This document shows, piece after piece, positions 1 through 64,000 of a DNA stretch of 64,000 bases. The notes under the pieces are model-generated. The model was not told the origin of the DNA and did not search any database. It was given only the letters and a program-made list of their open reading frames with translations. Made by a program: the position numbers and the translations under genes. Source of the stretch: a virus; IMG/VR virus record IMGVR_UViG_3300008117_000010, positions 1 through 64,000 of that record; one strand, 5' to 3'. How positions within the stretch are numbered: the stretch's first letter is position 1; each line of letters opens with the position of its first letter.

Positions 1-218
1 CATTTAGCACCTTCAATAAAACCATCTCTATCACCAACATAATAATCATGTGCATCTCTTGGGACATAAGGTGCTGCCATCTCTATCTCTTCATCACTTG
101 GTAGTTCTATTGGTGTTACATATTCATCTATGTATTTCATAATATGTTTAGCATCTATCATTGATACCTCACATTTTTCTGCTGCTGTTAAAAACATTTC
201 TTTAGTGTATAGTTTCAT
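1..218 (-). CDS. Hypothetical protein, 3' part cut by window edge
   Basis: The reading frame opens with ATG at 218 and stays open to base 1, giving 72 codons of a longer protein. The visible part begins MKLYTKEMFLTAAEKCEVSM and is acidic, with a conserved-looking stretch PYVPRDAHDYYVGDRDGF. I do not recognise a family. It starts 7 nt downstream of the thymidine kinase stop, so the two are probably co-transcribed. Confidence 0.75.
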   Translation of the reverse strand, partial: MKLYTKEMFLTAAEKCEVSMIDAKHIMKYIDEYVTPIELPSDEEIEMAAPYVPRDAHDYYVGDRDGFIEGAK

Positions 219-224
219 ATTCTA

Positions 225-767
225 TTAGATTACATTTCTTAATACATTAACATATTCTTCATAACATCTAGGTTCATATGCTTCAGTACCACCAACTTGA
301 ATCTCCGATGATTTATCGGTAGTTGCCATAGTGTAGTAAGCATCTTTCCCTGTTATAGGACACACTGCAGGACACACTTCTATCTTAGTAGCATAAGGAA
401 ACATTATCATTGGTTCTTCAAATGCTTTACCTTCAGAAGATAACTGTATGGTACTTACATATATATCATACCCCTGACTAAACAAGTTAATTAAAACTTT
501 AGCACAACCAGGTATCATAAATGCTTCATCTACAGCTATGATTTCAGCACCTTTTGATGCCTCAATCATTTCTTGACCAGTAGATACATTTATAGCATCC
601 CATGCTGCACCACAGTGTGTTTTAACTTCAGCATCAGCATATCTAGTATCTAATAAAGGTTTAAACAAGACTATCTTTTTCTTCTGATATCTTGCTCTTT
701 CTAATGCGGCTAACATTCTAGATGTCTTGCCACCAAACATAGGACCGGTGTAAATAGTAAAGGTCAT
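225..767 (-). CDS. tdk: Thymidine kinase (type II, TK1-like)
   Basis: Phosphorylates thymidine to dTMP, feeding the phage dNTP supply in the cytoplasm. The 180-residue length fits the family. Visible motifs: P-loop GPMFGGKT at residues 8-15, the VDEAF segment with the likely catalytic Glu81, structural Cys residues at 132 and 136, and the lasso-type substrate-binding end VGGTEAYEPRC at 158-168 whose Cys168 could complete the zinc site. It is the last complete leftward gene here. The 97 nt upstream of it separate it from the tRNA gene and probably hold a promoter, though I see no clear consensus there. Confidence 0.93.
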   Translation of the reverse strand: MTFTIYTGPMFGGKTSRMLAALERARYQKKKIVLFKPLLDTRYADAEVKTHCGAAWDAINVSTGQEMIEASKGAEIIAVDEAFMIPGCAKVLINLFSQGYDIYVSTIQLSSEGKAFEEPMIMFPYATKIEVCPAVCPITGKDAYYTMATTDKSSEIQVGGTEAYEPRCYEEYVNVLRNVI

Positions 768-864
768 AAGAACTACATTATAGACTCGAACTATATTCCA
801 AAGGCTTCATCCATACAAAGCTTATGTAGTTACAAAACACACAAAACAAAACTAAAAAAAATTG

Positions 865-948
865 TACCACTGACTGGAGTCGAACCAGCACGAACATTCT
901 GTTCAAAGGATTTTAAGTCCTTCGTGTCTACCATTCCACCACAGTGGC
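865..948 (-). tRNA. tRNA-Leu (anticodon UAA)
   Basis: Read on the minus strand, an 84-nt cloverleaf can be drawn. The acceptor stem GCCACTG pairs with CAGTGGT (one G-U), the anticodon stem AAGGA/TCCTT holds the loop CTTAAAA, there is a long type II variable arm, and the T-arm contains GGTTCGACTCC. The long variable arm and the TAA anticodon fit leucine. CCA is not encoded. It lies 6 nt after the helicase stop codon, so it is probably processed from the same transcript. UUA is a heavily used codon in the AT-rich late genes, which gives a plausible reason to carry it. Confidence 0.93.
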
Positions 949-954
949 GCCTAT

Positions 955-2061
955 TTAGCTTACTACATTAATAAATTCATTGATCTGAACATACTTAATT
1001 TTAGAAGGATCAAAAGGCTCTAAAGAGTTCTTAACCCATTCTTCATCAATAGTATTCTCATAACAAAGAATATGTGCAGTAGCTTGGTCATTTGGATTTA
1101 ATCTTAATAATCTACCCAATCTTTGTGCAAACTTACGTTCATTACCATAAGCATGCATAATGATTCCATGTTTTAAATTTGGAATGTTTACACCTTCATT
1201 TAGTTGTAACACACATGAAAGTTTATCTATCCTTCCAGATTTAAACATATCTAAGTTACTTTCTGAATGTTCATTACCACTATGATAACTATATTCACAT
1301 AACTTGTCAGCTTGTTCTTGAGTATTACAAAATAAAATACATTTATCTTGAATCTTATTTAGTAATCTCATTGCATACCTTTCTTTACTTGGAAAAACTT
1401 GCATTGCTTTCATTCTCATAACTCTAGTAGTCATTGACTCTTTACGAGAATATGCTCCATCAATTCGATTTGTCCAATACTCATAAGACTTCATCTCTGT
1501 TGTCTTAAAGTTTTTATTTTTTGAATTAACCACAAATAGGGTCTGATTATCCAAAGGTAACATATGAACAAAGATGCGATAGTCATTGAGGATATTATCA
1601 CTAATAGCAGTATCAGTAATATACTGATAGTGAATTGGACAATATTTAGAAACCATCTCATATTTTTCACTTTTCTTTTTAATTGGTGGTGTACCAGTCA
1701 ATCCAAGTATTCTACCACTGAATTTACTTAACCAATTATCATGTGAATATAAGAGATTATGACATTCATCCAAATAAACTATGTTATAATTAGTATCTTT
1801 TTTCTTTAAAGAAAGATACGTAGTAAAGGTTATCTTGTTTAAGATATGAGAATACCCATGTTTAGCAGCATCCTCTTCCCAAGATTTAATAATTGATTTC
1901 TTTGGAACAACAACTAAATATTGAGAATTACTTGTATCAAAATAATCCGCATGCTTTAATGCAAGTAATGTCTTACCAACACCCATAGAAATACCAACAC
2001 CACATCTATAGTGCTGGATAATTTCTTTTAAGGCTTCGTCTTGTATGGCACTTCTATCCAT
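955..2061 (-). CDS. SF2 DNA helicase (DEAD/DECH, SNF2/UvsW-like)
   Basis: ATP-dependent helicase or translocase of 368 residues, probably acting in phage replication or recombination. Motifs run in family order: Walker A GVGKT at 27-31, Walker B DECH at 98-101, motif III TGTPP at 122-126, and motif VI QRLGRLLRL near residue 320. Two RecA-like lobes fit this length, with no obvious extra domain. Its start overlaps the end of the next upstream gene by 34 nt, indicating coupled translation, and its stop lies 6 nt before tRNA-Leu. Which subfamily (UvsW or SNF2-like) cannot be settled by eye. Confidence 0.9.
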   Translation of the reverse strand: MDRSAIQDEALKEIIQHYRCGVGISMGVGKTLLALKHADYFDTSNSQYLVVVPKKSIIKSWEEDAAKHGYSHILNKITFTTYLSLKKKDTNYNIVYLDECHNLLYSHDNWLSKFSGRILGLTGTPPIKKKSEKYEMVSKYCPIHYQYITDTAISDNILNDYRIFVHMLPLDNQTLFVVNSKNKNFKTTEMKSYEYWTNRIDGAYSRKESMTTRVMRMKAMQVFPSKERYAMRLLNKIQDKCILFCNTQEQADKLCEYSYHSGNEHSESNLDMFKSGRIDKLSCVLQLNEGVNIPNLKHGIIMHAYGNERKFAQRLGRLLRLNPNDQATAHILCYENTIDEEWVKNSLEPFDPSKIKYVQINEFINVVS

Positions 2062-2357
2062 AAATTTTTACAGTCTTCTTTACTTAATGATACAGTATGA
2101 TATAGAGGCTTATATTCCATATTATCAACTTTATAATATTTATAAATGGAAAGATTAGCTTCTTCAGGAACTCTGTTATGTCCTAGTGCTTTAATTTTTG
2201 TAACTATATTTTCTACGTATTCAAAATCTAAAGTACCATGTAAAATTATATCATTAATTTTATGTTTAATAATAATATTTTCTGGTTGTTTATAAATTAA
2301 TTCAGCCTCAACTAAATAACCAATTTGATGACCAATAAATTGTTTCATTTTTCCCAT
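2028..2357 (-). CDS. Hypothetical protein, 109 aa
   Basis: The frame opens at MGKMKQFIGH and overlaps the helicase start by 34 nt and the HNH gene by 1 nt (ATGA-type junction). It has mixed charge and no membrane segment. I see no known motif. The tight coupling on both sides argues it is a real gene of the replication operon. Confidence 0.75.
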   Translation of the reverse strand: MGKMKQFIGHQIGYLVEAELIYKQPENIIIKHKINDIILHGTLDFEYVENIVTKIKALGHNRVPEEANLSIYKYYKVDNMEYKPLYHTVSLSKEDCKNLWIEVPYKTKP

Positions 2358-2638
2358 TACATTTTAGATTTTCTAAGTCCTAATTCTGTTGCTGCAATTG
2401 GATATGTCTCAATCCAATTATGACAAGATCTACATACACCAATCCAATCAGATACATCATTTAAATCATCACCCATTCTTCCTTTAATGTGGTGAATATC
2501 TGTTGCAATTATTGTACACTTAAACACTTTAGCCTTACAATAAGGATGATCTTGAAGATAAAGAAGGCGGAGTTTATTATACTCCGCCTCTTGTTTACTT
2601 CTTTTCTTCGACCGTTTTTTCAAAGGCGTTCGTTTCAT
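2357..2638 (-). CDS. HNH endonuclease (small, free-standing)
   Basis: A 93-residue protein with a basic N-terminus (KRTPLKKRSKKRSK). The HNH fold signature is visible: Cys34 and Cys41 before the catalytic HHIKGR at 49-54, then CRSCHNWIE at 69-77 with the second Cys pair and the final His/Asn. It probably nicks or cuts DNA with a metal ion. It could be a homing nuclease, but it sits in an operon with overlapping neighbours, so a role in replication or packaging is as likely. The stop overlaps the next gene start. Confidence 0.87.
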   Translation of the reverse strand: MKRTPLKKRSKKRSKQEAEYNKLRLLYLQDHPYCKAKVFKCTIIATDIHHIKGRMGDDLNDVSDWIGVCRSCHNWIETYPIAATELGLRKSKM

Positions 2639-2979
2639 ACAGAAAAGTCATTGTCATTTGGATCTATAGATGTTTGAAATAATTCTTCAACATCATTATA
2701 GAGTTTAGGAAAACTGTCTTTAATAAGTCCAGTTACCTCATCCAATTTCTTATTGATCTCTTTTATGTACTTGAACCTTATTGAATCTTCAATCTCTTTA
2801 ACTTCTTCTTCAGTTAAAGATTTAAATGATTCAATATAACTGTTATCAGGTAACGCCAATCGATTTGAAACACCTTGATTTTCAATCACTTGTTGGTAAG
2901 TTTTTAAAACATCTTTCATTATAAATGAAATAAAAACCAATTCCGTATTTTTTAGTTTTGCAAAGTTTGATTTACTCAT
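2635..2979 (-). CDS. Hypothetical protein, 114 aa
   Basis: An acidic, probably helical protein with charged stretches such as LTEEEVKEIED. Overlaps its upstream neighbour by 4 nt and the HNH gene by 4 nt, which shows translational coupling within a single operon. No recognised domain. Confidence 0.75.
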   Translation of the reverse strand: MSKSNFAKLKNTELVFISFIMKDVLKTYQQVIENQGVSNRLALPDNSYIESFKSLTEEEVKEIEDSIRFKYIKEINKKLDEVTGLIKDSFPKLYNDVEELFQTSIDPNDNDFSV

Positions 2980-3416
2980 AAGGCATAAAAGTTTTTTGGT
3001 AACATATTCTTCTCTATAAACAAAGATACAATATCTTGTTTACTTATATTTAATTCAGAGAAAGACAATGTACAAAAAAACTTTTTATCAGGCTCAAAAT
3101 TATTAAGCTCTTTTATAAACGGACTTCTAGGAAATAGTTGTGATAAAAATCCACCAACATATTGCGTTAGCTTTTCCTGTTTATAAATATTAATAATCCT
3201 TTGAGCTTTAGCATACTTTGTTTTAATATCAACTAGTTCTTTTTGAGTCATCTTCTGAAGCTCTTCGGAACTATATGCTTTATATCCAAACACTAATTGC
3301 TTATACAATAAGTTTTGGTAGGGAGTAAAGACATCCTGCTCATACTCCATAACATCTTGTCCAAAATAAAGTTGTTTTTGGGCAAGCTTTCCTTGGTAAT
3401 TTACATTTTGATACAT
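2976..3416 (-). CDS. Hypothetical protein, 146 aa
   Basis: Begins MYQNVNYQGKLAQKQLYFGQ. Mostly polar with a Lys/Gln-rich middle. No catalytic motif seen. It is the first gene after the terminator at 3429-3453, so it probably has its own promoter or is reached by readthrough. Confidence 0.75.
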   Translation of the reverse strand: MYQNVNYQGKLAQKQLYFGQDVMEYEQDVFTPYQNLLYKQLVFGYKAYSSEELQKMTQKELVDIKTKYAKAQRIINIYKQEKLTQYVGGFLSQLFPRSPFIKELNNFEPDKKFFCTLSFSELNISKQDIVSLFIEKNMLPKNFYAL

Positions 3417-3428
3417 AAGATTAAATTA

Positions 3429-3453
3429 AAAAGGGGGAATAAATCCCCCTTTT
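3429..3453 (-). terminator. Intrinsic terminator after the 3472-3924 gene
   Basis: AAAAGGGGGA pairs with TCCCCCTTTT around a short AT loop, and on the minus strand it ends in a T-run. It is nearly symmetric, so it could also stop rightward transcription. Confidence 0.85.
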
Positions 3454-3471
3454 GTTAGACATACATAATGA

Positions 3472-3924
3472 TCATAGATCAAAACTCTCTTCTTCAATAC
3501 GCGCTTTCGGTAGTGGAGATTGAGCATTACGAATTTGTTCAGTATTAGTATGCTGAACATAAACGTCTTGATCTTCAACAGTATTATATACTGTTATACG
3601 ATAAATAGGTTGGTTGTCCTTCATACATATAACACCTGTGTCACCTGCATACTTAAGGTCACGCTCGGCATTATCATTACGAAATGGTACAACGGATTCT
3701 TTAACATAAATGTTACCTGGTAATTCCATACCATTAACAAATCCTAAAGAACGCAGTTCTTCAGTTGAACCCTGGATCAAAGCAGAAACATTCTTCTTTT
3801 TAATCCAATTATCTACAAACATTACACGTGTTTGTTCTACCCGAATAGATGCAAATTCTGGGTTGTTCTCACTTGGCACAACAACTTGCCCGTTGCGTGC
3901 GGCTACTTTAACTTTTGTGTTCAT
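3472..3924 (-). CDS. Hypothetical protein, 150 aa
   Basis: Begins MNTKVKVAARNGQVVVPSEN. The N-terminal half is rich in short beta-type segments (VKVAARNGQVVV, FASIRVEQTRVMFVD) and the C-terminus is acidic (ARIEEESFDL). A basic core with an acidic tail is the layout of many phage single-strand DNA-binding proteins, but I do not see a diagnostic motif, so this is only a suggestion. A strong terminator follows, suggesting an abundant separate transcript. Confidence 0.75.
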   Translation of the reverse strand: MNTKVKVAARNGQVVVPSENNPEFASIRVEQTRVMFVDNWIKKKNVSALIQGSTEELRSLGFVNGMELPGNIYVKESVVPFRNDNAERDLKYAGDTGVICMKDNQPIYRITVYNTVEDQDVYVQHTNTEQIRNAQSPLPKARIEEESFDL

Positions 3925-3929
3925 AAAAT

Positions 3930-4190
3930 TTAAATTATATCTGTATTTAATTCAATGGGATCATCATCATCCCCATATTCTTCAGGAAAATAAGTCCTAA
4001 AAAATTCCTCTGGATCATATTCAGAATTTTCAAGTTGATCCAGTAACTCTATATTAGATAAATAAAAAGGAGAATTAACATACATACCAATATCATATGA
4101 CAATAATAACTGTATAGACTCTTGATCCATATTTAATATATCATCAAGGTCTATATCTATTACTTTGCCATTTGGAAGTTGATATAACAT
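3930..4190 (-). CDS. Hypothetical acidic protein, 86 aa
   Basis: Strongly acidic (EYDPEEFFRTYFPEEYGDDDD near the end). It lies 5 nt upstream of the next gene in the same operon. No family recognised. Small acidic early proteins of phages often bind host proteins, but nothing here shows that directly. Confidence 0.7.
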   Translation of the reverse strand: MLYQLPNGKVIDIDLDDILNMDQESIQLLLSYDIGMYVNSPFYLSNIELLDQLENSEYDPEEFFRTYFPEEYGDDDDPIELNTDII

Positions 4191-4220
4191 TAATCAAATA
4201 TACAGGAATGCCTTAATAAA

Positions 4221-4424
4221 TTAAGACGAGTAAGTAATTAAATATAAGATTATAGCTATCAATGAAATTATACCTAATACAGATACTGTCATAAGTATTT
4301 CAGTATATTTTTTGTTCTTTTTTTGAATTGCCATTATCTCATGATCTATTTCACTTTTCATACGATCAATTCGTTTTTGAAAAGTACTCATATACACAGG
4401 TCGTTTATCTCTAGAATCTTCCAT
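4221..4424 (-). CDS. Small membrane protein, 67 aa
   Basis: A charged N-terminal half (KRIDRMKSEIDHEIMAIQKK, coiled-coil-like) is followed by one transmembrane helix (about residues 45-65, ILMTVSVLGIISLIAIILYL), so it is a tail-anchored type. The start at 4424 is preferred: its ATG overlaps the TGA of the upstream 42-aa gene. A GTG one codon earlier is possible. Confidence 0.72.
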   Translation of the reverse strand: MEDSRDKRPVYMSTFQKRIDRMKSEIDHEIMAIQKKNKKYTEILMTVSVLGIISLIAIILYLITYSS

Positions 4425-4552
4425 CACATAAATAGTTGTTTATAAAACCAAATCAACATTCCTAAAGCTATAAACCCTAATACTATATCACCTGCTACAA
4501 TTACTAAACCTATTATAACATTTTTATGATCATCCTTGTTTTGATCTTTCAT
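4424..4552 (-). CDS. Very small membrane protein, 42 aa
   Basis: ATG at 4552 opens a 42-codon frame: MKDQNKDDHKN followed by one hydrophobic helix (VIIGLVIVAGDIVLGFIALGM) and a short positive tail. It overlaps the next membrane gene in a TGATG junction, so the pair is probably translated together. The start is 33 nt from the divergent metallophosphoesterase start. Confidence 0.65.
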   Translation of the reverse strand: MKDQNKDDHKNVIIGLVIVAGDIVLGFIALGMLIWFYKQLFM

Positions 4553-4585
4553 ATTTATTACTTTCGTTTAATTAAAGATAATAAA

Positions 4586-5605
4586 ATGCTTAATAGAAAA
4601 ACAAATCGTTACAGATTAAAACCAGAAGAAGTAGAACTTATTGATCATTATAGAGGAATTAAAGACGCTTGTGATACCGCTGATGTTGATATTAAAAATG
4701 TATCCCACGGTTGGTTAAAAACTAAAGACGCCAGTTTATTTTTTAGAAATCCCTCGGTTGATCTTAATCAATTAAAGAAAGAATTAATTGAAGAATTAAA
4801 GAACTATTCCCCTGCCTATCCAAATATTAAACGTAAACAATTAACTAATTCCCACTTATTAGTTGTTGATCCTGCGGATGTACACATAGGAAAGCTATCC
4901 TCTTCATTTGAAACAGGAGAATCATATGATTCACAAATAGCAGTTAAGCGTGTACTCGAAGGTGTTCAAGGTTTAATAAATCAATCTGCTGGTTTTAACA
5001 TTAACCAAATTGTTTTTGTAATTGGTAATGATATACTACATGTTGATACTCCAAAGTCAAGTACTACAGCAGGAACTATACAAGACACACATGGAATGTG
5101 GTATGATAATTTCCTGATTGGTAAAAAACTATATGTAGATATTATAGAAATGCTAATGCAAATCGCTAATGTTCATGTAGTTTTTTGTCCATCTAATCAT
5201 GACTTTATGAGTGGATTCTTTTTAGCAGATACACTTGGAGCATGGTTTAGAAAATCAAAGAATGTAACCTTTGATATATCTATGCAACATCGTAAGTATT
5301 ATAGCTATGGAAATAATTGTATTGGTTTTACTCACGGTGACGGTGCAAAAACCCAGGACTTACCATTATTAATGGCTCAAGAAACCCATTACTGGTCTAA
5401 TCCCAAAAGGTATATATACACACACCACGTACATCATAAAACTTCAAAGGACTATGGTTCTGTATGTGTAGAATCACTTCGATCACCTTCTGCTGCAGAT
5501 AGTTGGCACCATAGAAATGGATATCAACATGCACCAAAGGCAATCGAAGCTTTTCTACATCATCCATTACACGGACAAACAGTAAGACTTACTCATTACT
5601 TTTGA
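4586..5605 (+). CDS. Calcineurin-like metallophosphoesterase
   Basis: A 339-residue enzyme with the five metal-binding blocks of the family in order: DVH near residue 96, IGND near 145, SNHD near 202, HGD near 249 and HHVHH near 280. The usual GD and GNHD appear as GND and SNHD. Probably a phosphodiesterase acting on nucleic acid or nucleotides; the substrate cannot be told. ATG 4586 (MLNRKTNR) is chosen over an in-frame ATG at 4526, whose extra 20 residues are hydrophobic and overlap the divergent gene. It is the only rightward gene in the left 12.6 kb; its end overlaps the 5596 gene tail to tail. Confidence 0.88.
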   Translation: MLNRKTNRYRLKPEEVELIDHYRGIKDACDTADVDIKNVSHGWLKTKDASLFFRNPSVDLNQLKKELIEELKNYSPAYPNIKRKQLTNSHLLVVDPADVHIGKLSSSFETGESYDSQIAVKRVLEGVQGLINQSAGFNINQIVFVIGNDILHVDTPKSSTTAGTIQDTHGMWYDNFLIGKKLYVDIIEMLMQIANVHVVFCPSNHDFMSGFFLADTLGAWFRKSKNVTFDISMQHRKYYSYGNNCIGFTHGDGAKTQDLPLLMAQETHYWSNPKRYIYTHHVHHKTSKDYGSVCVESLRSPSAADSWHHRNGYQHAPKAIEAFLHHPLHGQTVRLTHYF

Positions 5606-5889
5606 AAACTGATAACAATATTCACGTTTCCAACTTTAAATGAGATAGAATCTGCGTCTTGATTTACCTGATTAAAGACTCTTTGAACTTTAAAGTCATC
5701 AGTTAAAGACACAGCATTCTCCATTTGTTTTTTAAATTGTCTTTGCTTTTGGTAGATAGCACCATCAGTTCTACTCGGTAACAAGTTACGCAGAGTAGAA
5801 ATCTTTTTGTTAATGTTCTTTCGAAGGATTTCGTTCTCTCGTTCAGTCCAATAAACGATTCCTCGGTTTACATAATAAGAAGTTTCCAT
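5596..5889 (-). CDS. SANT/Myb-like DNA-binding protein, 97 aa
   Basis: Residues about 12-52 (YWTERENEILRKNI, ISTLRNLLPSRTDGAIYQKQ) match a SANT/Myb-type helix-turn-helix: the W at the start of helix 1, and the pattern L-P-x-R-T-x-x-A-I-x-x-x in the recognition helix. Probably a transcription regulator or nuclease-associated DNA-binding protein. It converges with the metallophosphoesterase, overlapping 10 nt. Confidence 0.72.
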   Translation of the reverse strand: METSYYVNRGIVYWTERENEILRKNINKKISTLRNLLPSRTDGAIYQKQRQFKKQMENAVSLTDDFKVQRVFNQVNQDADSISFKVGNVNIVISFQK

Positions 5890-5937
5890 AATTAGAGTAT
5901 TATACTTTATATAAAAAGACTTTGTACTTCCTAAAAA

Positions 5938-6177
5938 TTACCATGAACTAACATTGGTTATGCAAAAATCTTCTCCTGCATTTGCATCCCACCATTTGTC
6001 TTGGTCAATACAAAAGGTTTTCCTATTACCAGAACAATCGTTTTCGATTTCAATCCAGTAACAATTAGTGGCAATATCCACTCCATCATTTGTAATTCTA
6101 CCACAATTACAATTCTCTTCCTCTTTTTTACAGGATACTAAAAAGAGGACGGTACAAAAAATAATAAACTTATTCAT
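5938..6177 (-). CDS. Small phage lipoprotein, 79 aa
   Basis: ATG 6177 gives MNKFIIFCTVLFLVSCKKEEE: a short positive start, a hydrophobic core and a lipobox LVSC with the lipidated Cys16, followed by an acidic linker and a Cys-rich domain with six Cys (CNCG, NCY, DCSG, FCID, FCIT). It is probably exported and membrane-anchored with disulfides. Phage lipoproteins of this kind often block superinfection; that role is inferred. A longer frame upstream is not credible because it overlaps the terminator and the next gene. Confidence 0.78.
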   Translation of the reverse strand: MNKFIIFCTVLFLVSCKKEEENCNCGRITNDGVDIATNCYWIEIENDCSGNRKTFCIDQDKWWDANAGEDFCITNVSSW

Positions 6178-6204
6178 TCTTATTGGTTTTAATTTAAAAG
6201 ATAA

Positions 6205-6234
6205 AATCTGATAGTCTTTATAGACTATCAGATT
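6205..6234 (-). terminator. Terminator with stop codon in its loop
   Basis: Perfect 13-bp stem (AATCTGATAGTCT with AGACTATCAGATT) around a TTAT loop that contains the TAA stop of the 6218-6451 gene. T-rich sequence follows on the minus strand. Confidence 0.85.
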
Positions 6235-6451
6235 CAAAATCGAAGAACTCAATATCATCCGAATACGAATTATAATTACCCGGATCGATAGTATATAATA
6301 AGTCATCCAAATAGTCTTCATCAAACATAACTGAATCACTTAAAATAATGTGAGCCAATACATTATACATCTCGGCTGTTGACCACAAGTCAAGGTTATG
6401 ATCTTTTTTTACTAGATACTCTAGTGCTAACTGTTTACTGTAAGATTTCAT
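6218..6451 (-). CDS. Hypothetical acidic protein, 77 aa
   Basis: Begins MKSYSKQLALEYLVKKDHNL; the C-terminal half is very acidic (DEDYLDDLLYTIDP, DIEFFDFESDSL). No known motif. Its stop codon lies in the loop of a strong terminator, so it ends a transcription unit. Confidence 0.72.
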   Translation of the reverse strand: MKSYSKQLALEYLVKKDHNLDLWSTAEMYNVLAHIILSDSVMFDEDYLDDLLYTIDPGNYNSYSDDIEFFDFESDSL

Positions 6452-6477
6452 AGACTTTATTATTACTTATTAATTGA

Positions 6478-6954
6478 TTACTTGTTACGAAAGACAATAG
6501 ATATTCTAAAGTTTTTAGAATCTAATCGGTGTTGCCATTTAAGACGGTGTTCTTCAGTCATACACATTAAAGAGTATTGAGGTAATAAAACATTCATTAC
6601 CTCTTGCTCTAATTTCATTTGTAAAACTTCAGAAGACATCAGACTAATGATAGTAATCTGCGGACCTAAACGGGGACTATCTATATGCCAGCCAATATAT
6701 TGCCCAGGCTTATAGACATTAATAGATACTTGATTAAAATCGAGAATTATATTATCCTCTAATTTAATTCCTTGAAAGGGTAAAAATAATTCAGGTATTT
6801 CAAAAGATACATGGTTATCAGATAAGCCATCTTGAGAACCATATCTTAATATCATACCTCTTGTTGATCCATTTTTAATACTCTCAAAAGGTATTAAATT
6901 TAGAACAGCATCTTCAAAACTTTTATCAACAAAGTTTTCAATTACTTTTATCAT
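6478..6954 (-). CDS. AlkB-like 2-oxoglutarate/Fe(II) dioxygenase
   Basis: A 158-residue protein with the AlkB active-site order: the SINVYKPGQYIGWHID block with iron ligands His90 and Asp92, the distal His (His136 or His142) in EEHRLKWQHR, and the 2-oxoglutarate-binding RxxxxxR at Arg150/Arg156 (RISIVFR). Expected role is oxidative demethylation of alkylated nucleic acid, or hydroxylation of a protein. The core is short, lacking the extra lid of larger homologues. A 39-codon gene overlaps its start. Confidence 0.87.
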   Translation of the reverse strand: MIKVIENFVDKSFEDAVLNLIPFESIKNGSTRGMILRYGSQDGLSDNHVSFEIPELFLPFQGIKLEDNIILDFNQVSINVYKPGQYIGWHIDSPRLGPQITIISLMSSEVLQMKLEQEVMNVLLPQYSLMCMTEEHRLKWQHRLDSKNFRISIVFRNK

Positions 6955-7057
6955 AAAGTTTTTTAAGTACCTCTACATTCGATTGCTTAATTGCGTTTCT
7001 TTTCAACCAATTAATTCGATTCGGTTTCGGTCCTAACTCTTTTCTCTTACGGCCCAT
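6938..7057 (-). CDS. Very small basic protein, 39 aa
   Basis: ATG 7057 opens MGRKRKELGPKPNRINWLKR and runs 39 codons to a TGA inside the start of the AlkB gene. Strongly basic. The 17-nt overlap suggests it may act as a leader that couples translation. It is preceded by structured RNA element 1 (7140-7231). No family recognised. Confidence 0.6.
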   Translation of the reverse strand: MGRKRKELGPKPNRINWLKRNAIKQSNVEVLKKLYDKSN

Positions 7058-7139
7058 GTTATTATCTTTCTATTAAGATAACGATTACCATTTAGAGAAC
7101 AAAACAAAATAGAAAAAATGTAAATAGATTTTATCCCTC

Positions 7140-7231
7140 TGCACTCAGTTGTACCTGTAAGTTTGATACCTCATGGGTATTACATGGTTAGTTCCTACAA
7201 CTGCTCACCCTTGGGAAGTGAGAATGGTGCA
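7140..7231. ncRNA. Structured element copy 1 (three-way junction)
   Basis: Outer stem TGCAC (7140-7144) with GTGCA (7227-7231). Second stem CAGTTGTA (7146-7153) with TACAACTG (7196-7203), extended inside by TGTAA/TTACA and ATACC/GGTAT. Side hairpin CTCAC (7204-7208) with GTGAG (7218-7222), then AATG before the outer stem closes. Same plan as the copies at 7707-7911 and 8245-8373. The strand is unknown because the pairings work on both; minus is favoured since surrounding genes are minus and it lies in the 5' leader of the 39-aa gene. Confidence 0.6.
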
Positions 7232-7351
7232 TTAATCCGGTCCTTAAGGCATATGGACCAAAGCCTGCATTGACTACTGAGCTATGCTAACGCCAGCAAC
7301 TTACTGGATATTTACCTGGTTAAAGGAAAGGTAACAATACTATATTAATTC

Positions 7352-7441
7352 CTTTGGATTTAGTTGTAATAATTACCACATTGTCCTTTTTGATTAGACC
7401 GTTGTATTCGTTTCGGGATTATTACAACTACTTATCCAAAG
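7352..7441. ncRNA. Structured element copy 4 (degenerate)
   Basis: Second stem TAGTTGTAATAAT (7361-7373) pairs perfectly with ATTATTACAACTA (7418-7430). The outer stem is a different sequence, CTTTGGAT (7352-7359) with ATCCAAAG (7434-7441), still fully paired. The side hairpin is missing. It overlaps the last codons of the 81-aa gene, so it could also act as its 3' stem. Nearby 7239-7334 holds further short stems (GGTCC/GGACC, CCAG/CTGG, TTACCT/AGGTAA) but no gene. Confidence 0.5.
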
Positions 7442-7677
7442 TTCAGTTCATCAAATCTGTCATCGTCTTCATCAGACATGAAAGACTCATTAAATTCATT
7501 AGCCATATCACCATTAAGTTGAAATTCAACTTTAGGTTTAGCTTGTAATTGTTGCAATACTTTTTCGCGATTACTAATAATCATTTTAAGAGTATTGCGG
7601 AGATGATTAATATCCATATCATCAACGGATATTAACTTACCATTACGCATTTTCCAATAAACAATATTATCTTCCAT
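7432..7677 (-). CDS. Hypothetical protein, 81 aa
   Basis: Begins MEDNIVYWKMRNGKLISVDDMD and ends in an acidic tail (SDEDDDRFDELNFG). No motif recognised. It is an isolated gene inside the structured non-coding region: element copy 2 lies just upstream and element copy 4 overlaps its stop codon. Confidence 0.72.
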   Translation of the reverse strand: MEDNIVYWKMRNGKLISVDDMDINHLRNTLKMIISNREKVLQQLQAKPKVEFQLNGDMANEFNESFMSDEDDDRFDELNFG

Positions 7678-7706
7678 AAGAGTATCATTTTAATAATATA
7701 AATTAT

Positions 7707-7911
7707 TTCTCTGCACACAGTTGTAATAGTATATTAGTGACGCTCTTGTCCTTAATACCTTGCTCTCAAAACACAACTATGTTGATTAACATACAACCTC
7801 AAGCCCAATATGGCATAGTCAGGTTTACATAGTACTTAATGTGGAGGCTTACTAGTAAGATAAGTCTAATCTTACTATTACAACTGCTCACCCGAAGGTT
7901 AGTGCAAAGAA
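7707..7911. ncRNA. Structured element copy 2 (three-way junction)
   Basis: Outer stem TTCTcTGCAC (7707-7716) with GTGCAaAGAA (7902-7911), one mismatch. Second stem CAGTTGTAATAGT (7718-7730) pairs perfectly with ACTATTACAACTG (7874-7886). Short CTCACC... side hairpin at 7887-7901. The loop of the second stem is long, about 143 nt, with its own potential stems. It sits 30 nt upstream of the 81-aa gene start on the minus strand. Confidence 0.65.
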
Positions 7912-8244
7912 ATACGCTAATATCAAGTGGATAATCACTATCAATCAACTAATCTGTGGTTGCTGAACAGACTTAAACAGCAGTAGATTTTACAGTTCTA
8001 CTCAACTGACCACACTAGGCATCATAAATTTAATAATGAATTATCTCATTATTGACCAAGATTTATTTAGCCTAAACACCTTTCGGTGTTAAATGTGTGG
8101 TGATTTCTTACATTTTTACCCATAAGACGGTCAAATCTTATGAGTGTAAGTCATCAATAAAGATACATAAAATTGGATGTGTTAAAACTCAAAACATCGT
8201 GTTTTAAGTTACCTTGGATTACCTAGGTTATTGTTAGAATAATC
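7912..8244. ncRNA. Block of long hairpins between elements 2 and 3
   Basis: No gene is visible. Stems seen in order: TGTGGT with ACCACA enclosing TGCTG/CAGCA and GTAGA/TCTAC; TAGGC/GCCTA enclosing AATAATGA/TCATTATT; AACACC/GGTGTT with a TTTC loop; a nested TGAT, CTTACA and CATAAGA arm pairing with TCTTATG, TGTAAG and ATCA (8101-8155); TTAAAAC/GTTTTAA. Such regular nesting is typical of a folded RNA rather than spacer DNA. Confidence 0.5.
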
Positions 8245-8373
8245 CCTCTGCACTCAGTTGTAATAGTACCATAATATTCAATGCTTATTAGGCAATTCTA
8301 GCTTTATGGATTTAGTCTTGTTTATACTCATAAACTATTACAACTGCTCACGATTGTGAGAATAGTGCAGAGG
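8245..8373. ncRNA. Structured element copy 3 (best copy)
   Basis: Outer stem CCTCTGCAC (8245-8253) pairs perfectly with GTGCAGAGG (8365-8373). Second stem CAGTTGTAATAGT (8255-8267) pairs perfectly with ACTATTACAACTG (8334-8346). Side hairpin CTCAC-GATT-GTGAG (8347-8360). Unpaired T8254 and AATA 8361-8364 lie at the junction. The outer-stem bases differ from copy 2 while pairing is kept. Confidence 0.65.
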
Positions 8374-8378
8374 AATAA

Positions 8379-8495
8379 TTAATTCATTACAAAAACTTCG
8401 TTATCAGTTCTTGAATGTGCAAATTCCAAAGAAGGAGTCACATAAGTAACTCCGTTCCTTGTGTACTCATAGATAATCGTCTTCGTTTCTAACAT
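8379..8495 (-). CDS. Possible very small protein, 38 aa
   Basis: ATG 8495 opens MLETKTIIYEYTRNGVTYVT and runs 38 codons, ending 5 nt before structured element 3. It overlaps the end of the 91-aa gene by 29 nt in another frame. The composition is protein-like and it fills the gap exactly, but such a short frame could occur by chance. Confidence 0.45.
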   Translation of the reverse strand: MLETKTIIYEYTRNGVTYVTPSLEFAHSRTDNEVFVMN

Positions 8496-8742
8496 AACTT
8501 TCTGTATTGCGATATACATGATTCCAATATTCATCTTCTTGATACGGAGTCATGACATCATATTCGGTATGAACAATAAAACTTTTAATATCAATCCATT
8601 TAGCCTCACCTGTGTTCTCTAATTCAGACTTATACTTTTCAGCATGTTCTTCATTCAGAAAAACTCGGTGATACGTATAACCACGATCATTGTCCTGGTG
8701 AATGACCATAAATATCTTTTTCATAGGTTTGAAGATTTTCAT
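8467..8742 (-). CDS. Hypothetical protein, 91 aa
   Basis: Reads MKKIFMVIHQDNDRGYTYHR after a possible short extension; ATG 8724 is an alternative start. The pattern of a short beta strand followed by FLNEEHAEKYKSELENTG looks like a small alpha/beta fold of the type found in many phage early proteins. Its start overlaps the 138-aa gene by 56 nt if 8742 is used, 38 nt if 8724. No function can be assigned. Confidence 0.68.
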   Translation of the reverse strand: MKIFKPMKKIFMVIHQDNDRGYTYHRVFLNEEHAEKYKSELENTGEAKWIDIKSFIVHTEYDVMTPYQEDEYWNHVYRNTESYVRNEDDYL

Positions 8743-9103
8743 AGGTTTGTAATTGTTTTGGGTCTATGGTATTATATATATTATAGGGATAAGAATAGAT
8801 TTCCCTATCACATGATATATAATAACATAAGTCATAAGGTTCTTGTGATACTTGAACGGGAATATATACTATAGAATTCCCGGATATTAAATTAAACTGC
8901 TCTTCACTTATCGCGGTCCCATGATATTTCTTATAATCACTATAACCATAAACACAAATATACTTTGTCTCATATAAACGAGGAAGATTATCAAAGTGTT
9001 TATTGATAATTGAATTCATTGCTGTGGTAATGATTTCTTTACAAGTAGAATTATACTTGGAGTTATCGAGTACCACACGGTAGATTGCATCCCTAATGTC
9101 CAT
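8687..9103 (-). CDS. Hypothetical protein, 138 aa
   Basis: Begins MDIRDAIYRVVLDNSKYNST; rich in Tyr, Cys and Ile, with no membrane helix. The last codons (repeated YENLQTYE-like text) come from a local 17-nt sequence duplication at 8723-8757. No motif recognised. Confidence 0.7.
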   Translation of the reverse strand: MDIRDAIYRVVLDNSKYNSTCKEIITTAMNSIINKHFDNLPRLYETKYICVYGYSDYKKYHGTAISEEQFNLISGNSIVYIPVQVSQEPYDLCYYISCDREIYSYPYNIYNTIDPKQLQTYENLQTYEKDIYGHSPGQ

Positions 9104-9160
9104 TGCTATAATATTTAATATGAAGAGGATTTGTTGGTGTAAAAAATAAAAAGAAAAGAA

Positions 9161-9183
9161 AGTGGGTATGGTTTATACCCACT
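9161..9183 (-). terminator. Intrinsic terminator of the 9209-9607 gene
   Basis: AGTGGGTAT pairs with ATACCCACT around a 5-nt loop, followed on the minus strand by a long T/C-rich run with TTTTT segments. Confidence 0.85.
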
Positions 9184-9208
9184 CTCTTTCTCTCTGATAA
9201 TCAACTGT

Positions 9209-9607
9209 TTAACCATTATTTAAATCAGTTGGTGTCTCATTTTTTACTTGAGAACCTTGCGAACTACCTCTCATATTATTTATTATCTTATCACTAAACC
9301 TTCTCGCCATCTCATCTTTAAGAAATGGGTTGGTATCTACGATACTTTGTACTTTATCGAACTCTGAAGTATCGACAATGACGTTATCGTTAGTAGTAAT
9401 AGTGAGTTGTATATTATCTCCGTAATATACACTCTGAAAGAATAGTGGTGTACCATCGGTATCTTCTACAAGATAACCTTCATCTTCACGAAGTGTACGG
9501 TACTGTTCCACTTCTTCTTTTGTACCGCTTACACGGTATACAAATACGGTCTTAACACCGTTAACTCCTGCCTTTTTGTAGCTGTTCTTAAATTGTCCTT
9601 TTAGCAT
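9209..9607 (-). CDS. Hypothetical protein, 132 aa (paralogue of 10306-10683)
   Basis: Begins MLKGQFKNSYKKAGVNGVKT. Shares with the 125-aa protein at 10306-10683 the pattern K.xF+N..KK..., a strand ending in V/L-x-G, EQY...R.DEGY, a D-x-G-x-P-L turn, and a variable polar tail. The two therefore look like duplicated genes. The fold may be beta-rich; function unknown. Each is preceded by a promoter-like repeat with GAA-loop mini-hairpins. Confidence 0.78.
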   Translation of the reverse strand: MLKGQFKNSYKKAGVNGVKTVFVYRVSGTKEEVEQYRTLREDEGYLVEDTDGTPLFFQSVYYGDNIQLTITTNDNVIVDTSEFDKVQSIVDTNPFLKDEMARRFSDKIINNMRGSSQGSQVKNETPTDLNNG

Positions 9608-10007
9608 TTTACTTTAGATTTATATGATTTATTATTTACTTTGTGCTACAGTGCACAAGTAAATAGAGAACGCGCGAAGCGCGTAGGCGGAGCGAAGCGA
9701 CGCGTAGAGAGAGAGGAGAGGGAGCGAAGCACTGGAGCGAGGGCACGCCGGTAGGCGTGCAATCGCGAAGTGCGAAGCGAGTCAAGAGAGAGGAAAGGAT
9801 AGAGTAAAGAGAACTAGGTAAAAATCATTCGTCGAAAAAAAGTATCGTAAAACACGGGGGTTTATCATAAAACTATTCGATTCATCGAGGATTATTCCAC
9901 GTTCGTCGAAATAGAGGATCGAGTATTATTCTATATTATATAATAACAAACCCTTTTCTTTGTGAGCCATGGTTTGCAGTGCCAATGCCATGTTGCAATT
10001 AGAAAAA
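9608..10007 (-). promoter_or_regulatory. 400-nt leader with inverted repeat, mini-hairpins and promoter-like repeat R1
   Basis: No gene seen. Contents, from the gene start outward: a near-perfect inverted repeat TTTACTT..GTGC/GCAC..AAGTAAA (about 9634-9664); a purine-rich GC-biased stretch with several GCGAAGC words, including the perfect hairpin ACGCGC-GAA-GCGCGT (9670-9684); the repeat unit GAGTCAAGAGAGAGGAAAGG...ACTAGGTAA (about 9778-9821) shared with 10768 and 11813; and two copies of TTCGTCGAA (9828-9836, 9902-9910) with a related TCGATTCATCGA between them. Likely promoter/operator for the 9607 gene. Confidence 0.5.
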
Positions 10008-10038
10008 AAAAGACAAGGCCTTTAGGCCCTGTCTTTTA
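10008..10038 (-). terminator. Intrinsic terminator of the 73-aa gene
   Basis: AAAAGACAAGGCC and GGCCCTGTCTTTT pair with one mismatch around TTTA, followed by an A-run on plus (T-run on minus). The gene's stop codon lies in the 5' arm. Confidence 0.82.
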
Positions 10039-10257
10039 AGATTTAGGAATTAAATCTATAGGGAGAGGATAATCAGTCCATTCCCATTCTTTTTCACCAT
10101 ATTGTTCCGTAGAAAATGGAACCTTAATGGTGTTGGAATACAGACTAATGACAATGACATCATTGCCATCATTCAAAAGCGGAAGCAAATGGTGGTCTGG
10201 CCAGTTACCTTTATACCTTTTTGTGGTATTCAAGGTCTTGTTGATTACTATGTACAT
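10036..10257 (-). CDS. Hypothetical protein, 73 aa
   Basis: Begins MYIVINKTLNTTKRYKGNWP. Short beta strands and a Trp-rich end (YGEKEWEWTDYPLPID). No motif recognised. It lies between two terminators, directly downstream of the one that ends the 125-aa gene. Confidence 0.7.
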   Translation of the reverse strand: MYIVINKTLNTTKRYKGNWPDHHLLPLLNDGNDVIVISLYSNTIKVPFSTEQYGEKEWEWTDYPLPIDLIPKS

Positions 10258-10270
10258 AGGTTTAATATTT

Positions 10271-10298
10271 AAATAAAAAAGAAACCCCCCGAAGGGGG
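10271..10298 (-). terminator. Terminator with TTCG loop
   Basis: On the minus strand CCCCC-TTCG-GGGGG followed by TTTCTTTTTT. It ends the 125-aa gene and lies 14 nt upstream of the next start codon, leaving little room for a separate promoter. Confidence 0.88.
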
Positions 10299-10305
10299 CT
10301 TACTT

Positions 10306-10683
10306 TCATGAACCAAACAGGTCATCACTTGGATTATGCTGTGGTTCAGGTGCATGTGCCTTTGGTGGCGCAATCATTGCAAGCAATGTCTCGTCGCTCA
10401 AGTTTGGAAATTGCGCTTTCATGCTATTGAGCGCCTCCAATATGAACAAGTCAGGCCACCACTTGCCATCTTTGTTACGCACAACACTAACGCCAATAGG
10501 AATGACGGTTTTACTGATATACAATGGAATCTCGTTTCCACTATCATCAGTAGCGGGATAACCCTCGTCACGCTTATCGCGCAAATATTGCTCGATTGCA
10601 ATTTGGTTGCCTTTAAGAATGTAGGCGAACCTAATTTCACCGTCCTTTTTGAACGGGTTGCGGAATTCTGCTTTTAATTCCAT
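10306..10683 (-). CDS. Hypothetical protein, 125 aa (paralogue of 9209-9607)
   Basis: Begins MELKAEFRNPFKKDGEIRFA. Same layout as the 132-aa protein nearby: EQYLRDKRDEGYPATDDSGN matches EQYRTLREDEGYLVEDTDGT. The C-terminus is Pro/His-rich and ends DDLFGS, an acidic-aromatic tip like that of single-strand DNA-binding proteins. That resemblance is suggestive only. Confidence 0.78.
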   Translation of the reverse strand: MELKAEFRNPFKKDGEIRFAYILKGNQIAIEQYLRDKRDEGYPATDDSGNEIPLYISKTVIPIGVSVVRNKDGKWWPDLFILEALNSMKAQFPNLSDETLLAMIAPPKAHAPEPQHNPSDDLFGS

Positions 10684-10833
10684 AATGATAAAGATTTTAA
10701 ATGGTTAAACAATAAGTAAAGAGAGTAGACGCGAAGCGTCAAGGGAGTGCGAAGCGTAGCGAGCACGAGTCAAGAAAGAGGAAGACTTGTATTTAAAGGG
10801 ACTGGGTAATTCCTCCGGTGTTTGGTGTAACTA
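10684..10833 (-). promoter_or_regulatory. Promoter-like repeat R2 with mini-hairpins
   Basis: Leader of the 125-aa gene. It holds the perfect mini-hairpin GACGC-GAA-GCGTC (10728-10740), a second imperfect one GTGC..GCAC (10747-10766), and the repeat GAGTCAAGAAAGAGGAAG...GGGACTGGGTAATT (about 10768-10812), which matches R1 and R3 in order and spacing. Confidence 0.5.
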
Positions 10834-10861
10834 AAACACGGGGGATTTCTCCCCCGTGTTT
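10834..10861 (-). terminator. Intrinsic terminator after the 50-aa gene
   Basis: Perfect 11-bp stem AAACACGGGGG with CCCCCGTGTTT around ATTTCT; T-rich sequence follows on minus. Repeat R2 begins right after it. Confidence 0.88.
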
Positions 10862-10874
10862 ATAGATGAAACAA

Positions 10875-11027
10875 CTACCGTACTATTTTGATTTGAGTAC
10901 GGCTAACATCCTGTCCCAATCTTTGGAATTGGGAATACACTTTGTCCATTGCATGCCACTTGGAGCATGCAAGCACCGTTATAATGCCTAACTTGGCAAC
11001 GGCGACTTTATAAGTTTGTGTGTCCAT
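10875..11027 (-). CDS. Small hypothetical protein, 50 aa
   Basis: ATG 11027 opens MDTQTYKVAVAKLGIITVLA and ends at TAG 10875. Amphipathic with a basic C-terminus (SRTQIKIVR). It is framed by a hairpin just upstream of its start and a strong terminator after its stop, the same cassette layout as its neighbours, which supports it as a real gene. Confidence 0.6.
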   Translation of the reverse strand: MDTQTYKVAVAKLGIITVLACSKWHAMDKVYSQFQRLGQDVSRTQIKIVR

Positions 11028-11040
11028 AAAAAAAAAGAGA

Positions 11041-11077
11041 AAGAGGCGAAGCCCCTTCTTTGTGAGTGTGCAAAGAA
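11041..11077 (-). repeat. Intergenic mini-hairpin pair
   Basis: GGC-GAA-GCC core (11045-11053) with partly paired flanks, next to TTCTTTG/CAAAGAA (11056-11077). On minus the first hairpin is followed by a T-run and the ATG at 11027. Confidence 0.55.
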
Positions 11078-11080
11078 AAA

Positions 11081-11106
11081 TAACCCCCTATGAAGTTCAG
11101 GGGTTA
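11081..11106 (-). terminator. Terminator overlapping the stop of the 34-aa gene
   Basis: TAACCCC (11081-11087) pairs with GGGGTTA (11100-11106); on minus it is followed by TTTTTCTTT. The stop codon at 11104-11106 is part of the stem. Confidence 0.7.
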
Positions 11107-11208
11107 CGGTGGAAGGGCATATCTATAAGATACATTAACAGGGCATGTACATTGCAAGGACTCCCCCTTGGATGTACTTAAGTTCATATTGAAACATTGC
11201 ACCTGCAT
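11104..11208 (-). CDS. Very small hypothetical protein, 34 aa
   Basis: ATG 11208 gives MQVQCFNMNLSTSKGESLQC, with three Cys. A longer frame reading back through the GC hairpin is unlikely because the hairpin plus T-run should precede the start, as in the neighbouring genes. Support is mainly positional. Confidence 0.45.
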   Translation of the reverse strand: MQVQCFNMNLSTSKGESLQCTCPVNVSYRYALPP

Positions 11209-11237
11209 TTTATCCCCTAACTCAAGAAAAAAAAGAA

Positions 11238-11250
11238 GGGGCGAAGCCCC
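11238..11250 (-). repeat. GGGGC-GAA-GCCCC mini-hairpin / terminator
   Basis: Five-bp GC stem with a 3-nt loop, followed on minus by TTCTTTTTTTTC. Lies directly after the stop of the 11253-11399 gene. Confidence 0.7.
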
Positions 11251-11252
11251 CT

Positions 11253-11399
11253 TTAGTTTAGTTTCGAGAGCACGCGCATGACGCACTCGTGTCCAACATG
11301 TTCGCCAAACGCGTCGGACATTTCACAATACAGGTTGTTTAACATGTTAATTGGAAAGCACCTGTCAAGCATTTCCAATTTAAAGTTCAAGTTGTCCAT
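11253..11399 (-). CDS. Small hypothetical protein, 48 aa
   Basis: ATG 11399 opens MDNLNFKLEMLDRCFPINML and the frame ends at 11253. The first residues MDN recur in the 12396 gene. Helical and mildly acidic with three Cys. An upstream in-frame ATG would read through the hairpin and is rejected. Confidence 0.58.
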   Translation of the reverse strand: MDNLNFKLEMLDRCFPINMLNNLYCEMSDAFGEHVGHECVMRVLSKLN

Positions 11400-11414
11400 A
11401 GATAAAAAAAGAAG

Positions 11415-11427
11415 GGGGCGAAGCCCC
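11415..11427 (-). repeat. GGGGC-GAA-GCCCC mini-hairpin / terminator
   Basis: Identical in design to the hairpin at 11238: on minus GGGGC-TTC-GCCCC followed by TTCTTTTTTT and then ATG at 11399. It follows the 116-aa gene stop by 6 nt. Confidence 0.72.
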
Positions 11428-11433
11428 TCCTTT

Positions 11434-11784
11434 CTACAAGCAGTCAATGTCCTCTATGCAAGCATCGTTGTTTTGCATAGCAGGCTTAAACAACCAACTT
11501 GTCTTGGGACGCATTTTCGTTTGCTCCCAAATGTTAATTGCCTCAACCTGTTGGTTAATTAAACCCTGATTGAATGCACTGTGAAATTGGTCAATTTCTT
11601 CCCGATTCGTAGTGCTAAATTCAATCGTCATTTTCCCGGATTTCCCTTGCCAAATTTTGCAATTAAAATTTGCAAAGTTCATCCATGAAAATGTCGCTAC
11701 ATTCATGCACAACTTTGCGCAGTAAATGTTGGTGGTTCCCAACTCATGAGTTGAGAAGCCAAAGGGTAATTTATGTCGTATCAT
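11434..11784 (-). CDS. Hypothetical protein, 116 aa
   Basis: Begins MIRHKLPFGFSTHELGTTNI. A central segment KSGKMTIEFSTTNREEIDQF looks like a beta strand followed by a helix, and the end is acidic (NNDACIEDIDCL). No family recognised. It has its own promoter-like repeat R3 upstream. Confidence 0.72.
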   Translation of the reverse strand: MIRHKLPFGFSTHELGTTNIYCAKLCMNVATFSWMNFANFNCKIWQGKSGKMTIEFSTTNREEIDQFHSAFNQGLINQQVEAINIWEQTKMRPKTSWLFKPAMQNNDACIEDIDCL

Positions 11785-11798
11785 AAGGAAAGATAGTA

Positions 11799-11878
11799 GT
11801 CACGAAGTGACAAGCTCGTCAAAAAAGAGGAGCGCATTGGAGTACGGGTGGGTGGGTGGGGACTAGGTAATAACCCAT
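11799..11878 (-). promoter_or_regulatory. Promoter-like repeat R3 with mini-hairpin and G-quadruplex motif
   Basis: Contains GTCAC-GAA-GTGAC (11799-11811), the repeat text CTCGTCAAAAAAGAGGAG and GGGACTAGGTAATAAC shared with R1 and R2, and between them GGGTGGGTGGGTGGGG (11846-11861), a canonical four-run G-quadruplex sequence on the plus strand, i.e. the template strand for the leftward gene. Confidence 0.6.
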
Positions 11879-11893
11879 CCACCTTTTTAAAAA

Positions 11894-11915
11894 GAAAGCG
11901 GATTACTCCGCTTTC
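11894..11915 (-). terminator. Terminator with stop codon in its loop
   Basis: GAAAGCGGA pairs perfectly with TCCGCTTTC; the loop TTAC holds the stop codon of the 72-aa membrane protein. TTTTTAAAAAGG follows on minus. Confidence 0.85.
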
Positions 11916-12121
11916 TCTTGTAGGTAACACACAGCACCAATCATTCCGATTAGTGCAATTATTATCATTGGTATCGCGTAAGCTGGATGGCTTACGGCAC
12001 CAAAGTAATTTGAAATACTTACGGTTATTATACCGTAACACAATGCGGGCAACACGTATATAAGTGTTGCTATGCTCGCCATTGCTACAATGCCGAGCAT
12101 AATGTTTTTTGTTTGTCTCAT
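11903..12121 (-). CDS. Small membrane protein, 72 aa
   Basis: ATG 12121 opens MRQTKNIMLGIVAMASIATL. Two transmembrane helices are visible (about 7-35 and 45-65: IVAMASIATLIYVLPALCYG and AIPMIIIALIGMIGAVCYL) with a short polar tail. No signal for function. The longer in-frame start is rejected because it reads through the GC hairpin. Confidence 0.7.
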   Translation of the reverse strand: MRQTKNIMLGIVAMASIATLIYVLPALCYGIITVSISNYFGAVSHPAYAIPMIIIALIGMIGAVCYLQEKAE

Positions 12122-12137
12122 AAAGAAAAAAAGAAAA

Positions 12138-12148
12138 GGGCGAAGCCC
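12138..12148 (-). repeat. GGGC-GAA-GCCC mini-hairpin / terminator
   Basis: On minus GGGC-TTC-GCCC followed by TTTTCTTTTTTTCTTT and ATG at 12121. The rest of 12149-12204 holds TTGCC/GGCAA (12161-12172) and no gene. Confidence 0.68.
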
Positions 12149-12204
12149 TATTGTTTCTGTTGCCAAGGCAATGCCTCCGAGTCTTACTCATGAACTTGTT
12201 CGAG

Positions 12205-12396
12205 TCATTTCTCTCTTCTCCAACAATGGAGGTGAGAATTCTCTAAATCGATTGGAGTGACAACGATATCACGCAAGTGATACTTATGTCTCCATTGATT
12301 TAGAGCTTTCTGAATTTCCACGTTCTTGGAGGCGATAACAATCGCTTCCCACGTGGATTCAGAAACAACTCGAACAACGCGTTGTACGTTGTCCAT
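12205..12396 (-). CDS. Small hypothetical protein, 63 aa
   Basis: ATG 12396 opens MDNVQRVVRVVSESTWEAIV and ends WRREK. Predicted alpha/beta, basic, with a conserved-looking core. The longer frame would cross two hairpins and is rejected. It starts 15 nt after the CCCC-TTT-GGGG hairpin and T-run. Confidence 0.62.
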   Translation of the reverse strand: MDNVQRVVRVVSESTWEAIVIASKNVEIQKALNQWRHKYHLRDIVVTPIDLENSHLHCWRREK

Positions 12397-12411
12397 AAAG
12401 AAAAAAAGAAA

Positions 12412-12451
12412 CCCCAAAGGGGTGATGATCTCCCTAAAATGGGAGATCATC
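12412..12451 (-). terminator. Double hairpin between two small genes
   Basis: Perfect 11-bp stem GATGATCTCCC/GGGAGATCATC (12424-12451), whose loop edge carries the stop of the zinc-ribbon gene, then CCCC-AAA-GGGG (12412-12422) and a T-run on minus that reaches the next ATG. Confidence 0.8.
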
Positions 12452-12664
12452 ATCTTGTTGAGTGTATGGAGGTTGCTTTGGTTCCTCCATTACCTCCATT
12501 ACCTCTATACCCCAACCCTCGCAAGAACGATTGGTACATAGAGTGACTTGTTCGATGATTACATCGAACGAGTCAACGGATCCCCCGTCATCATAACAGG
12601 GGACCATGAACTCACGATTACCAATCGTGAGTTCAGTGCCGCAGCACTTGCATTTTTTTTCCAT
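12434..12664 (-). CDS. Small zinc-ribbon protein, 76 aa
   Basis: ATG 12664 gives MEKKCKCCGTELTIGNREFM. The pair KCKCCG near residue 5-8 and CTNRSCEGWG near 42-48 form a Cys4-type zinc ribbon; an acidic tail (QQDDDLPF) follows. Zinc ribbons of this size often bind nucleic acid or RNA polymerase. First leftward gene of the early block, so it may be expressed first after entry. Confidence 0.72.
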   Translation of the reverse strand: MEKKCKCCGTELTIGNREFMVPCYDDGGSVDSFDVIIEQVTLCTNRSCEGWGIEVMEVMEEPKQPPYTQQDDDLPF

Positions 12665-12960
12665 GGTCTTTATATTTATATAAAGACAGGAGCCACGCAG
12701 TGGCAAAGCTTGTCATCGAAGATGCACTTGGAGGTGTCACTCGAGGCACGAGAGTGCACACCGGAGAGTGCAAGCTTGTCTGCGCCATGGTGAGTGGGGG
12801 GGGTGTGCGCAAGCGAGCGTGGTGGGCTTTGCGTGGGCAAGTGTGGGGGGTAGCCCCCGCGCGGCGCGAGGCCTGGGGTTCTTTCTATAGCGACCCCTCA
12901 CATTCTCTACCACACTATTTTTTTATTTAAGGATCTTTCATATATTTGAAAAAAAAACAT
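12665..12960. promoter_or_regulatory. Divergent, GC-rich intergenic region
   Basis: Separates the leftward and rightward gene blocks and must hold promoters for both. Contains GCCAC-GCA-GTGGC (about 12690-12705), runs of G on the plus strand (G8 near 12794, then GGTGGG, GTGGG and G6 near 12848), GGGGG-TA-type and CGCGCGGCGCG palindromes, and TATATTTG at 12941-12948, which fits the Bacteroidota -7 box just before the GroES-like start, though no TTTG is seen at the right distance. Far more GC-rich than its surroundings. An origin is possible but not shown. Confidence 0.5.
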
Positions 12961-13242
12961 ATGCAAGTACTTGGAAATCGAATCATGGTTTTAAAACCAA
13001 AAGCACCAGAATCTACTATTCAGCTTACTGATGAATCTAAAGCAGAAATGGAAAAAGAGATGATGAAAAGATGGAGTAAGTTAGAGGTTACTCATATTGG
13101 GGATGAGGTGACTAAAGTTAGGGTGGGCGACCGCGTTTATATTGGTAGCGCTGCTTTACAAAACGCCGAAGTCATTCAACATGAAGATGATTTTTATTTT
13201 CTTATAAATGAACAATCCGTGTTGATATCGTATCGAAACTGA
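12961..13242 (+). CDS. GroES-like co-chaperonin (Cpn10)
   Basis: A 93-residue protein, the usual Cpn10 length. MQVLGNRIMVLKPKAPES matches the first strand of GroES (LxxRVxVKP), followed by a mobile-loop-like segment, then LEVTHIGDEVTKVRVGDRVY (consensus V.aVG....VKVGDrVl) and the end DDFYFLINEQSVLI. Probably caps host GroEL for folding phage capsid proteins, like T4 gp31. ATG 12961 is used; a TTG further up would add only Lys residues. First gene of the rightward block, followed at once by a terminator. Confidence 0.85.
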   Translation: MQVLGNRIMVLKPKAPESTIQLTDESKAEMEKEMMKRWSKLEVTHIGDEVTKVRVGDRVYIGSAALQNAEVIQHEDDFYFLINEQSVLISYRN

Positions 13243-13243
13243 C

Positions 13244-13263
13244 AAGGGGGCTGATGCCCCCTT
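13244..13263 (+). terminator. Intrinsic terminator after the GroES-like gene
   Basis: AAGGGGGC-TGAT-GCCCCCTT, followed by TAACTTT. Starts 1 nt after the stop codon, making the GroES-like gene a single-gene unit. Confidence 0.85.
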
Positions 13264-13276
13264 TAACTTTACTATT

Positions 13277-13423
13277 ATGGTAATTGAAATAGGATTTAAT
13301 ACTTTAACTAATTGGACGATTGGTTTAGCATATGTTCCTGGCGAAGATCTTGAAGGTGACGAATTTCAAGAATTTGAAATAGGCCTAGGATTTTTTTATA
13401 TTTCTTTTAAAGTCTATGTATAA
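13277..13423 (+). CDS. Small hypothetical protein, 48 aa
   Basis: ATG 13277 opens MVIEIGFNTLTNWTIGLAYV and ends VYV at 13423. Alternating hydrophobic pattern, acidic middle (GEDLEGDEFQEFE). No family recognised; length and clean fit after the terminator support it. Confidence 0.55.
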   Translation: MVIEIGFNTLTNWTIGLAYVPGEDLEGDEFQEFEIGLGFFYISFKVYV

Positions 13424-13427
13424 TTTG

Positions 13428-13448
13428 TATATTATATATATAAATTGT
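13428..13448 (+). promoter_or_regulatory. AT-rich promoter-like repeat, copy a
   Basis: A 21-nt alternating AT block (TATATTATATATA...AATTGT) that is identical to 31467-31487. It ends 7 nt before the next ATG, so transcription would start near or at the coding region. Confidence 0.5.
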
Positions 13449-13455
13449 ATGTAAT

Positions 13456-13566
13456 ATGGGGTTAGGTAATAATAACTATAAAAATGGTAGTAAGCGATCC
13501 AACTTTAGGTATCAGCTAACTTTCCTTAGACTTTTACAAAGGATATTAGATAATTTAACTCCTTAA
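13456..13566 (+). CDS. Free-standing fibre anchor-like domain, 36 aa
   Basis: ATG 13456 opens MGLGNNNYKNGSKRSNFRYQ and continues LTFLRLLQRILDNLTP. It matches the first 35 residues of the next protein: LGN-x-N, N-x-G-x-x-x-SN-aromatic, then an amphipathic L..L..LL..I helix. This looks like the N-terminal virion-attachment segment of Bacteroidota phage fibres, here as a separate gene. Confidence 0.6.
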   Translation: MGLGNNNYKNGSKRSNFRYQLTFLRLLQRILDNLTP

Positions 13567-13576
13567 TTTTTAGTAT

Positions 13577-14482
13577 ATGAGTTTAGGTAACGGTAATCCC
13601 AATGAAGGGAATAAAGGTTCAAATTATGATTTTGAACGTAGAAGTCTAAAATTATTAGAGGCAATTGCTAATGCAACGAGCGGAGGTTTAGGTGGTGTCA
13701 CATCTGTTGGCTTATCTATGCCTTCTGAATTTTCTGTAGCTAATAGTCCTATAATAACAAATGGAACACTTACAGTAACAAAAGCAAGTCAAAATCAGAA
13801 TTTAGTTTATGCTTCACCTGATGGTATAGCTGGTGTTCCAACATTTAGACAATTGGTTGCAGCAGATATTCCTGCTTTACCTTATGCTACATCTGTTGGT
13901 TTATCTTTACCAAGTGCTGATTGGACAATTACAAATAGTCCTGTTACTGGTAGTGGAACATTAACTGGAACTTATAAAACTCAAAGTGCTAATAGAGTAT
14001 TTGCAGGTCCAACTACTGGTGCTGCTGCTACTCCTTCTTTTAGAGCATTGGTAAGTGATGATATTCCAGGAATATTTAACCAAGACTTTTTAATGCTTGG
14101 TACAAGAGGTCTTAACGTTGCAAATAATACTACAGTGTTCGCTCCATTAGTTGGAGATATTGCATCAGCAACTGGATTTGCTGCCAGTGAAGTAAACGTA
14201 TATAATGTTTTGCCGTATAACATTACTGCAACGGGCATCAAAGTTTATATTGCTAACTCTATGCCCGCAACACAAACACTTACTGTTAGATTAAGAGATG
14301 ATGCTGCTAATACAGCATTACTCTTAACAATTAACCCAAGTTCAGTTGCAGGAGTTTATAGTGCAACAGGTAGTGTCAATGTTGATGCCGATTCACTTGT
14401 TAACTGGCAATTAATAAATAGTGCTGGAGGTTCAGCAACTGCTAACATAGTTTCCATTGTTTTATTATTTAAATATAGGTAA
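13577..14482 (+). CDS. Fibre/adhesin protein, 301 aa
   Basis: Probably a trimeric virion fibre that contacts the host surface. Residues 1-35 (MSLGNGNPNEGNKGSNYDFE...LKLLEAI) form the anchor segment. Then come two repeats of about 60 residues (TSVGLSMPSEFSVANSPI..., and TSVGLSLPSADWTITNSPV...) each ending in LV-A/S-x-DIP, a pattern common in phage tail fibres. The C-terminal 110 residues are Ala/Thr/Ser/Val-rich and probably form a beta-sandwich tip. It could be a head fibre or a tail fibre; the anchor does not decide this. It sits just before the lysis genes. Confidence 0.8.
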   Translation: MSLGNGNPNEGNKGSNYDFERRSLKLLEAIANATSGGLGGVTSVGLSMPSEFSVANSPIITNGTLTVTKASQNQNLVYASPDGIAGVPTFRQLVAADIPALPYATSVGLSLPSADWTITNSPVTGSGTLTGTYKTQSANRVFAGPTTGAAATPSFRALVSDDIPGIFNQDFLMLGTRGLNVANNTTVFAPLVGDIASATGFAASEVNVYNVLPYNITATGIKVYIANSMPATQTLTVRLRDDAANTALLLTINPSSVAGVYSATGSVNVDADSLVNWQLINSAGGSATANIVSIVLLFKYR

Positions 14483-14484
14483 TA

Positions 14485-14697
14485 ATGCAGGATACTACTT
14501 TTATATATCAGATTATAACTATTTCCGCAGCTTTGATTGGAACATATGTTAAGATGATAATGGAAATAACTAAAATGAAATCAAGAATCTTTGTGTTAGA
14601 ACAAAGTAGTAGTGAAGTAACTACAATGCTTAAGAAATTACACGATGATTTAAATGAAATTAAACTTCTACTAGCTAGAAAACAAATAGATAAATAA
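14485..14697 (+). CDS. Small membrane protein with coiled coil, holin candidate (70 aa)
   Basis: One N-terminal transmembrane helix (about residues 6-28, IYQIITISAALIGTYVKMIM) is followed by a charged coiled coil (MKSRIFVLEQSSSEV...LNEIKLLLARKQ). This topology is common in a family of small proteins next to endolysins in Bacteroidota phages. Holin or lysis accessory role is inferred from its place. It starts 2 nt after the fibre stop. Confidence 0.72.
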   Translation: MQDTTFIYQIITISAALIGTYVKMIMEITKMKSRIFVLEQSSSEVTTMLKKLHDDLNEIKLLLARKQIDK

Positions 14698-14698
14698 T

Positions 14699-15004
14699 AT
14701 GGTATCATTAATATTTTTAATCGGTATACTACTAACCCTAATAATTATACTAGTATTTCTTCATAAAGAAGTTATAAAGGATAAAAACAAAAACTTTATA
14801 CCTGATACTGTTGAAGAAAAAATAGAAGAGGTTAGTGAAAAAATTGAAGAGACTGTTGAGGTTATTAAACACAGAACCAAGAGAGTTAAGCAAGAAGCTG
14901 ATGACGTTGTAAAAGCATTTTGTAAAGCAATTGATGGAATAGACGATCTTGGTGAGGCTGCAAAAGGAGCCAAAAGAAAAGGTCGTAAGAAAAAGGTATC
15001 ATGA
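14699..15004 (+). CDS. Membrane-anchored basic protein, 101 aa
   Basis: N-terminal helix MVSLIFLIGILLTLIIILVF anchors a long charged helix (EEKIEEVSEKIEETVEVIKH) and a Lys/Arg-rich tail (KGAKRKGRKKKVS). Likely N-out/C-in single-span protein. It overlaps the next gene by 4 nt. Possibly a lysis or membrane-remodelling protein; no family recognised. Confidence 0.72.
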   Translation: MVSLIFLIGILLTLIIILVFLHKEVIKDKNKNFIPDTVEEKIEEVSEKIEETVEVIKHRTKRVKQEADDVVKAFCKAIDGIDDLGEAAKGAKRKGRKKKVS

Positions 15005-15369
15005 AACCCATACTCCGTTTCTTTAAAATGTGGGACTTTATATGGAGTGTTCCACTAGCCTTTATTGCATTTTATGGATATGGTTGGATTCAAGAAAATA
15101 TTTTTGGAGATCCAATGTATTCAACAGAATGGTTTCATCGAGCTATTCTAGCATCATTAATTATGATTTTATTTAATGGTGTAATACTTACAGGAACATA
15201 TTTCAACTTTAAAGGAATATTTAAATACTTCTATTCTAAGGATTCTTCAATAAGAAATGATTTTAATAACGCACCAGTATGGTTAAAACTATTATACTTT
15301 CCATTTGTATTTTTCTTATACCTATTTGCACTTATCCTCGTATTCAGATATATAGTTCCGATAATATAA
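15001..15369 (+). CDS. Multi-span membrane protein, 122 aa, holin candidate
   Basis: Three hydrophobic segments: about 14-30 (SVPLAFIAFYGYGWI), 49-68 (ASLIMILFNGVILTG) and 96-120 (LLYFPFVFFLYLFALILVF). Its last 91 nt also encode the signal peptide of the CHAP protein in another frame. Three spans next to an endolysin make it the better holin candidate, but nothing proves it. Confidence 0.7.
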   Translation: MKPILRFFKMWDFIWSVPLAFIAFYGYGWIQENIFGDPMYSTEWFHRAILASLIMILFNGVILTGTYFNFKGIFKYFYSKDSSIRNDFNNAPVWLKLLYFPFVFFLYLFALILVFRYIVPII

Positions 15370-15863
15370 CATATGAACTAAAAGCTGAATTTGCAGTTGA
15401 AATAGCAGATAGTTTTGTAGGTATTAAAGAGAAAGGTAGCAATTCAGGTTTTAATCATCCCACTTTTGAGATGATGATGAAGAATGTAGGATGGTATAAA
15501 GGTGCTCCCTGGTGTGCATATATATTAAAACTTATTTATAGTATAGCAGAAATAGAAAATACTATAACCGGTTGGAGCCCAAGTGCGTACAATAAAAAGA
15601 ATATTGTTTATACAAACGGTAAACTTTATAAACCTATTGAACCAGGAGATGCAGGAACCTTATCTTATAATAAATTTAAAGGAAATAAAAGTAGATATAA
15701 AGGTATAGGTCATGCATTTATTGTTAAACAACATAGAGGAAATGCAGTTGTAACAATAGAAGGAAATACTGATTCTGATTCTGGTAGAGAAGGAGATGGT
15801 GTATACGAAAAAATAAGACCCTTAAATTCAAACTTACATATTACACGATGGAACACAAAATAA
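15279..15863 (+). CDS. Endolysin, CHAP-type peptidase/amidase, 194 aa
   Basis: Cell-wall hydrolase. The catalytic Cys is in GAPWCAY (about residues 75-81), the His in GIGHAFIVKQ (about 142-150) and the acidic/Asn partner in VTIEGNTD (about 160-167), the order expected of CHAP domains. The N-terminus MVKTIILSICIFLIPICTYP is a signal-like hydrophobic segment, which would let it be exported by the Sec system. That segment overlaps the preceding gene by 91 nt; no in-frame ATG lies between it and the conserved core, so the overlap appears necessary. Confidence 0.85.
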   Translation: MVKTIILSICIFLIPICTYPRIQIYSSDNITYELKAEFAVEIADSFVGIKEKGSNSGFNHPTFEMMMKNVGWYKGAPWCAYILKLIYSIAEIENTITGWSPSAYNKKNIVYTNGKLYKPIEPGDAGTLSYNKFKGNKSRYKGIGHAFIVKQHRGNAVVTIEGNTDSDSGREGDGVYEKIRPLNSNLHITRWNTK

Positions 15864-16243
15864 ATTGGGATAAAATTGCCCTGTATGTTGTAGTAATGAT
15901 TGCTTTTATATACCTAATAAGTGTATTAAAAGAACTTAAACCACAAACTGATGTATTAAATACTACATTAGATACATCAGAAATTGAAAAATTAATTAAG
16001 GAAAAAGATAGTCTAGTTAATGCGATGGATAAATTGCAATTAGACTATGAATATGAGACTAATGATAGGATAAACAATATAACTAACTCTAATAATAATA
16101 AACAAAATGAAATTAATAATATTCCTAACCTCCGTAATGTTGAGCGTGACAGTATTTGGTCAATACTTCTCACCTCAAAGGATAGTCTTCCGCAGAGATA
16201 CTGGGATCTTCTTGAACAAACAACAAGAAGAAAAGGTACTTGA
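15848..16243 (+). CDS. Inner-membrane spanin-like protein, 131 aa
   Basis: A short N-terminal cytoplasmic part, one transmembrane helix (about 11-27, IALYVVVMIAFIYLIS), then a periplasmic coiled coil (IEKLIKEKDSLVNAMDKLQL) and Asn-rich linker. This is Rz topology. Its 3' 137 nt overlap the next gene in another frame, echoing Rz/Rz1 overlap. Start overlaps the endolysin by 16 nt. Confidence 0.68.
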   Translation: MEHKINWDKIALYVVVMIAFIYLISVLKELKPQTDVLNTTLDTSEIEKLIKEKDSLVNAMDKLQLDYEYETNDRINNITNSNNNKQNEINNIPNLRNVERDSIWSILLTSKDSLPQRYWDLLEQTTRRKGT

Positions 16244-16553
16244 AACCTTTAAATGGAAGTTAGTATATCAAGAAAACTTAGATAGTATGTTTCTTCAAGC
16301 ATATGATTGCGCATTATATGTAGAAGAATTACAAAATAACTACTTTAGCCTTAGTAATAAATTTGATGGTCTTGAACAAGAATGTATAATGCTAGAAAAG
16401 GATTGTATAAATAAGCTATCAGATCAACAAAAATTAATCATAGAAAAAGAAAATCAGCTTATATCTGAACAAGAAAAGAAAAGAACTTGGAGAGGTATTG
16501 CAATTGGTGAAGGAATATTTATTACTTTAGTAATCGCTTTAATAGCGCTTTAA
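16107..16553 (+). CDS. Secreted, C-terminally anchored spanin-like protein, 148 aa
   Basis: Signal peptide MKLIIFLTSVMLSVTVFG followed by QYFSPQ, with no lipobox Cys, then a long coiled-coil segment (LQNNYFSLSNKFDGLEQECI, KLIIEKENQLISEQEKK) and a C-terminal transmembrane helix (GEGIFITLVIALIAL). The topology resembles a unimolecular spanin without the lipid anchor. It begins inside the preceding gene. Probably disrupts the outer membrane at lysis together with that gene; inferred. Confidence 0.65.
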   Translation: MKLIIFLTSVMLSVTVFGQYFSPQRIVFRRDTGIFLNKQQEEKVLETFKWKLVYQENLDSMFLQAYDCALYVEELQNNYFSLSNKFDGLEQECIMLEKDCINKLSDQQKLIIEKENQLISEQEKKRTWRGIAIGEGIFITLVIALIAL

Positions 16554-16580
16554 CCAAATATAACTTGTAACAATAATGAG

Positions 16581-16597
16581 GCCTGCTATATGCAGGC
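16581..16597 (+). terminator. Terminator closing the lysis operon
   Basis: GCCTGC-TATAT-GCAGGC followed by TTTATTATTT, with AATAAT upstream partly pairing to extend the stem. It lies 27 nt after the last lysis gene. Confidence 0.83.
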
Positions 16598-16617
16598 TTT
16601 ATTATTTATAAGAAAAC

Positions 16618-16649
16618 TTTGGAAGTTTAAATCATATATAATATATTTG
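16618..16649 (+). promoter_or_regulatory. Bacteroidota-type promoter
   Basis: TTTG (16618-16621), 20 nt, then TATATTTG (16642-16649), matching the Bacteroides primary sigma consensus TTTG-N19-21-TAnnTTTG. It lies between a terminator and the first gene of the packaging block (ATG 16672), so it probably drives that operon with host RNA polymerase. Confidence 0.72.
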
Positions 16650-16671
16650 TTTAAACTTAAAAAATTCAAAC

Positions 16672-16911
16672 ATGTCTGAAAACCAACAATTATCTCCAGA
16701 AGAACTGGAAGCAAAGCGTCAAGAACTCATTGATTTTTACTCAAATCAAATTCCCATATTAAAAATGCGAAAAGAATATGAGGAATTACAAACTGAAATC
16801 CAGGAATTACAAACGCGTAAAGTATACGCTCAAGTAAAGATGGCTCAAATGATGTATAACTCAAATAACGAAGACAATGGCACTAGTGAATCAAGTGAAC
16901 AAAATAGTTAA
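16672..16911 (+). CDS. Small coiled-coil protein, 79 aa
   Basis: Helical and charged: ELEAKRQELIDFYSNQIPIL and EYEELQTEIQELQTRKVYAQ form a likely coiled coil; the tail is Asn/Ser/Glu-rich. First gene of the operon after the promoter. Small proteins of this sort at this place occur in crAss-like phages, but function is unknown to me. Confidence 0.72.
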   Translation: MSENQQLSPEELEAKRQELIDFYSNQIPILKMRKEYEELQTEIQELQTRKVYAQVKMAQMMYNSNNEDNGTSESSEQNS

Positions 16912-16912
16912 A

Positions 16913-17251
16913 ATGGACTTATGGAATATTGTTAAGTATCAGATTGCTACGCACTGTTATTTAAAAGATATTTCATTATCACAAACAGATCTTAATTGTT
17001 TGACACTGTTAGCTTTATCTGGTGAAAAAGAATTACCAGAATTCTGTGAATTAGCTGCAGAACAAAAGATATTTAAAAGCGTTCAAACTGTTCGTAATGC
17101 ATTAGCTAAAGCAGAGAAAAAGAAGCTTATTTCAAAAGACGGTAAAAACAAAAAGAAAATTAAAATATCAAATGAGATAAATGTTCAAACAGATGGCAAC
17201 ATCCTTTTAGTTCACAAACTTGTTTACGTAGCCAATGAAAAAGTCGCGTGA
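16913..17251 (+). CDS. Winged-helix-like DNA-binding protein, 112 aa
   Basis: ATG 16913 (MDLWNIVKYQ), 1 nt after the upstream stop. The segment ISLSQTDLNCLTLLALSGEK then VQTVRNALAKAEKKKLISKD looks like a helix-turn-helix with a basic wing (KNKKKIKIS). Plausible roles are transcription control or small terminase-like DNA recognition. Overlaps the next gene by 17 nt. Confidence 0.68.
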   Translation: MDLWNIVKYQIATHCYLKDISLSQTDLNCLTLLALSGEKELPEFCELAAEQKIFKSVQTVRNALAKAEKKKLISKDGKNKKKIKISNEINVQTDGNILLVHKLVYVANEKVA

Positions 17252-17591
17252 TATTAAGAATATAATAGCTGAAAGGTTATCATATGATAAAGATATAATT
17301 GATGCAGTAATTGACTTTTATTGGTCAACAGTAAGAAAAAAATTAAGCTCTTTAGATTTTCATAGAGTTTATATTGAATCTCTTGGAGACTTTTATATAA
17401 GACAAAAGCCATTAAATATCTTTATTGAAAAGCAGATTTACTATATAGCTAAACTTGATAGAACAAATTTTCAAAGTTTTCCAAGATATCAAGAAGCTCA
17501 AGAAAAACTTTTAAAGCTAAAAAATATTCAACAAGTCATTGATCTAGAAACACTTAGAAAAAACCAAATAAAAAATGAACGTGTTAAATAA
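17235..17591 (+). CDS. HU/IHF-like DNA-architectural protein, 118 aa
   Basis: N-terminal KSRDIKNIIAERLSYDKDII and VIDFYWSTVRKKLSSL match the two-helix dimerisation part of HU/IHF, followed by VYIESLGDFYIRQKPLN, equivalent to the GFGxF turn before the DNA-binding arms. The arm region is short and diverged. IHF-like subunits are conserved near the packaging genes of crAss-like phages, which supports the call. Likely bends DNA for packaging. Confidence 0.75.
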   Translation: MKKSRDIKNIIAERLSYDKDIIDAVIDFYWSTVRKKLSSLDFHRVYIESLGDFYIRQKPLNIFIEKQIYYIAKLDRTNFQSFPRYQEAQEKLLKLKNIQQVIDLETLRKNQIKNERVK

Positions 17592-17817
17592 AGTAAAACA
17601 AATATTACAAGGATGGTGGTATCGATGGTTTCCAAATCCTGAAATAGAAAAGATTGCTGCTGAAAGAATGCGTATATGTGCAAATTGTCCATTCATTGAT
17701 TTTACTGGAAAGCATTGTGCAGTTCCTAAAACTGAACCATGTTGTTCAGATTGTGGATGTAGTCTCGCAGCGGCAACAAGATCTCCCGAATATTCATGTC
17801 CTAAAAACAAATGGTGA
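17575..17817 (+). CDS. Cys-rich zinc-binding protein, 80 aa
   Basis: A basic/aromatic start (LQGWWYRWFPNPEIEKIAAE) is followed by seven Cys: ICANCPF, KHCAV, EPCCSDCGCS and YSCPKNKW. The spacing C-x2-C...C-x2-C suggests one or two zinc sites. Overlaps both neighbours by 7-17 nt. Function unknown. Confidence 0.75.
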   Translation: MNVLNKVKQILQGWWYRWFPNPEIEKIAAERMRICANCPFIDFTGKHCAVPKTEPCCSDCGCSLAAATRSPEYSCPKNKW

Positions 17818-18635
17818 TGTCAGTAATATTTGAACCAAAAGAACATAAATATATAAGCAGTAATCCTGATGAAAAAATTAATTGGGTAAGTGTAACTGGT
17901 TGTATATCAATGCTTAAAGAAAAATTTGATGCAGATAATGCAGCTGAGAAAGCATCTAAAAATAAAAAGTCCAAGTGGTATAACATGGCACCAGAAGAAA
18001 TAAAACTAAGATGGACACAAGAAAATGAAAAATCTGTAAAGCTTGGTAGATGGTATCATGATCAAAGAGAACGTGATATCTTAAATCTAAATAGTATTAC
18101 AAGAGAAGGTTTACCATTACCAGTATTTCAAGTAAATGAAGTTGATGGTATTAAATATGCTCCAGATCAAAAGCTTGCTGATGGTATTTATCCTGAACAT
18201 TTAGTTTATTTAAAATCAGCAGGTATATGTGGTCAAGCAGATAGAGTTGAAGTAGTTAACGGCGTTGTAAACGTATATGACTATAAAACCAATAAAGAAA
18301 TAAAAGAATCATCGTACGTAAATTGGGAAGGTATAAGTCAAAAAATGATTGGGCCTGTAGCACATCTTGACGATTGTAATTTAAATCATTATAATCTTCA
18401 GTTGAGTATATATATGTATATCATTATAAAACATAATCCTAGACTTAAACCAGGTAAGCTTATTGTTGATCATATCAAATTTGCTGGTGAAGTTGATGAA
18501 TACGGTAGCAGAATTTTAAAATATGACGCTAATAATGATCCAATTGTAGAGGAGATTAAAAGATATGATTTACCATATCTTAAAAAAGAAGTAATAGATA
18601 TTATTCAATACCTTAAAGATTATGGCACAACTTAA
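17811..18635 (+). CDS. PD-(D/E)XK nuclease (RecB/Cas4-like), 274 aa
   Basis: The core is visible: GICGQADRVEVVNG (first acidic residue, about 138-151), VYDYKTNKE (DxK, about 155-163) and HYNLQLSIYMY (QxxxY motif, about 192-202). The N-terminal 100 residues contain WVSVTGCISMLKEKFD and GRWYHDQRERD, as in RecB-type exonucleases. Likely an exonuclease for recombination or for processing packaging ends. It lies in the same operon as the IHF-like protein, PhoH and TerL. Start ATG 17811; ATG 17817 is equally possible. Confidence 0.82.
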   Translation: MVMSVIFEPKEHKYISSNPDEKINWVSVTGCISMLKEKFDADNAAEKASKNKKSKWYNMAPEEIKLRWTQENEKSVKLGRWYHDQRERDILNLNSITREGLPLPVFQVNEVDGIKYAPDQKLADGIYPEHLVYLKSAGICGQADRVEVVNGVVNVYDYKTNKEIKESSYVNWEGISQKMIGPVAHLDDCNLNHYNLQLSIYMYIIIKHNPRLKPGKLIVDHIKFAGEVDEYGSRILKYDANNDPIVEEIKRYDLPYLKKEVIDIIQYLKDYGTT

Positions 18636-19272
18636 TGCAAACTTTCCTTATATAGAATGTTATATAAGAAATGAATTTATATTAGATACTTGGGGTGTAA
18701 CACCAGGATATATTTTTGGAGTTAAGTCTATGATTAATAGACCATTACACTTTCATTTTCAATCTAATTTTGGAGCTATATTTTGGAATATGCCAATATC
18801 TGCATTTGTTCATCATGAAAATTATGATAAGTTAGATAATGATGAAGAAGTTAGATTGTCTTTATTACAATCGTGGGATTGTCAAAGTAATAATATTGCA
18901 GTTACAACATTTGCTTTCTTACAAAATAAGATGGTAGATGTTTTTTGTAGAGATCGTGTATGGAGATCCGGTTACTATATAACTACTATAGATGATTACG
19001 AAGGAGATCTAAATGAATTAAATGTTGGATACTCCAATGATCAAGATAGTAAGTGTTATCACTTTATAATGTTAAGTGATGGTAACTTCTGTGCCCAACC
19101 AAATAATTTATTAAGATGGCATAATCCAGATTTTATCGTACCTTATAATAAGGATAGTCCTCCAAAAATTCAAATTTTTAAAGATCCTCTTTCATCGGAA
19201 AGAATTGATAGGACATATGGTAACAGTCCATATTATTTTTATGGTGCTGGAGAAAAAAAAGATAATGTATGA
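18622..19272 (+). CDS. Hypothetical protein, 216 aa
   Basis: Begins MAQLNANFPYIECYIRNEFI. Rich in aromatic residues and Asp/Asn with many short strands (WGVTPGYIFGVKSMINRPLH, VVC-type loops), so probably a compact beta protein. No motif recognised. It overlaps the nuclease by 14 nt and the next gene by 4 nt; its fixed place upstream of TerL fits conserved crAss-like packaging-block proteins. Confidence 0.75.
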   Translation: MAQLNANFPYIECYIRNEFILDTWGVTPGYIFGVKSMINRPLHFHFQSNFGAIFWNMPISAFVHHENYDKLDNDEEVRLSLLQSWDCQSNNIAVTTFAFLQNKMVDVFCRDRVWRSGYYITTIDDYEGDLNELNVGYSNDQDSKCYHFIMLSDGNFCAQPNNLLRWHNPDFIVPYNKDSPPKIQIFKDPLSSERIDRTYGNSPYYFYGAGEKKDNV

Positions 19273-19787
19273 TAATAAAGTTATTTGATATTCAGAATGG
19301 TAAAGTGATTCCAATGGAACATTGTTATACTTTACAGACACTTAAAAATATTATGGATAACTATCCTGAAGATTATTTAAAAATCTTTCAGTATATCTTT
19401 TATATGACGTGTCCTAATCCAGATTTAAATCCATTCTTTCATACTCTAGAAGATGAAAAAGAAGAAATAATTCTCTATGAATTAGATGCAAACTTTAATG
19501 TAGAAGATGATTTAATTATTGAAGCATTAAACTTCTGTAAGAAAATGTATGAAACTCCTACAAGTAGAGCATACGAGGGTATTAAAAAAGCATTAGATCG
19601 TATTGGACGATATATGTCAAACACTGCTATTACAGATGGTAAGGATGGTAACATTAATCAAATACGAGCTATGGCTAAAGATTTTGATGCAATAAGACAA
19701 TCATTTAAAGGTGCATATAAAGATTTACAAGATGAACAAAAGAGCCATGTCCGCGGTGGACAAGGTCTTGCATACGATCAAATGTAA
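19269..19787 (+). CDS. Hypothetical protein, 172 aa (small-terminase position)
   Basis: Helical and acidic, with ETPTSRAYEGIKKALDRIGR and FDAIRQSFKGAYKDLQDEQK as amphipathic helices. It lies two genes before TerL, where a small terminase subunit could be expected. No helix-turn-helix is clear, so the role is only positional. Confidence 0.72.
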   Translation: MIIKLFDIQNGKVIPMEHCYTLQTLKNIMDNYPEDYLKIFQYIFYMTCPNPDLNPFFHTLEDEKEEIILYELDANFNVEDDLIIEALNFCKKMYETPTSRAYEGIKKALDRIGRYMSNTAITDGKDGNINQIRAMAKDFDAIRQSFKGAYKDLQDEQKSHVRGGQGLAYDQM

Positions 19788-19791
19788 TATT

Positions 19792-20454
19792 ATGTCTAAA
19801 ACAAACATTGAAAAAAATGCTCCTAAAGGAGATGTTAAGTTTTCTTTATCTCTTACAGAGGAACAGAAAGCTGCAAAATCTAAAATTTTAGAAACTCCAA
19901 TTAACTTTTTAATTGGTCAAGCAGGAACAGGAAAGACTTTGGTTGCTGTTCAAATTGCTTTAGACATGTTTTTTAAAAGACTGATTAACAAAATTATTAT
20001 AACAAGACCTACTATTTCTACTGAAGAAAATGGTTTTTTACCAGGCTCTCTATCAGAGAAGATGGAACCTTGGTTAGTTCCTATTAGATCTAATATGCAA
20101 AAGGTATATGCTAAACCTGAAATATTAGAAAAGATGGAACAAAGTCATGATATTGAATTAGTTTCATTAAGTCATTTTCGTGGTAGGACTTTTGATAATG
20201 CTGTGTGTATAGTAGATGAATTTCAGAATCTTACTAAATCACAATTACAGATGTGTCTAGGTCGTCTAGGTAAAGACTCTAAAATTATCTTTACTGGAGA
20301 TAGTCAACAAATAGACCTTAGACCAAGAGACTTTTCTGCTGTTCATGACATATTTAAGATTGAGAATTCACAGTATGTAAGCAAGATTATTCTTAAAGAG
20401 AATCACAGACATGAAGCTCTTGAGGAAATATTTAAACTATTAAATGAATATTAA
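19792..20454 (+). CDS. PhoH-like P-loop ATPase, 220 aa
   Basis: ATP-binding protein of the PhoH family, linked to RNA/DNA handling. Motifs: Walker A GQAGTGKT (42-49), ITRPTISTEENGFLPGSLSE typical of PhoH, Walker B VDEFQN (about 141-146), TGDSQQIDL (about 168-176) and the C-terminal ILKENHRHEALEEIF. ATG 19792 is used; an upstream in-frame start would overlap the previous gene. The length matches the single-domain family form. Confidence 0.88.
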   Translation: MSKTNIEKNAPKGDVKFSLSLTEEQKAAKSKILETPINFLIGQAGTGKTLVAVQIALDMFFKRLINKIIITRPTISTEENGFLPGSLSEKMEPWLVPIRSNMQKVYAKPEILEKMEQSHDIELVSLSHFRGRTFDNAVCIVDEFQNLTKSQLQMCLGRLGKDSKIIFTGDSQQIDLRPRDFSAVHDIFKIENSQYVSKIILKENHRHEALEEIFKLLNEY

Positions 20455-20455
20455 T

Positions 20456-22660
20456 ATGTCATTTATATCAGTTCCTACATATAATGGTGAGTGGTCATAT
20501 ACTGAATTTGAAACACGAGAATCTTTTAGAGACTATTTAGTATCTATTTTTAAAGAACCCGGTGAATATGGTTTTGATGAAATGTCGAAACTATTTAATG
20601 AGCAAGCACAAAACTTTAATAAAAGTGGATTCTACTGTTCATTCCCAGAAGGAACTAAAGACTTTAGAAAGTATTGGGATAATGAAAAAGAAAAATGTCG
20701 TAAGGGAGTAATCTTTATATCTGATGACAAGCATTGGTATATCACTAGAGATTACTATATGTGGCTTAACTTTCTACCAATCTTTAATAAAGAGATACAG
20801 AAGTTTGGTTTTGCGGATGTACGTGATGCTCAATACCATATGGCATTATATGAGGTTATTGCAGAACTTAGTTATAAACATGCAGCGATTCTTAAAAAAC
20901 GACAGATTGCATCATCATATTTACATGCTGGTAAATTAATTAATCAGTTATGGTTTGAAGAAGGGGTTACTCTTAAAATGGGAGCTAGCCTAAAAGATTA
21001 TATAAATGAAAAGGGAACATGGAAGTTTTTAAATGAATATGAAACCTTTTTAAATAAACATACTGCATGGTATAGACCAATGAATCCACATAAGGCTTTA
21101 TTCTGGCAACAAAAAATTGAAACAGAAACTCATGTAGGAAATAAAAAGCGTAAATCAGAAATTGGTCTTAAGGGTGTAATACAAGGTATGTCTTTTGAAA
21201 AAGATCCTACAAGTGGCGTAGGTGGACCTTGTAAATACTTCTTTCATGAAGAAGCAGGTATTGCTCCTAAGATGGATGAAACATTTGGTTATATAAAACC
21301 TGCACTTAAATCAGGTATGATAACTACAGGTATGTTTATTGCCGCTGGTTCTGTGGGTGATTTGGATCAATGTGAACCATTAAAGGATATGATACTTGAT
21401 CCTGATGCTCATGATATTTATCCAGTTAAATCAAACTTAATTGATAAACATAATACTATTGGTTTTAGTGGATTATTTATTCCGGAACAATGGTCTATGC
21501 CCCCATACATTGATGAATATGGAAATTCATTAGTAGAAGAAGCTTTAGTTGCATTAGATGAATACTTTATAGAATGTAAAAGAAAGATGTCTCCTCAAGC
21601 TTATCAACTTGAAATTTCACAGCATCCAAGAAATATTGAGGAAGCATTTGCATTTAGAAAAGAATCAGTTTTTCCACTAGAATTAGTTGGAGCTCAACTT
21701 CGAAGAATAGAAGATAAAGTATATCCATATGAACATCTTGAGATATATAGAAATGCAGAAGGTTATCCTGCTGTAAAAGAGACAAATAAATTACCAATAC
21801 TAGAATTTCCAATATCTAAAAAAACAGAAGATAAAACAGGTTGCTTAGTTGTATATGAAAGACCAAGAAGCAATACAGATTTTGGAACTTATTATGCATC
21901 TATTGACCCTGTTTCAGAAGGTAAAACAACTACATCTGAATCTCTTTGTTCAATTATAGTTTATCGTAATCCAACAGAGGTTACAAAAATTAATGGTGAA
22001 GAGACAGAAACATATATTGAACATGATATGATTGTTGCTACATGGTGTGGACGATATGATGATTTAAAGAAAACACATGAACAACTTGAACTTATTATTG
22101 AATGGTATAATGCTTGGACTATTGTTGAAAACAACGTAAGTCTATTTATTCAATATATGATAAGTAGAAAAAAACAAAAATATTTAGTACCGAGAAGTCA
22201 AATATTATTTCTAAAAGAATTAGGCGCTAATGCTAATGTATATCAAGAATATGGTTGGAAAAATACAGGAACAATTTTTAAGAGTCATATGCTCAGTTAT
22301 GGTATCCAGTTTTTACAAGAAGAGTTGGATGTTATTACAAAAGATAATGGAGAAATTGTCAAAACTATTTATGGTGTTGAACGCATTCCTGATCTAATGC
22401 TCTTAAAAGAAATGGTAAGTTATTATGATGGTTTAAACGTTGACCGACTAGTAACTTATTGTGCATTAGTCGCATTTGCAAAAGTGCAACAAGCTAATAG
22501 AGGTTTTAAAAAACGCATTGATATAATTGAAAGACCCAAATCATTGCAAAAAGGTAATAAATTTAGTAAATTAAATATGAGCCCATTCCGTCATTTAGGC
22601 GGAAACCAGCAATTTACAAACATGAAAATGCCAAAAAAAGCATTTAGAAATTTAAAATAA
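20456..22660 (+). CDS. terL: Terminase large subunit (TerL)
   Basis: DNA-packaging motor, 734 residues. The ATPase half carries an unusual Walker A-like KKRQIASSYLHAG (about 146-158) and Walker B YFFHEEAG (about 260-267). The nuclease half carries ASIDPV (Asp near 484), IVENNV (Glu near 557) and NVDRLVTYCALV (Asp near 662), an RNase H-fold set of acidic residues. The lack of a Lys in the Walker A core is discussed as a finding. ATG 20456 follows the PhoH stop by 1 nt; an overlapping ATG at 20444 is possible. The portal gene follows after 1 nt. Confidence 0.9.
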   Translation: MSFISVPTYNGEWSYTEFETRESFRDYLVSIFKEPGEYGFDEMSKLFNEQAQNFNKSGFYCSFPEGTKDFRKYWDNEKEKCRKGVIFISDDKHWYITRDYYMWLNFLPIFNKEIQKFGFADVRDAQYHMALYEVIAELSYKHAAILKKRQIASSYLHAGKLINQLWFEEGVTLKMGASLKDYINEKGTWKFLNEYETFLNKHTAWYRPMNPHKALFWQQKIETETHVGNKKRKSEIGLKGVIQGMSFEKDPTSGVGGPCKYFFHEEAGIAPKMDETFGYIKPALKSGMITTGMFIAAGSVGDLDQCEPLKDMILDPDAHDIYPVKSNLIDKHNTIGFSGLFIPEQWSMPPYIDEYGNSLVEEALVALDEYFIECKRKMSPQAYQLEISQHPRNIEEAFAFRKESVFPLELVGAQLRRIEDKVYPYEHLEIYRNAEGYPAVKETNKLPILEFPISKKTEDKTGCLVVYERPRSNTDFGTYYASIDPVSEGKTTTSESLCSIIVYRNPTEVTKINGEETETYIEHDMIVATWCGRYDDLKKTHEQLELIIEWYNAWTIVENNVSLFIQYMISRKKQKYLVPRSQILFLKELGANANVYQEYGWKNTGTIFKSHMLSYGIQFLQEELDVITKDNGEIVKTIYGVERIPDLMLLKEMVSYYDGLNVDRLVTYCALVAFAKVQQANRGFKKRIDIIERPKSLQKGNKFSKLNMSPFRHLGGNQQFTNMKMPKKAFRNLK

Positions 22661-22661
22661 T

Positions 22662-25427
22662 ATGCAAATATATAATGCCTTACAATTAAAAAATGGTGCA
22701 AAAGCGGAATACAACCGCATGGGTACTCTTAATCAACCTATTCAATTTATTCCTAAAAAGAAAAAAGATCAAGAGTGGGCAGCATGGAATATGGACTGGT
22801 TAGAGTTTGAAGGTACACGTCAAGTAAGGCGTAATGCACGAAGACTTTTAAAGAACTATAAGCTTGCAAAAGGTATAATTGATAAAACTGATTATATAGT
22901 TGAAGAAGATAATGAGTATGCTGATTTAATTGAAGTGCTTACTAAAGAAGATCAATCAGCATTAGAATTAAAATTTTATCCAATAATACCTAACGTTATA
23001 AATGTTTTAGCTAACGAATTTGCTAAAAGATCTACACGTGTTACATATCGTGCTGTTGATGAGAATTCATATAACGACATGATTGAAATAAAAAGACAGC
23101 AAATTGAAGATTATCTTATATACAATGCAACGCAAGAGTTAATGCTCAAACTTTCTGATGCAGGAATGGATTTAGCTACTGAACAAGCTCAACAACAACT
23201 TGCACCGGATAATATTAAATCATTACCAGAAATACAATCTTATTTTGATAAGACTTATAGATCTAATGTTGAGCAATGGGCAGAACATCAACATAAAGAA
23301 GATAGTGAAAGATATGGTTTAGATGAATTAGAAGAGCGTGGATTCCGCGATATGTTAATTACAGATCGTGAGTTTTGGCACTTTAGAATGATGGATGATG
23401 ATTATAGTATAGAGCTATGGAACCCTGTACTAACCTTTTATAATAAATCACCAGAAGCTAGATATATATCTGAGGGTAATTGGGTTGGTAAATTTGATAT
23501 GTTCACTGTAGCAGATGTTATTGATCGCTATGGTTGGATGATGACTGAAGAACAACTTGAATCATTAGAAGCTATATATCCAGTTAGATCTGCAGGTTAT
23601 CCAATTCAAGGATATCAAAATGATGGTTCATATTATGATGCAACTAAATCTCATGCATGGAATACAAATAGACCATCATTAGGTTATCGTCAGTTTACTT
23701 CTTATTTTGACAATAGATTTCCTGGAGGCGATGTGATAGATCACATTATGTCTGAGAGTGAAGACTACTTTGATTTAGGTAATAGTAATCTTTTACGAGT
23801 TACAACTGCATATTGGAAATCTCAAGTTAAGGTTGGACACTTAACCAAGATTGATGAATCAGGCGAAGTAACTACAGAAATAGTAAGTGAAGATTATAAA
23901 ATAGTAGATAAACCACTTTATAATACAAACCTTAAATTAAATAAGACAAAAGATAATCTTATTTTTGGTGAGCATATTGATTGGATTTGGATTAATGAAG
24001 TTTGGGGTGGAATTAAAATAGGACCTCATCGTCCATCTTATTGGGGTACAGGTGATCCCGGTGGTATAACGCCTATCTATTTAGGTATTTCTCAAAACTT
24101 AATTAAGCCTTTGAAGTTCCAATTTAAAGGTGAGAATAATCTATATGGTTGTAAATTACCAGTAGAAGGTTCTATATTCTCTGATAGGAATACTAATTCA
24201 GTTTCATTAGTTGATTTAATGAAACCATTCCAAATAGCTTATAATATTGTTAATAATCAGATTGCTGATATTCTTGTTGACGAGTTAGGTACCGTTATTT
24301 TATTGGATCAAAACGCCTTACCACGTCATTCTCTTGGTGAAGACTGGGGCAAGAATAATTTAGCTAAAGCATATGTGGCAATGAAGAACTTCCAAATGTT
24401 GCCATTAGATACAACTATTACAAATACTGAAAATGCTTTAGCCTTTCAACACTACCAACCGCTGGATCTTTCTCAAACAAATAGACTACTTGGTAGAATT
24501 CAATTAGCTAACTATTTTAAAATGCAAGCCTTTGAAACAATAGGAATTACTCCTCAAAGACTTGGACAACAAATAGGTGCTGAAACAGCAACAGGAATAC
24601 AGCAATCTATTAATGCCTCATATGCTCAAACTGAAAGTTATTTTATTCAACACGCAGATTATTTAATGCCACGTGTACATAGAATGCGTACAGATTTAGC
24701 ACAATACTATCAATCAGAAAATCCATCAGTTAGATTACAGTATATTACTTCAACTGAAGAAAGAGCATTTTTTGAAATTGAAGGAACAGATCTTTTAATG
24801 CGTGATTTAAATATTCATTGTACAACTAAATCAAATCATAGAGCAATACTAGAGCAACTAAAGCAATTAGCTTTAAGTAATAATACAACTGGTGCTTCAA
24901 TTTTTGATTTAGGTAATATTGTTAAAGCAGAATCTATTTCTGAAATAAATGAAATATTAAAAGACACAGAGCAAAAATCTGAAATGCGTAGACAACAAGA
25001 AATGCAACAGCAGCAACAAATGCAGGAGCAAATGATTCAAGCTAAGCAAGAAGAAGAAAGACTTAAGCGTGAATATGAAGCTATGGAATCAGATAAAAAT
25101 CGTCAAAAGGATTTATTAATTGCTCAAATAAGAGCTGCAGGATATGGAGCTATGCAAGATATTAATCAAAACTTACAATCTGATTATATGGATGCAATAG
25201 AATCAATTCAAAAATCTGAGCAATATCAGGAACAAATGAATTTGCAATCTAATGCTCAATCACTTAGTAGTCAGCAACATAGAGATAAAATGAATATTGA
25301 ACAACAGAAATTAGCTATTGCTCAACAAAAGTTAATGACTGAATTAGAAATTGCAAAAACTAATAAAAATCAATATGACTTAATGACAAAAAGTAAGCAA
25401 GAAAAAACAAATAAAAAGAAGAAATAA
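22662..25427 (+). CDS. Portal protein, 921 aa
   Basis: Forms the dodecameric DNA gate at one capsid vertex. Evidence: directly downstream of TerL, large size typical of crAss-like portals, an N-terminal alpha/beta part with long helices, the segment LLGRIQLANYFKMQAFETIG and TPQRLGQQIGAETATGIQQS (resembling the portal stem helix region), and a long C-terminal Gln/Glu-rich coiled coil (about 750-921: MRRQQEMQQQQQMQEQMIQA). The latter may be a barrel-like extension. No frameshift seen. Confidence 0.87.
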   Translation: MQIYNALQLKNGAKAEYNRMGTLNQPIQFIPKKKKDQEWAAWNMDWLEFEGTRQVRRNARRLLKNYKLAKGIIDKTDYIVEEDNEYADLIEVLTKEDQSALELKFYPIIPNVINVLANEFAKRSTRVTYRAVDENSYNDMIEIKRQQIEDYLIYNATQELMLKLSDAGMDLATEQAQQQLAPDNIKSLPEIQSYFDKTYRSNVEQWAEHQHKEDSERYGLDELEERGFRDMLITDREFWHFRMMDDDYSIELWNPVLTFYNKSPEARYISEGNWVGKFDMFTVADVIDRYGWMMTEEQLESLEAIYPVRSAGYPIQGYQNDGSYYDATKSHAWNTNRPSLGYRQFTSYFDNRFPGGDVIDHIMSESEDYFDLGNSNLLRVTTAYWKSQVKVGHLTKIDESGEVTTEIVSEDYKIVDKPLYNTNLKLNKTKDNLIFGEHIDWIWINEVWGGIKIGPHRPSYWGTGDPGGITPIYLGISQNLIKPLKFQFKGENNLYGCKLPVEGSIFSDRNTNSVSLVDLMKPFQIAYNIVNNQIADILVDELGTVILLDQNALPRHSLGEDWGKNNLAKAYVAMKNFQMLPLDTTITNTENALAFQHYQPLDLSQTNRLLGRIQLANYFKMQAFETIGITPQRLGQQIGAETATGIQQSINASYAQTESYFIQHADYLMPRVHRMRTDLAQYYQSENPSVRLQYITSTEERAFFEIEGTDLLMRDLNIHCTTKSNHRAILEQLKQLALSNNTTGASIFDLGNIVKAESISEINEILKDTEQKSEMRRQQEMQQQQQMQEQMIQAKQEEERLKREYEAMESDKNRQKDLLIAQIRAAGYGAMQDINQNLQSDYMDAIESIQKSEQYQEQMNLQSNAQSLSSQQHRDKMNIEQQKLAIAQQKLMTELEIAKTNKNQYDLMTKSKQEKTNKKKK

Positions 25428-25533
25428 ATATCTATTGCCATATAATTAAGTTTTATTTTTTTAAGTACTTAATTTATAAAGTTTAAATTTAGATTTTTAC
25501 ATAAATTATTATTGAACATTAAACCAACAAAAT

Positions 25534-26739
25534 ATGTCGACCAATAAAGAAACCACAACAGTAGAACAAGTTGATGTTAACTTGGATGAACTGTTAGGAA
25601 CACCAGGAGCAGAAAATGTAATGCTTCCTGAAGAACCAAAGAAACCTAGCATCTTTTCTAAAGATGAATTGGATATGTCGTTCATTGACAAGCCTGATGA
25701 CGAAGATGAGAGTGATGAAGAAAAAACTGTCTCAAAGTCTACTATAAAAGCTTTAGAAAATCTAAATAGCTTAATTCAAGAAAGCGATGAAGATATAAAT
25801 AAAGGCGGTAGACCTAAAATTGAGAAGAGTGGCATTGCAGAAGTATTAACAAAACTTGTTGAGAAAGGTGAGATATTTCCTTTTGATGATGACAAGAATT
25901 TTGATGATTACACAATGCAAGACTTTGAAGATTTAATTCAAGCCAATATTGCGGAGCGTGAAAAAAATATTCGTCGTAATACACCAAAAGAATTTTTTGA
26001 AGCATTACCAGAAGAACTTCAATATGCTGCTAAATATGTAGCAGATGGAGGTAATGATTTAAAAGGTTTGTTCCGCGTGTTAGCACAAACCGAAGAAGTT
26101 TTTGATTTAGATCCTGAAACAGAACATGGTCAAAAACAAATAGTAAGAGAATACTTAAGTGCTACTAATTTTGGTGAACCCGATGAAATTGAAGAAGAAA
26201 TTGAAAGTTGGTTAGATAGGGGTGAACTCGAAGCTAAAGCTATGAAGTTCAAACCAAAGTTGGATAAAATGCAAGAAGAAATTTTACAAGTAAAACTTGC
26301 AGAACAAGAACGTATTAAACAACAGCAACAAGCTGCTGCTCAAAACTACATGAAGAATGTATATGATACTCTTGCAACTGGACAACTTGGTGGAGTTAAG
26401 CTTGATAAAAAAACTCAAGGTTTACTTTATTCTGGTTTAGTTCAACCACAATATCCATCTATGTCAGGAAGACCTACTAATCTTTTGGGTCATTTGCTAG
26501 AGAAGTATCAATACGTAGAACCAAGGCATGATTTAATTGCTGAAGCTCTATGGTTACTAGCAGATCCAGATGGTTATAAAAGTAAAATTATGTCTCAAGG
26601 TTCAAAACAAGCTGTTGAAAAAACTGTGAGACAATTAAAAACTGCACAAGCAAGAATGACAACTTCTGCTCCTGTAGTTGAAAAAGAAGAAACTAAAACA
26701 AGGAGAATTCCTCGGAGTTCAAACTTTTTTAAACGTTAA
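25534..26739 (+). CDS. Probable scaffolding protein, 401 aa
   Basis: Lies between portal and capsid genes. Very acidic N-terminal third (DEDESDEEKTVSKSTIKALE), a helical middle (LDKMQEEILQVKLAEQERIK then QQQQAAAQNYM), and a basic C-terminus (KTRRIPRSSNFFKR). Acidic-helical-basic layout at this position fits a scaffold that drives procapsid assembly. Preceded by a 106-nt spacer containing AATTAAGT/ACTTAATT, a weak terminator-like repeat. Confidence 0.72.
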   Translation: MSTNKETTTVEQVDVNLDELLGTPGAENVMLPEEPKKPSIFSKDELDMSFIDKPDDEDESDEEKTVSKSTIKALENLNSLIQESDEDINKGGRPKIEKSGIAEVLTKLVEKGEIFPFDDDKNFDDYTMQDFEDLIQANIAEREKNIRRNTPKEFFEALPEELQYAAKYVADGGNDLKGLFRVLAQTEEVFDLDPETEHGQKQIVREYLSATNFGEPDEIEEEIESWLDRGELEAKAMKFKPKLDKMQEEILQVKLAEQERIKQQQQAAAQNYMKNVYDTLATGQLGGVKLDKKTQGLLYSGLVQPQYPSMSGRPTNLLGHLLEKYQYVEPRHDLIAEALWLLADPDGYKSKIMSQGSKQAVEKTVRQLKTAQARMTTSAPVVEKEETKTRRIPRSSNFFKR

Positions 26740-26773
26740 CTATAAATTATTAAACAATTAAAACTTTAAAACA

Positions 26774-27028
26774 ATGAAAAAAAAATCTATGCCTAAAGCT
26801 CAAGTCGGTAAAGGAATACAAAAAGTCGGCAAAAAGGTTGAGCAAGTAGAAAAAAAAGTTGGTAGTACAGCACGTGGTCTTAAACAAGATTTAAAAAAAG
26901 CTGATGACTATCTTGAAAAAAGATATCCAAATGCAATTGGCAAAAACCCTTACTATCAGGGTGCAAAGAAAGTTGTAAAAACCGCTCTTGGTATGAAAAA
27001 GAAAGGCGGATCTACAAAGAAAAAATAA
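26774..27028 (+). CDS. Small very basic protein, 84 aa
   Basis: Begins MKKKSMPKAQVGKGIQKVGK and ends MKKKGGSTKKK; about a third of the residues are Lys. Middle segment TARGLKQDLKKADDYLEKRY is helical. It may bind packaged DNA or the capsid interior. Directly upstream of the major capsid gene. Confidence 0.72.
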   Translation: MKKKSMPKAQVGKGIQKVGKKVEQVEKKVGSTARGLKQDLKKADDYLEKRYPNAIGKNPYYQGAKKVVKTALGMKKKGGSTKKK

Positions 27029-27057
27029 TTTTTAACCCTTAATTATAATAAATAAAA

Positions 27058-28677
27058 ATGGCAACACCAGTTCTAAACAATGGTATATTTCTACGGGATA
27101 CCAGCTACGACGTTAGCTCGCACGTAGATTCTTACCACTTAACTAACATGCTGCGTGATGCAGATCCTCTTGATTTAGGTCCCGTTGATTTATGGGCAAT
27201 GACTCAAAAAGTGGAGATGCCTCTCTATCAAATGTCTAGCTTCGGTGGTCAGAACGTTATTTTAGTTGACAATGCACGCGGTGAGTACAAGTGGCAAACC
27301 CCACACGTACTTGATTTACCTTACATTGTTGATACAGTTGAAACCGGAAACTTACCCGTAGGTGCGGATGGTATTCCTTTCAAAATTAAAATTTCTCGCA
27401 GAGAATTCGGTCATGGTGATATCATCACTTATGATAAATTCAATGGTCTTGAAATGTACATTACTGCTGATGATATTCTTCCCCTTGGTGAAGGATTTTT
27501 GTACACTGTACAATTAGTAAATAATGACAATACTCAGACTCTTGATCCTACCGTTTTCTTAAGGCCTGGAACTAAAATCTTCCGCAAAGGTTCTGCACGT
27601 GGAGAATATGGAGAGCGTTTCTCTGATATCACCACTTCAGCAGGATTCCGTGAATTCTACAATTTCGTAGGTGGTGCTGAAGCTCACGTTCACTATTCTA
27701 TTTCATCTCGTGCAGACTTGATGATTAAAGGTGGTCTTAACGCTGATGGTACTGTACCCGTTACTGAAATTTGGAGATCATTTGATAAAACTGTTGATCC
27801 TTCAGTTTCTAACTTAGAGGATATGGTTAAGAAAATGGGTCCTGATTATGTTAAATCAGCTATGAAAAATGGCTCACTTTCTCGCACGTTTATGACCGCA
27901 ATGGAAGCTGCTCACCTTACTAAAATTGCCAATGACATTGAGCAATATCTTATGTGGGGACAGGGTGGTCGCGTTCGCCAAGATGGTCCCGATGATATTC
28001 GTTTATCTGTGGGTCTTTGGAAGCAGCTCGATAACTCTTTCAAGCGTATTTATAACAAAGCTAACTTTAACTTAGATTTATTCCGTTCTGAAATTTACAA
28101 TTTCTACGCAGGTAAAGTAGACTTCCAAGGTCCAGATCCTAAGCGTCAATTGATTGTACAAACTGGAATGGGTGGAATGCGTATGGTTAATGAAGCTATT
28201 AGGCGTGAAGCTGTTAACTCAGGACTCGTTATTCAAGCTGCTGACATTGGTGCTATTACCAGCAAAGGTATGGATCTTGGATTTGGATTTGCATATACTA
28301 GCTATATCATTCCTTTCCTTGCTAATGTTAAGTTTGTTCTGAACCCTGCATTTGACAACTTACATACCAACGATGTTGAAAACCCAATCATTGATGGTTT
28401 CCCATTGTCTTCATATAGCTTTATTATTTTCGATATTACCGATAATACCAACGATAATATCTTCTTGCTCAAACTTTCTTGGGACAATCAATTGAAGTGG
28501 TTCTATCAAAATGGTACCATGGACTATATGGGACGTTCACAAGGTTTTGCTTCAAGCGGACAATTTAACGGATATCGTGTATATATGACTCAAACGATGC
28601 CAGCTATTTGGGTAAAAGACCCAACTAAAGTGTTGAAGATCGTTATGAGAAACCCTGTAACCGGAGGTTCACTCTAA
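27058..28677 (+). CDS. Major capsid protein, 539 aa
   Basis: Shell protein, inferred HK97 fold. Support: position after the scaffold-like gene, size, GC and codon usage richer than its neighbours (consistent with very high expression), and a strong terminator right after the stop. Sequence marks include LDLPYIVDTVETGNLPVGAD, KISRREFGHGDIITYDKFNG (E-loop/P-domain-like), an extended spine-helix region near 250-300 (DMVKKMGPDYVKSAMKNGSL) and QLIVQTGMGGMRMVNEAIRR. The N-terminus MATPVLNNGIFLRDTSYDVS resembles crAss-like capsid proteins. Confidence 0.88.
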   Translation: MATPVLNNGIFLRDTSYDVSSHVDSYHLTNMLRDADPLDLGPVDLWAMTQKVEMPLYQMSSFGGQNVILVDNARGEYKWQTPHVLDLPYIVDTVETGNLPVGADGIPFKIKISRREFGHGDIITYDKFNGLEMYITADDILPLGEGFLYTVQLVNNDNTQTLDPTVFLRPGTKIFRKGSARGEYGERFSDITTSAGFREFYNFVGGAEAHVHYSISSRADLMIKGGLNADGTVPVTEIWRSFDKTVDPSVSNLEDMVKKMGPDYVKSAMKNGSLSRTFMTAMEAAHLTKIANDIEQYLMWGQGGRVRQDGPDDIRLSVGLWKQLDNSFKRIYNKANFNLDLFRSEIYNFYAGKVDFQGPDPKRQLIVQTGMGGMRMVNEAIRREAVNSGLVIQAADIGAITSKGMDLGFGFAYTSYIIPFLANVKFVLNPAFDNLHTNDVENPIIDGFPLSSYSFIIFDITDNTNDNIFLLKLSWDNQLKWFYQNGTMDYMGRSQGFASSGQFNGYRVYMTQTMPAIWVKDPTKVLKIVMRNPVTGGSL

Positions 28678-28690
28678 TAATAGGATTTCA

Positions 28691-28721
28691 AAATAGGGGG
28701 AGCTTTAAACTCCCCCTATTT
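28691..28721 (+). terminator. Strong terminator after the capsid gene
   Basis: Perfect 12-bp stem AAATAGGGGGAG with CTCCCCCTATTT around CTTTAAA, followed by AAATTAAAT. Confidence 0.87.
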
Positions 28722-28756
28722 AAATTAAATAAATTTAAATCTTAATATATATAACG

Positions 28757-29203
28757 ATGGCTATTTACGCTCTTAAAAATAAATCTTGGGCATACCAGTA
28801 TTTAAACTCTAAACTAACTGATTTACGTCATAACCTTTTAGGTTATCGTACATATAAAGTAATGCTTACGCAAAGTCTAACCGATGCCCCCGTTGCTACG
28901 GTTATAGATAATTCTTTAGGTTTGGATGTTACATATTCATATGTAGGTCCTGGAACTTACGTATTAACTACAAGCAATGCTTTATTTGCAACTCCTACTG
29001 AAACGGTTCAAGGTAAAAAATTAGAAGTAACAATTACTCCTAGTTCATCTATTCTTGTTGCAGATACTATTGCATTTACAGCATATCCTGTATTTTTTAA
29101 TACAGTAGGAATTCAATCAGTAAATTTAACAACCGCAGTAAATGACGATGATTTAATTGGAAATTTCTGTTCAGTTGTTTTAGAAATTAAAGTTTATAAC
29201 TAA
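28757..29203 (+). CDS. Structural protein next to capsid, 148 aa
   Basis: Begins MAIYALKNKSWAYQYLNSKL; the rest is beta-rich (TYSYVGPGTYVLTTSNALFA, KKLEVTITPSSSILVADTIA). Position and composition fit a head decoration or auxiliary capsid protein. It is preceded by CTTAATATATA (28741-28751), similar to the putative late promoter motif. Not assigned to a known family. Confidence 0.72.
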   Translation: MAIYALKNKSWAYQYLNSKLTDLRHNLLGYRTYKVMLTQSLTDAPVATVIDNSLGLDVTYSYVGPGTYVLTTSNALFATPTETVQGKKLEVTITPSSSILVADTIAFTAYPVFFNTVGIQSVNLTTAVNDDDLIGNFCSVVLEIKVYN

Positions 29204-29217
29204 TTAAATATAAAAAT

Positions 29218-29334
29218 ATGAACCGATTTACTCAACAATCATTTGAACAGTGGCTTGATCATGTATGCACGCCACTTGACGATAACGGTGCAAAAGCAGC
29301 AGAAATACTTGCTTTAGTACTTAGTAAACTATAA
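29218..29334 (+). CDS. Very small protein, 38 aa
   Basis: ATG 29218 opens MNRFTQQSFEQWLDHVCTPL and ends LALVLSKL. Helical and amphipathic. It fills the gap between two structural genes with an A-rich leader like theirs. No family recognised. Confidence 0.58.
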   Translation: MNRFTQQSFEQWLDHVCTPLDDNGAKAAEILALVLSKL

Positions 29335-29362
29335 TAAATAATTAATAATTAAAACCAACATC

Positions 29363-30364
29363 ATGTCATTTACATTTTTAGAAACTACAACAGCACCCAT
29401 TCAGATTAAACCTTATTTCAGTCAAAAGATTGATAATATGGGTTTAGAGAAGTATGGCTTGTCATTATTTGATGGCGTATTTCATGAAGAACAATTAGCT
29501 TGTGTTGAAAATAACGGTGTTCGCCGTTATATTACTGGACTTAATGAGTTTGCTCCTTCAGTAAAACAAATTAAAGATCCAGAAAAACGTGAAGCAAAGA
29601 TTAATGAAATTCGTAAAATCGTAGCTCAATTAGAAATGGAACTTGCTTCTAATTCTATTAGACACGATGATCCAGAATTCTGGAACAAAGTAAAATTGCT
29701 ACGTCCTGATAATGATGCCTTTTGGGGCAAGATAAGTATTCGTTGTGGAAATCATCCTGTTTATTTAAATCCGCAGGATCCACATGATTTAATTAAAATA
29801 TTAGCAATTGAAGAAGGTGGTTTTTCAATTATAGCTAAAAGCTATGAAGATGCAAAAACGAAACCAGGTGGTTGTAAATTTTATTTAGATCGTTACGAAG
29901 AAACTATTAGCACTAAAACTTCAACTAAGAAAATTAAAAATAAAGCTCTTGCTAAACTGCAGAAACTTTATGATAGTAATCCTAGTAAGTTATTTTACGT
30001 TGCTAAAATTCTTGACTCAACAGGTGCCAATTATAAGAAGTCAACTCCAAATGATTTGTTGTATGATAATATGGATGTATATATAAATGGTAATGGTGTT
30101 GAATCAAGTATCATTAAAGCTTCTGAACTTTTTATTGAAGCCGAAGAAGCATCAATGGAAGATTTAAAAATTCGTGCATTAGTACGTGATGCAATTTACT
30201 ATAAGTTTATTGTGTCAAAAGCTGATGGATACATTTATGAAAAGACAACTAATACAATGCTTGGTCGTAATTCCGCAGATGTAGCTGAGTTTTTAAAGAA
30301 TCCAATGAATGATGATCTTACTAATCAATTATTAGAGAGTGTTGAACATTATTGGAATCGCTAA
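29363..30364 (+). CDS. Conserved virion-block protein, 333 aa
   Basis: Begins MSFTFLETTTAPIQIKPYFS. Mixed alpha/beta with a charged helix EKREAKINEIRKIVAQLEME and a later region DLKIRALVRDAIYYKFIVSK that looks like a folded C-terminal domain. In crAss-like phages a protein of about this size lies shortly after the capsid gene; its function is unknown to me. Its stop overlaps the next small gene by 1 nt. Confidence 0.75.
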   Translation: MSFTFLETTTAPIQIKPYFSQKIDNMGLEKYGLSLFDGVFHEEQLACVENNGVRRYITGLNEFAPSVKQIKDPEKREAKINEIRKIVAQLEMELASNSIRHDDPEFWNKVKLLRPDNDAFWGKISIRCGNHPVYLNPQDPHDLIKILAIEEGGFSIIAKSYEDAKTKPGGCKFYLDRYEETISTKTSTKKIKNKALAKLQKLYDSNPSKLFYVAKILDSTGANYKKSTPNDLLYDNMDVYINGNGVESSIIKASELFIEAEEASMEDLKIRALVRDAIYYKFIVSKADGYIYEKTTNTMLGRNSADVAEFLKNPMNDDLTNQLLESVEHYWNR

Positions 30365-30468
30365 TGAAACCTAATAAAAATGAAGAGGGTCCTAAAAAAG
30401 AATCTATGAATCCTAATAAATTAAAGGGTCCTAGAAAAATGAAGACTCCAAAGCTTTATAAAAAATAG
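30364..30468 (+). CDS. Very small basic protein, 34 aa
   Basis: ATG 30364 overlaps the preceding stop (TAATG). MKPNKNEEGPKKESMNPNKL contains a short internal repeat: PNK..EGPKK...MNPNK..KGPRK. Lys/Pro-rich, probably unstructured. A terminator begins at its stop. Confidence 0.58.
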   Translation: MKPNKNEEGPKKESMNPNKLKGPRKMKTPKLYKK

Positions 30469-30491
30469 GAGAAGGGAATTGTCCCTTCTCC
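30468..30491 (+). terminator. Intrinsic terminator
   Basis: GGAGAAGGGA-ATTG-TCCCTTCTCC, a perfect 10-bp stem, followed by TTCACTAATTAATATTTT; the T-tract is weak. Confidence 0.75.
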
Positions 30492-30514
30492 TTCACTAAT
30501 TAATATTTTAGACT

Positions 30515-30712
30515 ATGGCAAAAGATAAAAAACCCTCATCAGGTTTAACAGAAAAACAAAAATCTGCAGTTGCTAAAAAAGCAAGAGCAGGTAAAGATAT
30601 TGGTAAAAAAGGTAAATCTTTTGACAAAGTTGCTGCTGCTGCAGGTGGTGGTGAAAAAGGAAAAAGAATTGCTGCTGCAGCTATGTGGAAAAGTATCAAA
30701 CGTAAAGGATAA
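30515..30712 (+). CDS. Small Lys/Ala-rich phage protein, 65 aa
   Basis: SGLTEKQKSAVAKKARAGKD and KGKSFDKVAAAAG...KGKRIAAAAMWKSIKRKG match a small basic family found in many unrelated tailed phages, recognised by the SGLTxKQ start and the AAAAMWK end. Function unknown; possibly DNA- or RNA-binding. Ends 1 nt into the next start. Confidence 0.75.
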   Translation: MAKDKKPSSGLTEKQKSAVAKKARAGKDIGKKGKSFDKVAAAAGGGEKGKRIAAAAMWKSIKRKG

Positions 30713-31416
30713 TGAATAATACAACCCTACAACTCAAAATAAAACAAAGGCTTAATAAGCTTGCTAGCAATGATTATGATAATCTTGAATGCTGGCAGAT
30801 TATTGAAGCTTTTAATAAAGCACAAATACAATGGGTTCGTAGACAAATTATGGGAGCTAACCAATTACGTGAAGCTGCAGAACAATCAACTTTAAAGATT
30901 GGAGACTTACAAATACTTTTAACTGAAGTTAATTTAAACTTAACTCAGAATCAAATTTATGCAGAGTCTCAAGAATTACCAAGTGACTTTTTACATCATA
31001 ATAGAATTGAAGCATTTGTTAAAAAAGATTGTTGTCCTGATGAGCAAATGATATATGTGTATTTAGCTCAAGAAGCTAATATACCTGCTCTACTTGAAAA
31101 TGATTTTACTAAACCTAGTTTTCAATGGGGTGAAACATTTGGAACATATGCAGGAAATAGATTTAGAATCTATAATAATAATGAGTTTAATATAGTAAAT
31201 GCTAAACTTATGTATTATAGATCTCCAACTAAAATTCAAATTGCAGGATGTGTGGATCCATATTCATTACAACAATCCAATACAAATGTAATTTGTGAAT
31301 TTAAAGATGATATAGCAGAAATACTTGCAGATGAAACTGCAAAAATACTATCTGGTGATATTGAATCATTTAACCAATATTCAATTCAATCAGGATCAGT
31401 AACTACAAATACGTAA
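30712..31416 (+). CDS. Structural protein, probable head-completion or adaptor, 234 aa
   Basis: Begins MNNTTLQLKIKQRLNKLASN. N-terminal helices (CWQIIEAFNKAQIQWVRRQI) followed by a beta-rich part and a final helix; this helical N-terminus resembles the start of the 39175 and 39840 ring proteins. Position after the capsid and before the tail genes suggests an adaptor. No motif proves it. Confidence 0.72.
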   Translation: MNNTTLQLKIKQRLNKLASNDYDNLECWQIIEAFNKAQIQWVRRQIMGANQLREAAEQSTLKIGDLQILLTEVNLNLTQNQIYAESQELPSDFLHHNRIEAFVKKDCCPDEQMIYVYLAQEANIPALLENDFTKPSFQWGETFGTYAGNRFRIYNNNEFNIVNAKLMYYRSPTKIQIAGCVDPYSLQQSNTNVICEFKDDIAEILADETAKILSGDIESFNQYSIQSGSVTTNT

Positions 31417-31464
31417 CCTAATAAGAAGTTTTCTTAAATAATATTGCATATTCTTTAAAGACTT

Positions 31465-31490
31465 CTTATATTATATATATAAATTGTTTG
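31465..31490 (+). promoter_or_regulatory. AT-rich promoter-like repeat, copy b
   Basis: CTTATATTATATATATAAAT, with 21 nt (31467-31487) identical to the copy at 13428-13448. It ends 23 nt before the 508-aa gene start. Its first part CTTATATTATA also resembles 38641 and 50033. Confidence 0.55.
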
Positions 31491-31512
31491 TTTAACTTTT
31501 AAAAATTAAATT

Positions 31513-33039
31513 ATGTCTTATTTTAATCATGCTTTCCAAAAAGCTTTTGTAGGCACAGGTGGCTACAATGGTAATACGGTTGGTTCTACTACAGCAGGAT
31601 TAACTCCAAGCAGCACCCCACAGTTTGCGTTTTACGACCAAAACTATAATGGTGTTAACCTTGGAAACATTGTTGCTGGTGAATCTAACTGTTGTCCTCT
31701 TATTCTTGCTTCCGCTTCTTTCCGTACTTCGGATATGATAGGACCCTATCATGGTGGATACCAAGAATCTAACAAATCAAAGGTTATTAACCCGAAGTAT
31801 GTTACTAAATTCTATCGTGTTGATAACTGTGATGTTCAGCAAGCTCAAGTATTGGTTGGTCAAACCAACTTATCTTTTGAAAACCCTGCTTGTTGTAAAG
31901 AATTTTTGTGTGATGAAACTTACTATCTACGTGTAGATATTAAAGGTTCACCCGCACTTGAATTTTTAACTCGTAATGCTTATCTCACAGCAGATGCATA
32001 CACGGGTTGTTGTGCTGACCCAGCAGCAGCACCTACTGCAGTAAATCCATTAATCGTTTATGTTCAATGGGCATATAACTTATTAAGGAACCAAACCATT
32101 AATCCATTTATCAGTGTTACTCCTACGTATACAACTGACAATGGTGTTAACTGGACTGCAATTGGTGATGGAACTAGCTCTGCAGCTAACTTACAAACTC
32201 TTTTAGATTTTATCACTGGAGTTACTCCTTATCCTGCGGTAAGTGACTGTGTTACAGATCCTACGCATGGTGCAGGTCTTATTATAGATGGTGCTTATGT
32301 AGACACCCGCTTCGCAGATTGTACTTTCTATCCTACCGATGGAACTAAAGCTTTCTTAGAGCCTGTTGTTGTTCTTGCATCTGAAGTTGATTTTAACGGA
32401 GATCCTTGTGCATTTACTGGTATCTGCGTTGTTGATCAGTGTGATCCTATTCAATTAAAAGGAAGTGGTGAAAAAGTAATTCGTGAAGTAATGCTTACCG
32501 AAGCTTATCGTCAACAACCTACTCATACTGGTAAAGATCTTCGCATTCGCGAAATTACTGGTGGTACTGATATTTTCACTGCTATTCCACGTAATGCATT
32601 CTATACCCGTTATTTTATCGAGCACGTAGTTCCACGTTTCAACAATCCTTCTGGAGTATTTGATAACGATCGTTACTTACTCGAAATTGTTGCTAACCCA
32701 AGCGTTACAACTTTTGCAACCGGCGTATCTATTGATACTACTCCTCCTGTAGCAGATGAAACTGGTATTGGTATCGGTGATGTTGTTTACTTGAATGGTG
32801 TTGATACGACCTTAACTGTTGCTAGTGTTGGACCTCTTACATTAAGTGGTAACATAGTTGTTGCAGCAGGTGATGTATTAACCTTCCTTGAAGCCAACCT
32901 TCATGAATTTGAAGTTGACGTAAATGGATGGTTAGCATGTGCTAATGGTGGTCAAGAGTGTGTACAGTTAGAAATTATTAACTGTAATGGAATTTGTACT
33001 CCTGCTGATCCTGAAGTGATAGTAGAAGGTATAGGTTAA
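31513..33039 (+). CDS. Abundant structural protein, 508 aa
   Basis: Begins MSYFNHAFQKAFVGTGGYNG. Richer in G/C and in Cys pairs (CCPLIL, PACCKEFLCD, GCCADP) than other virion proteins; the codon choice resembles that of the capsid gene, hinting at high copy number. C-terminal 100 residues look like an Ig-like beta domain. It could be an auxiliary capsid or head-tail sheath protein. It is a single-gene unit between a putative late promoter and a strong terminator. Confidence 0.74.
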   Translation: MSYFNHAFQKAFVGTGGYNGNTVGSTTAGLTPSSTPQFAFYDQNYNGVNLGNIVAGESNCCPLILASASFRTSDMIGPYHGGYQESNKSKVINPKYVTKFYRVDNCDVQQAQVLVGQTNLSFENPACCKEFLCDETYYLRVDIKGSPALEFLTRNAYLTADAYTGCCADPAAAPTAVNPLIVYVQWAYNLLRNQTINPFISVTPTYTTDNGVNWTAIGDGTSSAANLQTLLDFITGVTPYPAVSDCVTDPTHGAGLIIDGAYVDTRFADCTFYPTDGTKAFLEPVVVLASEVDFNGDPCAFTGICVVDQCDPIQLKGSGEKVIREVMLTEAYRQQPTHTGKDLRIREITGGTDIFTAIPRNAFYTRYFIEHVVPRFNNPSGVFDNDRYLLEIVANPSVTTFATGVSIDTTPPVADETGIGIGDVVYLNGVDTTLTVASVGPLTLSGNIVVAAGDVLTFLEANLHEFEVDVNGWLACANGGQECVQLEIINCNGICTPADPEVIVEGIG

Positions 33040-33061
33040 TTTTCATTTACTAACTAATAAA

Positions 33062-33098
33062 AAAAGGGAGAGTGAGATCTGTATCTCCTCTCCCTTTT
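33062..33098 (+). terminator. Long terminator hairpin
   Basis: AAAAGGGAGAG then GAGAT pair with ATCTC then CTCTCCCTTTT around CTGT: 16 bp with one bulged T (33073). Ends in TTTT; the next ATG is 14 nt away. Confidence 0.85.
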
Positions 33099-33111
33099 AA
33101 TCTTTAAAATT

Positions 33112-33672
33112 ATGGCTCAACATAAATTATCATTAGAAGTACCAGATACATTAAATAAATGTATATTCAGAATAATTGATACAAGTATCTATTCTGATCT
33201 TGTACCTTTGGAATGTGGTCTATTACAAATTACTCCTCCAGGATTTACTGAGTCATATTCTCTTGAGTTAGATCCTGGGTTTATTGAAAATATTACACTT
33301 TGTCAATTAGGTGTACAAACTACTAATTGTAGTAATTATAATAATGACTTTTCTGATGGTGTATATGTTATAAAATATAGCGTTGCACCAAATGAAACTG
33401 TATATGTTGAATATAATCATTTACGAATTACTTCAACATTAAATTTATTAAATGACTTATTATGCTGTATTGATGTGCCAAATTGTGCGCCTCAAGGTAA
33501 AATAAAAGAAGTTTTAAAAGAAATACATATATTAGATGCAATGTTAAAGGCTGCAAAAGCCCAAGTAGAATATTGTCAAAAACCAAATAATGGCACTAAC
33601 ATTCTTAACTACGTACATAATAGATTAAAGAAATTATACGGAGAAGCAGGATGTGGATGCTTAACATGTTAA
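33112..33672 (+). CDS. Structural protein with Cys-rich tail, 186 aa
   Basis: The N-terminal 110 residues look like a beta-sandwich (KLSLEVPDTLNKCIFRIIDT, DGVYVIKYSVAPNETVYVEY). A helical part and the end GEAGCGCLTC follow, with two CxC-type pairs. Likely a minor virion protein; the Cys cluster may bind metal together with the next small protein. Confidence 0.7.
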   Translation: MAQHKLSLEVPDTLNKCIFRIIDTSIYSDLVPLECGLLQITPPGFTESYSLELDPGFIENITLCQLGVQTTNCSNYNNDFSDGVYVIKYSVAPNETVYVEYNHLRITSTLNLLNDLLCCIDVPNCAPQGKIKEVLKEIHILDAMLKAAKAQVEYCQKPNNGTNILNYVHNRLKKLYGEAGCGCLTC

Positions 33673-33692
33673 ACTTTTAAAAACCAACAACA

Positions 33693-33827
33693 ATGGCTTC
33701 AAAATGCGGAAACTGTGGAAATCGTTTAGGATGCGGATGTCAAAAAAGAACAACTGCTGATGGTAGAACGGGATGTGTTAAATGCATTAATAAATTACAG
33801 CAAGAAAAACCCAAAGAAAAGGAATGA
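33693..33827 (+). CDS. Small Cys-rich protein, 44 aa
   Basis: ATG 33693 opens MASKCGNCGNRLGCGCQKRT and later has GCVKC. Six to seven Cys in 44 residues suggest a zinc knuckle. CxNCGNxxxxCGC recurs at the start of the 37386 protein. Its stop overlaps the next ATG (ATGA). Confidence 0.65.
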   Translation: MASKCGNCGNRLGCGCQKRTTADGRTGCVKCINKLQQEKPKEKE

Positions 33828-35887
33828 GTTTAATACAAACATATGCTCAGTTTGCTAGTGTAGCAGGAGATACAAGTTCAATATACAGTAGTCCTGATAA
33901 TGGTGTTACTTGGAATCCTATAAATAGTTTTAATCCACACATTTTTGTGGATGGATCATTTATTCGTGGATCTCTTCACACTCATAAGTATAATCATAAT
34001 AAAGTATTTTTTGCTGGTTGTAGTTCTCTTGGAACTACACGAATTGTTAGATCCTTTAACCAAGGAATATCTGCTTTTATTGCAGGTGGAAACTGGAGTA
34101 TCGTAGCTACAAATGATTTTACAAATGGGTCATTTTTAAATGGAAGATTTTCATCTGCTAGTATAGATGATATATACTTAATAGGAGATCAATATTTATA
34201 TAAATCATCTAATAAGGGATTTACATTTAATTATGTTGGTCTTTTAAATAATATTTTAAATACTACTATAACTCTAGGTACATATAGAGATGTCTTCTTT
34301 GCAAACCAAAATGTAGGTATAATTTCAGTATACGATGAAGTTTATACAACAATTGACGGTGGAACAACATGGAATATTTTACCAGTAATACCTTCAGTTA
34401 TTATTCGTAGTGCAATTATTGATTCAACTGGTCTTAATATTAATTTATTAGAAGAATCAGGATTAAACTTTACTGTATATAATAGTATAGATGGTGGTGT
34501 TACTTGGACATCTTTTACAGCTGTAGGAAGTGCAAGAAGATTTTTACCGTGTCTTGATGATCCAAATACACTCTATATAGAAAAAAGAACACCACAAACT
34601 TCAATATATAAATCTGTTAACTTTGGAATAAATTGGGTACAAATAGTTGGAAGTGCCTCAACTACAGTTAATTTTTTTAATAATGATTGTGCTTCAACAG
34701 GTACTGGTCTTGCAGATTTTTCTACGTATAGAACAATAAATGGTGGTGTAACATATACTCAACAACTTGCAGGACTTTCGAGATTATATGCTGCTACAGC
34801 TACGTCATATGAATGTGGTTGTCCACCTGATAGTATTACAATAGATAATGAATGTATTTGGGGAGAACCATCGTGTTATACAACAACTCCTCCATATTTA
34901 GAGGGAACTGAATGTTATTCAGAAGCTCCTATACCTTGTTGTTATTCATTAATTCCATGTATTCTTAATGGAGGACCAATACAAACTAATGAAGTATTAA
35001 CACCAGGAATTGGTCAATACGTTGGTCAAGTTGTTAAAATAGAAAGTTCAAATAGTTGTTATCAGGTAACAGTTACTGATTCTATTTGTGATGAAGGTAT
35101 TGCAGTAGTTGTTGAATCTGTATATGAAGATTGTTATGGTTGTAATCCCGTTTATATGTTAACTGCATGTAACGATGTTGAACCACCAATTATTTCACCA
35201 TTATATACAACACAAGTTGAATTTGCTGATTACTTAGGTCAAGTCGTTTGGATTGATAGTAGTAGTACTCCAGCATTTAGAACATGTTATTTTGTAGGTA
35301 TTGGACCTTATGATGCAACAGTTGGTACATTACCATCAGTAACTCAAAGTTTTGATTCATGTGAACTTTGTGGATACTATAGACTTATTAACTGTCTTGA
35401 TCAAAATGATATATTATATAGTCTAGATACTACGCTAAATACATATTTAGATAAGGTAGGTAAATATAATGACGCTTGTTATCAAGTAGAGTTTGTAAAT
35501 GGATATATTGATGAGGAATTTATTAATAATCCGTTTACTGAAAATCCATATGAAGATTGCGCATGTTGTACATATACGCCTCCTGAACCAGAATTTAAAA
35601 AATATACCCGTGTAATTCCAGAACCAGTACGTGAGTTTTATAGAATCGCACAAAGTAAATGTCATATTGAAACATATGTAAAATACGGAGTAGCATGGTA
35701 TTCAGAATACATGAAAATTGCTCAAGGTATAAATACTTGTGTTGATGTTGACGTTGATAAAATCTGGTTAAAAATGAAATTACAAGAGCTTAGTTTATTA
35801 AATGATGAGACAGCTTGTACAACAACATCAATAATTCCACCAGAAGAATGTGATGAACCAACTGGATGGCAACCGACATTTCAATAA
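33824..35887 (+). CDS. Asp-box beta-propeller structural protein, 687 aa
   Basis: Residues 1 to about 320 contain six to seven Asp-box-type repeats about 45 residues apart: SSPDNGVTW (near 22), SFNQGIS (near 77), SSNKGFTF (near 127), TIDGGTTW (near 175), SIDGGVTW (near 222), SVNFGINW (near 264) and TINGGVTY (near 302). This spacing fits a sialidase-like seven-bladed propeller. I see no sialidase Arg triad, so carbohydrate binding or scaffolding is more likely than catalysis. The C-terminal half is Cys-rich with three similar units of about 80 residues (e.g. CNDVEPP, NCLDQND), ending in a helical domain. Probably a surface appendage. Confidence 0.77.
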   Translation: MSLIQTYAQFASVAGDTSSIYSSPDNGVTWNPINSFNPHIFVDGSFIRGSLHTHKYNHNKVFFAGCSSLGTTRIVRSFNQGISAFIAGGNWSIVATNDFTNGSFLNGRFSSASIDDIYLIGDQYLYKSSNKGFTFNYVGLLNNILNTTITLGTYRDVFFANQNVGIISVYDEVYTTIDGGTTWNILPVIPSVIIRSAIIDSTGLNINLLEESGLNFTVYNSIDGGVTWTSFTAVGSARRFLPCLDDPNTLYIEKRTPQTSIYKSVNFGINWVQIVGSASTTVNFFNNDCASTGTGLADFSTYRTINGGVTYTQQLAGLSRLYAATATSYECGCPPDSITIDNECIWGEPSCYTTTPPYLEGTECYSEAPIPCCYSLIPCILNGGPIQTNEVLTPGIGQYVGQVVKIESSNSCYQVTVTDSICDEGIAVVVESVYEDCYGCNPVYMLTACNDVEPPIISPLYTTQVEFADYLGQVVWIDSSSTPAFRTCYFVGIGPYDATVGTLPSVTQSFDSCELCGYYRLINCLDQNDILYSLDTTLNTYLDKVGKYNDACYQVEFVNGYIDEEFINNPFTENPYEDCACCTYTPPEPEFKKYTRVIPEPVREFYRIAQSKCHIETYVKYGVAWYSEYMKIAQGINTCVDVDVDKIWLKMKLQELSLLNDETACTTTSIIPPEECDEPTGWQPTFQ

Positions 35888-35912
35888 AATTTATTAAATT
35901 ATAATAGAAGAT

Positions 35913-37376
35913 ATGTTACCAATTAAAAATACAAATGATCAATCAGGATGTAATCCTGTATCATCCAACTGCGTAATATGGCAAGGACCAGATATTCCTT
36001 GTATTCAATTATGTCATGGAGATTCTATAAGTGATGTTACGGCAAAACTAGCGACAGAGTTATGTGAAGTATTAAATCTTCTTGATTTAACACAATATGA
36101 TATTTCATGTTTTAGTCCTGTTTGTCCAGCATTTACAGATTTTAGCGATCTAGTTCAATTCATAATAAATAAATTATGTGAATTAGAAGCATGCTGTAAT
36201 CAACAACCAGCAACTCCTCCAGGATGTCCTGATTGCATTTTAAATATTGCAACATGTTTTCAATATATAAATGAATTGGGTGATAAAATCACCACAATGC
36301 AACTTGATGATTATGTTACTGCTATTGGTAATAAAGTATGTACATTAGAAGCAGCTTTAACTGCATTACAAGCAACTGTTGCAAATCATGAAGCGCGTAT
36401 TACATATATTGAAAATAACTGTTGTGATAATGGAGGTGGAGGAGTATCTCTTACTATTCCAGACAGTTGTTTAGATCCTACGCTTTCAAATATTCCAATA
36501 GATGATTTTGTTGAAGATTTAGAATTTGCATTTTGTCAATTACAGAATGCAACAGGAACTCCTTCTGTAATACAGTCAAATATAACTCCCGATTGTTTTC
36601 CACCTTCACAAGGACAATTACCACCTGCACTAGATCCAGCAAATGCTGGTAATCCAGTAGATGGATTTGCTTTTGCAAATTTTGCTACTATGGCAGGATC
36701 ACTTGGAAATGCTTGGGCAATGATATGTGATTTATATTTAGCAGTTCAAGATATTAAAAATAATTGCTGTAGTGTTGGTTGTAATGATATTGATTTTACA
36801 TATCAATCAGTTACATTCAATGATCCAAACATATTAGTATCAACAATTGGTAATATACCAAGTGGATTTAACCAATGTGGTACTGGTTCACAAGTTACAA
36901 TAATTGATGCATACGGAACAACTGCAAATGCAACTTGGACATATGATATAACTGGAAATCCAGTATCTATACCATTACCATTAACTCTTTCAAATAGTAT
37001 TAAATATAACTTATCATTTAATGCTTGTATAACAAATGGTACTGAGACATGCTATCAGAATCATTTTCAAGTAGTTAATGGAAATATAACTTGTGCATCA
37101 TTAGCTCTTGCTATAGGTGATAACACAGATGGAACAGCTACAATTTCATTTACTATGCCTATTGCAGCAAATAATATTAATTATAATTTAACGGCAACAG
37201 CAGGTAATGGTGTTGTATTTACAACCAGTGGTTCTACACAAGGTGTTCCTATTATTTGGAATACAGGTGCTTTCTTAGGTGCTCCTGGAAATACATCCGT
37301 AACTGTAGTTTTACAGTTGGATCAAAATGGTTATGCTTTATCATGTAGTACTAATGGATTAATAACAAGAATATAA
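35913..37376 (+). CDS. Appendage/fibre-like structural protein, 487 aa
   Basis: A Cys-rich first half (CNPVSSNCVIW, CCNQQP, GCPDC) with predicted coiled coil near 140-175 (NKVCTLEAALTALQATVANH) and a C-terminal Thr/Asn-rich beta part (SYNACIT-like strands). The coiled coil suggests a trimer. Likely part of the head or tail appendages encoded together in 33.1-38.5 kb. Confidence 0.7.
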   Translation: MLPIKNTNDQSGCNPVSSNCVIWQGPDIPCIQLCHGDSISDVTAKLATELCEVLNLLDLTQYDISCFSPVCPAFTDFSDLVQFIINKLCELEACCNQQPATPPGCPDCILNIATCFQYINELGDKITTMQLDDYVTAIGNKVCTLEAALTALQATVANHEARITYIENNCCDNGGGGVSLTIPDSCLDPTLSNIPIDDFVEDLEFAFCQLQNATGTPSVIQSNITPDCFPPSQGQLPPALDPANAGNPVDGFAFANFATMAGSLGNAWAMICDLYLAVQDIKNNCCSVGCNDIDFTYQSVTFNDPNILVSTIGNIPSGFNQCGTGSQVTIIDAYGTTANATWTYDITGNPVSIPLPLTLSNSIKYNLSFNACITNGTETCYQNHFQVVNGNITCASLALAIGDNTDGTATISFTMPIAANNINYNLTATAGNGVVFTTSGSTQGVPIIWNTGAFLGAPGNTSVTVVLQLDQNGYALSCSTNGLITRI

Positions 37377-37385
37377 ATATAAATA

Positions 37386-38171
37386 ATGGCAACTTGCTCT
37401 AACTGCGGAAATACAACAATAAAATGTGGATGTAAAGATACACCGCTAACAACTCCACCATCATATACTTGTCCACCAAGTGATTCATGTCCTGATCCAA
37501 CACCGTGTTTTGAAACTATTCAAGATACTTGTGTTGTTCATAGCTTAAATTATGGATTACCATGTTTAGGTGTAGAACCAGGAATGACACTTGAAGAAAT
37601 AATTCAATTACTTAACATTGAATTAAATTCAATAAACAATACTATTCCAACTATTACTACATATGGTTTATTTGCTCAAACAGCAAATAGCACACCAGTT
37701 ACAAATACTGCTGTAGAAACTACATTAATAAATGGCGGTGTAGGAACATTAACTATTCCAGCTAATGGATTTGATGTAGGACATAGTTTTAGAGCAGTAA
37801 TGGGAGGTGTTATGAACGCAGCAAATAATCAAACTATAAGAATAAAAGTTAAAGCTGGTTCTATTATACTATTGGATAGCGGTATTCAATCTTTAACAAA
37901 CTCAATAATAAGTGATATTTGGAGTTTAAATATAGACTTTACCATAAGACAATTAGGAGCAGCGGGTGTTGCTTCACTAGTAACATTAGCAACTTTTCAT
38001 TATACAAAAACAAATAATGCTACAGTTGAAGGATTTGCTTTTAATAATGTTAATAATACCACATTTGATACAACAATTAGCAATACATTAAATATTACTG
38101 TTCAATGGGGAGCCGCTAATCCAAGTAATAGTATATATAGTGATATATTCGTTTTAAATAAAGTTTATTAA
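37386..38171 (+). CDS. Structural protein with Cys knuckle and beta domain, 261 aa
   Basis: N-terminus MATCSNCGNTTIKCGCKDTP repeats the Cys pattern of the 44-aa protein. Residues about 40-90 resemble part of the preceding protein. The last 160 residues form a beta-sandwich-like domain (TLTIPANGFDVGHSFRAVMG, IRIKVKAGSIILLDSG) of the kind that ends phage fibres. Likely a receptor-binding or decoration protein. Confidence 0.7.
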   Translation: MATCSNCGNTTIKCGCKDTPLTTPPSYTCPPSDSCPDPTPCFETIQDTCVVHSLNYGLPCLGVEPGMTLEEIIQLLNIELNSINNTIPTITTYGLFAQTANSTPVTNTAVETTLINGGVGTLTIPANGFDVGHSFRAVMGGVMNAANNQTIRIKVKAGSIILLDSGIQSLTNSIISDIWSLNIDFTIRQLGAAGVASLVTLATFHYTKTNNATVEGFAFNNVNNTTFDTTISNTLNITVQWGAANPSNSIYSDIFVLNKVY

Positions 38172-38182
38172 AATAAAATACA

Positions 38183-38521
38183 ATGTCAGGATTATCAATA
38201 GATATATGTAGTGAAATTCCATTATATAATGAGAATTGTCTACCACCGTATGATGTTCACCCTTCTTATATAGGGACATCATCAATTATAATAACATGGA
38301 GCAATACAGGTGCTGATTCATATACTTTATATATAAGTAATGATGGCTCTACATGGACAACAACAGCTGTAACTGCTCCTTCTAGTACATTAATAAATCC
38401 AAGTCAAACAATTAGTGGATTAAGTCCAAATACTACTTACTATTTTAAAGTTAGAACTAATTGTGAAGGACCAATTAATTCAGAAAGTGCAATTATATCT
38501 ATATTAACAAAAACTAGTTAG
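38183..38521 (+). CDS. Stand-alone fibronectin type III domain protein, 112 aa
   Basis: Residues 28-110 form one FN3 domain: TSSIIITWSNTGADSYTLYI, the turn GSTWTT, and TISGLSPNTTYYFKVRTNCE with the classic L-x-P-x-T-x-Y-x-F-x-V pattern. FN3 domains in phage virions usually bind weakly to carbohydrates or other capsid parts. It is the last gene before a strong terminator. Confidence 0.8.
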   Translation: MSGLSIDICSEIPLYNENCLPPYDVHPSYIGTSSIIITWSNTGADSYTLYISNDGSTWTTTAVTAPSSTLINPSQTISGLSPNTTYYFKVRTNCEGPINSESAIISILTKTS

Positions 38522-38560
38522 TCGAGATGTTTGTTGGTTTTTTACCTTGACTACAACAAG

Positions 38561-38589
38561 AGAAAGCTCTGGATAAACCAGAGCTTTCT
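38561..38589 (+). terminator. Strong terminator after the appendage genes
   Basis: Perfect 12-bp stem AGAAAGCTCTGG/CCAGAGCTTTCT around ATAAA, followed by TTGTAATT. Confidence 0.88.
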
Positions 38590-38637
38590 TTGTAATTAGA
38601 AACATTTGTATTAGTTTTATTACAATAAAAAATTCCG

Positions 38638-38655
38638 TATCTTATAATATAAATA
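38638..38655 (+). promoter_or_regulatory. Putative late promoter motif, copy c
   Basis: TATCTTATAATATAAATA lies between a terminator and ATG 38661. It matches 50030-50046 (TATCTTGTAATATAATT) and the first part of copy b. Confidence 0.5.
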
Positions 38656-38660
38656 CAATT

Positions 38661-39170
38661 ATGATCAAGTTCAAAAAACCAGATTTAAATGCACCTAGAT
38701 TTAAAAAGAAAAGAGAAAGTATTTTAAAAGATGATTTTTACAAAGAATTAAAATTAAAATATTCTAAATGTAAAGATCTAACAAAAGAAGATATAAGAAC
38801 AATAATAGAAGCATTTAATAATGAAATAGTTAATACTATTATTGAAGATCCAAATGGTTTTGAATTACCTGAAGGACTAGGATATATATTTATTGCAACA
38901 ACAAAAGTTAAAAAAAAGAAAGTTGTTGACTATAAAAACTCACATGCTTATGGTGTATTAGTTACTCATAAAAATTGGGAGACAGATGGATATGTAGGTA
39001 AAATAGTTTATACAAACTATAAAGCTAAATATAGATTTAGAAATGCACCTATATGGGGATTTACAGCTTCTAGAACATTTAGTAGAAAAATGTCTAAAGC
39101 CTTTAAAGAAAAATGGAATACATATAGAACCTTAATACCAGGAATAAAACCCTCGGTATACAAAAATTAA
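38661..39170 (+). CDS. Conserved small virion-assembly protein, 169 aa
   Basis: Basic, begins MIKFKKPDLNAPRFKKKRES and contains DDFYKELKLKYSKCKDLTKE, then GFELPEGLGYIFIATTKVKK, a pattern like the GFGxF turn of HU/IHF proteins with following basic residues. It may be a second IHF-like protein or a tail-assembly factor. First gene of the tail operon. Confidence 0.65.
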   Translation: MIKFKKPDLNAPRFKKKRESILKDDFYKELKLKYSKCKDLTKEDIRTIIEAFNNEIVNTIIEDPNGFELPEGLGYIFIATTKVKKKKVVDYKNSHAYGVLVTHKNWETDGYVGKIVYTNYKAKYRFRNAPIWGFTASRTFSRKMSKAFKEKWNTYRTLIPGIKPSVYKN

Positions 39171-39174
39171 AGTT

Positions 39175-39843
39175 ATGAATAGTATTGGTGAAATTATTTC
39201 AAGAGTAAGAGGTAGTATAAGAGCCATTGATATGGACTCTTTTATTACGGATAGATACATATATAGTCTAATAACTAAATATGCAAAACTCTATATAAAA
39301 CAAAATAGTGGACAAGGATTTAATACCAAGTTTAATAGTTTGTTTACTCGTATTCCTTGTATGAATCTAATTGAAGTAGATAAGATAGAAGCATGTTGTG
39401 ATGTTCAATCTGGTTGTAAATTAAAAAGAACTAAAGAAAAATTACCAGGAGTAATGGAAGGACCTGAGGGTCCACTATTACGTGCTGTAACATCATTAGA
39501 TGGGAGTTCTATTATATATAGAACAACTCCTCAGCTTTATAATTCAATGTCTCAAACAAGTGGATTTAAGTATAATAAAAACAAATACTATTGGATTATC
39601 AATAACTATATCTATTTAGGTAATGTGCCCTGGGATGGAATCTCTATTGAAGGAATATTTGATGGTAATCTAAATAACTTTTTATGTGATAATGAATGTG
39701 CATTTGCACAAGATCAAACATTTAATATTCCGCCAGAATTATTTTCTCAAGTTGAGCAACAAGTTGTACGTGAAATAGCTTTATCTCAACAGATAAATAT
39801 TGATATGGCACCTGCTGACAATCAAAGCCCTGTAAGACCATGA
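39175..39843 (+). CDS. Ring/collar (tail adaptor) protein 1, 222 aa
   Basis: N-terminal helices (IGEIISRVRGSIRAIDMDSF, SLITKYAKLYIKQNS) then a beta domain, C-terminal helix VEQQVVREIALSQQI. Sizes and order (about 220, 300, then about 1700 residues) match the ring proteins and muzzle of crAss-like virions. It would join the portal to the tail. Overlaps the next gene by 4 nt. Confidence 0.75.
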   Translation: MNSIGEIISRVRGSIRAIDMDSFITDRYIYSLITKYAKLYIKQNSGQGFNTKFNSLFTRIPCMNLIEVDKIEACCDVQSGCKLKRTKEKLPGVMEGPEGPLLRAVTSLDGSSIIYRTTPQLYNSMSQTSGFKYNKNKYYWIINNYIYLGNVPWDGISIEGIFDGNLNNFLCDNECAFAQDQTFNIPPELFSQVEQQVVREIALSQQINIDMAPADNQSPVRP

Positions 39844-40742
39844 ATTATAATTATACACTTAAGTATAGATCTTTTGATTCTTTATTAGAAGATGTCAAAA
39901 CAGATTTAAGATCAATATCAACTGAAGGTAATATAGAACCTGCACAACTAATTAAAGTTGCAATGCGGGTTAACTATGATTTAGGACTTCGTATTTATAA
40001 GACTAAAGAAAAAATGCTTTGTGTTGAAGATGGCAGAGTACGATTACCAGATGACTTTTATGTAATGAATTATGCATTAGTCTGTGGTGAATATGAATAT
40101 TCTGTACAATTACCACAAGGTACTAATATACAAGAAGTAGTTCCTGAATATAGACCTTGGATTGATCAATTAAATTGCACTGATGAAATTAACATGGGTG
40201 AATTAACATGCTTACAAAAGTGTGGAAATAACTATGGTATAATTCAAGTAATTAATACAGAGCATAGATTTTTTAAAACCTTAATGCCTGTTCGCTTTAA
40301 AAATTCTGAGTATATAGATTGCGATTGTCCTAATCTTAGAACACATGGATTAGATGAGGCATATATAAAAGACGGATTTATTTGGACATCTTTTAAAGAT
40401 GCTAACTTATATATAAACTATCAAGGATCACTTGAAGATGATAATGGTAATCTATTAGTACCAGATCATCCTTTTCTTAATGAGTATTATGAATACGCAC
40501 TTAAAAAACGTATTCTAGAAAATGCAGTCATGGATGGTGCAAATGTAGTTCCCCAATTACAATTAGTAATGCAAGAATATAGAGGTGCTAGAAATAATGC
40601 ATTATCTGTAGTTAATACTCCCAATTTTTCTGAAATGCAAAAACTTTGGGCAGCAAATCGTAAAGCAATGTACAGTAAATATTATGATATGTTTAAGTCG
40701 TATTTCAGACCTATTGATTATAGAATTAATAACGCTGTATAA
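39840..40742 (+). CDS. Ring/collar (tail adaptor) protein 2, 300 aa
   Basis: Begins MNYNYTLKYRSFDSLLEDVK; helices then RVRLPDDFYVMNYALVCGEY, the strand-turn typical of this adaptor family, and a C-terminal helical part FLNEYYEYALKKRILENAVM. Paired with the preceding gene by a 4-nt overlap and followed after 2 nt by the muzzle gene, which suggests fixed stoichiometry. Confidence 0.76.
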   Translation: MNYNYTLKYRSFDSLLEDVKTDLRSISTEGNIEPAQLIKVAMRVNYDLGLRIYKTKEKMLCVEDGRVRLPDDFYVMNYALVCGEYEYSVQLPQGTNIQEVVPEYRPWIDQLNCTDEINMGELTCLQKCGNNYGIIQVINTEHRFFKTLMPVRFKNSEYIDCDCPNLRTHGLDEAYIKDGFIWTSFKDANLYINYQGSLEDDNGNLLVPDHPFLNEYYEYALKKRILENAVMDGANVVPQLQLVMQEYRGARNNALSVVNTPNFSEMQKLWAANRKAMYSKYYDMFKSYFRPIDYRINNAV

Positions 40743-40744
40743 AA

Positions 40745-43700
40745 ATGTCAGAAATAAATTCAAATACATCATCATTAGAAGCAAGAACCTTTAGTAAGGG
40801 ACTTGTTAAAGATATAAGCGATCTCTATACTCCAGATGGAGTATGGAGTCATGCAAGAAATTTAAATAATGTTAATGAAGTTAATGGTGATATTGGTACA
40901 GTAAGTAGTGAGCCCGCCAATGAATTTTGTAATCAAGCACCTTATACAATTATAGGTGCTATTAATATATATCAAGATTATTGGGTAATCTATTCTACTG
41001 ATGATGTTAATTCTGAAATAGGTTTATTTGATGAGTCAGCTTGTCAATATTATAAAATTGTTAATGATCCTTGTTTAGGTTTTAATCGTAATAATCTTAT
41101 TATTGGTCGATCAAGAGAAAATTTTGATTGTTCATATCAAGTATATTGGGCAGATGGTTTAAATCCAGATAGAACGTTAAATATTGGTGATATACGTAAT
41201 GCACCATTTGCTCAACCATGGCCTGGTGTACCATACGTATGTGTTGATCAACAAGCTGGATTAAATGAAGAATGTCAAGTATGTGAACCAATATATCCAT
41301 TACAATTAGATTGTGAAAAAATTAGATTAGCTAAACTAACTAAAACACCTTGTGTTAAAGTAGAGTTAGGTTTAGCAGGTGGTAACTTAAGAAATGGTTC
41401 TTACTTTGCTGTAATTGCTTATGCAGAAAATGGATTAAAAGCAACAAACTGGTTTGCACCTGGTAATATCCAATCGATTTTTAATCATAGTGATAATGGC
41501 GGTTCTATTCAAATTCAATTTTCTAATCTAGAAACATCTAATTATGATGAATTTATATTAGCAGTTGTTCGAGTAGTAAACAACCAACTTGAGGCAAAAC
41601 AAATTGGTATTTATAGTACAGATACATCTGTAGTTAATATAGATTATTTAGATCCTGAATTACCTACAATCAATGCGGGTGAGATTTTAATCTTACCAAT
41701 TTATTATGAAAAGTCAAACGGTATATATCAAGTCAATAATTATTTATTACGTGTAGGACCAACAAGTAGATTCGATTTTAATTACCAACCGCTTGCAAAT
41801 CAGATTGATACAGAGTGGGTAATGATTGAACAACCTGTAGATTACTATCGTAAAGGTGGTAATATGACAGGATACATGCGTGACGAACAATATGCTTTTT
41901 TCATAAGATGGGTTTATAATACAGGTGATAAGTCATCATCATATCATATTCCAGGTAGAGGTAAAGAATTAAATAGAGAAATTGATAGTAATGGAAATGA
42001 TATTCTTTATAATGCTGCTAATGGATTTAATGAATCCTCTCCTGATAATTTTGAATTAGCAGCTTCACAAGCAGTTCAAGGTTCATATCAAACACCAGCA
42101 ATATATGATGTTATAAATACAGCATATGTATTATCAAGTAATTTACCTGCAGCAAATGATCCTGTAATACCTGGTAACGTTATTGCTCGTGGTAAAATGG
42201 GTTATTGGGAATCAACAGAAATTTATCCAGATAATAAACCTGAAGTGTGGAATGCAAGTTACTGGCCTTGGTCTCAAACAAGTAGTAGCAATCATGATCT
42301 ATGTGGAAAACCTATTAGACATCATAAATTTCCAGCAGATATTTTAGATACTAGTCCTAATAGTAATGGTGCTAATGGATATTCAAGAGTTCGTATTGGA
42401 ACAACTAGTTGTAACAATAAAGAAAATCCAAAAGCTATAAGAATACTTGGTGTAAGTTTTAAAAATATTAAAGCTCCTGTTGATAATAATGGTGTTCCAA
42501 TTCCAGGTATTGTTGGTTATGAAATATTACGTAGTTCGAGAGAAGGTAACAAAACTGTTATTGCAAAAGGAATAATTAATAATGTTCGACAATATGTAAG
42601 TGCAGACGGACAAAATATTTATTTTCAAAACTATCCTTATAATGATCTTACTCCAGATCCATTTATACAAGGAACTAATAATACGCATAAAGACAAAGTT
42701 ACATTTCACTCTCCAGATACAAACTTTACCGATCCATTTTTAAATCAAAGTGAATTAAAGTTATATGGTGAACTTGGTCAATCAGATAATACATTCATGC
42801 AATTAACTGAAGTACCAGGTCACCCAAAACATAAATTAATTACTAATCTTGCTTTCTTAGTTGCTACCTTTCTTGGATATGCAATTGCTGCAAGAAACTT
42901 AAGAGGTAAAAAAGTTTATCAATTCCAAGGATATCAACCATTTAATATAGGTATTCTTGGAACACCTCCTACTAGTAGTACAACAGAACCAGCTCAAAGT
43001 ATTAATATTACTACAAGAAATACAATATATAATACTGCAAATAATATTACAAATAGTGCACTTGGAGGTAGACTTGAAAATAAAGTTCCCGTATTTTTTG
43101 CATCATTATTTAGTCCATTAGGTACTAACCAAGGTGAGAAAGCAGATGAGACAAATTTAAGTCAGGGTGGATCAGGTATTATGCAAAAAGTTCGTTCATG
43201 GACTAATGAATATTCTGATATAGATTATTTAGGTGGAACATATAGAGCAATAAGTTCTGCAATTACATTTGGTTACTATTTAACTGAAGGTGCAGATTCA
43301 ATGTTAGAACTTATAAAAAGTTTAAGTCCTTATCGTCAATATGCTTATAGATACTTATCAGTTGCACATTTACATAATCATAACTTAGGTAATGCAAAAT
43401 TCTTAAATTCTAATTCACGTAGATATATAACTGGATCAGAGTATTTAGATAGTTCATATCAGAATGTTGAAGGTCTTAGATATAATAATTTATTAAGACC
43501 AAGGACAGTTTCTTTACATTTAAATAGTGCTATACAAGATCCTAGCTTAGTTGATAATACTCGAGTTTTAATATCAAATCAATATAATAATTGGAAAGAT
43601 AGAAGTAAACCCTTTTGTAAAACAGCTAGTTGTTATTATGCAGGAATTAAAATAAGAAATAGAAATCAATATGGACAGTTACAAAATATAAAACAAATAT

Positions 43701-45805
43701 TTACAAACTGTTCTATTAATGTTCCAAATAACTTTGGAGTTAATAATCCTATAGTTCAGTCTCCAGATATATTTGGCGGTGATGTATATGTTACAAGATA
43801 TACTGAAAAGAATACATTCTTTTATTTCTATGATTGGTTATATGATCAACCTGATGGATATGAGTTTGATTATACATTAAGATATATGATTAATGAGCCA
43901 AGATTCTGGGCAAACTTTAATGCATTTGCTACAGAAGATTTTGTTCGAGGAATGATTGGAAGTATTTTATCACTTAATTTTGGTCAAATATTAAATGCTG
44001 CACCAAGTTCATTATATAAACTTGATGATTTTGATGCAATAGATTTTAGTGATTTAGCTAATCTTAATATTGGTAACTTTGTTAATTCATTAGTCAGTAA
44101 ACTAAAGTTTCTAAAGCAAAATGCATTATTCTATTTATTTAATTCAGGAGTTAGAGAATTTTTTGTTGAATCAGAATATAACTTAGATAGTCGTGATTGG
44201 GGTGAGTTAGATCAAGAACGTCATTACGATCCTTATAGATTTAGAGATCTTAATACATTATTTGATACTCCAATAATTAAGTTTGGAAACTTCTATAAAT
44301 ATGATAGGTCATTAAGTGTTGCTTACTTACCATCAAATAAATCACCATGGGGAGTTATTCAACCTAGATCATATGATCCATTAACTGCGGAAACATGCTT
44401 TACAAATTTTCCAGATAGAATTATTTATTCATTACCACAAGATCAAGAAGGTAAAAAAGATTATTGGAAAATCTTCTTAGTTAACAACTATAAAGACTTT
44501 GGAGATGTAGTTACTTCTGTTAAACCAATAAGTAAATCGGGATCAATAATATTATTCCAGTCTCAAGCACCAATAATGTTTATGGGTGTTGATGAATTAG
44601 AAACCACAGGTGGAGTAAAATTAACTATTGGAGATGGAGGATTATTTAGTCAACCATTACAGAATTTAAGTAATGCGGATCCTGCTTATCAACATGGAGC
44701 ATGTCAAAGTAGATTAAGTGTAATTAATACTCCTCTTGGATTATATTACATGAATCAAGCTCAAGGTAAAATATTCCATGTACTATCTTCAGGAATAGAT
44801 GAGATATCAGCTAGATATATGCGGTGGTGGTTTTCAACATACTTACCGTTTAAGATACTAGAAGATTTTCCAAATTTTGAATTAATAGATAATCCTGTTG
44901 TAGGTGTTGGATGTCAATCAATATATGACAATAAAGCAATTATACTTTATTTCTGTAAGAAGGATTATAAGTTAAAACCAGAATTTAAGAATAGAATTAC
45001 ATATATAACTGGTAATGACTTTTTATTAGATAACCTAAATAAAATTAAATTAGGTGATTCTAATTATTTTGACGATGCTTCTTGGACAATAAGTTTTGAT
45101 CCAAAAGAAAAGATGTGGTTATCATTCCACGATTGGCATCCCGAGTTAACATTAATTGCACGTAATAATTTATTAACTACAATTACTGCACCAACCGGTG
45201 GACAAATTTGGAGACATAATGATAGAAATGATTTATTCTGTAACTATTATGGAAAAGATTATCCGTTTGAAATAGAACAAACGTTTTCAACAGGACAAAC
45301 AGTTAATACAATAAGAAGCATTGAATATGTTCTAGAAGGTTATATCTATAATCAAGAAACAGAAGATAAGTATCATGTGCTTGATGCAAATTTTGATAGA
45401 GCAGTCGTTCATAATTCAGAACAAGTATCTGGTGTATTACGTTTAAATCTCACACCTAAAAATAATAGTGTTGATATTATTAACTATCCAGTTATTAATC
45501 CAAGTAACATAGATATATTATATTCAAAAGAAGAACAAAAATATAGATTTAATCAGTTCTGGGATATTACTGCAGATCGTGGTGAGTTTACATTTCCAAA
45601 CGTTCAAAGACCAATTTGGACAACTGCTTATAATGGTTATGTAAGAATATTAAATCCAAATAATTTGAATTATAATAAATCGCCATTTGAAAGAAAGAAG
45701 TTTCGACATTATACAAATCGCATTTTATTATATAAACAGATCTCTGGAAATGTTCAATTGATTTATAAAATTCAAAATACAAAACTTTTATATTCTCCGC
45801 GATGA
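40745..45805 (+). CDS. Muzzle / tail-tube terminal protein, 1686 aa
   Basis: Large beta-rich protein that probably closes the short tail, as in crAss-like virions. The N-terminus SSLEARTFSKGLVKDISDLY and SHARNLNNVNEVNGDIGTVS (a strand pattern shared by tail stabilisation proteins) is followed by long beta segments through to YKIQNTKLLYSP. A hydrophobic stretch near 700-720 (LVATFLGYAIAAR) and a helical part near 1080-1140 may be buried plugs. Its place after two ring proteins is the main support. Overlaps the next gene by 4 nt. Confidence 0.8.
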   Translation: MSEINSNTSSLEARTFSKGLVKDISDLYTPDGVWSHARNLNNVNEVNGDIGTVSSEPANEFCNQAPYTIIGAINIYQDYWVIYSTDDVNSEIGLFDESACQYYKIVNDPCLGFNRNNLIIGRSRENFDCSYQVYWADGLNPDRTLNIGDIRNAPFAQPWPGVPYVCVDQQAGLNEECQVCEPIYPLQLDCEKIRLAKLTKTPCVKVELGLAGGNLRNGSYFAVIAYAENGLKATNWFAPGNIQSIFNHSDNGGSIQIQFSNLETSNYDEFILAVVRVVNNQLEAKQIGIYSTDTSVVNIDYLDPELPTINAGEILILPIYYEKSNGIYQVNNYLLRVGPTSRFDFNYQPLANQIDTEWVMIEQPVDYYRKGGNMTGYMRDEQYAFFIRWVYNTGDKSSSYHIPGRGKELNREIDSNGNDILYNAANGFNESSPDNFELAASQAVQGSYQTPAIYDVINTAYVLSSNLPAANDPVIPGNVIARGKMGYWESTEIYPDNKPEVWNASYWPWSQTSSSNHDLCGKPIRHHKFPADILDTSPNSNGANGYSRVRIGTTSCNNKENPKAIRILGVSFKNIKAPVDNNGVPIPGIVGYEILRSSREGNKTVIAKGIINNVRQYVSADGQNIYFQNYPYNDLTPDPFIQGTNNTHKDKVTFHSPDTNFTDPFLNQSELKLYGELGQSDNTFMQLTEVPGHPKHKLITNLAFLVATFLGYAIAARNLRGKKVYQFQGYQPFNIGILGTPPTSSTTEPAQSINITTRNTIYNTANNITNSALGGRLENKVPVFFASLFSPLGTNQGEKADETNLSQGGSGIMQKVRSWTNEYSDIDYLGGTYRAISSAITFGYYLTEGADSMLELIKSLSPYRQYAYRYLSVAHLHNHNLGNAKFLNSNSRRYITGSEYLDSSYQNVEGLRYNNLLRPRTVSLHLNSAIQDPSLVDNTRVLISNQYNNWKDRSKPFCKTASCYYAGIKIRNRNQYGQLQNIKQIFTNCSINVPNNFGVNNPIVQSPDIFGGDVYVTRYTEKNTFFYFYDWLYDQPDGYEFDYTLRYMINEPRFWANFNAFATEDFVRGMIGSILSLNFGQILNAAPSSLYKLDDFDAIDFSDLANLNIGNFVNSLVSKLKFLKQNALFYLFNSGVREFFVESEYNLDSRDWGELDQERHYDPYRFRDLNTLFDTPIIKFGNFYKYDRSLSVAYLPSNKSPWGVIQPRSYDPLTAETCFTNFPDRIIYSLPQDQEGKKDYWKIFLVNNYKDFGDVVTSVKPISKSGSIILFQSQAPIMFMGVDELETTGGVKLTIGDGGLFSQPLQNLSNADPAYQHGACQSRLSVINTPLGLYYMNQAQGKIFHVLSSGIDEISARYMRWWFSTYLPFKILEDFPNFELIDNPVVGVGCQSIYDNKAIILYFCKKDYKLKPEFKNRITYITGNDFLLDNLNKIKLGDSNYFDDASWTISFDPKEKMWLSFHDWHPELTLIARNNLLTTITAPTGGQIWRHNDRNDLFCNYYGKDYPFEIEQTFSTGQTVNTIRSIEYVLEGYIYNQETEDKYHVLDANFDRAVVHNSEQVSGVLRLNLTPKNNSVDIINYPVINPSNIDILYSKEEQKYRFNQFWDITADRGEFTFPNVQRPIWTTAYNGYVRILNPNNLNYNKSPFERKKFRHYTNRILLYKQISGNVQLIYKIQNTKLLYSPR

Positions 45806-48800
45806 AAAAGTATATAGGCAAATTTAAAAAGGAAGGATTACCCGGTGGACCTAATGAAGTGCAAACAACTATGCATGGATTTATATTTACTGAAGATGGT
45901 CAATATGATTTTCCAGGAATGAAAACAGTAGTACCTGGAGATACTATGACAATGGAAAATGTACTGCATAATCTATTAGGTATTAGTGATAATGGTATTA
46001 TGCAATTCATGGAACGTGATGGTGGAGAATATTATTTTCCTGGTGCAAACATGGTATATGAAATACCTCTTGCACAATTTGGTTTATCATATGGATTAGA
46101 AGGGACAGAAGATATGAATGGAAGTCTTGTTCCCTCATTAAACTTTGATACTAACGGTCTAAGTCTTAATGCTTCATCAAGTTTACCTATAGAAAGTTTA
46201 AAAGATTATTATAAAAATTTAAGTGTTAATGCAGCCTATAGAAAAAATTTAGGAAGACTAGGAAATTTAGAACTAACAGGTAGTGGTTATTATAATAAAG
46301 GTAGTAAACCAGATTATAATGTTGGTTTTAATTATAATAACAGATTTAAAGATCGATTAGGTGTAAATGTTTCTGCTAATTCTCCATTACAAAATATTAA
46401 AGATAATACTAATGTAAATGTTGGTTTAACTTATAATTTTCAAGATGGTGGAATTAGAGGACCAAGAATAGTTAATGACCCTGAATCAGATAGATCATAC
46501 TATGATCCAATTTCAGAAACAATAACTATGAGTGCTTTACCATTTGGTGTAGATCCAAAATATGTTAAGGAGCATGAAATGTTTCACCATCTGCAAAACA
46601 TGACGGGTAACTTACATTATGGTACACCTGTAAAAAGAGCTACTATTCCATCAACCGATGAATTTGCGGCAGACTATTATAACAGAAAAGGATTAGAAGT
46701 AGGAGATCTTACTGATGAATTTAGATATTATAATCCTGAATTTGGTTTTGTACCAGATGATGTTATATATAACACGTATATTGACTACGAACAATATAAT
46801 AGACCGTATACTGTAGAGGGTGAAGCTCAAGATTATGAAAACTATATACGTTCTGGTGGCAACTCTATATTTAGAAAAAATGGTGGATCATTAGATAAGT
46901 ATCAATTTGGTAGACAATATAAAAAATTCAAAGAAAGCTTACCAGAAAACTTAAGAAATACAAATGAAAAAGATTATAATTTAAAGTATTTATGGAAAAA
47001 AGCTGGTAGACCTAGTGATATATTTGAAGCACAACAATGGGATAGAAATAAATCATTTGAAGAAAATTATAATCAAGATATAGCAAACTTAAAAGCTGGA
47101 ACATATGATTATACAAAAGGTCTTTTTCCTTTAGTAGAGGATGTAGAACAAGACGGTAGTATTAGTTATAATTATCATGGTTCAAGTATTGAACCAACAA
47201 CATTAAAGTTTTTAAAATCAAAAGATCATCCATCTTTAATAAAGGAATTAGAGTGGTATTATTCTAATGACCCAACTGCTGTTGATTTTAGAAATCAATA
47301 TGATTTAGATAAAAGTGGTAAATTTTATCAGTATATACCAAAAAAACAAAATATAAAAAAGAAAGGTGGTACAACTCTAAAAAAATATCAAACCGGAAAA
47401 ACAGTTTCACAAGAGTGGACTGAAATTACAGGAACACCTTGGGCACAAGCCAAAAAACTTGGACTAACTAAAGGAAGTGAAAAAGAAAATCTTAAACTTT
47501 TAAATGAAATTAAAAAAGATCCTGAAAAATATAGAACACTTGCAAGAGGTAATTCTAATTTGCAACCAATAGAAAGGATAGAAGTTCAACCAGAAGCTAT
47601 AATAACAGAAGATGTAAAACCTGTTACTACAGCTAAAAGTGTAACACAACCATTTGATCAAACATATAGAGAGTTATACGGAGAAGAAAAACAAGCACCA
47701 CAAGATGTAATGAGGGTACCTTTAATAGATGCTCCAAAATATACTATAACAAATCCTGATTTATTAAGTGTTCCTTTTGTATATGAAACGGGAGTTCAAC
47801 CAGACTATTCATATGAAGATAGAGCATTTGGTGAATCTGAGTGGAATAAACTTGCGGCTGTTGCATTACCTTCTCCAACTGGAGAATTTGCTCAAGAAAT
47901 GTTTAATCCATTAAGTCAAGAAGCGATAGGAGAATATATTCCTATGGTACAATCAACGCAATTAACAACTCCAGGACCAAATGCATATAAACCAGATTTA
48001 TCTAATTGTGATCAAGAGCAATGTTCTGCAGGATTACAATATAACCTAGCATCACAATTAAAAGGTGGTTTTAACGAAGCTCATAATAAATTAGGACTTC
48101 AAGGTAATGCTTGGACAATGGGTGAAAATATTATAAAACATGGTGGACAAAGAATATATGGTCTTGGTTCTGAAATGAATATAAATAGAAGTAAAAATTA
48201 TGATACTAAAGATATAAGGAAAAAATTATATGAGGCAAGAAAATCATATGACTTAGATAAAATATACGAAACCTCACAGGTAGGTGATATTGTTGAAATG
48301 TATTATCCCGGTAGTGACTATCAAACCGAAGCAATACGTGATGGTAAAGATAATACTGTTACAACACATATAGGACATATTACTGAGAAAGATGGCGTTA
48401 AATATGTTACACATAATGTCCATGGTACATGGCATACAGATAAATTAGAAACATTATTATCTAGATCAGGAAATAATAAAGGTACAAAAGGAACAGTAAT
48501 TTCAGGTATTGTAAGACCAGATTATGGTTGGAGAGATAAGCAAGATGAAAATAGAGCTGTATCTATATCTCCAAATCCTGTACAAGCAATATCTGCTAGT
48601 GGTGATAGAAACTATTATCAATTTGGACCTGCTGATACAGATAATGATGGTAAAGAAGATGTAGTATCTAGATGGCAAAACAAAGCTATTAATCCGACAT
48701 CTCAACAATTTGTTAAAGGAATAGAAGCTGTAGCACCAACTATTGCTAAAGACTTTGGATTATCAAATGATCAACTTGAATTAGTAATGAGAACATCATT

Positions 48801-50022
48801 TGGTGCATTAGGTAAAGAAAGTTCATTCGGTGTAGGAGAAGGATATCTTAAAAAAGCTCGAGCAAGAAAACCTTTAAGAGAATATAAAAAGACTGCTCCA
48901 GATTGGTTTCTTGAAGGTGATCCATTAAGTGAGGGTCTTTCCCAAATAAAATATGATGAGATTTTTAAAGATCCAAAAACAAAATCTCTTCTAAATAAAT
49001 ATGGAATTAAATCAGAAGATCAATTATATGATCCAATGTATGCATCTATTGCAACTATGATATTAGGAGCAATGAATTATAAACAATTTGAATTAGCAAC
49101 AGGATTAAAAGCAGAAGATGTTGATCCAATAACATTACAAAATATAATGTTACTTGGTCATAATAAAGGAATGCAAAATGTAATAAATAAAGATTTTACA
49201 AATGAAGGTGAATTAAAAACTTTTAGTTTCTTAAATAGAAAAGGTAATAAATATAAAGAGGGTAAGGAACCAACAATATCAGATGCATCAATTATAAGAG
49301 GACTCGAAACGTACTCCAATGCGCATATGAATCGAAAATCATATACTAATGAAGGTGGAGATTTTGCAGCCTCTTTAAATATTGATATGGATAAATTAAT
49401 GGGTCCAAGCAATAATGAAAACTTAGTTGAATATACTCAACAAGAACTTCCTGAAGAATATGGTCTTGGTGAAGCTCTTCTTGCTGGTGCATATGATAAA
49501 GCTTCAGGTAGAGATTATCAAAAAGATAGAGATAAAATAAATGCTGAAATTGAAGCAGCTAAATTAAAAGCAATAAAAAATGCAGAAAAATTATATAAGG
49601 GAAGTAAAAGAAAATTAAGACAAGCCGTAAATAAAATTGAAAAAGAAGCTGCAATAGCCAAATCAACAATTTTAAATCAAGCAAGAAAAGTTAAAAGAAA
49701 AGTATCTTCTTTTGAAGAGGGTGGACAAATTGATAAAATATATATAGGTAAATATACAATGACACCAAAGATGGAAGATGGTGGTGGATTGAAGAGATGG
49801 TTTGCAGAAGAATGGACAGATATTAAAACAGGTAAAGAATGTGGTAGATCTGGAAAAGAAAAAGGTTCACGTCCATATCCTGCTTGTAGACCAAAAAATA
49901 GAATAACTTCTGAAACTCCTAAAACAGTAAGTGAATTATCTTCTGCTGAAAAAGCTAAATTTAAAAAAGCAAAAAGAGGAAAAGAAAGAATAAAATACAA
50001 TCATCAAAGGAAAAATAAATAA
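45802..50022 (+). CDS. Multidomain cell-wall-penetrating virion protein, 1406 aa
   Basis: Four parts are visible. (1) About 215-345: zincin-like site HEMFHH (257-262), with STDEFAADYYNRKG and GEAQDYEN downstream that could give the third ligand. (2) About 730-880: CHAP/NlpC-like, Cys in QCSAGLQYNL (near 740) and His in THIGHITEKDG (near 857). (3) About 985-1170: lysozyme/transglycosylase-like, catalytic Glu in LGKESSFGVG (near 1006) and EGLSQIKY (near 1045). (4) End: KRWFAEEWTDIKTGKECGRS with YPACRPKN, a small Cys domain also seen in other large viruses. Scattered xxGG motifs link it to the next giant proteins. Probably ejected to open the envelope; the enzyme calls are motif-based. Confidence 0.75.
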   Translation: MKKYIGKFKKEGLPGGPNEVQTTMHGFIFTEDGQYDFPGMKTVVPGDTMTMENVLHNLLGISDNGIMQFMERDGGEYYFPGANMVYEIPLAQFGLSYGLEGTEDMNGSLVPSLNFDTNGLSLNASSSLPIESLKDYYKNLSVNAAYRKNLGRLGNLELTGSGYYNKGSKPDYNVGFNYNNRFKDRLGVNVSANSPLQNIKDNTNVNVGLTYNFQDGGIRGPRIVNDPESDRSYYDPISETITMSALPFGVDPKYVKEHEMFHHLQNMTGNLHYGTPVKRATIPSTDEFAADYYNRKGLEVGDLTDEFRYYNPEFGFVPDDVIYNTYIDYEQYNRPYTVEGEAQDYENYIRSGGNSIFRKNGGSLDKYQFGRQYKKFKESLPENLRNTNEKDYNLKYLWKKAGRPSDIFEAQQWDRNKSFEENYNQDIANLKAGTYDYTKGLFPLVEDVEQDGSISYNYHGSSIEPTTLKFLKSKDHPSLIKELEWYYSNDPTAVDFRNQYDLDKSGKFYQYIPKKQNIKKKGGTTLKKYQTGKTVSQEWTEITGTPWAQAKKLGLTKGSEKENLKLLNEIKKDPEKYRTLARGNSNLQPIERIEVQPEAIITEDVKPVTTAKSVTQPFDQTYRELYGEEKQAPQDVMRVPLIDAPKYTITNPDLLSVPFVYETGVQPDYSYEDRAFGESEWNKLAAVALPSPTGEFAQEMFNPLSQEAIGEYIPMVQSTQLTTPGPNAYKPDLSNCDQEQCSAGLQYNLASQLKGGFNEAHNKLGLQGNAWTMGENIIKHGGQRIYGLGSEMNINRSKNYDTKDIRKKLYEARKSYDLDKIYETSQVGDIVEMYYPGSDYQTEAIRDGKDNTVTTHIGHITEKDGVKYVTHNVHGTWHTDKLETLLSRSGNNKGTKGTVISGIVRPDYGWRDKQDENRAVSISPNPVQAISASGDRNYYQFGPADTDNDGKEDVVSRWQNKAINPTSQQFVKGIEAVAPTIAKDFGLSNDQLELVMRTSFGALGKESSFGVGEGYLKKARARKPLREYKKTAPDWFLEGDPLSEGLSQIKYDEIFKDPKTKSLLNKYGIKSEDQLYDPMYASIATMILGAMNYKQFELATGLKAEDVDPITLQNIMLLGHNKGMQNVINKDFTNEGELKTFSFLNRKGNKYKEGKEPTISDASIIRGLETYSNAHMNRKSYTNEGGDFAASLNIDMDKLMGPSNNENLVEYTQQELPEEYGLGEALLAGAYDKASGRDYQKDRDKINAEIEAAKLKAIKNAEKLYKGSKRKLRQAVNKIEKEAAIAKSTILNQARKVKRKVSSFEEGGQIDKIYIGKYTMTPKMEDGGGLKRWFAEEWTDIKTGKECGRSGKEKGSRPYPACRPKNRITSETPKTVSELSSAEKAKFKKAKRGKERIKYNHQRKNK

Positions 50023-50029
50023 TATTTAT

Positions 50030-50046
50030 TATCTTGTAATATAATT
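50030..50046 (+). promoter_or_regulatory. Putative late promoter motif, copy d
   Basis: TATCTTGTAATATAATT, matching the copy before 38661 with one change in the first 13 bases. It ends 18 nt before ATG 50065. Confidence 0.45.
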
Positions 50047-50064
50047 CTAACTATAAATATAACT

Positions 50065-50433
50065 ATGGCAACTTTAAACGCAACCTTGGTATTAACTAGC
50101 ACCACAACTTCATCCGCTAGTTTAAATTTAAATGTATCAAAAGTACTTACTGTAGATGTTGATCTTGTAAATACTGGACGCATTTCTTGTCCAACAGTTA
50201 CGAATACAACTTTGATTCCTAATACTGTAACAGACAATAAATATGTTTATTTAAAAAATCTTGACCCTGTTAATTTTATTACTGTTAAAGATGATGACCC
50301 TATAGCAATTGGTGACTTTATGGAATTAAAAGCTGGGGAGTTTGCATTCTTTGTAGTAAAAGGTGGCATAGGATTAAACATTGAATCTGATACAGCTCCA
50401 TGTATCGTAGAGTATGGTTTTTGGAATGAATAA
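50065..50433 (+). CDS. Small beta-rich structural protein, 122 aa
   Basis: Begins MATLNATLVLTSTTTSSASL; alternating hydrophobic residues (KVLTVDVDLVNTGRISCPTV) and a tight turn IGDFMELKAGEFAFFVVKGG give a jelly-roll or Ig-like impression. Codon use is more GC-balanced than its neighbours, like the capsid gene, so it may be abundant (decoration or tail knob). No family recognised. Confidence 0.72.
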   Translation: MATLNATLVLTSTTTSSASLNLNVSKVLTVDVDLVNTGRISCPTVTNTTLIPNTVTDNKYVYLKNLDPVNFITVKDDDPIAIGDFMELKAGEFAFFVVKGGIGLNIESDTAPCIVEYGFWNE

Positions 50434-50435
50434 TT

Positions 50436-53246
50436 ATGGCAAATGAACCAATAAATAAAGCTCTTTATAATAGAGTTAAAAGTGAAGCCAAACGAAAATT
50501 CGATAGATGGCCAAGTGCTTATGGCTCTGCGTGGCTAGTAAAAGAATATAAAAGACGCGGTGGCAAGTATAAGCAAGATGGTGGTGGTATGTCACAAGAC
50601 GCACTTAAATCAATGCAATCTTTCTATGAAGATTTTCAATCAAATAAATTTGATGCTGATGCATTTAAAAAGACTACAAATAATCTGTATGATTTAGGTT
50701 TAAAAAATGAAGGTACTAAAACCAGTTATTTAAAAAGTGTAAAAGGTCCTGGTCTTTTTGGAACAGGATTGTTTGGTAAAAACTATTATAAGAGACCTGG
50801 TCTTTTTTCTAAGGATACATACTATACAGATGTAAATGTTCAAAAAGGTTTAGATCAAAAAGGTAATCCTTATTATGTTCCTTTCGATGAATATAATAAT
50901 GAAAATCTTATTGAACCTATAAATGATTTACCTGAATTTCCAGAAATGGCACAAGGTGGCGGTATACCTGAAAGGTATCGTAATATGGGCTTTAATAAAG
51001 TTGGTGCTAAAAAACAATCCAATCGTCCAGGTAAAAAATGGATGGTACTCGCAAAGAAAGGTGATAAATATAAAGTTGTTCATGGTGGCTATAAAGGAAT
51101 GAAAGATTTTACTCAACATGGTAATCCTAAAAGACGTGAACGTTTTTGGGATAGAATGGGTGGTCGTGATTCCGCAAAAGCAAAGGATCCATTTTCACCA
51201 TTGTACTGGCACAAACGCTTTGGTACTTGGCAAGAAGGTGGTCAATATAATTATGATATAAATAATCCAATACCCCAATTTGAAATGGGAAATTCAATAT
51301 TATCTAAAATGCAAAATGAAGCTATGAGAAAAGGATATCTCAAACAAGGTGGAACTCCATGCTATGAATGTGGTGGTTCTTATGCTAAAGGTGGAACAAA
51401 TAATCCAGGTTTTAAAGCACTACCGCCTTACGTTCAACAAAAGATTAAATCAAATATGCAAACAGGAGGAATGACTCCTTTTAATGCAAATCCAGATTAT
51501 TATAATGAGCGTCTACGCAACTTTATTGATTTGGTTAATGGCACCGCTAGTGATAGTCTTTTCTCTGAAATGGAACAAGAAGGTATGATGCCACAAGCAC
51601 GTTACGGAATGTCATATCTTCCATTAGCACAAAACGGTAAAGAACAAAAAGTACCCTACGTTTATTACAAAGGTAAACTAATGCCCTATGATGAAGCTGA
51701 TAGAATGTTACCACAGTTTAACCGCTTTCCGAAAGGAACTAAAATATATAATGAATATGGTGATGAAATTGGAACTATAAGAGATTATGGTCAAACTGTA
51801 AAAGGTGGTAAACCAAAGTTTGAATTTAAAGCTGCTGATCCAAATCTTACTCAAGAAAAATTAGAAGAGTTTGCAAACTTATATGGACAAGAAGCGTTAG
51901 CTAACGCAATGGCTGAAGGATTAATAGACGAGTACACACCTGTTTCACGTTTTATAGATCAGACAATGGGAAGAGGAGTTACAGCGGCAACTAATCCTTT
52001 TGCTGAAGCATCTACAATAAATTATAATAACATTGCTGATGATAACATATTAACAGATCCAGATATAAAACGTGCATATGCAGATAATAAAGCTGCAAAT
52101 AATCAAAATAATAGTAGAACTGGTAGCGGTACAGGTAGTAATACTGGAAGTGGTGCAGCAACAAGTACAGGAGCAAGTGGTGCACGTGCAACTGTTAAAC
52201 AACAATTTGAAGAAATCAATGGTCCTGGTTCTTGGCAAAGAGCAAAAGATGCAGGATTAACAGATGGAAGTGCAGAAGCTAATTTAGCTCTTCTTGAACG
52301 CGCACAAAATAATGAAGATGTTTTCGCAGATGTAGATGAAATAGAAGAAACAACTGTTCCAGAAACAACTGATGAAACAGTAGAAGGAGAAGTAGAAACA
52401 AAAGCAGAAGGAGAAGCAGAAACTACACCAGGTACAAGTGGTACAACAGATCAAATTGGATTACAACAAGCACCCGAATTTGCTAATATTAGCTCCTGGA
52501 CAAATTTTGGAAATGAACCAGTAATGTATTCAGATCCAGAAACTGGAATGGTAATGAATGTTCCACAAGAAATGCTTAATCAAGGTGCTGGTCAAATGTA
52601 TGGTCAACAGTTTCCTGTTTATCTTAAGAAATTTCGTCAAGGACCTTTTGGTACTGTTGCTAAATTTAGACCATATCCAACAGCAGGTGGTTCAGGTAAT
52701 CTATTTGATAGAATAGCTAATGTATTTAGCCCTAATCAAGCAGGACCTCAAGTACCACCAAATATAATGGAAGGAGATGAAGATATAATATCTCAATTAC
52801 AAGAGCAAAAATTATTACGTCCAAGAGATGTTCGTAAAATGCGTCGTCAAGAATCAAGAGAAATGCGTAGAGATCAACGTGGAAATTTAAGAGAGATGCG
52901 TAATGCTGCAAATGATATTATCAAAGGTAGTAATATGCAAAAAAGAGGAGAGATGTTTGATGCCAGAATGGATATGCGTGATGAGCGTTTTAATGATAGA
53001 ATGGATAGAAGAGCAAATAGAATTAATGAAAGATTTGATAGAAGAATAGAAAGAAATCAAGATCAACTTGAACGATTCCAGGATAGAATGCAAAGAAAAG
53101 AAGAAAGAAGAAATAGAAAAGCAGAATATGGTGGTATGTCTAATCCATATCTTTATATGTATAAAGAAGGCGGTGAATATTATATGGATGAAAATACTAT
53201 TAATATGATACTTGCAATGGGTGGTAATATTGAATTTATAGATTAA
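50436..53246 (+). CDS. Giant internal virion (cargo-type) protein, 936 aa
   Basis: N-terminus ALYNRVKSEAKRKFDRWPSA continuing into YGSAWLVKEYKRRGGKY is a short module I have seen in other phages and giant viruses. About 200-265: KKWMVLAKKGDKYKVVHGGY and NPKRRERFWDRMGG. About 585-630: INGPGSWQRAKDAGLTDGSA, shared with the 1406-aa protein. Low-complexity Gly/Ser/Thr and Glu/Thr linkers (570-690) and a highly charged Arg/Asp/Met repeat coiled coil near 800-895 (DARMDMRDERFNDRMDRRAN). At least eight xxGG motifs. Probably ejected with the DNA. Confidence 0.72.
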   Translation: MANEPINKALYNRVKSEAKRKFDRWPSAYGSAWLVKEYKRRGGKYKQDGGGMSQDALKSMQSFYEDFQSNKFDADAFKKTTNNLYDLGLKNEGTKTSYLKSVKGPGLFGTGLFGKNYYKRPGLFSKDTYYTDVNVQKGLDQKGNPYYVPFDEYNNENLIEPINDLPEFPEMAQGGGIPERYRNMGFNKVGAKKQSNRPGKKWMVLAKKGDKYKVVHGGYKGMKDFTQHGNPKRRERFWDRMGGRDSAKAKDPFSPLYWHKRFGTWQEGGQYNYDINNPIPQFEMGNSILSKMQNEAMRKGYLKQGGTPCYECGGSYAKGGTNNPGFKALPPYVQQKIKSNMQTGGMTPFNANPDYYNERLRNFIDLVNGTASDSLFSEMEQEGMMPQARYGMSYLPLAQNGKEQKVPYVYYKGKLMPYDEADRMLPQFNRFPKGTKIYNEYGDEIGTIRDYGQTVKGGKPKFEFKAADPNLTQEKLEEFANLYGQEALANAMAEGLIDEYTPVSRFIDQTMGRGVTAATNPFAEASTINYNNIADDNILTDPDIKRAYADNKAANNQNNSRTGSGTGSNTGSGAATSTGASGARATVKQQFEEINGPGSWQRAKDAGLTDGSAEANLALLERAQNNEDVFADVDEIEETTVPETTDETVEGEVETKAEGEAETTPGTSGTTDQIGLQQAPEFANISSWTNFGNEPVMYSDPETGMVMNVPQEMLNQGAGQMYGQQFPVYLKKFRQGPFGTVAKFRPYPTAGGSGNLFDRIANVFSPNQAGPQVPPNIMEGDEDIISQLQEQKLLRPRDVRKMRRQESREMRRDQRGNLREMRNAANDIIKGSNMQKRGEMFDARMDMRDERFNDRMDRRANRINERFDRRIERNQDQLERFQDRMQRKEERRNRKAEYGGMSNPYLYMYKEGGEYYMDENTINMILAMGGNIEFID

Positions 53247-53250
53247 ACTA

Positions 53251-56073
53251 ATGAGAAAAGTAAGAATAAAAAAACTAGCATATGGGGGCAATACTATTGC
53301 CCCTCCATATATGCCAGATCAATATAGCGTACCCGAAACTAAATTTAATAATACATTAACTAAGGTACCAATACCTGAAGCAAATATAGAAGCTGAAGGT
53401 GGTGAAACTGCATTGTTGCCTGATGTTGGTGGAACTAGTGCATTATATAATATTCGTGGACCTCGACACAGCGAAGGTGGTGTAGCTTTAAATGTACCTG
53501 AAAATTCATTTATATATAGCGACACTGCTAAAATGAAAATTAAAAACGAGGAGATATTAAAAATGTTTGGATACTCTGATGGTGAAATTAAAAAGATTAG
53601 AAAATCAAAAGGAATTACACCAGCAGAAATTTCTAAGAAATATCAAATAAATAAATTTCGCGAAGTATTACAAGATCCTAATAGTAATAAAAGAGAAAGA
53701 AAAACTGCAGAGTTAAATATTAAAAATGCTAATATTAAATTAGCTATTCTTGCTCTTTATCAAGAATCAATGAAAGGTTTCCCTGATGGTATTCCTATTG
53801 TTGCTTTACCATTTATTGCTAAATTCGGAATAGATCCTTCAAGCTTTTTACCTGTTACACCAGAATCCATAAATCAAGCTCAACCTAATCAACCAATGAT
53901 GGAAGAAGAGGAGAATGAGGAAATGGAAAACTATGAAGAAGGTGAAGAAGAAGAATATGAAGAGGAGGGAATGGAAGAAGAATATAATGAAGAATATGAG
54001 GAGGGTGAAGGAATGCCAATGGCAGAAGATGGAATGGCTAATGCAGGTAATCTTTTAGATTTTTTAGCTAACTTTGATCCAACTGTAACACAACAAGAAC
54101 CTGATATTACTATACCCGATGCTAATTTTAATGTTAAATTAAAAGAAATAGGTAAGTATGATGCAGATATGATGTTAGCTGGTTTAGATCTAGCAAATAA
54201 TTTAGCACGACTACCAGAAGAAAAAAGAAGAGAGGAAGCATTTAGAAAAAAAACAGGAGCAGATGAATTATATGCGGATGCTGAAGGAAGTCAAGGATCA
54301 TATGATGTTAATACAGGAGAATTTATACCTACTACAGAAGAACAAACACCTGTACAATTTACAGGTGATGCAACATACGGTAAATATGGTGGAGGTTTAA
54401 GAAAGTTTGTTTATCAAGATGGAGGAGAATTTGACCCAGAACTAGGAGTTTATATGACATACCAAAACGGTAGAGAAGTTTATATGGATGCTAATGATGT
54501 ACCTGCACCTGCGGGTTGGAGTCCTGATGATTATAATAGAATTCTTGAAGATGAATATGAAATGCCTCAAGCTCGATATGGAATGCAAATAGCACAAAAT
54601 GGTGCAGAAAAAAAAGGAATGTATAATCGAGTAGAAGAAACTTTTAAAGGGAATGAAAAACTAAAACAACTATTGTATGAAAAAACTTTAGCTGCTTTAA
54701 AAAATGAATCATATATAAATAAAAATGCCCTTAAAAGAAAAGGAGTAGATATAGATAAAGCAATTAAAGAACTTACTCCCGAAAAAGCACTTGAAGCATT
54801 TTTAGCAATGCAGAAAAGAAACTATGGGGTAGTAGAAAATAAAGGAGCTGAATGGATACGTTCACAATCACAATCAAATAGTAAAGCATTTGATGATGCA
54901 TATGGTGAATTAGAACTTGGTTCTGCTGATCCATTAAATGTAGCACTTGGTCAAGCTTCTTATTTAGGATATCGTGACTTGTTAGAAGATCGTGATGCAG
55001 GAAAACTTGAAGAAGATGTTAATGCTGATCTTGCTCCTTTTATTGTAAGACAAGTAGGTAAACAAGATGAAAAATATGGATTTGATCCAGAACAAGATAT
55101 AAGTAAAATTGATGCAATTGGTACTAATACTACTGTAGGACAGTTAGCAGGGATTAAACAAGATGAGGATGTAGAAGAGACACCTGAAGCAACAACACCA
55201 AAAACTCCTGCTCCAGAATTAATGCCTCAAACTTTAGGTGAAGCAGCAGCTGCACCACCATCAGTAGGACCATATCCACAAGATGTTCTTAGCATGGGTG
55301 AAGCATTTGCTAATCGTATGGGATTGCGAAGAACTTTTCCATGGGCTCCTAAAATTGAACCTGTATTACCTCAAGCAACATTCTTTGATCCACGTAGAGC
55401 AGAAGCTAATACAATGGCAGCATATAATACTGCACTTAATGAATTAGGTGCATATGCAACACCACAGTTTTTAAGTTCACGTGCAGGTTCCGTTGCAGCA
55501 AATGCAATGAACTCTGCTGCAGATATCATTAGTCAAGTACAAAATAATAATGTACAAATAGCAAATTCATTTGAAACTCAAAAAGCTAGTATATTAAATA
55601 ATGCTAACTTAACAAATGCAGCACAAGCAAAACAATTGTATGATGACACAACAATGTTAAATCAACAATATGAAAATGCTAAAAGAGATACAAGAAATAA
55701 ACTTTTGAGTACTATTAAAAATAGTATAACCAATATGGCTACTACGGATGTAATAAACCAAATATATGGTGATAGGTTTATGATTGATCCGACAATAGGC
55801 GGTGGATTAAGATTTTATAATCCACCTGAATCTATTTCTCCTGCTGCTCAAACACAAAGCATGGGTGAACAATTTGCTCAATTTGCAAAACAGTTTGAGG
55901 GACTTGATATTGAAGATAAAACTTTATTAGAATTGTTTCTTAAGGGACAAACTGGTACAGCTTCTACAAATAAAGAAGTTGATGCTCTGGCAGCAATGAG
56001 TTCAATACCACAAGCAGCATACGGAGGTAGTAGAAAACTTAGAAAAGTTAGAATAAAAAAAGCACCTAGATAA
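53251..56073 (+). CDS. Giant internal virion (cargo-type) protein, 940 aa
   Basis: N-terminus MRKVRIKKLAYGGN and C-terminus RKLRKVRIKKAPR carry the same RKVRIKK word. About 70-90: RHSEGGVALNVPENSFIYSD, which I associate with crAss-like cargo proteins. About 215-265: a very acidic run (Glu/Met/Tyr repeats). Shared MPQARYGM..AQNG module near 440-455. Helical C-terminal third with PSVGPYPQDVLSMGEAFANR and Ala/Asn-rich helices. Probably packaged inside the capsid and ejected. Confidence 0.74.
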   Translation: MRKVRIKKLAYGGNTIAPPYMPDQYSVPETKFNNTLTKVPIPEANIEAEGGETALLPDVGGTSALYNIRGPRHSEGGVALNVPENSFIYSDTAKMKIKNEEILKMFGYSDGEIKKIRKSKGITPAEISKKYQINKFREVLQDPNSNKRERKTAELNIKNANIKLAILALYQESMKGFPDGIPIVALPFIAKFGIDPSSFLPVTPESINQAQPNQPMMEEEENEEMENYEEGEEEEYEEEGMEEEYNEEYEEGEGMPMAEDGMANAGNLLDFLANFDPTVTQQEPDITIPDANFNVKLKEIGKYDADMMLAGLDLANNLARLPEEKRREEAFRKKTGADELYADAEGSQGSYDVNTGEFIPTTEEQTPVQFTGDATYGKYGGGLRKFVYQDGGEFDPELGVYMTYQNGREVYMDANDVPAPAGWSPDDYNRILEDEYEMPQARYGMQIAQNGAEKKGMYNRVEETFKGNEKLKQLLYEKTLAALKNESYINKNALKRKGVDIDKAIKELTPEKALEAFLAMQKRNYGVVENKGAEWIRSQSQSNSKAFDDAYGELELGSADPLNVALGQASYLGYRDLLEDRDAGKLEEDVNADLAPFIVRQVGKQDEKYGFDPEQDISKIDAIGTNTTVGQLAGIKQDEDVEETPEATTPKTPAPELMPQTLGEAAAAPPSVGPYPQDVLSMGEAFANRMGLRRTFPWAPKIEPVLPQATFFDPRRAEANTMAAYNTALNELGAYATPQFLSSRAGSVAANAMNSAADIISQVQNNNVQIANSFETQKASILNNANLTNAAQAKQLYDDTTMLNQQYENAKRDTRNKLLSTIKNSITNMATTDVINQIYGDRFMIDPTIGGGLRFYNPPESISPAAQTQSMGEQFAQFAKQFEGLDIEDKTLLELFLKGQTGTASTNKEVDALAAMSSIPQAAYGGSRKLRKVRIKKAPR

Positions 56074-56087
56074 ATCTAGATTAAATT

Positions 56088-59000
56088 ATGGCAACTTATA
56101 TACAAGGAGTAACAGATTATATTCCTGAAATTCAACCGTTTCAACCTGACTATAATATTTTAGCACAGGCGCTTAGTACAAAAGAAGCGCAATATCAAGC
56201 AGGCTATGATAAAATAAGTGGAATATACGGTACACTTTTGAATTCAAATATGACGCACTCAGAGAATATTGAGAGGCGTAATAAATACTTTACTCAAATA
56301 GAAAATGAAATTCAAAAGATTGCAGGTCTAGATCTTAGTAGACAAGATAATGTTATAAGTGCTCAACAAGTTTTTAAACCATTAATAAATGATAAGTACA
56401 TTCATAAGGATATGTCCTTTACTAAATCATTTGAAGATAGTTTATTAGCTTCTGAAAATTATAAAAGATGTGTTGGAGAAAATTGTGGTGGTCAATGGTG
56501 GGAAACTGGAGATTTAGAATTAGCATATAAAAGGGAAGAGTTTGCAAATGCATCACTTGACCAAACCTTAGGTATGCAAAATTTAAATTACACTCCATTT
56601 CAGAATGCTTACAAAATGGGGATGGATTTTGCAAAAGAAATGAATTTTGAATCACAATCAGTAGAAATAACACCTGATGGTAGATATCAAATAACGAGGA
56701 CAAATGGTCAACAAATGGTTCCCGATCTATCTCAATATATGATGGCAACTGTAGGTAATGATCCTAAAGTAGCTGATACATATAAAACACAAGCATATGT
56801 AGATAGAAAAAATTATATAAAAGCAAATGCACAACAATACGGTAGTGAAGAAGCTGCTGAGCGTCAATACTTTACAGAAGTATTTACTGCAGTTGAAGAA
56901 TCAAATGCACGACGCCAAGCAGAATTAGAAAAACAAAATCAACAAATTGATAATAAGAAAAAACTTGTTGAAGAAAATAAAAAGACAGGAATTAATCCTG
57001 CATATGATACAGATCCAGAAGCTTTATTATTAGGTCTTGATACTCAAAAAGAAGTTGTTAGTATAAATAAAAAACAAGCAGATGATATAGCTGATTTATC
57101 AAATCCAAGTATTGTTCCAAATCTTCCAATAGATGTACTAAGAAGTAGAGTTGATGCTATTACTGCAAGTAATTCATTACAAGAAACTTTGATTACTGCA
57201 GCATCTAACTATGCTAACCTCACTCAAAAGGTTGAAATAAAAGCCGATGAGTATGGTAAAATGCAAGTACAGCATCAATATAATATGGCTGAAATTGCAT
57301 ATAAAGCACAGCTTGATGCAGAAAAAGAAAAAAAGGAAAGTGAAACAATGGCAGATGCTTTAGGCATTACTGATGGTGTTATTGTTCCTGGAGATGTGGG
57401 TCAAACAGATCCCAATTATAATGTTCAGGAAGAAATGATTAAAAGAGAAGAATCATTGCGTGGAGATGGAACTGCTAAAACTGAACATTTAAGCCAAGTA
57501 GTAGTAAGTCAATTACAATCAGTTGCTAATGATCCAAATGCAAGTCCAGAAAGAAGACAAGAAGCAAGAAGATTATTAGAAGATACATATGGTGTATTAG
57601 AAACCTCAACTACATATAAAGAAAAAACTTATTTAGATGAGTTTGTTGAGGAAATGAAACAAGATTGGGAATCTGATGATGAGTTTACATGGTATAATCC
57701 ACTAGATTTATTTGATATTGCTAAACAAGCTGCTGATGCCAGTTGGGATTATATGTTTGATGATGAAAAAAAGGAATCAGTAAAAGTTGAAAAAGAAGGA
57801 TACTTAAGAAAAGATGCAAGTGGTAATTTATCACTTGTAAAAGATTGGCAAAATAAAGCTAAAACACCTTTCATAAATGATATGAAAAGTGCTAATAATG
57901 TTTTAGAACTTCAGGGAAGAATTAAGAATTTAATAACAAGTGAAGATTTTAAACAAGTAATTAAAGGTCGTGAAGATGTTATTTTACCCGATCTTTATCA
58001 AGCTTATAATGATATACAAGGAACGGAAGCAGAATTACTTGCAGTGCAACAAGCACATTTAAATAATAATAAAGCTGTTTTAAGTTATATTCAATCAACA
58101 CCAACAGATGAATATGATCCATTTATAATGGAAGCACGCGAACAGTTTTTAGATGATAAAGGAAACATAAGATCATTAGAAGAATTTGCACAAGCAGTAA
58201 TGCCTGTTGTTGCTAATCATCCAGATAGAGAAGTATGGGATTGGTCTAGTGCAGCAAAAGGTGCTATGACTGCTAATCTAATACCAATTGTTGGACCAGT
58301 AGCAGGAGTAGTAAGTGGATATAGATCTGGAAAAGTTCCAATGGGTGAATTAGATCAAGAAGATATGATGGATGAAATCGAATCTATATATGATGAATTT
58401 AAAGAAGACTTTAGTGATGCATATGCAAACAAAGATATTCCAGGTATTACAACAGAGTTTAGTCCGTTAGGTGGACACACTGGAGCATTTTCACAAGGTG
58501 TAAGTTATCAAGTTGATTCAATGCTTGGTGGTATGGCTCCATCAAATAGAGCAGCTGGTGAATTATTATCAGCAATAAATCAAAGTGGTGCATTAGCTAA
58601 TCCTAAAGCAGCTGAAGCAACATGGATAATGGGAGATGGTTCTATGATTACTCCAGATGTAATTGATGATCAATATAGTGAAGATAAAGAAAATGCTATT
58701 AGAGCAATGATGCAACAAATGAGCATGGATTTTTTAAGTAGTAATCCAAAAAATACCACAGACGGTAGACCAAGATTTAAAATAACTAGTTATGGTACCG
58801 GAGCTCAAAATCGTAATAATGTTGCAATAACCTTTACACCGTCTCAAGCATATTTAAAAGGATTAATAGGTTCAGAAAATTTACCTGGGGTATATAGATC
58901 TGCCTTTGGTAAAAATATGGATCAAGCTACATTCACATTAATTATACCACGTGAAAAATTAGCCCAACATACTGGTTCTGATGGTAGACCTCGTGAAACA

Positions 59001-59303
59001 GCTATTATTTCTAGACATACTAATACGCGTGTTGAAAGAGTATTTAACTTAACAAATCAATATAACATTGATTATGGTAATTTAGGTGGTAGTTCTTCTA
59101 TAAGAAGAGATTCAAATGGTAATGTTTTCTTATATCAAACATCTGCAGAATATGATCCACAAACAGGAAGAATAATAAATACTCCGTTAGCACCTGTTTA
59201 TTTAAAAGATTTTGATATTAATCAAACTGTGGAAACGTTAAATCAAACCCATAAAGAAATCTTACAAGACAATAGTATTAACATAAAAAGAGATAGAAGA
59301 TAA
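56088..59303 (+). CDS. Giant virion protein, 1071 aa
   Basis: Begins MATYIQGVTDYIPEIQPFQP, continuing DYNILAQALSTKEAQYQAGY, an N-terminal pattern typical of a conserved crAss-like cargo protein. Long helical central part with coiled coil (RQAELEKQNQQIDNKKKLVE), a glycine-containing hydrophobic stretch near 725-745 (GAMTANLIPIVGPVAGVVSG) that could insert in membrane, and a beta-rich end. Its stop overlaps the next ATG (TAATG). Probably part of the ejected complex. Confidence 0.75.
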   Translation: MATYIQGVTDYIPEIQPFQPDYNILAQALSTKEAQYQAGYDKISGIYGTLLNSNMTHSENIERRNKYFTQIENEIQKIAGLDLSRQDNVISAQQVFKPLINDKYIHKDMSFTKSFEDSLLASENYKRCVGENCGGQWWETGDLELAYKREEFANASLDQTLGMQNLNYTPFQNAYKMGMDFAKEMNFESQSVEITPDGRYQITRTNGQQMVPDLSQYMMATVGNDPKVADTYKTQAYVDRKNYIKANAQQYGSEEAAERQYFTEVFTAVEESNARRQAELEKQNQQIDNKKKLVEENKKTGINPAYDTDPEALLLGLDTQKEVVSINKKQADDIADLSNPSIVPNLPIDVLRSRVDAITASNSLQETLITAASNYANLTQKVEIKADEYGKMQVQHQYNMAEIAYKAQLDAEKEKKESETMADALGITDGVIVPGDVGQTDPNYNVQEEMIKREESLRGDGTAKTEHLSQVVVSQLQSVANDPNASPERRQEARRLLEDTYGVLETSTTYKEKTYLDEFVEEMKQDWESDDEFTWYNPLDLFDIAKQAADASWDYMFDDEKKESVKVEKEGYLRKDASGNLSLVKDWQNKAKTPFINDMKSANNVLELQGRIKNLITSEDFKQVIKGREDVILPDLYQAYNDIQGTEAELLAVQQAHLNNNKAVLSYIQSTPTDEYDPFIMEAREQFLDDKGNIRSLEEFAQAVMPVVANHPDREVWDWSSAAKGAMTANLIPIVGPVAGVVSGYRSGKVPMGELDQEDMMDEIESIYDEFKEDFSDAYANKDIPGITTEFSPLGGHTGAFSQGVSYQVDSMLGGMAPSNRAAGELLSAINQSGALANPKAAEATWIMGDGSMITPDVIDDQYSEDKENAIRAMMQQMSMDFLSSNPKNTTDGRPRFKITSYGTGAQNRNNVAITFTPSQAYLKGLIGSENLPGVYRSAFGKNMDQATFTLIIPREKLAQHTGSDGRPRETAIISRHTNTRVERVFNLTNQYNIDYGNLGGSSSIRRDSNGNVFLYQTSAEYDPQTGRIINTPLAPVYLKDFDINQTVETLNQTHKEILQDNSINIKRDRR

Positions 59304-62300
59304 TGGCTGAAGTAAATAGTACTCCAAATACTTTTGAAGTAAAAAGTGATTCAGGAAATACAATTAATGTTATTCCAAAAACACCAAGTACTTCATCCTC
59401 TAAATTATATGATGAACAAGCAACAGTTGGTAATAGTGTAAGTGGACCTAATCCTTCACCTACAGGTGTATCATCTACTGATCGTCTTAATAATGCGGTA
59501 TTAAAAATAAAAGATACTACCGATCCATATGCATATGCTAAACCATCAGCTTTTAATTCAACTCATACAGGATTAAACTTTGATAGATATTCAAATCATA
59601 GTCAATTTAGAAATTTAGGATTCAGTCCCTTTAGGGATAATGAAACTATTTATAATAATAATAGTTCATGGTTTGATGATTTTGGAAGAGCAGCGAGTCA
59701 ATATGGAACATTGTTTTCTGCAGGTGCAACATCCCTTTTTAAAAACTGGGGTTCATTAAGTAATACCACTCCAGACTTTGATTCTGCAAATACTATGGAA
59801 AAAGCCATGGCAATTGGTAGTTCTAGTAAATCAGGATTTGGAGCAAGCTTTACAAATTTCTTTTTAAATTCAGCATACACTGTTGGTGTAATTGCAGAAA
59901 TAGCTGCAGAAGAAATTGCACTTGGATTAGCAACGGGTGCATCTGGTGGTGGTGCTGCACCAGCAGCACTAACAAGAACAGGATTAAATATTGGTCGATT
60001 TACAAAAGCAATTGGTCAATTATTTAAAGGTGCAAATAATATTTCTACCGCTCGTAAAGTTTGGAATGTTGCAAAAAAGATAACACCCTTTGGTGATACT
60101 GCTGATTTAGCACGTGGATTAATAAAAGGAGAACGTGCAACATTAAGAGGAATTTATAAAGACTATAACTCTCTAGATAATTTTGCAAAATCAAAAGCAT
60201 TATTTGGTCAATTCTATCGTGATGTACGCGAAATAAATGCTGCCTCATCAGAATCTAAATTAGAAGCAGGAATGGTTAGTAATGAAGTTTCTGCTAAACT
60301 AATTGATGAATTCTACAGAGATAATGGTAGAATGCCTAACTTTAATGAATCACAAGTTATTCATAGTCAAGCACTTCAAGCTGGATCAGAAGCATATTTA
60401 TATAATATGCCTGCTATATACTTTAGTAATAAATTAGTTTTAGAAGGTGCTCTAAAAGGTATTAAACCTTTTAGATCAATAATGAATAAAGTACCTAATA
60501 ATCTTAGACCTGTTATTAAAACCGTGGATGGTAAAAAAACAGCAAAGGTTTATGATATGAATAATATCAAGAGTTATTTAAATCTTGATTCAATAAGAAT
60601 GTTAGGTAAAGCTTTACGTCCTAAAAATTTAGTTGGTACTGGTATCAGATATACTAGTGCAAATTTTGCAGAAGGTTTACAAGAAGTTTATCAAGAATCA
60701 TTATCTGCTGGACTTATAGATCACTATACAAATAAAAACTTTGGTCAAGAACGTCTTGGTCAAGCTGGATTATTAAATAGTTTAAGATTAGGTGCAGCAG
60801 AACTTGATAAGCAAAATATGGCTTTAGAAACATTTTTATCAGGTTTCTTTATGGCAGCTCCTATTGGAGGACTTCAAACAATTGCATTTAAGAAAGCTCC
60901 TAGATTATATCAAAAATATAGAAATCCAGAAAAGTATAAGCAATATATTGATGATAGAAAAAATGCAATTACAAAATTAGAAAATTCATTAAATGCAATT
61001 ATTAATGATCCAGCAAAATTTGCAAATGATTTTTATGCAAATGCAACTGAACAAAATAATTTAATTACAAGACAATTAGAATCAGAAGAAGCAGGAGATA
61101 TCGCCGGAGCAAAGAATATTAAAGAGCAATCTTTCTTTGAGCATGTTCACACTTTACTTAAACATAACATGCTTGATGAGTTTCAAACTCAAATGCGTGA
61201 TTTATTAAAGTTAGATGATACTTCATTAAAAGAAGCATTTGGTAATGGTCGTGAAAGCATAGAAGGGGATTCATTTAATGCTGGATTACGTGATCGTATA
61301 AATAAAGCTATATCACGTGCAGATCGTCTTAAAGAAAGATATGAAGAATCAAATGAAAAGTTTGTTAATGATTATAATCCAGATACTGAACGTGATTTAT
61401 ATGAGGCATTTGAAGAAGGAAAGAAAGCCTATTTATTTAATGAGTTTATGTTTGAACGAGTTGGCTCTAGAATACAATCAATGACTGGTTCATTAGCTAG
61501 TAATCCAAAACTATCACAAGTATTAGGTGGTGATATTGCAATATTATTTGATACAACTGCAGGAGGAGCATTACAAAGCAAAATAAAAAACTTAGAATCT
61601 GAAATTAAAATATACGAACAAGCAACTACAGCCGAAGACAAAGAAATTTTAAAACAAAAACAAGAAGAATACGAAGGGTTAAATACTTGGTATTCAGCTA
61701 TAACTGCATTTGAAAGAACATATGATGAAAGTGTTAAGTTAGAAAACTTTGATCCAAGCAAAGCAGAAAAATTTGTATTACAATTTCCAAAGGGATCTCC
61801 TATTGAATATACAAATACTAAAGGTGAAAAGGTTGAAGGTAAATTTGTAGGTGTATTAGGTAAAAATATATTAATTGAAATAGTAAATAAGAAAGGTAAA
61901 AAACAAAGAGTTGCAGTAGATAGATCAAAAACTGCATTTATGGGTGAGCAAGATATTGATTTATCAGCTCAAGAAATACAGTTTGGTGATCAAACTACTT
62001 TAGTAGATTCAATGGTTTATATGCTTGAAGCTTTATTTGGGCAAGTAGATAGCAGTTTTCAAATTAAAGGTATTGAACCATTAAAAGGATATCTTAATAC
62101 TCTTGCTGGACCCAATGGTCTTAATATGACCAAAGATGAAATGGGTGAGATATTTGCTAATGTTTTAGACATTGTGCGTTTAAGAAAAGATTCAGCACGA
62201 CACATTAATGCATTAAATATATTAACTGATCCTGATTACTTTAATTCAAATGTTGAAAAAATTGGCCAATTAATTAGTACAGCAAATCGCTTAGCTAAAA

Positions 62301-64000
62301 TAAAAGTAAAAGCTATGCTGGATGATTATGAAAGAATGATGGATAATCATCACTTACTACAAGAACTTTATGAGATTGGAATATTTTTAGATCCAAATAA
62401 CGTTGATGCTCTTGTTAATAAAAATAAAATACCATCAAGTTTTTATGCAGCAACAAATCTACCAAACATTCCTGAACTAACACAAATTGATCCTAGTAAT
62501 CCTCAGCACAAAGATATATATAATAAAATCTTAGAAGTTCTAGAATCATATGAGGCTTTAAAAGGAATTGAGTTTGTAGGTAAAGTTGATCCTACAGCAA
62601 TTAGTCAAACAATTCCTTTAGGACAACAGTTTCAAAAACAAAAAGGTGATGAAAGAACTATTCTTGATTTAGCTACTGAATATGGATTTAATAAAGATAA
62701 TCCTACAGATATAAGTGCAAAGGAGTTATTACAAAAAATAATAGACAGTCAATTTGGTTATTTACCTGATAAACAATTAGCACGTAGATTATTATCTGTT
62801 ATAAAAGATGATATTAATATTAGCTTTAATAGAAACCATCCTGTCGCAGTATCATATGATACTACTAACGGTATAGTAATCAATCCTAATTTCAGTGCTG
62901 CTAATTACAGAACTGGAATATTAAATATTGAAAAAGTTATTCTTAATGGATTGATGCAAAAGTTAGTTAATGATAATTTAACTAATGCAAAATTTAAAGC
63001 AGATATTGAAAATATTAAAACCAAGGTTCAAGAAGCTATTGTTAGTGGTAAATTAAATGCTATTATTGAACAGCTTGAACAACAATGGAATGTTGTATTT
63101 CCAAAAAATGAAAAAGGAGATATTATTATTGATGATGTAGTTGGATTAAAAAGCATTGAACAGTTTGTTGCAATGGCAATGACTGATCTCTCATTTCAAT
63201 CTATACTAGCTAATACAATTACTGAAGAAACAAATAAAAGTGTATGGCAAGAATTTTTGGAGTCACTCAGAAACTTGCTTGAACAAATAACTGGATTATA
63301 TAAAGGTGGTAATGCATTAGAAGAAACATTAAGAATTACTTCTACTGCAATACTTGGTGAACAAATAACTGAAACTCAAACAACTGCTGAAGAAATAAAT
63401 GTCGCTACACCTTTACAACAACTACCAGAAGATTTAACAGATGCACTTAATGTTGCATGGAATGAATTATCACCTGAAGATAAACAAAGTTACGGTAGCA
63501 TTGATTCATGGATTCAAGGTTCATCTGCAGCAGCAACCATAATTAATAATTATAAAAAGAAGAAAGAAAAGAAAGAAGTTGGAGATGATAAAAAAGGATT
63601 GATACAAAATACATTAACAGTTGCACAGTTAAGTTATCTTAGAAATAAGTCGGGATTAGAAGAGAGTGACATATTTTCTATGGAACTTCCCGAGTTAATT
63701 GAAATTGTTAATGGTAAATTTAGAGTTCTTGCTCCAAATGAAAATCAAAATTTAACTAGTGCCCAATTACAAGAAGGAAGAATAATCAAAACCTTCAATG
63801 GAATTACAATGACTAATGTTCCTATTGGAACGCAAAATGTTGTAAATCCTGCAGTTCAACAACAACTCGTACAAATTGGTTCAAAGCTAGAAGCAATCTT
63901 TTCTAATGTATTAGGTAGAGGAGATGCTTCAAAAGTTGCACTTCTAAAAAATCAAGCAAAAGCGGTTGGTGATAATATTATAAATCAAATTAAACAGATC
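59303..64000 (+). CDS. Giant virion protein, N-terminal 1566 residues (cut by window edge)
   Basis: ATG 59303 overlaps the previous stop; the frame is open for all 1566 codons to base 64000. Around residue 75-130: DPYAYAKPSAFNSTHTGLNF and FRNLGFSPFRDNETIYNNNS, a conserved signature at the start of the largest crAss-like virion proteins. Ala/Gly hydrophobic stretches at about 190-225 (VGVIAEIAAEEIALGLATGA) and 515-530 (FLSGFFMAAPIGGLQ) suggest membrane insertion on ejection. Long helical regions follow. No DxDGD RNA polymerase motif appears in the visible part. Confidence 0.85.
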   Translation, partial: MAEVNSTPNTFEVKSDSGNTINVIPKTPSTSSSKLYDEQATVGNSVSGPNPSPTGVSSTDRLNNAVLKIKDTTDPYAYAKPSAFNSTHTGLNFDRYSNHSQFRNLGFSPFRDNETIYNNNSSWFDDFGRAASQYGTLFSAGATSLFKNWGSLSNTTPDFDSANTMEKAMAIGSSSKSGFGASFTNFFLNSAYTVGVIAEIAAEEIALGLATGASGGGAAPAALTRTGLNIGRFTKAIGQLFKGANNISTARKVWNVAKKITPFGDTADLARGLIKGERATLRGIYKDYNSLDNFAKSKALFGQFYRDVREINAASSESKLEAGMVSNEVSAKLIDEFYRDNGRMPNFNESQVIHSQALQAGSEAYLYNMPAIYFSNKLVLEGALKGIKPFRSIMNKVPNNLRPVIKTVDGKKTAKVYDMNNIKSYLNLDSIRMLGKALRPKNLVGTGIRYTSANFAEGLQEVYQESLSAGLIDHYTNKNFGQERLGQAGLLNSLRLGAAELDKQNMALETFLSGFFMAAPIGGLQTIAFKKAPRLYQKYRNPEKYKQYIDDRKNAITKLENSLNAIINDPAKFANDFYANATEQNNLITRQLESEEAGDIAGAKNIKEQSFFEHVHTLLKHNMLDEFQTQMRDLLKLDDTSLKEAFGNGRESIEGDSFNAGLRDRINKAISRADRLKERYEESNEKFVNDYNPDTERDLYEAFEEGKKAYLFNEFMFERVGSRIQSMTGSLASNPKLSQVLGGDIAILFDTTAGGALQSKIKNLESEIKIYEQATTAEDKEILKQKQEEYEGLNTWYSAITAFERTYDESVKLENFDPSKAEKFVLQFPKGSPIEYTNTKGEKVEGKFVGVLGKNILIEIVNKKGKKQRVAVDRSKTAFMGEQDIDLSAQEIQFGDQTTLVDSMVYMLEALFGQVDSSFQIKGIEPLKGYLNTLAGPNGLNMTKDEMGEIFANVLDIVRLRKDSARHINALNILTDPDYFNSNVEKIGQLISTANRLAKIKVKAMLDDYERMMDNHHLLQELYEIGIFLDPNNVDALVNKNKIPSSFYAATNLPNIPELTQIDPSNPQHKDIYNKILEVLESYEALKGIEFVGKVDPTAISQTIPLGQQFQKQKGDERTILDLATEYGFNKDNPTDISAKELLQKIIDSQFGYLPDKQLARRLLSVIKDDINISFNRNHPVAVSYDTTNGIVINPNFSAANYRTGILNIEKVILNGLMQKLVNDNLTNAKFKADIENIKTKVQEAIVSGKLNAIIEQLEQQWNVVFPKNEKGDIIIDDVVGLKSIEQFVAMAMTDLSFQSILANTITEETNKSVWQEFLESLRNLLEQITGLYKGGNALEETLRITSTAILGEQITETQTTAEEINVATPLQQLPEDLTDALNVAWNELSPEDKQSYGSIDSWIQGSSAAATIINNYKKKKEKKEVGDDKKGLIQNTLTVAQLSYLRNKSGLEESDIFSMELPELIEIVNGKFRVLAPNENQNLTSAQLQEGRIIKTFNGITMTNVPIGTQNVVNPAVQQQLVQIGSKLEAIFSNVLGRGDASKVALLKNQAKAVGDNIINQIKQI

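Follow-up and report, generated by a model that had tools for sequence, protein, structure and literature searches.

What are the four repeated, structured units that lie within 1.2 kb of a phage genome (positions 7134–8374), and what might they do? The original prediction, made on the first 64,000 nucleotides of IMG/VR record IMGVR_UViG_3300008117_000010 (the whole stretch analyzed here, referred to as the window), described them as an array of three-way-junction RNAs in a non-coding locus, knew no described class with this plan, and suggested ROOL/GOLLD-type RNAs, processing sites, or a regulatory leader array. Its account of the pairing holds: the second stem (CAGTTGTA..TACAACTG) has 8 bp in copy 1 and 13–14 perfect bp in the other three copies, and the outer stems of copies 2, 3, and 4 are as described. 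The strand, however, has to be reversed. At nearly all loci the genes adjoining the element lie opposite to the strand first read, arguing that the RNA is encoded on the minus strand, and it is only on this strand that its catalytic parts are seen to match those of a described class, the twister ribozyme.

Copy 1 is a canonical, type A1 member of a wider RNA family (covariance model R1; 74.3 bits, E = 2e-19 in the 64-kb window). The A1 layout is P1-UAA-P2-P4 (loop UUCCCAAGG)-stem-P2′-GAGGG-P1′ or, spelled out on the minus strand, P1-UAA-UGCAC-CA..-P4-UUCCCAAGG-P4′-CAGUUGU..(40–200 nt)..ACAACUG-A-GUGCA-GAGGG-P1′, and in the window its parts fall as follows:

7123–7242, minus strand: copy 1, canonical A1, with a twister-like ribozyme core (covariance model R1)
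7232–7234, minus strand: UAA, the 5′ side of internal loop L1 (49/51 elements in the 3′-half selection)
Between U7234 and A7233, minus strand: predicted cleavage, by analogy to twister
7227–7231, minus strand: P2 5′ strand, UGCAC (P2 covariation)
7218–7222, minus strand: P4 5′ strand, CUCAC (P4 covariation)
7209–7217, minus strand: L4 loop, UUCCCAAGG (T1 covariation)
7213–7215, minus strand: CCC in L4, one half of pseudoknot T1 (T1 covariation)
7204–7208, minus strand: P4 3′ strand, GUGAG (P4 covariation)
7196–7203, minus strand: side stem 5′ strand, at the twister P5 position (covariation)
7146–7153, minus strand: side stem 3′ strand, at the twister P5 position (covariation)
7140–7144, minus strand: P2 3′ strand, GUGCA (P2 covariation)
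7135–7139, minus strand: GAGGG, the 3′ side of L1 (T1 covariation)
7135–7137, minus strand: GGG in GAGGG, the other half of T1 (T1 covariation)

In a subtype, A3 (L059, L099, L108, L072, and others), P4 carries an extra paired domain beside the CCCAAGG loop, made up of GUGGAUAUAAAGACUUCUUA..UAAGAUGUAAAACCAC plus ACUGAU..AUCAGU.

That these are structured RNAs under selection, as originally proposed, is borne out by covariation. Among 40 distinct sequences, both sides had changed in 19 of 29 pairs, and the covariation score reached 0.333 compared with 0.134 in shuffles, none of 500 of which scored as high; partners slid along the sequence covaried far less than the true register. P1, P4, and the long side stem all covary: every one of the five P4 pairs had changed on both sides with 100% of cells paired, 8 of 11 side-stem pairs had done so, and P1 pairing exceeded that of shuffled flanks at the right register only (z up to 10.8). 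P2 was invariant in the 40-sequence set, with UGCGU/ACGCA or UGUGU/ACACA replacing the usual UGCAC/GUGCA in three loci. The support for copy 1, which has a weak P1 in the window, is comparative, since its own free energy was not unusually stable relative to shuffles (z = −0.34).

Conservation in A1 is highest at unpaired letters—UAA, CCCAAG, and GAGGG. Across elements the P4 loop takes the form UUCC(C/A)AAGG, and GAGGG or GATGG is found in 96 of 99. The two halves of T1 change together: 89 of these 99 elements read CCC/GAGGG, seven carry the joint change from CCC/GGG to CCA/UGG (CCA/GATGG), and three have other states. Mapped onto the terminase tree, the CCA state needs three or more changes, a pattern of repeated compensated changes that element exchange between phages could mimic. 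A follow-up scan for CCA loops recovered 14 new elements with a recognizable 3′ half, and the predicted U was present in 13 of them (12 GATGG, 1 GCTGG) and missing from one. Likewise, selection on the 3′ half alone returned UAA in 49 of 51 elements and a complementary T1 in 49 of 51. When CCU/AGG and CCG/CGG types of T1 were sought, the only element-like match, L306, had a damaged 3′ half.

The family extends well beyond the window. An IMG/VR scan with CTGCACNCAGTTGTA yielded at least 120 stretches, many with the full element, along with unrelated chance matches (classed as 'other'), and another pattern, directed at the 5′ half, yielded at least 119, both scans giving a lower bound on family size. 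Most IMG/VR contigs with the RNA have crAss-like terminases; within 32 records searched, a related terminase was present in 26 and A1 in 30, at one or two copies each. The canonical form in relatives is thus usually single and at most double per genome rather than an array. We regard the window phage itself as crAss-like because its capsid protein matches Crass_capsid (PF23898) and, judged from these sequence comparisons, the family is a conserved RNA common to many crAss-like phages of Bacteroidota. In G013, G006, and G027, the terminase match reads through in-frame stops, and one viral contig holds a tmRNA match (L122:885–1274, minus strand; 59.9 bits). Among named phages, blastn with the locus and with the consensus element gave no match, and covariance-model searches of seven records of named phages, crAss-like or related, found none, an empty answer that is weak; a neighboring gene used as bait in viral contigs returned no relatives. 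Host genomes contributed four pattern matches (L202–L205), with L202–L204 lacking the rest of the element.

The remainder of the window locus is more varied:

7243–7345, minus strand: module E (..UAUCCAGUAAGUUGCUGGCG..), conserved, just 5′ of copy 1 (12 distinct copies across loci)
7352–7441, minus strand: copy 4, type B, with outer stem and long stem, without side hairpin or twister loop (sequence, covariance model, fold)
7432–7677, minus strand: conserved 81-aa ORF (tblastn relatives)
7703–7913, minus strand: copy 2, type A2, with the 3′ half kept and the 5′ half fully paired, without a CCCAAG loop
8236–8378, minus strand: copy 3, type A2 (covariance model; fold z = −5.2)

The four units do not share a single plan: the side hairpin is missing from copy 4, and the UAA/GAGGG internal loop and CCCAAG loop of copy 1 are both missing from copies 2 and 3. 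Against the family model, copy 3 scored 46.6 bits (E = 3.3e-11) and copy 4 reached E = 0.061, both in the 64-kb window; copies 2, 3, and 4 each folded better than 200 of 200 shuffles (z = −3.6, −5.2, and −4.0, respectively). Copies 2 and 3 retain the 3′ half, but their GGG strand pairs with CCU/CUU on the 5′ side; with GGG engaged there and the loop gone, neither should cleave, and each is probably a relative that has decayed or has a purely structural role. Nor is the locus wholly non-coding: the 81-aa ORF has tblastn relatives in ~19 other loci (32–60% identity over most of its length). Copy 2 lies ~26 nt upstream of the ORF's ATG at 7677, and in six loci relatives of this ORF have an A1 element 13–132 nt upstream. 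Module E, which contains a CCAG-UAAGUUG-CUGG hairpin, mostly lies just upstream of an A1 element. Modules C (UACUCUCAUCCAAGCAGG..CAAGGGUUGCAACCUUGUGAGAGUA) and D (ACCACAAGGUUU..CUUGUGGU), both conserved and paired, also lie close to A1, at L051:800–1010 and about 40 other places; an Rfam search at L051:1–1600 found no match for them, and they could be further ribozymes. Between 7913 and 8235, the window holds more hairpin-rich sequence without assigned ORF or Rfam match.

What, then, might the canonical element do? A start codon follows within 100 nt downstream of A1 in 48 of 94 elements, compared with 10/95 and 17/84 in controls. We consider it likely that copy 1 forms a twister-type active site within a small RNA that cleaves itself. 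In such a mechanism, P1, P2, P4, and the long side stem would position L1 (UAA/GAGGG) and the P4 loop (UUCCCAAGG), and pairing of the loop CCC with the L1 GGG would line up the U-A step. The cut, which we infer to fall between minus-strand positions 7234 and 7233, would leave a 2′,3′-cyclic phosphate upstream and a 5′-OH downstream, and the mRNA downstream would now begin with the folded element. As the element is often followed closely by a start codon, its likely use would be to trim early phage mRNA 5′ ends, cap them with a stable fold, and free them from upstream RNA; early transcripts of these phages probably cleave themselves immediately before genes. 'Processing sites' therefore comes nearest among the options first offered, in that the core resembles a self-cleaving ribozyme, while the ROOL/GOLLD suggestion found no match. 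If true, diverse crAss-like phages would harbor a conserved self-cleaving RNA, at about one per genome, that was missed by Rfam, and whether such ribozymes set phage mRNA 5′ ends becomes testable.

An alternative is a fold of twister origin that has lost cleavage, or cleaves only on a signal, and that serves as a stable 5′-UTR module protecting the mRNA or binding a protein. Copies 2 and 3, in which the outer and side stems persist but the active site does not, fit this picture, as do the placement of copy 2 before a conserved gene and of A1 before that gene's relatives. A passive scaffold, however, would need none of UAA, CCCAAG, and GAGGG, the very letters that are most conserved, and we deem such a module unlikely. 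Some pairs of loci (L058/L197, L099/L118, L038/L059) share identical stem interiors but differ in flanks or subtype, which would fit exchange between phages at the conserved arms. Since identical interiors carry different flanks, parts appear to have been exchanged, which would be in keeping with a DNA-level element—for instance a site of recombination or insertion whose single strands fold, as in attC. Yet the orientation to genes is fixed, there is about one element per genome, start codons are close by, and a known ribozyme core is matched, all of which make a DNA element very improbable.

ROOL and GOLLD are large structured RNAs of phage genomes, and A1, likewise a structured RNA of phage genomes, shares its loci with modules C, D, and E, as if it were one domain of a large ornate RNA of that kind. 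No ROOL or GOLLD match emerged, however, with Rfam returning none in the window or in 13 related loci; the flanks vary between phages, genes lie between the copies, and the A1 core spans ~100 nt as opposed to the several hundred nucleotides of ROOL/GOLLD. We find this explanation scarcely tenable, and retain self-cleavage as the preferred reading.

Known ribozymes occur alongside A1. In G027, a diverged ordinary twister, ~105 nt upstream of A1 on the same strand, matched Rfam twister-P1 at 48.5 bits (cut-off, 67.2; E = 3.4e-11 for one genome) and shares A1's P2 (UGCA) and CCA/UGG T1. Diverged but recognizable ordinary twisters were seen in A1-bearing loci at L249:1501–1569, L115:858, and L139:7393. 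Hatchets above the Rfam gathering score lie on the A1-locus strand at L051:46–208 (G014), G001:30306–30438, and G005:33058–33196, ~1 kb upstream of A1 in G001 and G014; the terminases of G001 and G005 are 62–65% identical to that of the window phage. Hatchet (RF02678) and A1 thus share loci and strand in three genomes, as well as the letters GUGCAGA near the 3′ end, but differ in their stems and conserved loops, and RF02678 did not match the A1 element itself, marking hatchet as a separate neighbor. As of 2015, all known hatchets came from metagenomic DNA, and none from a completely sequenced organism (PMC4604424). Should our reading be correct, twister and hatchet ribozymes would acquire a definite home in phages.

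Twister's T1 is formed by L4 with L1, and cleavage takes place at the U-A step within L1 (PMC5408937). The Rfam twister-P1 (RF03160) consensus, ccuu-UAA-cgCc-GC-P3-P4-GUCCCAAGCC-P4′-gGcg-GAGGG-aagg, aligns with A1 part by part: both have a variable P1, a UAA/GAGGG internal loop, a short P2 with a central C-G pair, a P4 with a UCCCAAG loop, and the loop-to-L1 pseudoknot T1, and the A1 loops are of the same kinds in the same order. A1 differs in having no P3 and a long stem at the rare P5 position instead, in its five-pair P2, and in an L4 that is one nucleotide longer (UUCCCAAGG versus UCCCAAGC). Twister's T2, which joins GC of L2 to two bulged nucleotides of L4, is absent as GC:GC and either missing or down to one possible pair: L2 reads CC(A) and L4 reads GG, C16 covaries with G80 as the fifth P2 pair, and a C17-G34/35 pair is possible, both partners being invariant. 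Rfam twister models matched neither copy 1 (E up to 10) nor the A1 elements of 13 genomes. Because T2 is unsupported and Rfam gives no match, formal twister membership of A1 is unproven; that it works like a twister is well supported. We also considered the missing non-circular twister permutation, sought without success in PMC10085705, and rejected it for A1, whose block order is still that of type P1. A1 is probably a new, self-cleaving twister variant. It is conceivable, if doubtful, that A1 is a ribozyme class of its own or a twister that has been deeply rearranged, with the L1-L4 active site on another scaffold in which the five-pair P2 and the stem opposite P4 replace the T2-P3 stack, and forms a core regulatory part of crAss-like phages. 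If T2 has really been lost, much of the twister fold would prove replaceable with the active site kept.
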